Shown here: positions 1 through 38,716 of the stretch, one piece after another
How the letters are laid out: the number at the start of each line of letters is the position of its first letter
How positions within the stretch are numbered: position 1 is the stretch's first letter
Assembly: GCA_007130825.1 (NCBI GenBank)
Contig: SLRT01000132.1
Coordinates: forward strand, 1 to 38,716
DNA from: Syntrophomonadaceae bacterium
GTDB lineage: Bacteria > Bacillota > Dethiobacteria > DTU022
Direction: 5' to 3'
DNA length: 38,716 bases
Notes under the pieces: generated by a model
Told to the model about the DNA's origin: nothing
Database searches by the model: none
Seen by the model: the letters and a program-made list of their open reading frames with translations, nothing else
Position numbers and translations under genes: made by a program

Positions 1-472
1 GCTTCTGCCGGGTAAGCCGGCCGTACTCGGGAAAGCGGGTGGTATCGTAGTAGACATCGCCGTCACTGATGTAGGCATAACCGTTCTGGAGCAGGCGCTC
101 GACCAATTCAATGATCTGGGGGATATGTTCGGTGGCCTTCGGTTTATAGTCGGCCGGCCGCACCCGCAAAGCGCTGACATCTTCTTCGTAGGCTTTTATG
201 AAACGATCGGCCAGTTCGCTCACACTAACTCCCTGTTCCTTGGCCCGGTTAATCATCTTGTCATCTATATCGGTATAGTTTTGGACCAGCGTTACCTTAT
301 AACCCCTGTACTCGAGGTAGCGCCTGACCAGGTCAAAAATAATAAAAACCCGGGCGTTACCGATATGGATGTAGTCATAAACCGTGGGGCCACAAACGTA
401 AAAAGTAACCAGCGGAGGCGCGCCGGGTTTCAGATCTTCCTTGCTGCGGGTTAAGGTATTATATATTTTCAC
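1..472 (-). CDS. cysS: Cysteinyl-tRNA synthetase, N-terminal part (cut by window edge)
   Basis: This class I aminoacyl-tRNA synthetase charges tRNA-Cys with cysteine in the cytoplasm. About 157 N-terminal codons are in the window; the rest lies beyond position 1. Reading the minus strand from a GTG at 472 gives a start V-K-I-Y-N-T, then [19 protein letters not shown]. This contains the zinc-ligand Cys of the CGPTVYD motif and the HIGH-type HIGN signature. It is followed by [12 protein letters not shown], also typical of CysS. A good ribosome site (GGAGG) lies upstream inside the end of cysE, whose stop codon (459-461) is inside cysS, so the genes overlap by 14 bases and are probably translationally coupled. 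The position at the end of the ispD-ispF-cysE-cysS run is the classic Firmicute order. The family call is firm; the start is likely. Confidence 0.95.
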
Positions 473-1130
473 GGCCACTTTTGCACATACCTCCGTTTTC
501 CAGATCTACCTGCTGGCAGCGAAGCTGATCAATCTGTTCCTGCAGGTTGCTTAGGGCTTCGGCAACCGGGTCGGGCATGTCGGTGTGATTAAGATTGACT
601 GAAGGCACCTTTTCCCCGTTATAATAGACCACTCTGCCTGGAATACCGACCACAGTGGCATTGGGCGGCGCCGATTTCAAAACCACCGATCCGGCTCCGA
701 TCCGGCTGTTTTTGCCGATCTCAATCGGCCCCAGCACTTTGGCCCCGGTGCCGACAACTACGTTGTCACGGACAGTCGGGTGACGCTTGCCCGTTTCTTT
801 ACCCGTTCCGCCCAGGGTTACTCCCTGGTAAAGGGTAACATTGGAACCTATTTCGGTGGTCTCACCGATGACCACGCCCATGCCGTGATCGATAAAGAAA
901 GCTTCCCCGATTCTTGCACCCGGATGAATCTCGATCCCGGTAAAAAACCTCGAAAGATGGGAAATCAGCCGCGGCAGTAAAACCAGGCCGCGCCGGAAAA
1001 AAAAGTGAGCTGCCCGGTGGCAAAACAAGGCATGCAGGCCCGGGTAACAGAGAAGCACTTCCAAAGTAGTTTTTGCCGCCGGATCTCTTTCTTTTACTGC
1101 CTGAATATCCTGTTTGATTCTTTTAAACAC
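459..1130 (-). CDS. cysE: Serine O-acetyltransferase
   Basis: It transfers acetyl from acetyl-CoA to L-serine, the first step of cysteine synthesis, and works in the cytoplasm. The 223-residue protein has an N-terminal helical part (about 1-65) and a left-handed beta helix of hexapeptide repeats (about 66-185). The active-site [11 protein letters not shown] motif has His82, and the [16 protein letters not shown] segment is the usual CoA and cofactor loop. The C-terminal 30 residues are a variable helical tail. The start is GTG at 1130, nine bases after AAAGGAG, which lies in the last codons of ispF. Only six bases separate ispF from cysE, and the 3' end overlaps cysS. gltX, which often lies between ispF and cysE in Firmicutes, is not here. 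Confidence 0.95.
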
Positions 1131-1136
1131 GATTGA

Positions 1137-1613
1137 TTACTCCTTTTCCAGCATAACCACGGCCTGGGCGGCGATACCTTCTTCCCGGCCGCAAACTCCC
1201 AGGCCTTCAGTTGTCGTCGCCTTGATCGAAACGAGATCCCTGGAGACCGCCAAGGCGGCAGCTATATTATCCCGCATGGCCCCGACATGAGGAGCCAGCC
1301 GCGGAGATTGGGCAATTAATACCGCATCTGCGTTTACCAACCGCCAGCGTTTTCGGTCGAGTTTTTCCTTTACTGCCTTAAGCAAAACCAGGCTGGATAT
1401 ATTGCGGTAGCGCTGATCGTCGGATGGAAAATGAAACCCGATATCTCCCAGGCCGGCCGCTCCAAGTAAAGCATCGCTCAGGGCATGGAGCAGGACATCG
1501 GCATCGGAATGACCATCCAGGCCGAGATGGTGATCGATTTTTACCCCCCCTAAAACCAGGGGCCTTTCAGCCACCAGGCGATGCAGGTCATAGCCAATAC
1601 CCACACGGTTCAT
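1137..1613 (-). CDS. ispF: 2-C-methyl-D-erythritol 2,4-cyclodiphosphate synthase
   Basis: This enzyme of the MEP isoprenoid pathway cyclises CDP-methylerythritol 2-phosphate to MEcPP with loss of CMP. The 158-residue length is usual for the family. The start RVGIGYDLHRL carries the metal ligands Asp9 and His11. DGHSDADVLLHALSDALLGAAGLGDIGFHFP is the family signature with the third metal-binding His. TTTEGLGVCGREEGIAAQAV is the nucleotide-binding end. The ATG at 1613 overlaps the ispD stop by four bases (ATGA), a sign of coupled translation of two enzymes of one pathway. Confidence 0.97.
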   Translation of the reverse strand: MNRVGIGYDLHRLVAERPLVLGGVKIDHHLGLDGHSDADVLLHALSDALLGAAGLGDIGFHFPSDDQRYRNISSLVLLKAVKEKLDRKRWRLVNADAVLIAQSPRLAPHVGAMRDNIAAALAVSRDLVSIKATTTEGLGVCGREEGIAAQAVVMLEKE

Positions 1614-2302
1614 TTTACCGCGGTTCCTTTCAAAAATAAAGATGCCAGCATCAGATCGCGCAGAGAAGTTATCTTTAAGTTGAACTGTTCCCCGGACACG
1701 GTTTTAACCGGCCGGCCCAGGGCCTCTACCAGTGAAGCGTCGTCCGTTGCCGTTAAATTATGTTTCCCGGCATAGCGGTAAGCTTCAGTGATAATCTCCC
1801 GCCGGAAAACCTGCGGGGTCTGGACCAGACGCAGGCTTTCACGCACCGGCGTAGATATAATATTGCCTTGCCGGTCGACTTCTTTAACCGTATCGCTGAG
1901 AGGAATTACCGGAACAGCCGCGCCGAAGCTTTCAGCTGCATCAAGCAAGGCCTCGAGCAGTGCAGGTGAAGCCAGCGGTCTGGCCGCATCGTGAATACAA
2001 ACCAGGTCTGCTTGAACAGATGAAGCTTTAAGACCCCGGCTTACCGATTCCTGCCGGGTTGCGCCACCTTCGATCAGCCTGATCTCTGCCCCGGAGCAAT
2101 ACGGCTGCAGCAGGGCCAACACTTCTTCCCGGTCGCCCGGGGGAATAACCGCCACAATCTCGTCTACTCGCCGCTGCTCCAAAAAAAGGTTCAGTGAACG
2201 GGCCAATACCGGGATACCTTCCAGGTACATGTACTGCTTGCGGGCAGCGCTTTCCATGCGCGACCCCTGACCGGCAGCAGCAATGATCGCTAAAATAGAC
2301 AT
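1610..2302 (-). CDS. ispD: 2-C-methyl-D-erythritol 4-phosphate cytidylyltransferase
   Basis: It couples CTP to methylerythritol 4-phosphate in the MEP pathway. The 230-residue protein opens with the nucleotidyltransferase loop AIIAAAGQGSRM, which includes the CTP-contacting Arg. It continues with the family motifs GGATRQESVSRGL and VCIHDAARPL, then the IIEAYR-like and TDDASLVEALGRPV regions near the C terminus. The start is ATG at 2302. The gene lies 30 bases after yacL and overlaps ispF. With ispF it supplies two steps of isoprenoid synthesis from one mRNA. No oddities were seen. Confidence 0.96.
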   Translation of the reverse strand: MSILAIIAAAGQGSRMESAARKQYMYLEGIPVLARSLNLFLEQRRVDEIVAVIPPGDREEVLALLQPYCSGAEIRLIEGGATRQESVSRGLKASSVQADLVCIHDAARPLASPALLEALLDAAESFGAAVPVIPLSDTVKEVDRQGNIISTPVRESLRLVQTPQVFRREIITEAYRYAGKHNLTATDDASLVEALGRPVKTVSGEQFNLKITSLRDLMLASLFLKGTAVK

Positions 2303-2332
2303 TTATAGATAATAGACCTCATCCAAGTTTAC

Positions 2333-3442
2333 TTACTGTTTCATCCCGCTGACTTTATCAGCATCCTCTTTCGGTTTGGCAAAAATCATCCGCCCGGCGG
2401 CGGTTTGCAAAACACTGGTCACCAACACTTCAATTGTTTCCCCGATATAACGGCGTCCGCCTTCAACTACAACCATGGTGCCGTCATCGAGATAAGCAAC
2501 TCCCTGTCCGGCTTCTTTGCCCTCCTTGATAATCTGGGCCACCATCTCTTCTCCGGGCAGGACCACCGGTTTAACCGCATTGGCCAGTTCATTGATATTG
2601 AGCACGGAAACTCCCTGCAGTTCACAGACTTTGTTTAAATTATAATCATTGGTAATAATTTTGCCGTTAATGGTCTTGGCCAGGCGAACCAGTTTACTGT
2701 CCACCTCAGCTATATCGTCAAAATCGCCCTCGTAAATCTGCACCGGGATATTCATTTCTTTCTGGATCTTGTTCAGGACGTCCAGGCCGCGGCGGCCCCG
2801 GTTGCGCTTGAGCAAATCAGGTGAATCGGCAATGTGACGCAGCTCTTCCAAAACAAACCCGGCAACGACAATAACTCCTTCCAAAAAACCGGTCTTGCAA
2901 ATATCGACAATTCTTCCGTCAATGATAGCGCTGGTGTCAAGAATCTTGAATACTTCGTTTTCACCGCCTTTGCCGCGCGCACCCCGGTTGAAAAGATTGG
3001 ATAGGAACGCAAAATCGTCCTTGCGGTTAAGCAAAAATCTTACCCCGATAAACACCAGCAAGAAAGTCAGAACGGGGGCAAGATAAACCCCGATTACCGG
3101 TATACGGTAAATCGGAGTACTAAGCAGCAGGCCAACCAGCAGGGTAATAATCAGGCCGAAAACGACTAAGGCAATATCCTGGGTCGGCACTGACTTGAGT
3201 TTGCTGTCGGCCCAGGATAAAAACTGATTAAAAATATGAATTAATAAAGGAGTAATCAAAAAAAATATGAGTCCAAACAATAAAGCACCGATGGCATAAT
3301 AACCGATATTAACCGGGGTCAGTTGCATCCCTTCAGGAATATAGATATAATCTGAAACATACGGTTGCAGGCTTGAAAATACATAAAAACCGATAACCAC
3401 CCCTAACAGGGTTCCGAGCAGACGTAAAATTTTGTGTACCAC
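2333..3442 (-). CDS. yacL: YacL-type membrane PIN/TRAM domain protein
   Basis: The protein combines a membrane anchor, a PIN nuclease-fold domain and a TRAM domain. Four hydrophobic segments lie in the first 140 or so residues. The PIN domain begins at KILDTSAIIDGRIVDI (around residue 165), and further acidic residues occur at ITNDYNLN. The C-terminal TRAM segment contains GQGVAYLDDGTMVVVEGG. The family is widespread in Firmicutes next to ispD; its RNA or DNA target is not known. I prefer the GTG at 3442, eight bases after GGAGG. A longer form from GTG at 3451 would start inside the ribosome site itself. It leads the yacL-ispD-ispF-cysE-cysS transcript from the promoter at 3506-3535. Confidence 0.88.
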   Translation of the reverse strand: MVHKILRLLGTLLGVVIGFYVFSSLQPYVSDYIYIPEGMQLTPVNIGYYAIGALLFGLIFFLITPLLIHIFNQFLSWADSKLKSVPTQDIALVVFGLIITLLVGLLLSTPIYRIPVIGVYLAPVLTFLLVFIGVRFLLNRKDDFAFLSNLFNRGARGKGGENEVFKILDTSAIIDGRIVDICKTGFLEGVIVVAGFVLEELRHIADSPDLLKRNRGRRGLDVLNKIQKEMNIPVQIYEGDFDDIAEVDSKLVRLAKTINGKIITNDYNLNKVCELQGVSVLNINELANAVKPVVLPGEEMVAQIIKEGKEAGQGVAYLDDGTMVVVEGGRRYIGETIEVLVTSVLQTAAGRMIFAKPKEDADKVSGMKQ

Positions 3443-3472
3443 TGCACTCACCTCCTTTCAAAATAATTTTTA

Positions 3473-3535
3473 CAAATAAAAAAATACCAGGGAACTCTTC
3501 AAGACATTATAACTTAAAGTTTTCCCTGGAAGCAA
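3473..3535 (-). promoter_or_regulatory. carD terminator overlapping the yacL promoter
   Basis: On the minus strand a -35 TTGCTT (3530-3535) and a -10 TATAAT (3506-3511) are 18 bases apart and point to yacL. The same stretch holds the arms CCAGGGAA (3522-3529) and TTCCCTGG (3487-3494), followed by a T-rich tract (3486-3473). A transcript coming from carD would contain both arms and could terminate. A transcript starting at the promoter would lack the first arm. Direct reading supports both elements; dual function is inferred. Confidence 0.65.
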
Positions 3536-3577
3536 GATAATTCGCCATGATTGTTCCTGACTAATATGGATATGGAG

Positions 3578-4072
3578 TTATAACTGCTTGGGCGCCTGGT
3601 CAAAAATATCGTTCAGGTTACTGATGATTTCTGTCTGTTCCAGGTCCTGAACAAGTATCAGTTCGCTAATCAGAATCCGGCGCGCAGTATCAAGCATTTT
3701 GCCCTCACCGGTGGAAAGGCCTTTTTCCCGGTCTCTAAGCATCAGGTTGCGCACAACTTCGGCAACCTCAAATATATTGCCGCTTTTTATTTTTTCCAAG
3801 TGGTTCCGGTAACGCCTGTTCCAGTTGGCCGACAATTCGGGTTGATCTCCCTGTAAAACCACGAATACCAGGGGCACTTCATTTTCTTCAATCACATCCC
3901 GCAAGCCTACCTGCGATATATTGTCAGTGGGAATAAGCACTTTCATTTCACCAAGCGGGAGCTTCATGACATAATATTTCTTGCGCGCTCCAAGGATTTC
4001 TTTCTCCTCTATAGCCTCGATTATCCCCGCCCCATGCATTGGATAGACCACTTTGTCGCCAACACTGAACAA
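3578..4072 (-). CDS. carD: CarD/CdnL family transcription regulator
   Basis: This protein binds the RNA polymerase beta subunit and helps stabilise open promoter complexes in many bacteria. The 164-residue protein has the N-terminal Tudor-like RNA-polymerase-interaction domain (FSVGDKVVYPMHGAGIIEAIEEKE, about 1-60). A helical C-terminal DNA-binding part contains LSANWNRRYRNHLEKIKSG and the VVRNLMLRDREKGLSTGE segment. The start is TTG at 4072 behind a G-rich site (AAGGGGGCG). It stands alone behind a strong promoter and is followed by a terminator overlapping the yacL promoter. CarD next to the radA/yacL/ispD block is usual in Clostridia. Confidence 0.93.
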   Translation of the reverse strand: MFSVGDKVVYPMHGAGIIEAIEEKEILGARKKYYVMKLPLGEMKVLIPTDNISQVGLRDVIEENEVPLVFVVLQGDQPELSANWNRRYRNHLEKIKSGNIFEVAEVVRNLMLRDREKGLSTGEGKMLDTARRILISELILVQDLEQTEIISNLNDIFDQAPKQL

Positions 4073-4109
4073 TGCTTCGCCCCCTTAAAAACATAAGAAA
4101 CTTTGTTAC

Positions 4110-4138
4110 ATAATAACATAGCCCCCCCTTTGTGTCAA
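4110..4138 (-). promoter_or_regulatory. carD promoter
   Basis: Reading the minus strand, TTGACA (4133-4138) and TATTAT (4110-4115) are separated by exactly 17 bases, close to the housekeeping sigma consensus. The start site would fall about 30 bases before the carD TTG codon. Confidence 0.8.
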
Positions 4139-4174
4139 TTAAACATATAGTTTAACATATCCTAATTTAGGATA
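4139..4174. promoter_or_regulatory. Two palindromes upstream of the carD -35
   Basis: TTAAACATATAGTTTAA (4139-4155) is a six-base perfect inverted repeat directly next to the carD -35 box. TATCCTAATTTAGGATA (4158-4174) is a 17-base perfect palindrome around a central T. Neither is followed by a T tract, so they look like protein-binding sites rather than terminators. They lie between the divergent carD and the plus-strand gene at 4302. The regulator is unknown. Confidence 0.5.
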
Positions 4175-4223
4175 CAACAATAAAATTTGCAGCTTGATCG
4201 GGCCGTTTCACATGTTCTCTGGA

Positions 4224-4282
4224 CTATAGTTGACATGATCGTAAAAATAAAAGTATAATTACGTCAACAAGGCCAACTATAG
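4224..4282 (+). promoter_or_regulatory. Promoter of the 4302 gene, flanked by an inverted repeat
   Basis: TTGACA (4230-4235) and TATAAT (4254-4259) are both perfect consensus hexamers 18 bases apart. The arms CTATAGTTG (4224-4232) and CAACTATAG (4274-4282) are exact inverted repeats bracketing the promoter, with an inner pair TTGAC (4230-4234) and GTCAA (4263-4267). The left arm covers the -35 box, which suggests an operator. The promoter is directly readable; control by the repeat is inferred. Confidence 0.75.
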
Positions 4283-4301
4283 AAAAAGAGGTGACTGTCC
4301 A

Positions 4302-4700
4302 ATGAAAGATAACGAGGTTGTCGGTAACTTCCAGGATCTGGTGTCAGAGGCATTAATCCGCCACCGCAGCATCCTCGACTGCTTGTCCAAATACCAGGAA
4401 TCCGCTTCCCGGGTTAATCGCAGCATAATTAAAACAGTGACTGACTGCGGTTGTATCTCGATAAATGCCAATAAAAAAGAATACCCCGAAAAAGACTCGC
4501 TCAAAGAATGCGGGAAATATATGGATTCGCATATAAAAGGCGAGTTGTGTGAGAGCTGCCGGGAAATAATTGCCGAGGAGATTGGCAAGCATCTTTTCTA
4601 CCTGACAGCACTCTGTAATACCCTTGACTTTGAACTGGAAGACCTGTTTGGCCTGGAGCAAAACCGAATCAGCACTCTCGGTCATTTTCTGCTTTCATAA
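4302..4700 (+). CDS. Conserved small cysteine-containing helical protein, function unknown
   Basis: A 132-residue soluble protein without signal peptide or membrane segment. The first third (SEALIRHRSILDCLSKYQESASRVNRSIIKTVTDCGC) looks like a helical pair ending in a CGC motif. GELCESCREIIAEEI has a CxxC pair, so the four main cysteines could bind metal or an Fe-S cluster. The end, LTALCNTLDFELEDLFGLEQNRISTLG, resembles the helical end of MazG-like pyrophosphohydrolases. However, I see no clear ExxE catalytic motif, so I do not assign that activity. The start ATG follows GAGGTGA. I believe similar proteins occur in other Clostridia, but I cannot name a family. It is the only plus-strand gene in the first 11 kb and lies where disA is often found, between radA and carD. 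Confidence 0.8.
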   Translation: MKDNEVVGNFQDLVSEALIRHRSILDCLSKYQESASRVNRSIIKTVTDCGCISINANKKEYPEKDSLKECGKYMDSHIKGELCESCREIIAEEIGKHLFYLTALCNTLDFELEDLFGLEQNRISTLGHFLLS

Positions 4701-4752
4701 CGATCGGTTTTTGACTTTTATTAATTTAGGAGCAAAAATATTTTAGAACAAC

Positions 4753-4820
4753 ACCGGGTAAGATTGAAGCAGGAGGCAGTGCTACGGCAAAAAAGTCAGG
4801 TTTAATCAATCTTTACCCGG
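4753..4820. repeat. Long inverted repeat downstream of the 4302 gene
   Basis: CCGGGTAAGATTGA (4753-4766) pairs with TCAATCTTTACCCGG (4806-4820), a 14-base stem with one bulged T around a loop of about 39 bases. It is followed on the plus strand by the separate terminator at 4843. It could be a structured RNA element, the 3' UTR of the 4302 transcript, or a small mobile-element relic. It matches no riboswitch I know. Confidence 0.5.
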
Positions 4821-4842
4821 CGGTATTGAGTAATTTAATGAC

Positions 4843-4877
4843 AAGACCTGCGCAATTGTGTGCAGGTCTTTTTTTGT
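4843..4877 (+). terminator. Rho-independent terminator of the 4302 gene
   Basis: AGACCTGC (4843-4850) and GCAGGTCT (4862-4869) form an eight-base stem followed by seven T residues on the plus strand. It ends just before the 3' end of the convergent radA gene. Confidence 0.9.
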
Positions 4878-4898
4878 AAATCTCTGTATAAGATGTGC

Positions 4899-6266
4899 TT
4901 AATCCTGCAGCAAAGAGACCCCGATCGCTTCCTTGATATTATCCACCCCGATCAGCTGCAGGCCCGCGAATTCATTTGCCTCTGTTTTCAGCTCGGCCCG
5001 GTTAGCCCCGGGCATAATAAAGCGCTTGAACCCAAGCTTAAGGGCTTCATGCAAGCGCTGGCGAATGCGGCTGACCGGGCGTATTTCTCCGGTTAGGCCC
5101 ACTTCGCCGGCAGCTACTGTGTCCCCGTTCAGGGCTTTGCCCTGCAGGCTGGAAGTCAGGCTTAAAGCCAGGGCCAGGTCGGCGGCGGTTTCGTAGAGTC
5201 GCACGCCTCCGACTACGTTGACAAATGTATCGAGGCCAAAAAAAGTAATCCCGGCATGCTTTTCGAGCACAGCCAGGACAAGGGCCACCCGGTTCAAATC
5301 GATGCCTGCGGAGGTTCGCTTCGGCGCAGGGTAGCTGGTCGGGGCCACCAGCGACTGGATCTCGACCAAAAGCGGCCTGGTCCCTTCCATGCTGGCAGTA
5401 ATCACCGCCCCTGCAGACTGCTCCTTGCGGCAGGTGATAAAAAGGTGCGAGGGGTTAACTACTTCAACCATCCCCTCATTTTCCATCATGAATACCCCGA
5501 TCTCGTTGGTGGAGCCAAAACGGTTTTTCACCCCGCGTAAAATGCGGAAACTGTGATAGCGGTCGCCTTCCAGGTAGAGCACGCAATCAACCATATGCTC
5601 CAAAAGGCGCGGGCCGGCCATGGTTCCTTCCTTGGTCACATGCCCGACCAGAAATACAGCAATATTTTGCTCCTTGGCCAGGCGGATCAGTTCGGCGGTC
5701 ACCTCGCGCACCTGGCTCACACTTCCCGGCACCCCTTCCAGTTCGCTGCGATAGATCGACTGCACAGAATCGACCACCAGCACCGCCGGCTTGATTTGTC
5801 CTGCGGTTTCGATCAGAGCCCCGAGATCGGTAACTGCCGCCGTGTAAAAATTATCCTCTATATGCAGGCGTTCGGCGCGCATCTTTACCTGGCGCAGCGA
5901 CTCTTCGCCGCTGGCATAGAAAACGTTTTCTTTCGCGGCCAGGCAGGCCGCGGCCTGCAGCAGCAGGGTCGACTTGCCGATCCCGGGATCACCGCCGAGA
6001 AGGACTACCGATCCGGAGACGAGTCCTCCCCCGAGCACCCGGTCAAATTCAGCAATGCCGGTCATATAACGCTCTTCACCCGCCGCCGCAACCTCGCTTA
6101 AAGAAACGATTTTGGTTTCCGCTGCCGGGGCAACCGATCGCCGCTGGGGCACATTCTCAACCTCGGCCATGGTATTCCATTCATTGCAGGCCGGACAGCG
6201 CCCCATCCATTTATGGGCTTCATAACCGCAATCTACACAGCAAAAAAGCGTTTTTCTCCTGGCCAA
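4899..6266 (-). CDS. radA: DNA repair protein RadA/Sms
   Basis: This ATP-dependent DNA motor promotes branch migration in recombination and repair. The 455 residues are full length. An N-terminal C4 zinc finger has Cys10, Cys13, Cys24 and Cys27. The RecA-like core has Walker A GGDPGIGKST at 91-100 and the RadA-specific KNRFGSTNE motif near 250. A C-terminal Lon-protease-like domain (about 290-455) includes the GLTGEIRPV segment. The start is TTG at 6266 with GGAGGG upstream, only 17 bases after the nfo stop. In many Firmicutes radA directly follows clpC; here about 21 kb of metabolic and other genes separate them. Confidence 0.97.
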   Translation of the reverse strand: MARRKTLFCCVDCGYEAHKWMGRCPACNEWNTMAEVENVPQRRSVAPAAETKIVSLSEVAAAGEERYMTGIAEFDRVLGGGLVSGSVVLLGGDPGIGKSTLLLQAAACLAAKENVFYASGEESLRQVKMRAERLHIEDNFYTAAVTDLGALIETAGQIKPAVLVVDSVQSIYRSELEGVPGSVSQVREVTAELIRLAKEQNIAVFLVGHVTKEGTMAGPRLLEHMVDCVLYLEGDRYHSFRILRGVKNRFGSTNEIGVFMMENEGMVEVVNPSHLFITCRKEQSAGAVITASMEGTRPLLVEIQSLVAPTSYPAPKRTSAGIDLNRVALVLAVLEKHAGITFFGLDTFVNVVGGVRLYETAADLALALSLTSSLQGKALNGDTVAAGEVGLTGEIRPVSRIRQRLHEALKLGFKRFIMPGANRAELKTEANEFAGLQLIGVDNIKEAIGVSLLQD

Positions 6267-6283
6267 TAAAGCCCTCCCCCGAC

Positions 6284-7126
6284 TTACCGCCGTTCTAGCA
6301 AACAGGTAAGTCTTTCCAGGTTAGTTCTGTCCCACTCGGTGCCGTTTTCAGGTGTTTCAAGAATAACCGGCAGTCCTTCCGGCCACCCGTAGTTTAAAAC
6401 AGCGGCAAAGCCTTCATTCGCTATGCGGCCCTCACCAATGTGAGCGTGGCGATCGACACGGGAACCAAGTTCTACTTTTGTATCATTGACGTGAATAACA
6501 TGCAGGTTTTCCAGGCCAACCGTGCTGTCCAGGGCTGACAGCGTTTTATTCACCCCGGCAGAACTGCCCAGATCATAACCGGCCGCCCAGCTGTGGGCGG
6601 TATCGATACACACACCCAGGGTGTGTTTCGGAAAAGACTTAAGAATTTCGGCCAGTTCTTCGAACCGCGCCCCCAGGGCAGTACCGCTGCCGGCGGTATT
6701 TTCCAGGAGCAGCTTTACCGCAGCAGGCCAGCCGGGCAGATCTTCCTTTATAATACCGATAATCTGGGCCAGGCCTTTTTCCACGCCCTGCCCGCCGTGG
6801 TTGCCCGTGTGCAGAACCACGTAGGGGGACCGGTAAAACCCGGCCCGCTCCATTGTTTCATTGAGCAGTTTTCGCGATTTGACCAGGAACTCATTATTGC
6901 CGGAGGCAAGGTTGATCAGGTAGGCGCTGTGCACCACCAGGGGGTTAATATCTTTTTCTTTCAGCAGGGCAGCCCGTTTTTCCAGTTCCAAAGGCTCCAG
7001 TTTGCCCATTCGCCATCCGGTCGGGTTTCCGGGAAAAATCTGGATTGTCCGGCAGCCGATTTCAGATGCCCGCTCTACATTTTTCTTGAAGCCGCCCTTC
7101 TGCGGCATATGTACTCCAAAACGCAC
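6284..7126 (-). CDS. nfo: Endonuclease IV (AP endonuclease)
   Basis: It cuts the DNA backbone 5' to abasic sites in base excision repair. The 280-residue TIM-barrel protein has the usual family motifs: VVLHTGNHGG, VKLLLENTAGSGTALGARFEEL, GVCIDTAHSWAAGYD and HVNDTKVELGSRVDRHAHIGEG. Together these supply the His, Glu and Asp ligands of the three-zinc site. The start is GTG at 7126, seven bases after AGGAGG. It is close upstream of radA and the two may be cotranscribed as repair genes. Downstream spacing from the sirtuin gene is about 60 bases. Confidence 0.95.
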   Translation of the reverse strand: MRFGVHMPQKGGFKKNVERASEIGCRTIQIFPGNPTGWRMGKLEPLELEKRAALLKEKDINPLVVHSAYLINLASGNNEFLVKSRKLLNETMERAGFYRSPYVVLHTGNHGGQGVEKGLAQIIGIIKEDLPGWPAAVKLLLENTAGSGTALGARFEELAEILKSFPKHTLGVCIDTAHSWAAGYDLGSSAGVNKTLSALDSTVGLENLHVIHVNDTKVELGSRVDRHAHIGEGRIANEGFAAVLNYGWPEGLPVILETPENGTEWDRTNLERLTCLLERR

Positions 7127-7186
7127 CGTGTCTCCTCCTGTAAAATCATTATTTTCAGTAAATGCGTAGTCCGGGAAAATTTCGCT

Positions 7187-7936
7187 TTAATCCCTGCTGT
7201 CTAATTCTTCCAGGATAAGTTTCATCACCCGGGCTGTATTTTCGTTGACTGCTACCTGCGCTTTTTCGTCGTAAAAAGTGGGGGTGCGGTTGATGATTAC
7301 CAGGTTTTCACATAGTGAAGGCAGCTGATTGGCCGGTGAGACCTGCATGCTCGAGCCGATAATCAGGATCAAATCGGCCTTCCTTGCTTCTTCCAGCGCT
7401 TGGCTGTAATCCGGAGACAGCGGTTCGTTAAACAAGACCACATCAGGTTTAAGCGGCTCGCCACATTCTACGCAAAGCGGCGGCAGGAGTCCTTCCTCGA
7501 CTTCCTCGATAACCTGTTCGATCGGCACCTGGTTTCCGCAGTGCATGCAGCTGGCGCTGCTCAAACTGCCGTGAATTTCTAAGACCTGCCGGGACCCGCT
7601 TTTCTGATGCAGGCCGTCGACGTTCTGTGTGATCACCGCTTTAACCAGGCTGCGCCTTTCCAGTTCGGCCAGGACAGTGTGGGCCGCATTGGGTTCGGCC
7701 TCCTCTATCTGGCGGAAGAAAGGAACACCGGCCTGGTAAAATGCTCCCGGGTTGGCTTTAAAACCCTGAATAGTAAACAGCTCCGGGTCAACCACGGTCC
7801 ACAGGCCGCTGCCGGGACTGCGGAAATCAGGGATACCGCTTTCAGTAGAGACTCCCGCTCCGGTCAGAACTACCGTGTAACTGCTTTGGGTGAGCAGATC
7901 GGCAATATTTTTGATTTTTTCCCTCAGCTGGCTCAT
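7187..7936 (-). CDS. NAD-dependent protein deacylase, sirtuin family
   Basis: Sirtuins remove acetyl or other acyl groups from lysines, using NAD+ and giving nicotinamide and O-acyl-ADP-ribose. The 249-residue length suits the bacterial CobB/SIR2 type. The NAD loop GAGVSTESGIPDFRSPGSGLW is at 26-46, TQNVDGLH at 103-110 and the catalytic His at 122. The structural zinc ligands are Cys130, Cys133, Cys155 and Cys158, and GSSMQVSPANQLP is near 200. The start ATG follows GGGGGGAAG. In an organism built around acetyl-CoA it could reverse protein acetylation, but its neighbours give no direct evidence of substrate. Confidence 0.93.
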   Translation of the reverse strand: MSQLREKIKNIADLLTQSSYTVVLTGAGVSTESGIPDFRSPGSGLWTVVDPELFTIQGFKANPGAFYQAGVPFFRQIEEAEPNAAHTVLAELERRSLVKAVITQNVDGLHQKSGSRQVLEIHGSLSSASCMHCGNQVPIEQVIEEVEEGLLPPLCVECGEPLKPDVVLFNEPLSPDYSQALEEARKADLILIIGSSMQVSPANQLPSLCENLVIINRTPTFYDEKAQVAVNENTARVMKLILEELDSRD

Positions 7937-7982
7937 GGCTTCCCCCCAACTTCGGCCTCTTATCCGGGAGAAAAGAGGCCTT

Positions 7983-8375
7983 TTAGTCGATCCATATTTT
8001 TACCTTACGGGAACGGGGTCCGTCGAATTCGGCGAGAAAGACTCCCTGCCAGGTGCCCAGGTCGAGGTAACCGTTTCTGATAATCAGGTGCAGGGAACAA
8101 CCGAGCAAAGCGGCCTTGATGTGGGCATCGCTGTTACCTTCACTGTGCCGGTAGTTGCCTTTTAGCGGCACCATGCTCTGCAAAAACCGGAGCAGATCTT
8201 CCATCACTGCCGGGTCGGCATCTTCGTTGACCGTCAACGCCGCAGTAGTATGCGAAACGAAAACGGTGCAGCAGCCGTCTTTAACCGCGTGGCTGGAAAG
8301 CAAAGAGTTGATCTTCGGAGTAATATTAACACACTGTTCGCGGCTTGCAGTTTCCACAGTCAGTTCCAAATACAC
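7983..8375 (-). CDS. YjbQ/UPF0047 family protein
   Basis: A small single-domain protein of about 130 residues. It has the family motifs VFVSHTTAALTVNEDADP, a conserved His in NYRHSEGNSDAHIKAALLG, and LDLGTWQGVFLAEFDGPRSRKVKI at the end. E. coli YjbQ has weak thiamine phosphate synthase activity; the physiological role is unclear. I prefer the GTG at 8375 (V-Y-L-E-L-T), eight bases after the GGGG of the ribosome site. A GTG at 8384 lies inside that site. It is followed on the same strand by the sirtuin gene, 46 bases away. Confidence 0.88.
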   Translation of the reverse strand: MYLELTVETASREQCVNITPKINSLLSSHAVKDGCCTVFVSHTTAALTVNEDADPAVMEDLLRFLQSMVPLKGNYRHSEGNSDAHIKAALLGCSLHLIIRNGYLDLGTWQGVFLAEFDGPRSRKVKIWID

Positions 8376-8596
8376 CTTGCTCACCCCTTTTGCAGCTAAG
8401 CTTTGGTCAAACTTTTGCTTCAGGATCCGGCTTCAACATTAGCTGATAATTTAAAATGGCCCTGCACTATTTTTATAGCCAGATAACCGGCTAAGCCTGT
8501 CATTGGCGACAGGGCTCATTAATATGTGAAAATATGTGAAGGTATCTGGTAAAAAGGCCAAAAATAAAGCAGGCGTCTTCCAGGACCGGGTTTCTT

Positions 8597-9775
8597 TTAA
8601 AACTGCTCTCCTTCGTTATCGGTCAGGAAGATGAGCATGTTGCGGTAAGCTTTCTGGTCGATCTGTAACAAGCGGTCAATCTCATTATATTTACGCCTGA
8701 TACTGGCCGTTGACACACCATAGGCCCCGGCCAGTTCTTTCTGGGTCAGACCGAGGAAATGAAAGCGATTCAGGCAGTATTCCAAGCCGGCCGCCCAGGT
8801 CTGCGGCTTGTCGATCCGGGGTACCTGCGGGTAGCTGTGATTGATAAAATCAAGCCAGATCGCTTCTGCGTCTTCATAGAACTCGTCACTGTAGTAGGCA
8901 CTGCGGCGCATATTGGCCAAGGTGCATTCGATCACCTGCTGCCACTCCGCCTGCCATACCGGCGCCGGAGGGGGGTAATTCTGCAAGTCTACCTCCTTGA
9001 TAGTGCCCCCGGTAAAAACCCGGTAGGGCCCGAGCGGGGCCCGCCTCTTCAGTTCTAGCAAGGCTACCTGGCGCAGCCTTTCTTTAACCCAGGGATTGGT
9101 TATGAAGTCGGCCAAAAGTTTTCGGGCCTCCTCACAATCACTTTGCCCCAAAAGGCGTATAATTGCTTCTTTGATAATATCACTGCCCTGGTAAAGTCCC
9201 CGCTGCAGCGCCCGGCGAAATTCCTCTTCTCCCAAAAGGCGCTCTTTAAAACGGACGTTGCTTATGTCTCCGATCAGGCCTAAAAGCGCTTCGTTTTCCC
9301 CGGCATCCAGGCTAAGATCACCGGTGGCAAGTTCCTCATCGTCTTCTTCCATGGCCAGCAGTATATCTTCGGCTTCATCGGCCATTTCCCCTTCGGGGGA
9401 GACATGCAGGTACTGCAGCAGGCAGCGCTTCGCCTCGGCCAGTTCTTCCATTAACCCATGGTTAACCGCCATAAAGAAATAGCATTCGGGAAGCTCTGCC
9501 TCCATATTTTGGACGATGTGTTTAAAGATATGGTTGGCCTCTTTTAACCGGCTGGTCTTACTGAGCAGGCAGGCCAAGTTGTAGTGGTTCAAAGGGTTTG
9601 CCGGTTCGATTTCGATCGCTTTCTGTAAAAACAGCAGGGCCTTGGAAAGCTTGTTTTTGTTGTTGTAATAGGCACCCATCCGGGTGTAGTAAAGCGCATC
9701 CTGGATAAAGGGGATTACTTTTAGGCTGCGCTCACTGGTCTTGATAATTCCTTTCGGCCGGTCGGCTCTTCCCAC
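8597..9775 (-). CDS. TPR-repeat protein with C-terminal helix-turn-helix
   Basis: A 392-residue cytoplasmic protein. Residues about 30-150 hold three to four tetratricopeptide repeats (YYTRMGAYYNNKNKLSKALLFLQKAIEIEP is the clearest). An acidic linker (MEEDDEELATGD) follows. A HEAT-like helical stretch lies around 180-245, and a helical C-terminal domain contains a helix-turn-helix (LTQKELAGAYGVSTASIRRKY). The latter resembles a cyclin-fold or sigma-type DNA-binding element, so it may be a regulator that senses a partner through its TPRs. The start is GTG at 9775 after GGTGG. About 235 bases of noncoding sequence separate it from the yhaM-like gene upstream. No named function can be given. Confidence 0.85.
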   Translation of the reverse strand: MGRADRPKGIIKTSERSLKVIPFIQDALYYTRMGAYYNNKNKLSKALLFLQKAIEIEPANPLNHYNLACLLSKTSRLKEANHIFKHIVQNMEAELPECYFFMAVNHGLMEELAEAKRCLLQYLHVSPEGEMADEAEDILLAMEEDDEELATGDLSLDAGENEALLGLIGDISNVRFKERLLGEEEFRRALQRGLYQGSDIIKEAIIRLLGQSDCEEARKLLADFITNPWVKERLRQVALLELKRRAPLGPYRVFTGGTIKEVDLQNYPPPAPVWQAEWQQVIECTLANMRRSAYYSDEFYEDAEAIWLDFINHSYPQVPRIDKPQTWAAGLEYCLNRFHFLGLTQKELAGAYGVSTASIRRKYNEIDRLLQIDQKAYRNMLIFLTDNEGEQF

Positions 9776-10009
9776 TATTTTCCACCGTCACTCTCCTGAG
9801 GTTGGTTAATACATGCTTGCGCCCTGTATTCTGCACAAGTTTATTATTAGATCTGGACCTGGCGCTTAGAATAATTATTTACTGTCCATGTCTAAAAATT
9901 AATTTCTCCGGCGCAGGAGCATAATCCTGCCCGGAATTGAAAATGATGAAAAAATGAAGTGCCAATTCGGCGCTGAGAGACGGCAGGTAAAAGACAGGCC
10001 CTGTAAAAT

Positions 10010-10987
10010 CTATTCGCTTTCCGGGGTAGGGGGCACAAAGATGCTTCGTTCTAAAAAACGGTCCCAGTCCGCCCAGTCGCCGCTTTCCGGAACGTGCTTG
10101 TCCATGAGGATCGCAAACTGGTTCAGACGGGCGCTGAGCAGATCGGCATGGTAAAGGGCGAAAGCGTGGATCGTTTTCGGCACCTCAGGCGAACCCCACT
10201 CGCGATTGCCGTGGTGGGCAAGCAGCATATGTTCCAGCTCCAGGCGCAGGCCGGGCGGGAAAGCGGACAAATCGGCCATCTTTCTGTCCAGCATTTCTTT
10301 GCCGATACTGATATGGCCGACCAGCTTGCCACGGTCGGTAAATTCAAAGCTTAAACTCTCCTGCCGGTATTCTTCAATCTTGCCGATATCGTGCAAAAGA
10401 GCGCCGGTTAACAGCAAATCAAGGCGGATTTTTTCCGGGTAGAGGGCAGCCTGGTGGCGGCAAAAATAGACCACCTCCAGGGTGTGCTCCAGCAAACCGC
10501 TGATGTAGTTGTGATGGATAGTCCGCGCTGCCGGCGCTAGGGCAAAACTCCGGGAAAATTCTTCTTCGCCGAAAAATTTTTCGAGAAGGGCTTTTAAGTT
10601 ATCTTCCTCTATATCTGCTTCGATAACCGCCTTAAGCTCAGCCATCATTTCTTTCGGATCGCGCTTGGAAACCGGCTGAAAAAAGGAACGGTTCACTCTT
10701 GCGGGGTCGAGCTTGCGCAGGTCGCTTACTACCACCTGCGGGCCGTGATAATCACCGACCGAACCGCGCACAAAGACCACCTCGTCCTGCTGCACCGCTT
10801 CTTCTCCGCGGGGCGGATCCCACATTACCGCCTTGACCCGGCCGCTGACATCACCCAGCATGAGCTTTAAAAAATATTCCCCGGAGCGGTGCGGGGCGGA
10901 AAAAGCGGCCCGGTTAACTTCCAGGACCAGGGCCTGGGTTTCCACTTCGTCACCAATCCGCAAATCCTTGATCATCTGTTTTTTCAT
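10010..10987 (-). CDS. YhaM-type 3'-5' exoribonuclease, OB-fold plus HD domain
   Basis: YhaM proteins degrade RNA (and ssDNA) from the 3' end. The N-terminal 90 residues form an OB-fold nucleic-acid-binding domain (IGDEVETQALVLEVNRA and GDVSGRVKAVMWDPP). The HD phosphohydrolase domain follows, with His in IHHNYISGLLEHTLEVV, the HD pair in LLHDIGKIEEY and a further metal ligand in LLAHHGNREWG. The C-terminal YHADLLSARLNQF segment is typical of the YhaM group. The start is ATG at 10987, eight bases after AGGAG. A possible promoter is at 11036-11064. The gene stands at the head of the leftward run that includes the TPR gene. Confidence 0.9.
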   Translation of the reverse strand: MKKQMIKDLRIGDEVETQALVLEVNRAAFSAPHRSGEYFLKLMLGDVSGRVKAVMWDPPRGEEAVQQDEVVFVRGSVGDYHGPQVVVSDLRKLDPARVNRSFFQPVSKRDPKEMMAELKAVIEADIEEDNLKALLEKFFGEEEFSRSFALAPAARTIHHNYISGLLEHTLEVVYFCRHQAALYPEKIRLDLLLTGALLHDIGKIEEYRQESLSFEFTDRGKLVGHISIGKEMLDRKMADLSAFPPGLRLELEHMLLAHHGNREWGSPEVPKTIHAFALYHADLLSARLNQFAILMDKHVPESGDWADWDRFLERSIFVPPTPESE

Positions 10988-11448
10988 CAATTTCTCCTGT
11001 TCTCTTTTTGTTTACCAACTGCAGCTTCGCTACTAAATTTATCACAAAGCCGGAGCACTGTGAAGGGCAAATCCGAGTCAATATCCGGCCGTAGTATTGA
11101 ATTGTTCTGAGCAACATGTTATTTTTAAAATGCCGCTTTGTAAAAATATTAAGCAGTAAATGTTAAGGACAACATAATATTTAAACATCAATTATAACTG
11201 TACAGATTATAAAACAGGACAAAACCGTGATAATAAAAGGGGGCTGGACCGCTTAAAAGCCTGTGTTTAAAGCCTCTTTCGTCTGGCTCAGGCGCTTTTT
11301 GCAACCTTAATTATGAGAAATATCCGGGCCTGGAATACAAGCCTGAACATCATTTCTTAATAAATACATAACATTTCTACACAATTTTATAAAAAACTAT
11401 TGACAAAACCGGCGGCAGGTGTTAGATTATGTTCCAGCGAGGTGTTTT
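10988..11448. other. Intergenic region between divergent genes
   Basis: About 460 A+T-rich bases with no convincing gene. On the minus strand TTCACA (11059-11064) and TAAATT (11036-11041), 17 bases apart, could serve the YhaM-like gene. On the plus strand a promoter for the secreted-protein gene is at 11400-11430. I see no riboswitch or terminator in the remaining 300 bases. Confidence 0.5.
11400..11430 (+). promoter_or_regulatory. Promoter of the first secreted-protein gene
   Basis: TTGACA (11400-11405) is a perfect -35. The best -10 is TAGATT (11423-11428), 17 bases downstream, within TTAGATTAT. The region just upstream is very A+T rich, which could act as an UP element. Confidence 0.65.
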
Positions 11449-11496
11449 ATGAAAGTCAAGAAATTATATTCACGAAAAGGAGTGATTGACGCGTGA
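11449..11496 (+). CDS. Putative 15-residue leader peptide
   Basis: ATG at 11449 opens a short frame encoding MKVKKLYSRKGVIDA. An AGGTG ribosome site lies five bases upstream. Its TGA stop (11494-11496) overlaps the GTG start (11493-11495) of the secreted-protein gene, and its last codons contain that gene's GGAG ribosome site. Translating ribosomes would therefore arrive exactly at the next start. It may couple or tune translation. It could also be chance, since only position and a ribosome site support it. Confidence 0.4.
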   Translation: MKVKKLYSRKGVIDA

Positions 11497-12533
11497 AAAA
11501 GAAATTAGCATTTGCATTAGCCGTAGTGTTTGTGCTGTCCATGGCCGTACCGGCTTTTGCATCAGACATGACTCTCAACACAACCTACAAAATGGACGGA
11601 ACAATTGATCTGGAAAAGCAGGTTGGTCACCTTTGCAACACCGGGGCACAAATGAACCAGACCATCTCCGGTGAAGGCGAAATGGAAAAGACCATGAACA
11701 CTACCCAGATTGCAGGCAGGGTTACCGTCGACGACAGCCAGGACTTTGTCACTGCTGAAGACGCCGTAGAAAACCTGTCCGTAACCAGCTCGATCAGGCT
11801 CTGCGCACCGGCAAAGCATGAGTTGAGCGCAGAAGAAAGAACTTACCTGGACGAGTTTCATCAGGACCATATTCCCGCAGATGCCTGGCAAACAACTTGG
11901 GCTGACACCATGGTCCCTGATGCATTAAGGGGATACTGGAACTTGGGCTGGGACAGCTGGGAAGGCGTAGATCTCCGTGACCAGCTAATGGATGCAGCTC
12001 CAACTGCCACATGGAGAGCTGCTATTGCTGCCACACCTGATGGTCAATTAGAAGATCTTATTGCAACACATTACAATGCAGCACCGTGGTTGGAACAATT
12101 CCTCGTCTACACGACATGGGATTATACCGCACTGACCACCCAGACCTGGGCCGCTTACGTTGAAGCTGAGCCCGGAGAAATGGGTACACTTACCCAGGAC
12201 TTCGAAGCTGCCTACGGCTGGTATGATGAACAACCAGTTACTGAAACATTCGGCGGCCGCCCCGACCAGTGGGGCTTTGTCGGCGATCCTGACTACGGCT
12301 GGGCCATTGCCACAGGCGATGACTATGTTGGAAACTACTTCAACATTGACCAGTTAGCTTACGTTTCCGATGGCGAAGTAAGACGCTTCATCGATATCAG
12401 CAGCCCGTTTTCACACGCTTTCGTTCATGAAGACATGAGCGTAGTGGGTATGGCTGAAATCGAAGATGTATTCGCCATGGATAACATTGAGCCCGGAGAA
12501 GAAGCAGTACCCGATTGGTGGGACCTGTTCTAA
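11493..12533 (+). CDS. Secreted protein of unrecognised family, paralogue 1
   Basis: A 346-residue acidic protein with a clear Sec signal peptide: KKK, a hydrophobic core, and likely cleavage after AFA at residue 23. I do not recognise the family. The mature protein has an N-terminal block (about 25-108) with its only two cysteines, Cys48 and Cys104. A variable tryptophan-rich middle follows, then a conserved C-terminal block from about residue 275 (GDDYVGNYFNIDQ, RRFIDISSPFS, EDMSVVGMAEI, DNIEPG), ending in DLF. There is no membrane anchor, LPxTG or SLH domain, so it is probably released or bound non-covalently. The start is GTG at 11493, with AAAAGGAG ten bases upstream. It has its own promoter and terminator. 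A shorter paralogue follows at 12727. Confidence 0.85.
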   Translation: MKKKLAFALAVVFVLSMAVPAFASDMTLNTTYKMDGTIDLEKQVGHLCNTGAQMNQTISGEGEMEKTMNTTQIAGRVTVDDSQDFVTAEDAVENLSVTSSIRLCAPAKHELSAEERTYLDEFHQDHIPADAWQTTWADTMVPDALRGYWNLGWDSWEGVDLRDQLMDAAPTATWRAAIAATPDGQLEDLIATHYNAAPWLEQFLVYTTWDYTALTTQTWAAYVEAEPGEMGTLTQDFEAAYGWYDEQPVTETFGGRPDQWGFVGDPDYGWAIATGDDYVGNYFNIDQLAYVSDGEVRRFIDISSPFSHAFVHEDMSVVGMAEIEDVFAMDNIEPGEEAVPDWWDLF

Positions 12534-12570
12534 ATTAAGTTAAAGTGTTAGTTCACCTCGCTAATGCTTA

Positions 12571-12607
12571 AAAACAGGGGAGATATTATTTCTCCCCTGT
12601 TTTTTTT
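12571..12607 (+). terminator. Rho-independent terminator after secreted protein 1
   Basis: AAAACAGGGGAGA (12571-12583) pairs with TCTCCCCTGTTTT (12591-12603) around a seven-base loop, and T residues continue to 12607. This should separate the transcripts of the two paralogues. Confidence 0.92.
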
Positions 12608-12726
12608 AATCCCGACGGTAATTTGACAGTAAAATTCTTTCATGCTATAGTTTGTGGGACACAATCTGCTTAAAACAACCGTTAAAAAATGACACATATT
12701 AGTCGTAGAAAGGATGTGTTCAAGGA

Positions 12727-13599
12727 GTGCAAAAAGAGTCTTTTCTTTCGTTTTACCTTGCGTTTGTACTGCTGCTGGCACTGGCGATCCCGGTCTTCGC
12801 TGAAGAAGGCCCGCGTTTCAGTCATTCTGCCCGGTACGATATCGACGGAATTATGGATATTACCAAGGAATTCGGTGATCCCTGCACAACCGGAGCTTTT
12901 AAACGGCAGACAATTCGGGGCCAGGGTAAATTTACCAAGTCGGAGGATGTTCAGATCGCCCGGCACATCATGTCTTTTGAGGATGAAATGGAATGGAGCA
13001 CCGCTGATGAAGCAGTTAGCAACCTGCAGGTAACCTCGCGCATCGAGCTGTGCGCACGCCCAATGTCTGCGGCGGCAGACGACTATGCAGCCGAGTATGT
13101 CTACGACAATGATTACGAGTTGATAAGAGAAGGTTATGATATCCGGCAAGGGGACATTATCAGTCCCTATCACCCGCTTGTTGTCGAGGGCCTGCTGGGG
13201 GTGAGCCCTTTGACCAGGCAGGTCTGGGCCACTGCCGTTTCATCTGAACCGGGACATGAAGGCGCCTACAAGGCTGACTTTATCGCCGCTTACGGACCCG
13301 GTCCACATGACGAAGAAGCTTACGGTAAAGGTTACCGGTGGTGGTTTGATGACGATGACATGGGAAGCATCAGTCACGGCGACCGCTACGTGGGCAACTA
13401 TTTTGAAATAGACCAGTATGTCTTCACCTCCTCCGGTGAAACCAGGCGTTTTTTAAGCATCAGCAGTCCCTTCTCTAATGCCTACATAGAAGAAGACTTA
13501 TCGGTTACCGGCATGGCTGAAATAACAGATGACTTTAAGATGGATAACCTTGAGCCCGGTATAGATGCAATCACTCTGGCCTGGCATGATCTGTTCTAA
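12727..13599 (+). CDS. Secreted protein of unrecognised family, paralogue 2
   Basis: A 290-residue acidic protein with a signal peptide (hydrophobic core about 6-22, likely cleavage after VFA at residue 25). Its two cysteines, Cys53 and Cys109, are 56 residues apart, exactly as in the upstream paralogue. The middle is shorter but keeps LTRQVWATAVSSEPG and DFIAAYG, which match LTTQTWAAYVEAEPG and DFEAAYG. The C-terminal block from about residue 218 (GDRYVGNYFEIDQ, RRFLSISSPFS, EDLSVTGMAEI, DNLEPG, DLF) aligns almost without gaps. The start is GTG at 12727 with GAAAGGA about 12 bases upstream; no in-frame alternative fits before the stop at 12706. It lies between two terminators, so it is probably transcribed on its own. 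Tandem duplication is the likely origin. Confidence 0.83.
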   Translation: MQKESFLSFYLAFVLLLALAIPVFAEEGPRFSHSARYDIDGIMDITKEFGDPCTTGAFKRQTIRGQGKFTKSEDVQIARHIMSFEDEMEWSTADEAVSNLQVTSRIELCARPMSAAADDYAAEYVYDNDYELIREGYDIRQGDIISPYHPLVVEGLLGVSPLTRQVWATAVSSEPGHEGAYKADFIAAYGPGPHDEEAYGKGYRWWFDDDDMGSISHGDRYVGNYFEIDQYVFTSSGETRRFLSISSPFSNAYIEEDLSVTGMAEITDDFKMDNLEPGIDAITLAWHDLF

Positions 13600-13667
13600 T
13601 AGAGGAACAACTGCTATATTTATAAAATAATACGGTAAGCGTGAATAATAAAAGCCAATTAAAAAGT

Positions 13668-13710
13668 AATTAAGGCCCAAGGGAATAAGCCCGGGGGCCT
13701 TAATTTTTTT
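13668..13710. terminator. Bidirectional terminator between secreted protein 2 and hbd
   Basis: AATTAAGGCCC (13668-13678) pairs with GGGCCTTAATT (13695-13705), followed on the plus strand by T residues to 13710. On the minus strand the hairpin is followed by ACTTTTT, so it may also end the thl-crt-hbd transcript. Confidence 0.85.
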
Positions 13711-13789
13711 CCTGCTGTTTCCTTTCCGGTATGTTCATAGCAGTTGCAACTGGATTTACAACAACACTTTTTTATATCCGCCGCCACTT

Positions 13790-14641
13790 TTATTGGTAGC
13801 TGTAGAACCCGCGGCCGCTCTTGCGGCCCAGGTGGCCGGCACGAACCATCTTTCGAATCAGGGGGCAGACCCGGTACTTAGAGTCTCCGGTCTCTTTGTA
13901 GAGCGTATCCTGCACAGCCAAAAGCACATCTATACCGACCAGGTCGGCCAGGGCCAGGGGACCGAGCGGGTGGTTGGCTCCGAGTGTCATTCCTTTATCT
14001 ATATCTTCAGCGCTGGCTACTCCTTCCAGCAAAACGTAAGCAGCCTCATTGATCATCGGTATCAGGATACGGTTGACCACGAACAAAGGGGCCTCGTTGA
14101 CGGCAATCGGCTCCTTGCCCATCGCGCGGGAAATATTCATGATCAGCTCAAAAGTGTCTTCCGAAGTAACAGCCCCTTTGGTCACCTCGACCAATTTCAT
14201 CACCGGAGCCGGGTTGAAAAAATGCATGCCGGCGACCTTATCGGGCCGCCTGGTAGCCAAAGCCATCTCGCTGATGCTAAGACCGGAAGTATTTGAAGCC
14301 AGGACAGTGTCCGGAGAACAGATCCGGTCCAAACCCTCAAAGATCTCTTTTTTCACCTCAATATCTTCGACTGCCGCCTCGATAACCAGGTCGGACTTGT
14401 CCAGGTCTTCAAGGTTAACCGTGCCGCGGATGCGGCCGACAATTTCTTCAGCTTCCTTTTTACCAATTTTTCCTTTATCGACTGCGCGCTCCAGGTTTTT
14501 TTTGATCGCATTCAGCCCGCGCTGGACAAAACTGTCTTCGATATCGCGCATAATTACTGCAAAACCGGCCTGAGCAGCAACCTGGGCAATACCGCTGCCC
14601 ATGTTTCCGGATCCGACCACGCCGATCACTTTGATATCCAT
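13790..14641 (-). CDS. hbd: 3-hydroxybutyryl-CoA dehydrogenase
   Basis: It interconverts acetoacetyl-CoA and 3-hydroxybutyryl-CoA with NAD(P)H. The protein has about 283 residues. The N-terminal Rossmann domain starts IKVIGVVGSGNMGSGIAQVAAQAGF, with GxGxxG and the following helix. The catalytic GMHFFNPAPVMKLVEV motif contains the active His. The C-terminal helical domain has LGANHPLGPLALADLVGIDVLL and GRKSGRGFYSY at the end, both typical of the bacterial butanoate enzyme. The start is ATG at 14641, nine bases after AAAGGAG. It follows crt and thl in the same direction with roughly 200 bases between hbd and crt. bcd and etfAB are not in the window. Confidence 0.94.
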   Translation of the reverse strand: MDIKVIGVVGSGNMGSGIAQVAAQAGFAVIMRDIEDSFVQRGLNAIKKNLERAVDKGKIGKKEAEEIVGRIRGTVNLEDLDKSDLVIEAAVEDIEVKKEIFEGLDRICSPDTVLASNTSGLSISEMALATRRPDKVAGMHFFNPAPVMKLVEVTKGAVTSEDTFELIMNISRAMGKEPIAVNEAPLFVVNRILIPMINEAAYVLLEGVASAEDIDKGMTLGANHPLGPLALADLVGIDVLLAVQDTLYKETGDSKYRVCPLIRKMVRAGHLGRKSGRGFYSYQ

Positions 14642-14851
14642 CTTCCTCAACTCCTTTTTCTACATAATACTGATTCATGTTTGCATTAACCTTGCCTTTT
14701 CCGGGTATTCGTTTTATAAGAAGCGCCATCCCCGCAATTATTGGCCGCAAGGTTGTTTTGCACGTGCCTTTAAGAATAATTTAAGCCTGCAAGTCACCCT
14801 CACTCCATGGACCGTCTACTCCTGGGAAGAAAGGATTAAAATAAAAAACTT

Positions 14852-15628
14852 TTACCTGCCCTTAAAATCGGGCGGGCGCTTTTCAAGAAAGGCAACAGCC
14901 CCTTCTTTTTGGTCTTCAGTATCACACAATGCGGCAAATAGAGCTGATTCGGTCTTCTGCCCTTCTTCGAGAGACTGTTCCAGCCCCTTGTTTACCGCTT
15001 GTTTGGCCAGGCGGACAGCAATCGGGCCTGCTTTTAATATCGCGCCGGCAATTTCACGGGCCTTGTCCAGGGAACCGCCGGCCCGGGTAAGGTGATCGGC
15101 CAGGCCGATCCGGTACGCTTCGGCGGCATCGATCATGGCACCGGTAAAGATCAGTTCTTTGGCTTTGCCGGTGGCAATGACCCGCGGCAAACGCTGCGTG
15201 CCGGCATAACCGGGGAAAATGCCGAGGGTGACCTCGGGCAAGCCGACCCTGGCATTATCGCTGACAACCCGGATATCGCAAGAAAGGGCCAGTTCCAGCC
15301 CCCCGCCCAAAGCGAAACCGTTAACGGCGGCAATCACCGGGGCCGGGAAATCGGCAATCTTCTGCAACACCTGCTGTCCGCGGCGGCTTAGTTTTTCTCC
15401 GTTGCTGCTGTTGATTTTCGGAAATTCGTTGATATCTGCCCCGGCCACAAATGCTTTTTCGCCGGAACCGGTTAGAATAACCACACCCGCCGATTGATCT
15501 TCAGCCAGTTGATCAAAAACACCTTCCAAAGCATCCAGCACCTCATGATTCAGGGCATTAACCGGCGGACGGCTGATGGTAACCACAGCCAGGCGCTCTT
15601 CCCGGGTGATTTGCACGAGATCGGACAT
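14852..15628 (-). CDS. crt: Enoyl-CoA hydratase (crotonase)
   Basis: It hydrates crotonyl-CoA to 3-hydroxybutyryl-CoA, or the reverse. The protein has 258 residues of the crotonase fold. Visible motifs are RPPVNALNHEVLDAL, the first oxyanion segment AFVAGADINEF, the second oxyanion loop FALGGGLELALSCD and the catalytic-Glu segment VGLPEVTLGIFPGYAGTQRLPR. The start is ATG at 15628, seven bases after AAGGAGG; an upstream GTG at 15661 is not needed. It lies between thl and hbd, matching consecutive steps of one pathway. It could serve butyrate formation or syntrophic butyrate oxidation; direction cannot be told from sequence. Confidence 0.92.
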   Translation of the reverse strand: MSDLVQITREERLAVVTISRPPVNALNHEVLDALEGVFDQLAEDQSAGVVILTGSGEKAFVAGADINEFPKINSSNGEKLSRRGQQVLQKIADFPAPVIAAVNGFALGGGLELALSCDIRVVSDNARVGLPEVTLGIFPGYAGTQRLPRVIATGKAKELIFTGAMIDAAEAYRIGLADHLTRAGGSLDKAREIAGAILKAGPIAVRLAKQAVNKGLEQSLEEGQKTESALFAALCDTEDQKEGAVAFLEKRPPDFKGR

Positions 15629-15796
15629 TTTTAATTCCTCCTTCATAATATACTGGGTCACTTCTTTTTTTCCTTCTCCTGGATGGGAAAATCATTTACC
15701 TTCAAAATCATTCTGTAATAATCGATTCCGCTTAGGATTTATTCTCCTTAAAGAAAGAGGGGGAAATAATTAACCTTGAATCGTCGAAAGTTATCA

Positions 15797-16984
15797 CTAA
15801 TTGCGCTCCAGGATCATGGCCATGCCCATACCACCGCCCACGCAGAGGGTAGCAAGCCCGTATTTATTATTACGCCTGGCCATTTCATGGAGGAGGGTGA
15901 CAACCAGGCGGGCCCCGGTGCAGCCTACCGGGTGACCGAGACCGATACCGCTGCCGTTTACATTGACCAGATCCCGGTTTAATTCAAGCAGTTTTTCACA
16001 GGCCAGGTACTGGGCGGCAAAAGCTTCGTTTAGTTCGATCAATTCCATCTCTTTTAGAGACATTCCCGCCTTCTTCAGCGCTTTCTCTGTAGCCGGCACC
16101 GGGCCATAGCCCATCAGGTCCGGTTCTACCCCTGCCCAGGCATAGGAAACGATACGGGCGAGCGGTTTTAAACCTAAAGATTCCGCTTTCCCGGCGCTCA
16201 TAACTACTACAGCGGCGGCGCCGTCATTTAAACCGGAGGAGTTTCCGGCGGTTACGCTACCTTCCCTGCGAAATACCGGTTTTAATTTGGCCAGGTTTTC
16301 CCGGGAAATATCACGGCGCGGATGTTCGTCGGTATCGACAACTGTTTCTCCTTTGCCGGTGCGAACAGTCACCGGCGCTATCTCTTCCCTGAAGCGTCCG
16401 TTGTCGATCGCCTCTATTGCCTTAAGGTTGCTGCGGGCGGCAATTTCGTCCTGTTCTTCACGGCTGATCTGGTATTTTTCGGCCAGGCGTTCTGCTGTTT
16501 CACCCATCATAATTTTATACACGGGGTCGGTGAGCATTTCCCACAGGGCATCAGTCATTTCGCCGTGCTGCAGCCTCTGGCCCCAGCGGGCTCCTTTAAG
16601 CACGTAGGGAGCAGAACTCATCGACTCAACCCCGCCGGCAACTACTATTTCTGCATCACCGAGGATTATTTCCTGGCAGGCGGACGCTATGGACTGCATC
16701 GCCGAACTGCACTGGCGCTGGATGGTAAAACCGGTGGTTTGCACAGGAAACCCTGTTTCCAGCGCGATACAGCGGGCAATGTTTGGTTCGTCGCTGCGCT
16801 GGCTGCAGTTGCCGAAAATAACTTCTTCGACCTGCTCTTTTTTTAAGCCTCCGGCGCGGCGGACTGCTTCTTCGACAACTGTAGCGCCGAGATGTAAAGC
16901 GGAAACGCTGCGGAAAGCCCCGCCGAAGTCGCCGATCGGTGTGCGGGCTGCGCTTACAATTACCGGCTCTTTATGTTTGAGCAT
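15797..16984 (-). CDS. thlA: Acetyl-CoA C-acetyltransferase (thiolase)
   Basis: It condenses two acetyl-CoA to acetoacetyl-CoA or cleaves acetoacetyl-CoA. The 395 residues are full length. The nucleophilic Cys92 is in [33 protein letters not shown] is the substrate loop and [10 protein letters not shown] the conserved Asn region. His351 is in GLGHPVG and the acid/base Cys381 is in [10 protein letters not shown]. The start is ATG at 16984 with GGAGG upstream. It heads the thl-crt-hbd group and is separated from metF by a terminator, so its transcript is probably independent of the acs operon although both use acetyl-CoA. The gene symbol is by function; a phaA-type role is possible. Confidence 0.94.
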
Positions 16985-17062
16985 GGATCTACCTCCATTT
17001 AATCTGGCCTTTAAGATTTTTAAGCTCTTCAGTGTCTCTGCTTTGATCTTTAACCCCGTTTC

Positions 17063-17134
17063 CAGGGACGAGTATATCGGGACAGAAGGTTATTACAGGA
17101 CGCCTCCGCTCTTAGAGCGAAACGAACGTCCCTG
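17063..17134 (-). repeat. Inverted-repeat element upstream of thl
   Basis: CAGGGACG (17063-17070) and CGTCCCTG (17127-17134) are perfect complements 56 bases apart. Between them lies a small hairpin, CGCTCTAAGAGCG on the minus strand. The element sits in the thl 5' region, after the metF terminator. It could be a structured leader of the thl mRNA or the relic of a small palindromic repeat. I cannot match it to a known riboswitch. Confidence 0.45.
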
Positions 17135-17144
17135 CCGGGCGCTT

Positions 17145-17175
17145 CTTAAAAAAGACAGGCCTCAAAAGGCCTGTC
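17145..17175 (-). terminator. Terminator of the acs-metF operon
   Basis: GACAGGCCT (17154-17162) and AGGCCTGTC (17167-17175) form a nine-base stem with a four-base loop. On the minus strand the hairpin is followed by six T residues (17153-17148). It lies about 50 bases after the metF stop. Confidence 0.93.
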
Positions 17176-17228
17176 GTCGGTGGTTTGCTGCCGTGATTGA
17201 GTGGAGATATTGCCCCTGCAGATCTAGT

Positions 17229-18155
17229 TTATACTTTTGGGCGGGGGTACAACCCGGCCCGTTCTACAATTTCGGGGACAATCTCTTCCCAGGCTATGGC
17301 CATGATGTGAACTCCGGCCACTCCCTCGATTTCCTGTAATCGCTGGATGGTTTCGATACATACATTCAGGCCTTCTACCTTTTTCTTTTCTGCTCCTTTA
17401 ATCCTTTCGATCAGCTGATCGGGAATAGTGATCCCGGACACGTTGTTTTTCATGTACCTGGCCGCTCCCAGGGATTTGATCGGGGTTACGCCGCCTAAAA
17501 TAGCCACTTTTTTGTGCAGGCCGCGCGCCCGGACCATTTCCATCCACTTTTCGAAACGGTCAAGGTCGAAAATACACTGGGTCTGGATAAAACTCGCCCC
17601 GGCATTGATTTTTTTCTCCAGGCGGTCAACGCGGTATTCGAACGGATCGGAAAAGGGATTTTCAACCGCACCGAGATAATAGCTAATCGGCGCCTCGAGT
17701 TCATCTCCGCCCATAAAGCGGTTTTCATCACGCATATCCTTCAGGCCCTTGAGCAGCTGCATGGAATCAATATCGTAAACCCCTTTGGAGCTGCCTTCGT
17801 TTCCGAAGATCTGGTGATCCCCGGACAGGCAGAGGATGTTTTTCATCCCCAGGGCTTCTGCGCCCAAAACGTCGCTCTGGATACAGATCCGGTTGCGGTC
17901 GCGCACAGTAATCTGGATGATCGGTTCCAGGCCCATTTGGACCAGGGTAGCCCCGCAGGCGATGCTGGAAGTGCGCACGATCGCCGTCTGGTTGTCGGTG
18001 ATATTAAAGGCGTCGACATGGTTTTTCATTTCTTCGGCATGGTGCTTAAGCTGGGTGATATCGGCACTCTTCGGCGGGCCGAGTTCACCGGTGACAACAA
18101 AATTTCCGCTGTTAATTACTTTTTCCAGGTTACTCCCCGCGATCAATTCTAACAT
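17229..18155 (-). CDS. metF: 5,10-methylenetetrahydrofolate reductase, catalytic subunit
   Basis: It reduces methylene-THF to methyl-THF, the last methyl-branch step before transfer to the corrinoid protein. The 308-residue TIM barrel has FVVTGELGPPKSADI near the start, the folate/flavin segment FNITDNQTAIVRTSSIACG, NILCLSGDH, and AGASFIQTQCIFDLDRFEKW with AILGGVTPIKS. ATG at 18155 directly abuts GGGAGG. TTG at 18146, nine bases after GGAGG, may be the real start. The 5' end overlaps metV (stop 18130), which supports a MetFV complex as in acetogens such as Moorella. It is the last gene before the terminator at 17145. The electron donor (NADH, ferredoxin or bifurcation) cannot be decided here; no hdrA-type genes follow. 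Confidence 0.94.
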   Translation of the reverse strand: MLELIAGSNLEKVINSGNFVVTGELGPPKSADITQLKHHAEEMKNHVDAFNITDNQTAIVRTSSIACGATLVQMGLEPIIQITVRDRNRICIQSDVLGAEALGMKNILCLSGDHQIFGNEGSSKGVYDIDSMQLLKGLKDMRDENRFMGGDELEAPISYYLGAVENPFSDPFEYRVDRLEKKINAGASFIQTQCIFDLDRFEKWMEMVRARGLHKKVAILGGVTPIKSLGAARYMKNNVSGITIPDQLIERIKGAEKKKVEGLNVCIETIQRLQEIEGVAGVHIMAIAWEEIVPEIVERAGLYPRPKV

Positions 18156-18810
18156 CCTCCCTTACTGTGGTTCTCGGTCCCCCGTGATGTGATGACGACC
18201 AGTCCTTGGGAGGCTGAATCTCGGTCAGGTCGCTAATACGGCCAAAGCTGGCAAGGCGGTCGTGGATCAACTGCCAGGCGCATTCGATATCTTCACTTAC
18301 CTCACATTTGCCTTCAGCAGATCCACCGCAGGGTCCGTTGAGGATGCTTTTAGCACAGCGGGTAATCGGACAGATACCCATGGTCAGGTGCAGGACACAG
18401 TCGCCACAACCAAGGCAGCGTTCCGCCCATACGCCCTGTTCGGTGGGATAACCCATAGAAGTCGTGTTCAGGCCGGGGACTACTCTTAGCGACGGGACAT
18501 GCTCGATCATGGTCTGAACCCCAACCCCGCAGGCAAGAGAAACTATAAGGTCATAGCTTTTCAGCTTTTCCAAAACCTCGTCTATAAATTCATACTCGCA
18601 CTGCCTTTCGATCGAAAACACTTCTACCGCACCACTTTGATTTTCTTTCTTGCGGTGGATGCGGAGAAGAGCCGCCGTTTCTTCGGCTTCTTTTTCGCCG
18701 CCGGCCATACAAACCCCCACACAGGTATTGCATCCCAGCACACAGATGCGTTCGTAGGGGGCTGCCATAGCCGCTATTTCTTCCAGCGGCTTGCGTTCAG
18801 CGATTATCAT
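18130..18810 (-). CDS. metV: MetV, zinc-binding partner subunit of methylene-THF reductase
   Basis: In acetogens MetV forms a complex with MetF and is needed for its activity. The 226-residue protein has an N-terminal cysteine cluster (Cys23, Cys27, Cys30, Cys34 in VLGCNTCVGVC). A central Rossmann-like part contains YDLIVSLACGVGVQTM. The C-terminal half has dense cysteines (CLGCGDC, GICPITRCAKS, GPCGG, GKCEV) able to hold zinc or an Fe-S cluster. This matches the MTHFR C-terminal zinc-binding family. The start is ATG at 18810 after GAAGGTGAG. It lies 46 bases after acsE and overlaps metF. Confidence 0.92.
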   Translation of the reverse strand: MIIAERKPLEEIAAMAAPYERICVLGCNTCVGVCMAGGEKEAEETAALLRIHRKKENQSGAVEVFSIERQCEYEFIDEVLEKLKSYDLIVSLACGVGVQTMIEHVPSLRVVPGLNTTSMGYPTEQGVWAERCLGCGDCVLHLTMGICPITRCAKSILNGPCGGSAEGKCEVSEDIECAWQLIHDRLASFGRISDLTEIQPPKDWSSSHHGGPRTTVREDVRIDRGE

Positions 18811-18856
18811 TTACTCACCTTCCCTTCAGCAATCATGGTCTGCTCACAAATATTGT

Positions 18857-20646
<1,790 letters not shown>

Positions 20647-20673
20647 TTAAATACTCCTTTCATTAAATGGTTC

Positions 20674-20785
20674 GTAAAGGGTATGGTAATAAACCCTTAC
20701 TTTTTGCTGATTTTGTTCGGTGTTGGTGTTTTTTAAAACCCCCACCATGACCCCTCGCTCCTCAAAAGGGAGGAGAATCATTTCC
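20674..20785 (-). repeat. Hairpin-rich spacer between acsC and acsD
   Basis: The spacer (20647-20810) has no gene. It contains CTCCTC/GAGGAG (20758-20763 and 20770-20775) inside a stretch rich in CCCC runs that looks like a dispersed palindromic (REP-like) repeat. A second hairpin, GTAAAGGGT/ACCCTTAC, lies at 20674-20700. Neither has a run of T on the minus strand, so they are unlikely terminators but may mark an mRNA processing or stability site. A repeat-family claim needs genome-wide comparison. Confidence 0.45.
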
Positions 20786-20810
20786 TTCGCTGGAAGTTCG
20801 GCGATCCTTT

Positions 20811-22139
20811 TTAGCCAAAGTTTTCCTTGGCGTACTTAGTTATGCCGGAGGCTTCACGCGGGCCGACCATTACCTCCCAGCCTGATTCCTCCTCCAGGGT
20901 TCCCTTAAGCACGGCCACGTGGCCCGGAAGGACCAGCTTGCGGTGCTTGACCTTGTCTTCCAACCCTGCTTTTTTGATTGCTTCGGCAATTGTTTCGGCA
21001 GAGAACTTGTTGTCTGCATAAGCGGTGAGCACGGAAATACCGCCGGTATCCACCGACAGGATCCGGCTGGGGATTCGTGAACTTTCCACTTCACCTTCGA
21101 CAATAAAGTAGGTCAGGGAAAAGTTGGTGGTCACATAGACCGGAGATTCCTCGCCGGCTTCGCCGACTTCATATAAGCCGGCTTCAACAGCAATCGGCTT
21201 TTGCGGGTCGGTATAGAGGTTCTGGCGCCAGGATAACAGCGGCAGAAGCTGCTGCTTTTCACAGGCCTTGAGCACGACGACATCGGCATACTTGCTTAAA
21301 TAGACCCCGGCCTGGATAACCTCTTCACGAGGATCTTCCTTGGTCGTCAGGGCAATGGCCGGATAACCGAAGGGACGGAATTTCTTGCGTACCGCCAGGC
21401 GGCGGAACTGGGTCAGGTCTGCCAGCACCTGGCTGGTTTCCCGCGCTCCGCTGTCTAAAACCAGCTCCTTGTATCCGAGGGCGACCACTTTTTCAACCAG
21501 CTCGGCAGTGTTATGAAGATCACTGCCTTTTACCACGAGCGGACAGCCCTTGTTTTTGGCCAGTTCAGTCATTTTTTCATAGTTGTCCCCCGTAGCAGCA
21601 TGGATAAGGGGCTTGCGGTCGGCAACTACTTCGAGGGCCCCCTCGATAACTGCCGGATCTTCGGCCATCAGGACCATGGCTTTTTCAGTTTTTCCCGCCA
21701 CTGCCTCGACAGTTGCCTTGAATTTGCCGGCATCGCCGGAATCGCATTTTACAGCTACCATGTCGGTTACATAGTGCATACCGACCCGGTCAAATTCCAG
21801 GTCGTTAAAAGCTTCTGCTTTAGCCGCAGAATCTTCAGTGTCGCTGATTAAAACAGCAACTCCGGTTGGATGGAAAAAGCGCTTGTCATGACGGAACAAC
21901 TCTGTTTCCTCACCCAACTCTACAACATGATCTCCTGTCCCAACCGTAACCTTTTTGATCGGCGGTGCGGCAGCGGAATCAAGGGCTTCCTTAGCCTCAT
22001 CAGTAACATATGGGCAGGCCGATAATTCGGCCTTGCCGCTGGCAAGGGCCATAGCGAAAGCCAGGCAGGTCGGTGAACCGCATTCTTTGCAATTTGTTTT
22101 CGGTAAATGCTTATAGATTTCTAAACCGGTTAAACCCAT
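20811..22139 (-). CDS. acsC: Corrinoid/iron-sulfur protein, large subunit
   Basis: This subunit binds the low-potential [4Fe-4S] cluster used to reactivate cobalt and provides half of the cobamide-binding interface. The 442 residues begin with the cluster domain: Cys17, Cys20, Cys25 and Cys42 within HLPKTNCKECGSPTCLAFA and LSACPYV. A TIM barrel with MHYVTDMVAVKCDSGD, MAEDPAVIEGAL and VVKGSDLHN follows. The C-terminal Rossmann-like cobalamin domain includes YFIVEGEVESSRIPSRILSVDTGG and LPGHVAVLKGTLEEESGWEVMVGPREASGI. The start is ATG at 22139 with AAAGGAG. No reductive activator gene (acsV type) accompanies it in this window. Confidence 0.96.
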   Translation of the reverse strand: MGLTGLEIYKHLPKTNCKECGSPTCLAFAMALASGKAELSACPYVTDEAKEALDSAAAPPIKKVTVGTGDHVVELGEETELFRHDKRFFHPTGVAVLISDTEDSAAKAEAFNDLEFDRVGMHYVTDMVAVKCDSGDAGKFKATVEAVAGKTEKAMVLMAEDPAVIEGALEVVADRKPLIHAATGDNYEKMTELAKNKGCPLVVKGSDLHNTAELVEKVVALGYKELVLDSGARETSQVLADLTQFRRLAVRKKFRPFGYPAIALTTKEDPREEVIQAGVYLSKYADVVVLKACEKQQLLPLLSWRQNLYTDPQKPIAVEAGLYEVGEAGEESPVYVTTNFSLTYFIVEGEVESSRIPSRILSVDTGGISVLTAYADNKFSAETIAEAIKKAGLEDKVKHRKLVLPGHVAVLKGTLEEESGWEVMVGPREASGITKYAKENFG

Positions 22140-22180
22140 TAATACTCTACTCCTTTCTTGTCTTCATATAAGCTGAGCGG

Positions 22181-22220
22181 AAAAAGCTTCGGTTTCATCG
22201 TCATCTCCACCGAAGCTTTT
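22181..22220 (-). terminator. Terminator-like hairpin between acsB and acsC
   Basis: AAAAGCTTCGGT (22182-22193) and ACCGAAGCTTTT (22209-22220) make a perfect 12-base stem with a 15-base loop. On the minus strand the hairpin ends in five T residues followed by CCGC. It lies inside the operon, 13 bases after the acsB stop. It may be a leaky terminator or a stabilising 3' hairpin that sets a lower level of acsCDE-metVF mRNA relative to acsAB. The structure is directly visible; the function is inferred. Confidence 0.65.
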
Positions 22221-22232
22221 CTCCTTTTCTTA

Positions 22233-24443
22233 TTACATCAGCGGATCCATGGAGAGGGCCGGGTGGCCCTTTTCTTCAAGGAAGGGCAGGATTTCATCCG
22301 CTGTGCTACCGACAGTTTCATCGGCGATCTTGTCGACGAAATCAGAGCCAAGACCTTCTTCTTCGGCTCTCTTGCGCAGTTCGTCACCGAGCGATTCTTT
22401 GAGCTCTTTCGGCGCCCAGACCAGGCGGGCCAGTCCGCCGTCGGCGCTGATGAACTTGCGGCTCAAGACGTACGCCCGGCCGTGGCCCATAAACCCGGGA
22501 GTCTGTACCCCGCCGCCGACAGAGCCGGCCAGGGTGGAAAAAGTCATTCCCACCGGGGTGTCTCCACCATACTCGCGGGTGGTAATCATTACCCCGTTCG
22601 CTTCGGGCAGAATAGCCATGATACATTCGAAACAACCGCAGGAAGTCATTGGACGATCCATGAAGCTGTACATCGAGCACTCTTCAATCATCCGGTTGGT
22701 ATTCTGGTAGACGTACTCATTGACCGAGTCCCAGATCCCTTTTTCCTCGTCCTGCAATCCTTCTTTCTTTATCGGGCGGTTCGGACCGGTCGGGTCAATC
22801 TCGTAAGCCGCCTTACCGTCCAGCCAGCTTACTGCGCCGCACAGCCCGAGTCGTTCGGGAGTGACCACGCAGCAGTGGTTGGGGGCAAAAGACTGGCAGA
22901 GAATGCAGGAGTAGAATTCATCCACTGATTCGTCAGTAAGGCCTTTTAAACGCTCGTCGCGGGCAGTATAGAATTCCCTGGCCCGTTGTATTTCCTCTTC
23001 CACCTTATCGGCATCGGTGATCAGGGTCACCTGCACGCGGTCAACGATGGAGGGAAACTCGTCTTTGAACTTGGCGACGAGCAGTTCGCCGTAATCCCTG
23101 ATCTTGAAGCCCTTGGCGGCGGCATCCTTGCTGATGCGCATCCAGATCGTATCACGCTGGGCCATGTGCCACAGACCTTCACCATAGTTAATCAGGTAAT
23201 GCAGACGGCGCTCAAGGACACTCTCGAAGTCTTCCTGCATCTTACGGCCAAATATTTTAACTACCAGGCCAAACGGCAGGGCGCTACCTTCTTCGACATC
23301 GTCGAGCTCGGGCCCGATCACCTCGATCTTCCCGTCCTCAATTTCATCTTCACCGACCATCTCCACCAGCTCGAAAGCGGTGGTTTTACTGCCTCCAAAC
23401 TCGACCCGCATGTCCCCTTTACGGATTACCTCGCCTTCAAAAGCGGGGCCGACAGTGATCGGGATGGGGATATCGAGGATTTTCAGCTTAATGCCGCGAA
23501 TTTCCATCGCCACCTGCAACATATCCTCGTAATTGGGATGCGATACGTACCAGTTGGGAACCTGCTCATCTTCGGGCAACTCCTGGTCGGTAATTACCGG
23601 AAAACCGAGGAAAATCGCCGCAAAATGGGCCGCTACCTGCACTTCGTCTATTTCGCCGAGCTGCAGGACAAAAGCCCGCACCCTTCTGCGCTGGTAATCG
23701 CGGGTATTTTCGCGCTCTCCGGGCGGAATACCGCCGAAAGCAATACCGGCACGCAGGGCGTAGTTTACAGCATGGATAACCTGGGTAAAGTTACCGATCG
23801 GAAAAGCGATAAAGTCAATTCCGAGCTTACACCCGGCCTCGATGGCCTGTTCAACAACCTGGTTGCAGAGAAAGATCATAAAACCCTTACTCTGCAGGTC
23901 CATGACCAGCTTGCCGACATCTTCGCTTGACTTGCCTTTACCCATGATCACCGCCTGGCCGGGGATAGTCCAGTCAACCAGAAGAATGCCGTAACGGCGG
24001 ACCACAGGGTCGCCGAGGAACCCGGTCCAGGGCTCCACGTGCGGCCTTACGCCGTCTAAGTAACGCAGGGCTTCAATTATTTCAGCCGAGTAAGCGGCTG
24101 CTTCCCCGCAGAGACGGGCATTGTGGAAGTTTAACTCCTCGCTGATCTGGTTGCGCATGCGGTTAAGAATCGGGGGCAGATCGCCCAATTTTTCGACCGC
24201 TTCACCACTCAAAGCCCGGATCACCGGCAGGTAATAGCCGGTATCGGGATAGCCGACCGGCTTGTCTGGGCCGTGATTTTTTATCGCCTGGTTCAGCAAT
24301 ATCTCCGCATAACTGGTAGCGATAACCGCTCCATCATATGCTTTTTCAAATAGTTTCACCGGCGGATTTGATTCATCAACTGCGCCGTCAAATATCTCAT
24401 CAAATGATCCTTCCCAGTCGCGGGACAGAACACCTTCACTCAT
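22233..24443 (-). CDS. acsB: Acetyl-CoA synthase (CODH/ACS alpha subunit)
   Basis: It assembles acetyl-CoA from CO, the methyl group on AcsCD and CoA at the Ni-Ni-[4Fe-4S] A-cluster. The 736-residue protein has the usual three-domain bacterial layout. The six A-cluster cysteines are all present: Cys513, Cys516, Cys525, Cys535, Cys602 and Cys604. Their spacing equals that of the Moorella enzyme (506, 509, 518, 528, 595, 597), with a constant offset of seven. The N-terminal helical domain that contacts AcsA (from IFDGAVDES to about 310) is present, so this is the bacterial, not the archaeal short form. The start is ATG at 24443 after AAGGAGG, 28 bases downstream of acsA, consistent with a tight AcsA2B2 complex and CO channel. 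Confidence 0.98.
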   Translation of the reverse strand: MSEGVLSRDWEGSFDEIFDGAVDESNPPVKLFEKAYDGAVIATSYAEILLNQAIKNHGPDKPVGYPDTGYYLPVIRALSGEAVEKLGDLPPILNRMRNQISEELNFHNARLCGEAAAYSAEIIEALRYLDGVRPHVEPWTGFLGDPVVRRYGILLVDWTIPGQAVIMGKGKSSEDVGKLVMDLQSKGFMIFLCNQVVEQAIEAGCKLGIDFIAFPIGNFTQVIHAVNYALRAGIAFGGIPPGERENTRDYQRRRVRAFVLQLGEIDEVQVAAHFAAIFLGFPVITDQELPEDEQVPNWYVSHPNYEDMLQVAMEIRGIKLKILDIPIPITVGPAFEGEVIRKGDMRVEFGGSKTTAFELVEMVGEDEIEDGKIEVIGPELDDVEEGSALPFGLVVKIFGRKMQEDFESVLERRLHYLINYGEGLWHMAQRDTIWMRISKDAAAKGFKIRDYGELLVAKFKDEFPSIVDRVQVTLITDADKVEEEIQRAREFYTARDERLKGLTDESVDEFYSCILCQSFAPNHCCVVTPERLGLCGAVSWLDGKAAYEIDPTGPNRPIKKEGLQDEEKGIWDSVNEYVYQNTNRMIEECSMYSFMDRPMTSCGCFECIMAILPEANGVMITTREYGGDTPVGMTFSTLAGSVGGGVQTPGFMGHGRAYVLSRKFISADGGLARLVWAPKELKESLGDELRKRAEEEGLGSDFVDKIADETVGSTADEILPFLEEKGHPALSMDPLM

Positions 24444-24471
24444 TATTCGTGCCTCCTTTTTAGCAATATCC

Positions 24472-26442
24472 TTACCATCCGGCGGATAATTCAGTTTCGA
24501 ATTTTTCAGCAGTTTCTTTGTGCACTTTCAGTTTCCATGTCCGCTCGTCCAGCGCCCCGAGGATCTTTTCAGCCGCTTTTTCCGGGTCTTCCTCCCAGAT
24601 AAAATAGCCGCCGTAGACGTCTTCGGCAATCTGTAAGGCGATACCGTCAACCAGGGCGCTGCCGGTTACCTCGGGCACAACCCCCACATGGGTCGGGACA
24701 CCAAGGGTAACACACCAGCTGCCAATGGAAACGGCTTTTTCACTCATTGCTTCCGGAGCAGAAGCGACGAAGGGAACCTTCGGAACATCAACGCCCCACT
24801 GGCGGGCAAGAGCAGTAGTCAGGTCATAGGCCCGGGAGTTATCCACACAGGAGCCCATATGAAAGACCAGGGGCAGATCTTCTTTAAGTTTGTCTTTATT
24901 GGCCTCGTTAAGGGTCTTGTAAAATGCTTTCAGACCTTCACCGGCATATTCTTCCACCGCTTCGGCATTCATAAGCCCGAGCTTGGCGGCGGTGCCGGCG
25001 GCACAGCCGGTGGCGACAATTAAGACATTGTTTTTTGCCAGTTCTTTAATCAGGTAGGCGCCGCTCGCATCATGCGGCACACGCAGGTTGTTACAACCGG
25101 CAAAAAGCACTACCCCGCGAAGCTGCCCGGAATCGACCGCGTCGGTAATTACCTTGATCGGTTCTTCCGGATTGACAGCTCCAAGCACTTCTTCCATCGC
25201 TTCCATGCTGAAGCCGGCAGTTAGTTTATGCTTGATCTCTGGAATGTCAACTTCCTTGTCCTTGCGCTCTTTGAAAGCCTCAATGGCCAGGGTGACCACT
25301 TCGCGGGCTTTCTCCACAGCGCGAGCTTCGGTAAATTCCACATGGTAGGATCCCGGAATTTTGGAGTGGGACATGGTGGTAACGACCCGAGTGTGGTAAC
25401 AATCCGCCACGGCTTTCACCCCGGGCATAATACACTGCACATCCACAACCATCAGGTCGACAGCGCCGGTCATAATTGGCAGTTCCTGGGATAGGAAGTT
25501 GGTCAGCACCGGCACTCCCTGACGCATCAGCACCTCGTTACCGGTACAGCAAATACCCATGCACTTTACCCCTTTAGCCCCGGCCGCTTCTGCTTCTGAT
25601 TTCATTTCGCGGGCCTGGCGGACAATCATCTCGCTTAATAGGGGGTTATGACCGTGCACGGCGATATTAACCATGTCAGGATCGATCACCCCGAAGTTTG
25701 CCTCGGTGGTCACCGGTTTCGGCGTGCCAAAAAGGATGTCGGAAAGGTCGGTGGCAATGTGCATACCGATATAATCAGCCAGGGAAGTCTTCAGTCCCTG
25801 GAAAATCAGGTTAACCGGATCGTGGTCTACACCCATATGGGTCGAACCCATTATCTCGGATATAGAAGTATGGACACTGCGCGGCTGGATGTTGCAGTCG
25901 GTGAAGACTTTCATTCTTTCCGGCACGACCGTTGTTTCCAACCATTTGCACGGTTCCTCGTTAATCTTGGTGAAGTCGGATTCGGCATGAGTAAGGACTT
26001 CTTTTAAGAGCTCCTTATCATCTTTACCGTCAGCGGAGAGGCCGAGTCTGTCAGCCACCCGGTGCAGTTTTTCCGGGTCTTCAATTGAATAATCAGGGGC
26101 TTTACCTTCGAGTAATTCATGAATGGTATAGATCATATGCCGGCTGTGGTCGGCGTGAGCGCCGCAGCCGCCGGCAATGGCCCTTATCAGGTTGCGGGCG
26201 ACAATGGTATAACCGTGAGCGCCGCAAACACCTTTCGATGACTTCTTGGTAATCCGGCAGGGCCCCTGCAGGCAAATCCGGCAGCAAACCCCGGTCCGCC
26301 CAAAGTTACACTGGGGCTGCATATTTACATAACGCTCATATGCAGTCTCAACCTGGCCGTTAGCGCTGTTCGTATCGATCACAGACAGCGCTGCCGGATC
26401 TATCGTCCTTCTGTTGTCAATTTTTTTCTTTCCTTCGGACAT
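24472..26442 (-). CDS. acsA: Carbon monoxide dehydrogenase (CODH/ACS beta subunit)
   Basis: It reduces CO2 to CO (or oxidises CO) at a Ni-Fe-S C-cluster and passes CO to AcsB. The 656 residues are full length. D-cluster ligands Cys45 and Cys53 and B-cluster ligands Cys54, Cys57, Cys62 and Cys73 follow the known spacing. C-cluster ligands are visible as the HGH motif (263-265), GICCTGNE (298-299), Cys337 in DVQCIMPG, Cys450 in AGCNN, Cys480 in ATGCAAG and Cys532 in GSCVDN. The catalytic Lys is probably in the HSKIPGS segment or nearby. The start is ATG at 26442 after AAGGAGG. It follows cooC after about 125 bases and precedes acsB by 28. Confidence 0.98.
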   Translation of the reverse strand: MSEGKKKIDNRRTIDPAALSVIDTNSANGQVETAYERYVNMQPQCNFGRTGVCCRICLQGPCRITKKSSKGVCGAHGYTIVARNLIRAIAGGCGAHADHSRHMIYTIHELLEGKAPDYSIEDPEKLHRVADRLGLSADGKDDKELLKEVLTHAESDFTKINEEPCKWLETTVVPERMKVFTDCNIQPRSVHTSISEIMGSTHMGVDHDPVNLIFQGLKTSLADYIGMHIATDLSDILFGTPKPVTTEANFGVIDPDMVNIAVHGHNPLLSEMIVRQAREMKSEAEAAGAKGVKCMGICCTGNEVLMRQGVPVLTNFLSQELPIMTGAVDLMVVDVQCIMPGVKAVADCYHTRVVTTMSHSKIPGSYHVEFTEARAVEKAREVVTLAIEAFKERKDKEVDIPEIKHKLTAGFSMEAMEEVLGAVNPEEPIKVITDAVDSGQLRGVVLFAGCNNLRVPHDASGAYLIKELAKNNVLIVATGCAAGTAAKLGLMNAEAVEEYAGEGLKAFYKTLNEANKDKLKEDLPLVFHMGSCVDNSRAYDLTTALARQWGVDVPKVPFVASAPEAMSEKAVSIGSWCVTLGVPTHVGVVPEVTGSALVDGIALQIAEDVYGGYFIWEEDPEKAAEKILGALDERTWKLKVHKETAEKFETELSAGW

Positions 26443-26567
26443 TATCTGGTTTAACCTCCTTGTAGGTTTGTAAGATAAGAATGTTGCTCATTCAATAAAT
26501 CTAAACTGTCCCCTTGAAATTTATTTCACTTTAATAAACGCTAAATAACAACCGGTAATGTGAATAA

Positions 26568-27326
26568 TCACCTCCTGCAAGCTTGTTCATAAATTTTTTC
26601 CAAGCCGGGCACAAGATCGCCCAATTCAGAGACCAGTGGCTGCCCAAGGCGGGCTCTTTCCAAAATCTGATCTGAAAAAGCGATCATGCCGGCAAAACGT
26701 TCCGGCGGGAGTGAAGCTTGGAGATAAGCGCGGTCTTCGTCACTGCGGATCTTGTTACCAACAAACAATACCTGCTCGATCTCCAGGTCACAGGCGAGCC
26801 GATCCACGGCCAGGGCTGTGCTTACACCCGCCCGTGTCGGTTCGACCACCACCAGCATCATTTTAATCCCGCGGGCAGTACCGCGGGTGAGGTGCTCGAT
26901 GCCGGCGCTCATATCAAGAACGACCGCTTCGCTTCGATCGAGCAGCATGGTGGTAAGTACAGCGTTTAAAAACGAATTCTCCTTACAGTAACAGGCGGAG
27001 CCTCCCTGTTTAATAGCCCCCATTTTAAGAAAACGAAGCAGGCCGTCCTGCAGGGTATAGTTCTCGAGGACATCATCCACATCAGGGTTAAGATCAACCA
27101 GGGTTCCGCCCCCAAAATTTTTAGCGCTTATTACATCCTGCAGTTCAACCAGGGGACGCAAACTATCCAATTTATCCGGATCGAGGCCCAAAACAAGCCC
27201 CAGGTTGGCGTCCGGGTCGGCATCGACTGCAAATACCGGCTTCTTATGAAGAGTAAAACAGCGTACCAACTGGGCGGAAACGGTTGATTTGCCAGCTCCG
27301 CCCTTGCCGGATACAGCGATTTTCAA
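26568..27326 (-). CDS. cooC: CooC-type ATPase for CODH nickel insertion
   Basis: This P-loop ATPase of the MinD/ParA class helps load nickel into CODH (and perhaps ACS, where it is called AcsF). The deviant Walker A SGKGGAGKST is at the N terminus with its signature Lys, DADPDANLGLVLG follows, and the CxC motif typical of CooC is seen in SACYCKENSF. VVEPTRAGVSTALAVDRLACDL and FVGNKI are further family marks. An ORF can be read from GTG at 27335, but that codon is fused to the AAGGAG ribosome site. TTG at 27326, eight bases after the site, gives the usual short L-K-I-A-V-S-G-K start. It is the first gene of the acs operon. The annotation as CooC rather than a general ParA-like ATPase rests on its neighbours and the CxC. 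Confidence 0.93.
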   Translation of the reverse strand: MKIAVSGKGGAGKSTVSAQLVRCFTLHKKPVFAVDADPDANLGLVLGLDPDKLDSLRPLVELQDVISAKNFGGGTLVDLNPDVDDVLENYTLQDGLLRFLKMGAIKQGGSACYCKENSFLNAVLTTMLLDRSEAVVLDMSAGIEHLTRGTARGIKMMLVVVEPTRAGVSTALAVDRLACDLEIEQVLFVGNKIRSDEDRAYLQASLPPERFAGMIAFSDQILERARLGQPLVSELGDLVPGLEKIYEQACRR

Positions 27327-27460
27327 ATATGACACTCCTTAACAGGGCAAAAAAATAAACCCCTGTACATTTTACTTACTTTACTTGTTATCTTCGACAA
27401 TACCGGGCAAAATCCTTTGCCAAACTTAAAGTTGGTACTTTCATAATATTTATACAACAA

Positions 27461-27484
27461 GGGAGCACGGTCACCCGTGCTCCC
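27461..27484 (-). terminator. Hairpin after clpC
   Basis: GGGAGCACGG (27461-27470) pairs with CCGTGCTCCC (27475-27484). On the minus strand it directly follows clpC and leads into TTGTTGTATAAAT, a weak T tract. It probably ends or attenuates the ctsR operon before cooC. The 130 bases after it must hold the acs promoter, but I could not pick a convincing one. Confidence 0.7.
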
Positions 27485-27491
27485 TATTGAT

Positions 27492-29927
27492 TTACTTTTT
27501 CTGAAAGGAAAAGCTTTCTTCGTCATCTATATCTACTTCAACCGTATCACCGGGGGCTATTTTGCCCTGAAGCAGCTCTTCTGAAATGCCGTCTTCGAGG
27601 CGGCGCTGGATTACACGCCTGAGCGGCCGCGCTCCGAAGCTGGGATCGAATCCTTCTTTGAGCAGCATCCCTTTTACATCATCGGAAACCTCAACCTGGA
27701 GACTGTATTCTTGAATTCTCTTGTTTAACTCATCGAGCATCATATCGACAATTTGCCTTATATGCTCTTCGCTTAAAGAGTGAAAAACGATCTGGTCGTC
27801 AACCCGGTTTAAGAACTCGGGGCGGAAGGTTCGCTTCAGCTCATCCATGATCCGCTCTTTCATTTGTTCATAATCGGATTCTTCACTCGAGGCCCCGAAA
27901 CCGACTGCTGCTTTCTTCAGGAATGTGGCGCCGACATTTGAGGTCATTATAATCACCGTGTTCCGGAAATCGACCGTGCGCCCTTTACCATCGGTCAAAC
28001 GCCCATCTTCCAGTATCTGCAACAGGATGTTAAATACATCCGGATGGGCCTTTTCTATTTCGTCAAGTAAAATGACCGAGTATGGGTTGCGTCGTACTTT
28101 CTCTGTCAGTTGCCCCCCTTCTTCATAACCTATATAGCCCGGTGGCGCCCCGATCAAGCGAGCTGTAGTATGTTTCTCCATATATTCGGACATATCTAGG
28201 CGAATAATCGCGTTTTCATCCCCAAATAGCGCTTCGGCCAGGGCACGGCCCAATTCGGTCTTACCCACACCGGTCGGTCCGAGGAAAATAAAGGAACCGA
28301 TCGGGCGCTTGGGGTCTTTCAAGCCTGCCCGGGCGCGGCGTACAGCTCGCGCTACTGATTGCACCGCTTCATCCTGGCCAATTACCCGCCGGTGCAGGGT
28401 TTCTTCCAGGTTCATCAAGCGGGCCGATTCTTCTTCAGCCAGACGTTTTACAGGCACACCGGTCCAGCTGGAAACGATATAGGCGACGTCATCTTCGCCG
28501 ACCTGGGACATGTCGGAAGCACCGACCTGTTTTTCCCATTCTTTCTTTTGGTCATCCAGCTCTTCTTTAAGTTTGTGCTCATCATCGCGCAGCTTGGCCG
28601 CCTTTTCAAATTCCTGGTTGCGCACCGAAGCTTCTTTTTCCGTGCGCAAGTTGGTTAGCTTGTCTTCCACCTCTTTTAAATCCGGCGGCGCAGTGTAGTT
28701 GCGGATACGCACCCGGGAAGCAGCTTCATCGATTAAATCAATAGCTTTGTCAGGCAGGTAGCGATCGGAAATGTAGCGATCGCCCAGTTTTACCGCCGCT
28801 TCAAGCGCTTCGTCGGTAATTTTCACTTTATGGTGGGCCTCGTAGCGATCACGCAGCCCCTTTAGTATTTCGACACTTTCGTCACAGCTGGGCTCACCGA
28901 CGATAATCGGCTGGAACCTCCGTTCCAGGGCCGGGTCTTTTTCAATATGTTTGCGGTATTCATCCATAGTCGTTGCCCCGATACACTGCAGCTCACCACG
29001 AGCCAGGGCCGGCTTGAGAATGTTCGATGCGTCGATGGCCCCTTCAGCAGCTCCGGCCCCGATCAGGGTATGCAGCTCATCGATGAAAACCAGGACGTTA
29101 CCGGCCTGTCGCAGTTCATTCATCAGTTTACGCAGGCGCTCTTCAAATTCGCCACGGTACTTGGTGCCGGCGACAACGGCGGCCAGTTCAATAGTTACCA
29201 CCCGCTTGTCGCGAAGGATTTCAGGCACCTTGCCCTCGATAATGTGATAGGCCAACCCTTCGGCGATTGCTGTTTTACCAACACCGGGTTCGCCGATCAG
29301 GCAGGGGTTGTTCTTGGTCCGCCTGCTCAGGATCTGGACCACCCGTTCTATCTCTTTTTCCCGGCCGATAACCGGGTCAAGCTTTCCATCCCGGGCCAGC
29401 TGGGTCAGGTCACGACCGAAAGTGTCGACGGTGGGAGTTTGGGTCCCGCCCGCTTTCTCGCCTTCAGGCACTTTTCCGACGCCTTCTTCACCGCCCAGGA
29501 GCTGGATTACTTCTTTGCGGGCCTTTTTTAAGTCGATCCCCAGGTTGGAAAGGACCTGAGCGGCAATACCTTCTCCTTCCCGGACCAATCCAAGCATCAA
29601 GTGCTCGGTGCCGACGTAATTATGACCTAGATTTTGACTCTCCTCGATGGCCAGCTCAACAACCCTCTTAGCACGCGGCGTATAGGTGATGCCCTGCTGG
29701 ATAATCTTGTCACCTTTCGGAGCTATCCTCTCTACCTCCTGGCGAACGCGGTTCAAGTCAACGGCCATGTTTTGCAATGCTCGGGCGGCAATTCCTGAAC
29801 CTTCCCGAGCCAGGCCCAAAAGCAGGTGCTCTGTTCCGATAAAATTGTGGTTTAAACGCTTGGCCTCTTCCTGGGCCAAAACCAAAACCTGCTGTGCTCT
29901 TTCTGTAAACCTACCAAACATGAACAT
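27492..29927 (-). CDS. clpC: ATP-dependent Clp protease ATP-binding subunit ClpC
   Basis: This Hsp100 unfoldase feeds substrates to ClpP and, with McsB, handles arginine-phosphorylated proteins. It has about 811 residues. The N domain carries two related repeats ([15 protein letters not shown] and [15 protein letters not shown]). AAA+ module 1 has Walker [10 protein letters not shown] near 212. The middle coiled-coil with UVR motif ([21 protein letters not shown]) marks the ClpC class. AAA+ module 2 has GPTGVGKTE near 550. The C terminus ends with [15 protein letters not shown]. The start is ATG at 29927, six bases after GAGGTG; a GTG at 29936 lies in that site. It ends the ctsR-mcsA-mcsB-clpC operon. 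Confidence 0.97.
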
Positions 29928-29951
29928 AATGTTCACCTCTTTTTTCTTTTA

Positions 29952-31013
29952 TCAGTTATTCTGCTCCTGGAATCGCTCCAGGGCTTGTTTGATCTGGAAC
30001 GGTCGTTCCAGCTTTCTTTCATCATGTTCCAATTCTCTCCCGGCCAGTAACTGTAAACAGCCGGGTCGAATCAGGACCAGGAGTTCATTAAGCAATCTGT
30101 GATTGACTTCCCTGACCAGGCCTAAATCGTAGCCCAGGCGCAAATCTGAAATCAGCTGGATCGCTTCCTGCGAACCAAGTAACTGGGCATATTTTAAAAC
30201 CCCCAGGGCACGCCAGGCTTTATCGGCCAGTTCGGCCCTTTTCTTATCGAGCAAAACCTGTCTTGCGTTTTGTTCCTGTTCAATCACCTGGCACATTACA
30301 CTGCCCAGATTGCCTATGATCTCTTCCTCGGTGTGGCCCAGTGTTACCTGGTTGGAAACCTGGGCCAGGTTGCCAATAATTTCGGTCCCTTCACCGTACA
30401 GGCCGCGGACAGTCAGGCCGACCCGGGAAAGAGCTCCCAGGAAGCGATTAATCTGCCCGGTCATAATCAAAGCCGGCAGGTGAAGCATAACCGAAGCTCG
30501 CAAACCAGTTCCGACATTGGTCGGGCAGGCGGTAAGATAGCCGTAATGTTCATCAAAAACGTAATCAAGCTTGCTCTCGATCAGGTCATCGTAGTAACCG
30601 ATATCCCGCCAGGCTTCTTCAAGCCGCAGGCCGGGTAATATAGACTGAATACGCAGGTGATCTTCTTCGTTGATCATAATGCCGACCGCTTCATCGGCGC
30701 GCATTAGCAGTGCCCCGTTACTTGAGTCATTGGCCAGAAAGGGGCTGATCAGGTGCTTTTCGACCAGGGCCTGCTTCTCCAAAGCAGAAATATCTTGCAT
30801 AGGCAGGTAAATAAAATCTGTAAATTTATCCTTGCCTGCTGTTATATCCCTAACCTTTTCCAACACCGCTACGGTTTCCTGTGCTGAAGCCAGGCAGGAA
30901 AACGGATAATCCTTAATATTCCGGGCGGCCCGCACCCGGGAGCTGATCACTATTTCTGCTTCCGGGCCGCCGCCTTCCATCCAGCGGCTCAAGCTGTATT
31001 GAACTTGTTTCAA
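29952..31013 (-). CDS. mcsB: Protein arginine kinase McsB
   Basis: McsB phosphorylates arginines on proteins, marking them for ClpCP and inactivating CtsR. The 353 residues show the phosphagen-kinase fold. IVISSRVRAARNIKDYPF is the ATP-binding arginine region. RADEAVGIMINEEDHLRIQ is a kinase motif, YLTACPTNVGTGLRASVMLHLPAL holds the conserved Cys, and RGLYGEGTEIIGNLAQVSNQ is a further catalytic loop. RDIAGRK-like RxxxR elements are present around the C-terminal third. The start is TTG at 31013, sharing four bases with the mcsA stop (TTGA), so the pair is translationally coupled, fitting McsA as McsB activator. It is 24 bases upstream of clpC. Confidence 0.96.
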   Translation of the reverse strand: MKQVQYSLSRWMEGGGPEAEIVISSRVRAARNIKDYPFSCLASAQETVAVLEKVRDITAGKDKFTDFIYLPMQDISALEKQALVEKHLISPFLANDSSNGALLMRADEAVGIMINEEDHLRIQSILPGLRLEEAWRDIGYYDDLIESKLDYVFDEHYGYLTACPTNVGTGLRASVMLHLPALIMTGQINRFLGALSRVGLTVRGLYGEGTEIIGNLAQVSNQVTLGHTEEEIIGNLGSVMCQVIEQEQNARQVLLDKKRAELADKAWRALGVLKYAQLLGSQEAIQLISDLRLGYDLGLVREVNHRLLNELLVLIRPGCLQLLAGRELEHDERKLERPFQIKQALERFQEQNN

Positions 31014-31609
31014 TCTTGATCACCTTTTTCCGGGTCATCCTCTTCTGTTAGTTCTTTTGGTTCGCCTAATTGCATTTTATTTTCATGCATTTCATCATTT
31101 TGCAGATCACTTTTCATAGCCTGTATCCTGTCACGTAACCTGGCCGCTTCTTCAAATTCTTCATTCTGCACCTTTATCCGCAGTTGCTCTTTTAATTGAT
31201 CCAGTTCGCGTAAATATTTGACCCTGTGCCGGGCACGGACAGGCATTTTTCCAGTATGCAACGAACTGGCATGGATGCGCCGCAAAATTGGTTTCAGGCT
31301 CTTTTCAAAAGCCGTAAAACATTCCCCGCAACCAAGCCGTCCAATTTGGCTAAACTGGGCGAAAGAAAGACCGCAGGCCGGGCACTGTGTTTTTGCAGAA
31401 AGCATCGTCTCCCTACTGCCCAGCACTCCCTGGTCAAGCATGCTCGTAAACAGCTTGTGCAGGGAAAACTGGGGCTCGAACGAAAAATCAAGTTCCTCTT
31501 TTTGCCGGGCACATTGCTCACATAAAAATTCCTCGGTCTGCTTGCCGTCCACACTTTTAATAATATGGATGTTTGCTTCGTTTGTCCGGCACTCCTGACA
31601 GAGCATCAT
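31010..31609 (-). CDS. mcsA: McsA, zinc-finger activator of McsB
   Basis: McsA is a modulator that activates the kinase McsB and senses heat or oxidative stress through its zinc fingers. The 199-residue protein has CxxC pairs in MLCQECRTNEAN and FLCEQCARQ, then CPACGLSF and GCGECF, giving two zinc sites. Near the C terminus it has a UVR motif, IKVQNEEFEEAARLRDRIQAMK, as in ClpC. An acidic tail follows. The start is ATG at 31609 or 31606 (Met-Met), after a weak G-rich site. It overlaps mcsB and follows ctsR by about 48 bases. Confidence 0.94.
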   Translation of the reverse strand: MMLCQECRTNEANIHIIKSVDGKQTEEFLCEQCARQKEELDFSFEPQFSLHKLFTSMLDQGVLGSRETMLSAKTQCPACGLSFAQFSQIGRLGCGECFTAFEKSLKPILRRIHASSLHTGKMPVRARHRVKYLRELDQLKEQLRIKVQNEEFEEAARLRDRIQAMKSDLQNDEMHENKMQLGEPKELTEEDDPEKGDQD

Positions 31610-31657
31610 TTACACTCCCTGCACATCTTGCTCACTATCCTATAATAACTGACGTTC

Positions 31658-32134
31658 TTAATAACCTACCTTCAGCAATTCCTCCATGGCTTCACTGAAC
31701 AGCTTATGCTGCAGTTTTCTAACCTGCTCTCTGCTCATACCGTATGAATCATAAACCCTGTCGCGTATGACAGCCTCAAGCAGGCGGGCTTCTCGCATAG
31801 AGATTATTTTTTCTTCATGCATCCGCTTTAACAACTGCCTTGTTTTGGCCGGCTCGAAAACCCTGCCGTTAATACTGTTAATCACTTCCCGCCAGGGCTG
31901 AACATGCCCCTGATGGATACGGTAAATGCGAATCCACCCTCCACCCCCACGGCGGCTTTCAACAAGGTAACCTCTTTCTAAAGAAAAACGCCGTTCGAGG
32001 ACGTAATTGATCTGAGAAGGAACACAGGCAAACTTGCTCGCCAATTCACGGCGCTGTATTTCGATATAACGTTCTGTGCTCAAGGCCAAAAGCTTTTTTA
32101 TGTATTCTTCGATACAATCTGTTAGGTTTGGCAT
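31658..32134 (-). CDS. ctsR: Transcriptional repressor CtsR
   Basis: CtsR represses clp heat-shock genes and is released on heat or by McsB. From ATG at 32134 it is about 158 residues. The N-terminal winged helix contains IEIQRRELASKFACVPSQINYVLERRF. The beta wing YLVESRRGGGGWIRIYRI has the glycine-rich tip known as the heat sensor. The C-terminal dimerisation part includes REARLLEAVIRDRVY. AAGGT lies nine bases before the ATG. An in-frame TTG at 32158 would place the start upstream of this site and is less likely. Its own operator is at 32164-32180. Confidence 0.95.
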   Translation of the reverse strand: MPNLTDCIEEYIKKLLALSTERYIEIQRRELASKFACVPSQINYVLERRFSLERGYLVESRRGGGGWIRIYRIHQGHVQPWREVINSINGRVFEPAKTRQLLKRMHEEKIISMREARLLEAVIRDRVYDSYGMSREQVRKLQHKLFSEAMEELLKVGY

Positions 32135-32163
32135 ATTTGTTTGACCTTCCCACGACAATTATA

Positions 32164-32212
32164 TCTGACCTTCTCTGACCATAATAATAACCTGCTTTGC
32201 ATTAGCAGGCAA
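32164..32212 (-). promoter_or_regulatory. ctsR operon promoter with CtsR operator
   Basis: On the minus strand, -35 TTGCCT (32207-32212) and -10 TATTAT (32184-32189) are 17 bases apart. Just downstream, GGTCAGAGAAGGTCAGA (32164-32180) is a tandem heptad that matches the CtsR consensus of two GGTCAAA-like units three bases apart. The operator covers the expected transcription start, so CtsR would block initiation and autoregulate the operon. Confidence 0.88.
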
Positions 32213-32317
32213 GTGTTATAAAAAGGCCGGGCGGTTTCCTTGAGCGTATTTTCAGTATTTTTACTGTAAATGCTTCTTTTACTGGCAATTTACGTCGTTT
32301 TTGGTACTTATGTGATC

Positions 32318-33046
32318 TCAGAGATAATCGCCTGAAAGACCTTGCATGTCAACCACTTCACCCTGCCAGCGCACTTCAATAACCCCTTTAAGGTTGTAAA
32401 GCCGGCTGAACAAGCCTTTAAGGTTAGCATCCAGGGGCACTTCAACCAAAAATTCAATATCGATCAGTTCTTCCCCGGTTGCTTCGTGCTGTTCAGGAGT
32501 ATTCAAGTCACTTTTACGGATATTGATCATCATCGCTCCGAGGGTAGCGGCGATACGGCCCAGCAGACCGGGCTGATCAACCGCCCTGACCTGCAGGCTT
32601 TTCAGGCGGCGCCGGAAAAAATATTTCTTCTCGAAACCTCTCAGCATAAGCAGGCTGGCCAAAACAAAAACTGTGGTGACAACCGCCCCCAGGTAAAAAC
32701 CGATACCCACAGCAAGCCCGACCCCGGAGACCACCCAGATCGTAGCGGCAGTGGTCAAACCGCGGATACTACCCCGCTGCTGCAGGATCGTCCCGGCACC
32801 GATAAAACCGATCCCGGTAACGACCCCGGCGGCTATTCTTCCGGGATCTACTTCGAAACCTTCCCCAATCTGGCCGGTAAAACCGTAGGCAGAAACCATC
32901 ATGATTAAAGCCGAGCCGGAACAGACCAGTATATGGGTCCTGAAACCGGCCGGGCGGTTATGGCTTTCCCGTTCAAAACCGATCAAGCCCCCGAGAATTA
33001 TGGTTAAAAACAATCTTACCAATACTTCCCAGTATTCTATGGTCAC
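32318..33046 (-). CDS. MgtC/SapB family membrane protein
   Basis: A 242-residue protein with four or five membrane segments in the first 145 residues. It holds the family signatures GGLIGFERESHNRPAGFRTHILVCSGSALIMM and GVVTGIGFIGAGTILQQRGSIRGLTTAATIWV. A cytoplasmic C-terminal ACT-like domain (about 155-235, VRAVDQPGLLGRIAATLGAMMINI) follows. MgtC proteins are linked to magnesium starvation, but the molecular function is not settled. The start is GTG at 33046, eight bases after GGAGG; an upstream in-frame ATG lies inside trxB. It follows trxB by only 13 bases and is likely cotranscribed. Confidence 0.87.
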   Translation of the reverse strand: MTIEYWEVLVRLFLTIILGGLIGFERESHNRPAGFRTHILVCSGSALIMMVSAYGFTGQIGEGFEVDPGRIAAGVVTGIGFIGAGTILQQRGSIRGLTTAATIWVVSGVGLAVGIGFYLGAVVTTVFVLASLLMLRGFEKKYFFRRRLKSLQVRAVDQPGLLGRIAATLGAMMINIRKSDLNTPEQHEATGEELIDIEFLVEVPLDANLKGLFSRLYNLKGVIEVRWQGEVVDMQGLSGDYL

Positions 33047-33059
33047 AGATAAAGCCTCC

Positions 33060-33983
33060 TCAGGCAAAAACGAACTGGGCTGCCGCGGTGGCCGCAATCG
33101 CCCCGTCTGCAGCAGCAGTGATCACCTGGCGCAGATACTTTTGGCGAATATCTCCGGCAGCGTAAACACCGGGCAGAGAGGTTTCCATCTTTTCATTGGT
33201 AACAATAAACCCATTATTACCAACATCGATTACTTCCTTTTCCAGGTAAGGAGCGTTGGCGGTGCGGCCGGCATAGATAAAAACCCCGTCCACATCGAGG
33301 AAACGATCCGCTCCATCCTGCTTGATCCGCAAGCCGCTGACCTTGTCTTCACCTTCTATTTTACTGACCGTAGTGTTAAAGAGAACTTCTACCCCGGGCA
33401 AACTGAGCACTTTGTCCTGCAGGCTTTTAACCCCGCGAAACTGGTCACGCCGGTGAATCAGGTAAATTTTTGAAGCAAAACGGTCCAAATAAACCGTCTC
33501 TTCGAGGGCGGCATTTCCGCCGCCGACTACGGCCACTTCCCTGTCCCGGAAAAAGGCGGCATCACAGGTGGCGCAGTAAGACACGCCGCGGCCAAGTAAT
33601 TCTTTTTCACCTTCCGCTCCAAGCAGGTTCGGTTCAGTTCCGGTGGCAATTAAAACCGTTTTGCTTTCGTATTCTCCGCCGGAAGTGCTCACTCTTTTAA
33701 TTTCACTATTAAGGGAAGCTTTTTCAATCTCAGCAGTCTGTACAGGAATATTAAAATTAGCTGTCTGCTGTTGTAAAAACATCCCGAACTCGGCCCCGGA
33801 AACCCCTTCCGGAAAAGCCGGGAAATTATCCAATCGGTCAGTGGAAACTATTTCACCGCCGAGCATCATCTTTTCCAGGATCACTACCGATAAACCAGCC
33901 CGGACAGCGTAAAGCGCCGCGGTAACCCCGGCCGGTCCACCGCCGAGTACAACCAGATCATAAAACTGCTTTTCACCCATCAT
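33060..33983 (-). CDS. trxB: Thioredoxin reductase family flavoprotein
   Basis: It transfers electrons from NADPH through FAD to a CxxC disulfide, and on to thioredoxin or a related carrier. The protein has about 307 residues. The FAD-binding VVLGGGPAGVTAALYAVRAGL is at the N terminus. The redox motif CATC is at about Cys137-Cys140. The second dinucleotide fold VAVVGGGNAALEE carries HRRDQFR, which suits NADPH. The C-terminal FAD loop is GVYAAGDIRQKYLRQVITAAADGAIAA. ATG at 33983 or 33980 (Met-Met) both fit GGGAGG upstream. It is convergent with nothing and divergent from the Nfu gene; no thioredoxin gene is adjacent. Confidence 0.92.
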   Translation of the reverse strand: MMGEKQFYDLVVLGGGPAGVTAALYAVRAGLSVVILEKMMLGGEIVSTDRLDNFPAFPEGVSGAEFGMFLQQQTANFNIPVQTAEIEKASLNSEIKRVSTSGGEYESKTVLIATGTEPNLLGAEGEKELLGRGVSYCATCDAAFFRDREVAVVGGGNAALEETVYLDRFASKIYLIHRRDQFRGVKSLQDKVLSLPGVEVLFNTTVSKIEGEDKVSGLRIKQDGADRFLDVDGVFIYAGRTANAPYLEKEVIDVGNNGFIVTNEKMETSLPGVYAAGDIRQKYLRQVITAAADGAIAATAAAQFVFA

Positions 33984-34135
33984 GTAAGCCTCCCAATACA
34001 AATTCCGTTTTTCGCTGCAATAAGTTTATTATGATTGATTCGCTGCACTGTGTCAATTTAATGATTGGATTCTCATAAAACCATACAAGTTCACTTAAAA
34101 GGGCTTTTGGTTAATAGATCTGACCGCTTAAAAAC

Positions 34136-34166
34136 TTGAATATCCATAGGCGGATTATGATATAAT
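34136..34166 (+). promoter_or_regulatory. Promoter of the Nfu gene
   Basis: TATAAT (34161-34166) is a perfect -10. The best -35 is TTGAAT (34136-34141), 19 bases upstream, slightly long. The start would leave a 5' UTR of about 45 bases before the ATG. Confidence 0.6.
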
Positions 34167-34219
34167 AAGGTAACAGTCATACTTAGGTATGCTGAGACTG
34201 AATAAGGAGGCATTAGGAG

Positions 34220-34441
34220 ATGAGAGAACAAGTTGAAAAAGCCCTTGATAAAATCCGTCCGGCCCTGCAGCGGGACGGAGGCGATGTTGAACTGGTCGAA
34301 GTGGGCGACGATGGTACAGTCAAGGTAAGGCTTACCGGAGCCTGCGGAGGCTGCCCGATGTCGACAATTACCCTCAAGCAGGGTATTGAAAAGGTATTGA
34401 TGCAAGAAGTGTCATCAGTAAAAGAAGTAGTCGCCGTTTAA
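34220..34441 (+). CDS. Nfu-type NifU C-terminal domain protein
   Basis: A 73-residue single-domain scaffold that can hold a [4Fe-4S] or [2Fe-2S] cluster between two subunits and hand it to target proteins. It shows [24 protein letters not shown], the cluster-binding CGGCP motif ([20 protein letters not shown]), and a short acidic end. The length fits stand-alone Nfu proteins of Firmicutes. The start is ATG at 34220 with AAGGAGG upstream. It stands alone between its promoter and a strong terminator, so it is a monocistronic gene. It lies near a cysteine desulfurase, which supports a role in sulfur or Fe-S metabolism. Confidence 0.93.
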
Positions 34442-34455
34442 TCAAATGAAATTCA

Positions 34456-34483
34456 AAAAAACCCGGGGCAACCCGGGTTTTTT
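34456..34483 (+). terminator. Strong terminator of the Nfu gene
   Basis: AAAAAACCCGGG (34456-34467) and CCCGGGTTTTTT (34472-34483) form a perfect 12-base stem with a four-base GCAA loop and a T tract. The group II intron remnant starts seven bases later, the preferred target context of class C introns. Confidence 0.95.
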
Positions 34484-34489
34484 ATTTAA

Positions 34490-34765
34490 GTGCGCCCGGG
34501 CATGGGCGTTAACTTGGCGGTGAAAGTCCGCTGCGGGCTTGGCAGTGGGAACCACTGGCTGATGTCAAGGGTCTCTGCCGCGAGGCGGAATTTGAAGGAA
34601 GCCTAAGGCAAAATCCTGGCCCGATGAACAAGAACCGCATACAAGGCTGAACAGGGGGCGACGGCCGCCCTCTGTCACGACTCCGGAAGTTATTTGCCTT
34701 GTAACTGGTGCTGCGGTCCACTTAAATTTACGAGGTTAATGGAAAATATAGCGCACCTTTAGTCC
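34490..34765 (+). mobile_element. Class C group II intron, 5' remnant (domain I)
   Basis: The stretch starts GTGCGCCCGGGCATGGGCG, matching the 5' end of bacterial group II introns. It continues with blocks like those of the Oceanobacillus iheyensis class C intron: GGTGAAAGTCC, AATTTGAAGGAAGCC, GGCAAAATCCTGGCCCGATG, and AACAAGAACCGCATACAAGGCT, in the same order. Similarity fades after about 34740-34765. No reverse transcriptase ORF, domain V or domain VI hairpin follows, so the element cannot splice or move by itself. Its position immediately after a rho-independent terminator is the known insertion preference of class C introns. The 3' boundary is uncertain. Confidence 0.8.
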
Positions 34766-35040
34766 TCGAAGTGATAACAAGCGAAACAACAACTTGGCAT
34801 TATGGTGGAAATTTAACCAGCTGGAATATTAACTGCCAACTCGCTGCTGCTAGTGCCAAGGTAAATTTAAAAGACTGTATCCGTTTAGAGGTTAGAATCG
34901 AAGTGGTGAATAAAACCCAGCTATTAAGTTAATCTTAGCCCTGATGATTAATTACTGCTGATAAAAACTTTGAGATCACTTTTTAACCGATCATTTTGTT
35001 ATTGACAGAAACGCTTGGATTTTAAAGGAGGGCCGGTCAA
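34766..35040. other. Noncoding region before the cysteine desulfurase gene
   Basis: No convincing gene. An imperfect inverted repeat, CTTGGCATTA (34793-34802) and TAGTGCCAAG (about 34851-34860), may be part of the intron wreck or an unrelated structure. TTGACA occurs at 35002-35007 but no -10 fits before the ribosome site AAAGGAGGG, so the promoter of the next gene is not identified. Confidence 0.4.
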
Positions 35041-36201
35041 TTGACCGAAATTTATCTTGACAACAGTGCAACTACCCGTCCATATCCAGAAGTAATTGCG
35101 CATGTCAGCAGGGTCCAGGGAGAGATATATGGAAACCCTTCTTCGATGCATGAAAAAGGTGTGGAAGCAGAAAAACAAATCAAAGAAGCCCGCTGGCGGA
35201 TCGCTTCTTTTTTTAGCGACCGTGAAGATGAAATCATATTTACCTCCGGCGGAACCGAAGCTAACAACCTGGCTATCAAGGGCGCAGCAAAGCGCAACCG
35301 CAATAAGGGCAACCACCTGGTTACCAGCCTGGTGGAGCATCCCTCAGTTTTAAACTGTTTTCGTTACCTGGAAGAATATGAGGGCTTCAGGGTAACTTAT
35401 CTTCCAGTTGACCAACAAGGACTAATCGACCCGGAACAGTTAAAAAAACTGGTCGATAAAAACACGATCCTGGTCAGTATTATGCATGTTAACAATGAAA
35501 TTGGAACGGTCCAGCCCCTGAAAGAAATCGGTTCTCTGATCAAAAAGCAAAACCCTTCGGTCTTGTTTCATGTTGATGCCGTGCAATCCTTTGCCAGGCT
35601 ACCCCTGAAGACTAATGAATGGCAGGCAGATATGCTCAGTTGCAGCGCTCATAAGGTACACGGGCCCAGGGGAAGCGGCTGCCTCTGGGTCCGTAAAGGG
35701 ACCTTGCTGCAGCCCCTTATGCACGGTGGAGGACAGGAAAAAGAACTGCGCCCGGGAACAGAAAACGTCCCTGCTATCGCCGGCTTCGGGTTGGCTGCCC
35801 GGCTGACCGGAGAAAACCAACATCAAAAGGCTGCTGCCCTGGGCAATTTAAAGCTGTCTTTTTACCGGACACTACAGCAAAAAGGAATCGATTTTTACGT
35901 TAACGGGCCTCCGGTGGAAGAAAGTGCTGTGCATATTATTAACCTTTCCTTTTCAGGGCTGCCATCTGAAGTGCTTTTGCATTCCCTGGAAGAACGCGGT
36001 ATCTACGTTTCAGCCGGTTCAGCCTGTCACTCCCGTAAACCTGAACCGAGCCACATCCTGCAAGCTCTTGATTTAGACCGGGATCGGCTTGAAAGCGCCC
36101 TGCGCTTCAGCTTTTCCTGCTATAATAATGAACAGGAAGTTGAATATGCCGCCGCTCAAACCGCAGAAGTAGTTAGAGAGCTGAGAGCAATTATCAGATA
36201 G
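35041..36201 (+). CDS. Cysteine desulfurase (NifS/IscS family)
   Basis: A PLP enzyme that takes sulfur from cysteine and forms a persulfide for delivery to acceptors. The 386 residues are full length. EIYLDNSATTRPYPEV opens the protein, TSGGTEANNLAIKG is the PLP phosphate region, HVDAVQSFARLPL follows, and Lys205 in CSAHKVHGPRGSG is the PLP lysine. The catalytic Cys329 is in SAGSACHSRKPEPSHIL; the loop is of the short type seen in enzymes that pair with a dedicated acceptor. The start is TTG at 35041 with AAAGGAGGG upstream. thiI follows after 23 bases, so it probably serves tRNA 4-thiouridine (as NifZ does in Bacillus), although Fe-S supply is possible. Confidence 0.94.
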   Translation: MTEIYLDNSATTRPYPEVIAHVSRVQGEIYGNPSSMHEKGVEAEKQIKEARWRIASFFSDREDEIIFTSGGTEANNLAIKGAAKRNRNKGNHLVTSLVEHPSVLNCFRYLEEYEGFRVTYLPVDQQGLIDPEQLKKLVDKNTILVSIMHVNNEIGTVQPLKEIGSLIKKQNPSVLFHVDAVQSFARLPLKTNEWQADMLSCSAHKVHGPRGSGCLWVRKGTLLQPLMHGGGQEKELRPGTENVPAIAGFGLAARLTGENQHQKAAALGNLKLSFYRTLQQKGIDFYVNGPPVEESAVHIINLSFSGLPSEVLLHSLEERGIYVSAGSACHSRKPEPSHILQALDLDRDRLESALRFSFSCYNNEQEVEYAAAQTAEVVRELRAIIR

Positions 36202-36224
36202 CAATTATTTTTGGGAGGAAGTCC

Positions 36225-37388
36225 ATGCCGGCAAAAATTATGGTCCGCTACGGTGAGATTGCCCTGAAAGGGAAAAACCGCGGGCAGTTTGAACAACAGC
36301 TCCAGCGCAACCTGAATTCAGCGCTCAAAGATTTCCCGGCCACGGTAAAAAGACTGCACGGTCGTTTTATGGTCAGTGGCCCGGAAGAACAACGGGAAAC
36401 AATGCAACAACGACTGAGCAAGGTCTTCGGGGTTGTATCGCTCAGCCCGGTAAAAGAAGCCGGCCTTGATTTGGAAGAGATTAAGCAACTTGCTCTTGAA
36501 ATGGTTGGCAACATGCCTCCTGAAAGAAATAAGTTCAGAATTAAAACCCGCCGGGCCAATAAAGATTTTCCCCATCCTTCACCCGAAATAAACCAGTTGC
36601 TCGGTTCTTACCTGCAACAGCATTTTCCAAGACTGGTTGTCGATTTAAAACAGCCCTCATTTATACTTTCGGTGGAAATCGGTTATGACAAAGCTTACCT
36701 CTACTTAGAGCGAATAGCCGGCCCGGGAGGCCTGCCGGTAGGCATTACCGGACGGGGACTACTACTCCTTTCCGGAGGGATCGACAGCCCGGTAGCGGGT
36801 TGGCTGGCCATGAAGCGAGGACTGGCTCTGGAGGCAATTCATTTTCACAGTTATCCTTTTACCAGCAGGCGCTCCCAGGAAAAAGCAGTTGACCTGTGCC
36901 GCAAGCTGGCCCTTAGCTGTGAGAGTATTCCTTTACACATGATTAGCTTAACCAATATCCAAAAAGAACTGCGCTCACAATGCCCCGAGGACTTAAGCAT
37001 TATACTGCTTAGAAGAATAATGCTGCGGCTGGCGGAATTGCTCAGCGCCAGGCAGAAGCTTCAAGCCCTGGTTACCGGTGAAAGTTTGGGTCAGGTGGCC
37101 AGTCAAACCCTGGAAAGCATTACAGTAACCGCTAAATCAACAGGCATGCTAATTCTCCGCCCCCTGCTGGGGATGGATAAAAAAGAAATAGTCGACAAAG
37201 CAACCGCCGTTGACACTTACAACATTTCAATACTTCCCTATGAAGATTGCTGCACCCTTTTTTTGCCTAAAAATCCAGTGACCAGGCCCAAGCTGGAAGT
37301 AGTAGAAAATTACGAGGCAAAACTGAACCTCGACGATCTCCTTGAAGAAGCTATCGGGAGCACAGAAACAATAATCGTCAAAAGTTAG
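36225..37388 (+). CDS. thiI: tRNA 4-thiouridine sulfurtransferase ThiI
   Basis: ThiI adenylates U8 of tRNA and inserts sulfur received from a cysteine desulfurase. The 387-residue protein has the N-terminal ferredoxin-like domain (MVRYGEIALKGKNRGQFEQQL), then THUMP (about 60-165) and a PP-loop ATPase with SGGIDS at 183-188. The conserved YEDCCTLFLPKNPVTRP segment has Cys342 and Cys343. The protein ends there, without the C-terminal rhodanese domain of the E. coli form, as in Bacillus and archaea, so the desulfurase must deliver sulfur directly. The start is ATG at 36225 after GGGAGG. The last codons are close to the convergent flavodoxin-ferredoxin gene, 69 bases away. Confidence 0.95.
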   Translation: MPAKIMVRYGEIALKGKNRGQFEQQLQRNLNSALKDFPATVKRLHGRFMVSGPEEQRETMQQRLSKVFGVVSLSPVKEAGLDLEEIKQLALEMVGNMPPERNKFRIKTRRANKDFPHPSPEINQLLGSYLQQHFPRLVVDLKQPSFILSVEIGYDKAYLYLERIAGPGGLPVGITGRGLLLLSGGIDSPVAGWLAMKRGLALEAIHFHSYPFTSRRSQEKAVDLCRKLALSCESIPLHMISLTNIQKELRSQCPEDLSIILLRRIMLRLAELLSARQKLQALVTGESLGQVASQTLESITVTAKSTGMLILRPLLGMDKKEIVDKATAVDTYNISILPYEDCCTLFLPKNPVTRPKLEVVENYEAKLNLDDLLEEAIGSTETIIVKS

Positions 37389-37457
37389 GAGCAGCCATGC
37401 AAAAGCCATTCCATTAAAGCCGACCGGTAATTTTAAAACAACGCATTTTTCAGCTTG

Positions 37458-38474
37458 CTATTTTTGCTTGAGCCGATAGGCCAATTCATCCTGCATGGCA
37501 CTTTCTATCAGTACTTCGGGACCGGGGAAACGGGCCTTTTCGTCTGTAATCTGCGAAAAATAGAGAGCATCAGTAGGACACCAGTTCAAACAGCGCAGAC
37601 AGTACATACAATGGTAAAGGCGAATTGGGTAGCCCTCTTCATCCAGCTCGATCAAACCCTGTGGACACTGCTTAACACAGGTCATACACTGAATGCATTT
37701 ATTTTTATGAATGCCGAAACCGAACAAGAAATGATTTAACAAAAAGTCAATACCATAGGAATAAATCAGGCGATAAGGAATTCCGAATAACAGGTTAAAA
37801 ATGCTTGCACCCCGATACCAGTTAGGGATACCACTGTAAAGAGAAGTGATATAATCGAGAAAAATATCAATTTTATTTCTGGCTTGCCGGCTTTTTTTAA
37901 CAAGCAGGCGGCCTGCCTGGCGATGATCGAAATGTTTTCTTATAACAACACTGGCTGAATAAACAAAGGCCTGGTCAACATGTCCCACAAAATTAAAGCC
38001 CTTCATAGTCAAAATGTTTTTCATAAACTTTTCGAAATCTCCCTGGGCTCCATCATGGGTGGCAAAAGAAAAAACGCGGACCGTCTTTTTAAAAACAGGC
38101 AGATCCAGCAAAAAGCGGATCATCACCGGGGCTGGCCGGAAACTGTAAACCGGCGAACCGAAGCCAATCAGGTCATACTTTTTCCAGGCTTGCTCCAGGT
38201 AACTGAGCAAGGGGTTTTCAGTACAGTTTTCAATGGCAGTTTTAGTATCCTGGTACGGCCAGGGATATTTACTTAAAGGACGCTTAACTTCAGCTCTTAT
38301 CGTATAAGTAAGAGCAACCGGTTTTTTCTGCCACAGCACAGACAGATCAGTTAACTCCTCGAGATTAAGCATGTCACAGGAATAACCGCGTTTTTCCATC
38401 TCTTTTTGGATCAAAGTAGCATAATGACGGGTTATTCCGGTACCTGAAAAATAAACCAGCAGTGCCTTAATCAT
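37458..38474 (-). CDS. EFR1-type flavodoxin-ferredoxin fusion protein
   Basis: A 338-residue predicted electron carrier or oxidoreductase. The N-terminal flavodoxin-like domain (ALLVYFSGTGITRHYATLI, with the phosphate loop SGTG, and DLIGFGSPVYSFRPAPVMIRFL) covers about 1-180. The middle region (about 180-255) is basic and aromatic. The C terminus has two [4Fe-4S] ferredoxin motifs, Cys260/263/266/270 and Cys289/292/295/299. This resembles the EFR1 family of Clostridia. The redox partner is unknown. The start is ATG at 38474, five bases after AAGGTGG; GTG at 38483 lies in that site. It is alone on its strand and convergent with thiI. Confidence 0.88.
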   Translation of the reverse strand: MIKALLVYFSGTGITRHYATLIQKEMEKRGYSCDMLNLEELTDLSVLWQKKPVALTYTIRAEVKRPLSKYPWPYQDTKTAIENCTENPLLSYLEQAWKKYDLIGFGSPVYSFRPAPVMIRFLLDLPVFKKTVRVFSFATHDGAQGDFEKFMKNILTMKGFNFVGHVDQAFVYSASVVIRKHFDHRQAGRLLVKKSRQARNKIDIFLDYITSLYSGIPNWYRGASIFNLLFGIPYRLIYSYGIDFLLNHFLFGFGIHKNKCIQCMTCVKQCPQGLIELDEEGYPIRLYHCMYCLRCLNWCPTDALYFSQITDEKARFPGPEVLIESAMQDELAYRLKQK

Positions 38475-38499
38475 TGTTTCCACCTTCTTTATGATCCAT

Positions 38500-38530
38500 A
38501 TTATAGCTTAAAAAGGGCTGGGAAGAAAAT
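38500..38530 (-). promoter_or_regulatory. Possible promoter of the EFR1-type gene
   Basis: On the minus strand TATAAT (38500-38505) is a perfect -10 about 26 bases before the ATG. The -35 (TTTCTT, 17 bases upstream) is weak. The remaining bases to the window end (38531-38716) show no gene, RNA or repeat that I can support. Confidence 0.5.
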
Positions 38531-38716
38531 ACAAATCACAATAAAAACACTTTCACGCACGTGGCGAATTATAGGCGCAGCTTAACGCGTTACTTGTTGA
38601 GCGGTTTTTCATTTGTTATCATCGCTCTGCCGGTGTATTTGCACCACTGGCGAAAAATCCACAGGTTGGAAACTGAGGATTAACATGTGCAGTACGATTA
38701 GGTTCTTACTTCTGAA

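Follow-up and report, generated by a model that had tools for sequence, protein, structure and literature searches.

Two adjacent genes of a soda-lake Syntrophomonadaceae bacterium encode exported beta proteins of a new family restricted to one lineage

Genes A and B, which lie side by side on contig SLRT01000132.1 of a Syntrophomonadaceae bacterium (GenBank: GCA_007130825.1), encode exported beta proteins that belong to a new, lineage-restricted family. Both products may be abundant, with a structural or adhesive role at the cell surface or in the extracellular matrix, a reading drawn from sequence comparisons to which we give about an even chance. In the following, "the window" means the whole stretch of 38,716 nucleotides that was analysed, L-numbers designate family loci and C-numbers designate contigs of the own genome.

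Results

Organisation of the gene pair

The initial annotation had described two adjacent exported paralogues of 346 and 290 aa with common N and C blocks, and the open reading frames, signal sequences and BLASTP alignments confirmed this description (Table 1). Its reading frames were correct, but the start that it gave, position 11449, lies 44 bases 5' of the actual start codon. Individual alignments of A with B showed 71 of 136 identical aa for the C block (52%; E 3e-37) and 43 of 105 for the N block (41%; E 1e-16), a similarity that by BLASTP is far beyond chance. Both signal sequences are basic-hydrophobic with an A-x-A-like site at their end (PAFA in A, PVFA in B). The proteins are very acidic (pI 4.05 and 4.34 for A and B, respectively), and the earlier statement that they lack an anchor was borne out for these two proteins.

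A and B look like separate transcription units, as a terminator-like hairpin lies between them and a near-consensus promoter precedes each gene. A stretch of 32-35 bases with 91% similarity to the hairpin region is also found 3' of the paralogue on contig C68.

Table 1. Positions of the gene pair, its parts and its neighbours in the window
Feature	Position	Strand	Basis and remarks
Gene A	11493..12533	+	GTG start, 346 aa; N block, helical middle, C block, WWDLF end
Gene B	12727..13599	+	GTG start, 290 aa; architecture as gene A
Signal sequence of A, residues 1-23, ..VPAFA	11493..11561	+	sequence inspection; cleavage site inferred
N block of A, residues 24-112	11562..11828	+	predicted strands 26-46, 52-73, 76-87, 96-103; N-block HMM E 4e-40
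Cys48 of A	11634..11636	+	turn joining strands 1 and 2 of N block (predicted)
Cys104 of A	11802..11804	+	one residue past strand 96-103 (predicted)
Variable middle of A, residues 113-211	11829..12125	+	predicted helical, low confidence, pLDDT 44-83; paralogues differ in length
C block of A, residues 212-340	12126..12512	+	C-block HMM E 2e-52; AlphaFold2 strands
C-terminal WWDLF of A	12516..12530	+	sequence
Signal sequence of B, residues 1-25, ..IPVFA	12727..12801	+	sequence inspection; cleavage site inferred
N block of B, residues 31-114	12817..13068	+	block HMM E 1e-38
Cys53 of B	12883..12885	+	sequence
Cys109 of B	13051..13053	+	sequence
C block of B, residues 161-282	13207..13572	+	block HMM E 6e-52
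C-terminal WHDLF of B	13582..13596	+	sequence
Putative promoter of gene A, TTGACA-17-TAGATT, TG before second hexamer	11400..11428	+	consensus match only, 10/12
Putative promoter of gene B, TTGACA-17-TATAGT, TG before second hexamer	12623..12651	+	consensus match, 11/12
Intrinsic-terminator-like hairpin and T run between A and B	12577..12605	+	sequence
Left slot neighbour, HD-domain protein	10010..10990	-	Pfam HD 2.5e-13
Right slot neighbour, 3-hydroxyacyl-CoA dehydrogenase	13790..14650	-	Pfam 3HCDH_N 4e-64

Comparison with known families

The family had been called unrecognised, and our searches agree. No Pfam family matched A or B at E<=1 (the curated gathering cut-off was not reached), single scans of 31 members against Pfam gave scattered weak matches only (best E 0.03), and a profile of 31 sequences matched nothing among PDB sequences even at E 10. 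NCBIfam returned two matches to A, both far under the cut-off and both spanning the signal sequence: ExtJ (NF040942) with 15.7 bits against a curated cut-off of 52.5, over residues 2-54, and clostridial SlpA (NF033435). The latter resembles A and B in being exported, acidic and presumably abundant, but A scores 13 bits against a curated cut-off of 650, over its first 103 residues including the signal sequence, and across the family SlpA was matched in only two of 40 members (best E 1.5e-4). TasA/camelysin (Peptidase_M73, PF12389) gave no match at E<=1 with A, B or the members of alignment A1; a weak match below the cut-off in L134 is located in the repeats of that protein. Pfam detected no Big_1/invasin-type Ig-like repeats in A or B, and such repeats are present in the relative L130. 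A limited literature search found no description of the family. A and B match both block models as well as the joint profile (4.5e-105 and 1.1e-99), in whose alignment both are themselves rows. Internal duplication, with the N block homologous to the C block, was rejected (profile comparison probability 0.6%).

Predicted structure

AlphaFold2 modelling of A with 31 sequences reached a pLDDT of 80.8 and a pTM of 0.67. The four strands of the N block were predicted at pLDDT ~95-98, the C block within the full protein displayed six to eight strands, mostly at pLDDT 90-98, and the last block at the end of A had a mean pLDDT of 52. The predicted beta strands of both blocks agree with the confident fold anticipated for a new family. 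The proposed two-domain organisation is doubtful; one composite beta domain with a variable helical insert fits better. Modelled alone, the C block reached only pLDDT 72.8 and pTM 0.50, below its confidence within the full protein. This would suit a domain that depends on the N block or on a partner, and may also stem from the alignment instead of an absent partner.

Foldseek and VIA searches against PDB folds, with the full model and with the C-block-only model, returned background-level rows only. The top Foldseek rows for the model were MACPF, CDC and gasdermin pores (best E 1.3e-3, TM ~0.1), and the VIA rows were outer-membrane barrels with a best Z of 7.0, values of 7-8 being typical without a relative. 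BamA, TamA and LptD barrels and MACPF pores share long antiparallel strands with the model but lack any sequence relation to it, and their scores are those of the background. The best structural neighbour of the lone C block was DUF4425 (PDB: 3u6g, 4qey; Z 5.4 over 81 residues at 3.8 angstrom); this score is, however, under the level that separates relatives from chance, the identity is 7% and DUF4425 is known from Bacteroides. These background rows thus reveal no known fold, which does not prove a new one. The invariant residues are mainly glycine and aromatic, and conservation gave the impression of no obvious catalytic set.

The cysteine pair

Mature A and mature B contain exactly two cysteines each (48/104 and 53/109), 56 residues apart in both as originally noted. 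This spacing is not fixed family-wide, being 53-54 in L068, L069, L179 and L130, in which two or three loop residues are missing. Among 46 N-block proteins, 25 have both cysteines, 18 have neither and three have one. On the tree the pair marks a single clade, in which 25 of 26 members keep both cysteines and the remaining member lost one; in the nearest cysteine-free group, five of six members have Tyr and Phe in place of the cysteines. The proposal of a conserved disulfide is thus partly supported, the pair being retained in this one clade, but since co-occurrence of the two residues amounts to about one joint event on the tree, it is weak evidence for a disulfide. Judged from the sequences, a disulfide in the A/B clade is plausible. 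Going by the strand order of the model, Cys48 and Cys104 would be neighbours if the fourth strand runs along the upper half of strand 52-73.

Divergence of the variable middle

The middle evolves fast, as had been noted: in distant pairs it is far more divergent than the blocks and rich in indels, and A shares 16 of 84 aa of the middle with its L123 relative vs 61 of 84 in the N block. Many members have a short helical insert or none. The accompanying suggestion that the middle is perhaps under selection found no support, because dN is below dS in all close pairs with estimable dS (for the L067 pair, dN/dS = 0.055/0.153), and positive selection on this segment was rejected. Its divergence fits weak constraint, not adaptive change.

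The C-terminal peptide and the promoters

W-x-x-L-F or a close variant forms the C-terminus of 67 of the 86 complete C-block proteins; in 14 of these, 29-86 linker residues separate it from the C block, yet the peptide still terminates the protein. It is missing from the group next to pilus genes and from the membrane-tailed form (both described below), and C-termini of a distant group are of the GWW- or GFW-type. A search of the own genome for the W-x-[DE]-L-F stop pattern detected four family genes; three further matches likewise had a real stop codon but, examined singly, were not gene ends. A general sorting tag was rejected, this search having found no non-family gene that ends in this way. 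W-x-x-L-F looks like a family feature, of which a short linear docking motif would be the simplest reading.

Promoters with at least 11 of 12 consensus bases precede 26 of 77 family genes vs eight of 207 neighbouring leader-like genes (Fisher p 1.6e-10, uncorrected for relatedness of the genes). A perfect TTGACA-17-TATAAT was found for nine of 13 genes in the pilus group vs one of 207 neighbouring genes, and most B orthologues are preceded by the promoter type of gene B. Near-consensus promoters are thus over-represented in the family, which suggests abundant products. The perfect promoters lie 5' of the pilus-neighbour family gene at L066, L105, L064, L065, L185, L187, L189, L191 and L088, several of them with a 5' leader of ~160-170 bases ahead of the start codon.

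Domain architectures of the family

Separate N-block and C-block models were used to read the architectures of the ~100 family ORFs recovered. A, B and their relatives combine both blocks. Many proteins of 130-200 aa have the C block only; in L020, L059, L096, L106, L109 and others of this type the signal ends at residues ~20-26 in [ST]TG-F-[TS], not A-x-A. Members of the pilus-neighbour group carry both blocks and an acidic extra C-terminal region that is weakly Big_4-like (best E 0.0027, four of 11 members). In L091 the C block is followed by a C-terminal hydrophobic (membrane) helix, and in L052 it lies within a protein of 867 aa.

Two further proteins bear the N block as the head of a repeat stalk, with no C block recognised. 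L130 is complete (931 aa) and continues into Big_1 repeats (PF02369; Pfam E 2.4e-30), and L134, of at least 739 aa, continues into DUF7507/DUF11 repeats (E 1e-157) until the contig end cuts the gene, so that a C block beyond this end is possible. A and B differ from these relatives in having no Ig-like or DUF11 repeat, and their N and C blocks are unmatched by the repeat models. L130 and L134 are each preceded, at a distance of 53 or 61 bases, by a gene for a separate exported protein with a C block, an arrangement that can be read as one domain divided between two exported proteins; N and C blocks from these neighbouring genes may then assemble in trans.

Taken together, the architectures are suggestive of a home-grown set of cell-surface building blocks whose halves are fused, alone or split.

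Distribution of the family

The own genome (2.33 Mb, 177 contigs) has further members on C102, C68, C19 (truncated) and C173 and a distant one on C97. A profile survey of 98 genomes of the class found 27 positive, all within the GTDB family of the window (27 of 43) and none among the 55 genomes outside it; a phylum-wide sample of 398 genomes gave three matches, again all from this GTDB family. The profile of the C97-type, a distant branch that cross-matches the C block of the others, is likewise restricted to it. This branch (L176:2779-3573, on own contig C97; L102:2152-3027) has a GWW-type C-terminus and, in some members, a helical insert of its own; at L102 the distant-branch gene adjoins A and B genes. 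In the cysteine-free group with both blocks, two members seem truncated or interrupted: L022:4794-5144 (own contig C19) has an N block, then a stop and no C block, and L190:2483-3099, in another genome, is a broken copy of a member of this group.

When 84,980 named species genomes were scanned, the loci found were mostly from Syntrophomonadaceae MAGs, with isolate names (CSSed, T1Sed, T3Sed, B1Sed) that denote Kulunda soda-lake sediments; two Bacillota MAGs from other sites were also positive. Three matches from the same lakes, L123, L130 and L134, lie in bins labelled as Hydrogenedentota, Halanaerobiaceae and Nitriliruptoria, respectively. Because their N blocks nest within the family tree, among soda-lake Syntrophomonadaceae, and the GC content of the contig binned as Nitriliruptoria is as low as 46%, these contigs are likely misbinned; those of the stalk fusions L130 and L134 are short.

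More than 50 soda-lake MAGs of this type, related to Dethiobacter and syntrophic acetate oxidisers, have been published (PMC6146748; PMC6295475). Uncultured Syntrophomonadaceae exceeded 5% in each of the five soda-lake sediment metagenomes examined and contributed ~11-20% of the amplicons from two lakes, and tight syntrophic relations have been proposed for them (PMC6146748).

Chromosomal slots

The slot of A and B between an HD-domain gene and a 3-hydroxyacyl-CoA dehydrogenase gene is kept across several genera. Homologues of the left flank, which we take to be YhaM-like, adjoin A- or B-type genes in four other genomes (L067, L068, L069, L102), and homologues of the right flank do so at L068, L069, L070, L071 and L072. 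B orthologues form a single clade with full support (8 rows, 100/100). C-block-only members occupy slots of their own, for example at L020, L096, L106, L109 and L110. Searches of phages, plasmids and viral contigs revealed no family match, and since the slots are also conserved a mobile or phage origin was rejected; by gene order, the family genes are vertically inherited in fixed slots. Beside the pair, three genes on the minus strand of the window (13790-16984) encode 3-hydroxyacyl-CoA dehydrogenase, enoyl-CoA hydratase and thiolase, which suggests a fatty-acid/butyrate pathway.

Discussion

A structural or adhesive role of A and B at the surface is favoured because of the stalk fusions, the membrane-tailed form, the promoters and the acidic composition, and because no catalytic set is recognisable; A and B themselves, having neither stalk nor anchor, count against it, as does the location of the stalk fusions on short, probably misbinned contigs. 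Each protein would form one composite beta domain, in which the N block provides four strands and the C block the remaining ones, with the variable helical segment forming a loop between the two. Within the A/B clade, Cys48 at the tip of the first hairpin is probably disulfide-bonded to Cys104 at the end of the fourth strand, and the flexible C-terminal W-x-x-L-F peptide probably docks on another subunit or surface partner. The domain would serve as a building block that is used alone as in A and B, as C block only, on Ig-like/DUF11 stalks or on a C-terminal membrane helix; in the split form, where the stalk protein carries the N block and the immediately preceding gene supplies the C block, the halves may assemble outside the cell. 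An extended version of this structural reading, which we regard as unlikely, is a lineage-specific extracellular assembly in which N and C blocks from different genes complete one fold and so clip together stalk, membrane-tethered and free subunits, with W-x-x-L-F as a second docking element.

The main rival, still on the doubtful side, is that A and B are freely secreted binding proteins, the beta domain of which binds a polysaccharide, a metal, haem or a molecule of a partner cell, while the variable middle sets the specificity of each paralogue. The missing anchors, the occupation of separate slots by several paralogous loci of one genome, the invariant polar residues of the C block (Q287, R298, S303 and E313) and the high variability of the helical insert would suit such proteins. 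Many members, however, do with a short insert or none, the N block serves as head of long stalks, and no known binding domain was matched.

It is quite unlikely that A and B are diverged relatives of accessory or minor structural parts of the type IV pilus system. The C173-like group does adjoin type IV pilus genes (T2SSF, PilM, PilO) in 7-8 loci, with perfect consensus promoters, but the gene of the own genome is convergent with the pilus genes and thus not in their operon, the A/B, C102, C68 and C97 loci have no pilus neighbours, and neither the cysteine pair nor the W-x-x-L-F end is present in the pilus subfamily. A secreted protease inhibitor, chaperone or enzyme of unknown type would agree with a small exported domain with a possible disulfide, for which sequence gives no other assignment; with no family match and no conserved catalytic-looking cluster identified, this reading is very improbable. 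Pore-forming or contact-dependent beta proteins acting on membranes, to which the pore and barrel rows of the fold searches might point, are the least probable of all, these rows being background, the strands rich in charged residues and the slots vertically inherited.

Beyond the pair itself, the analysis revealed a wider family, a conserved slot, stalk fusions, split N/C genes and a conserved W-x-x-L-F end. If the split-domain reading is true, these proteins would provide a natural protein clip functional under alkaline, high-salt conditions. As a multi-copy, strongly promoted and lineage-restricted exported family, they are a concrete candidate for the surface material of these bacteria.
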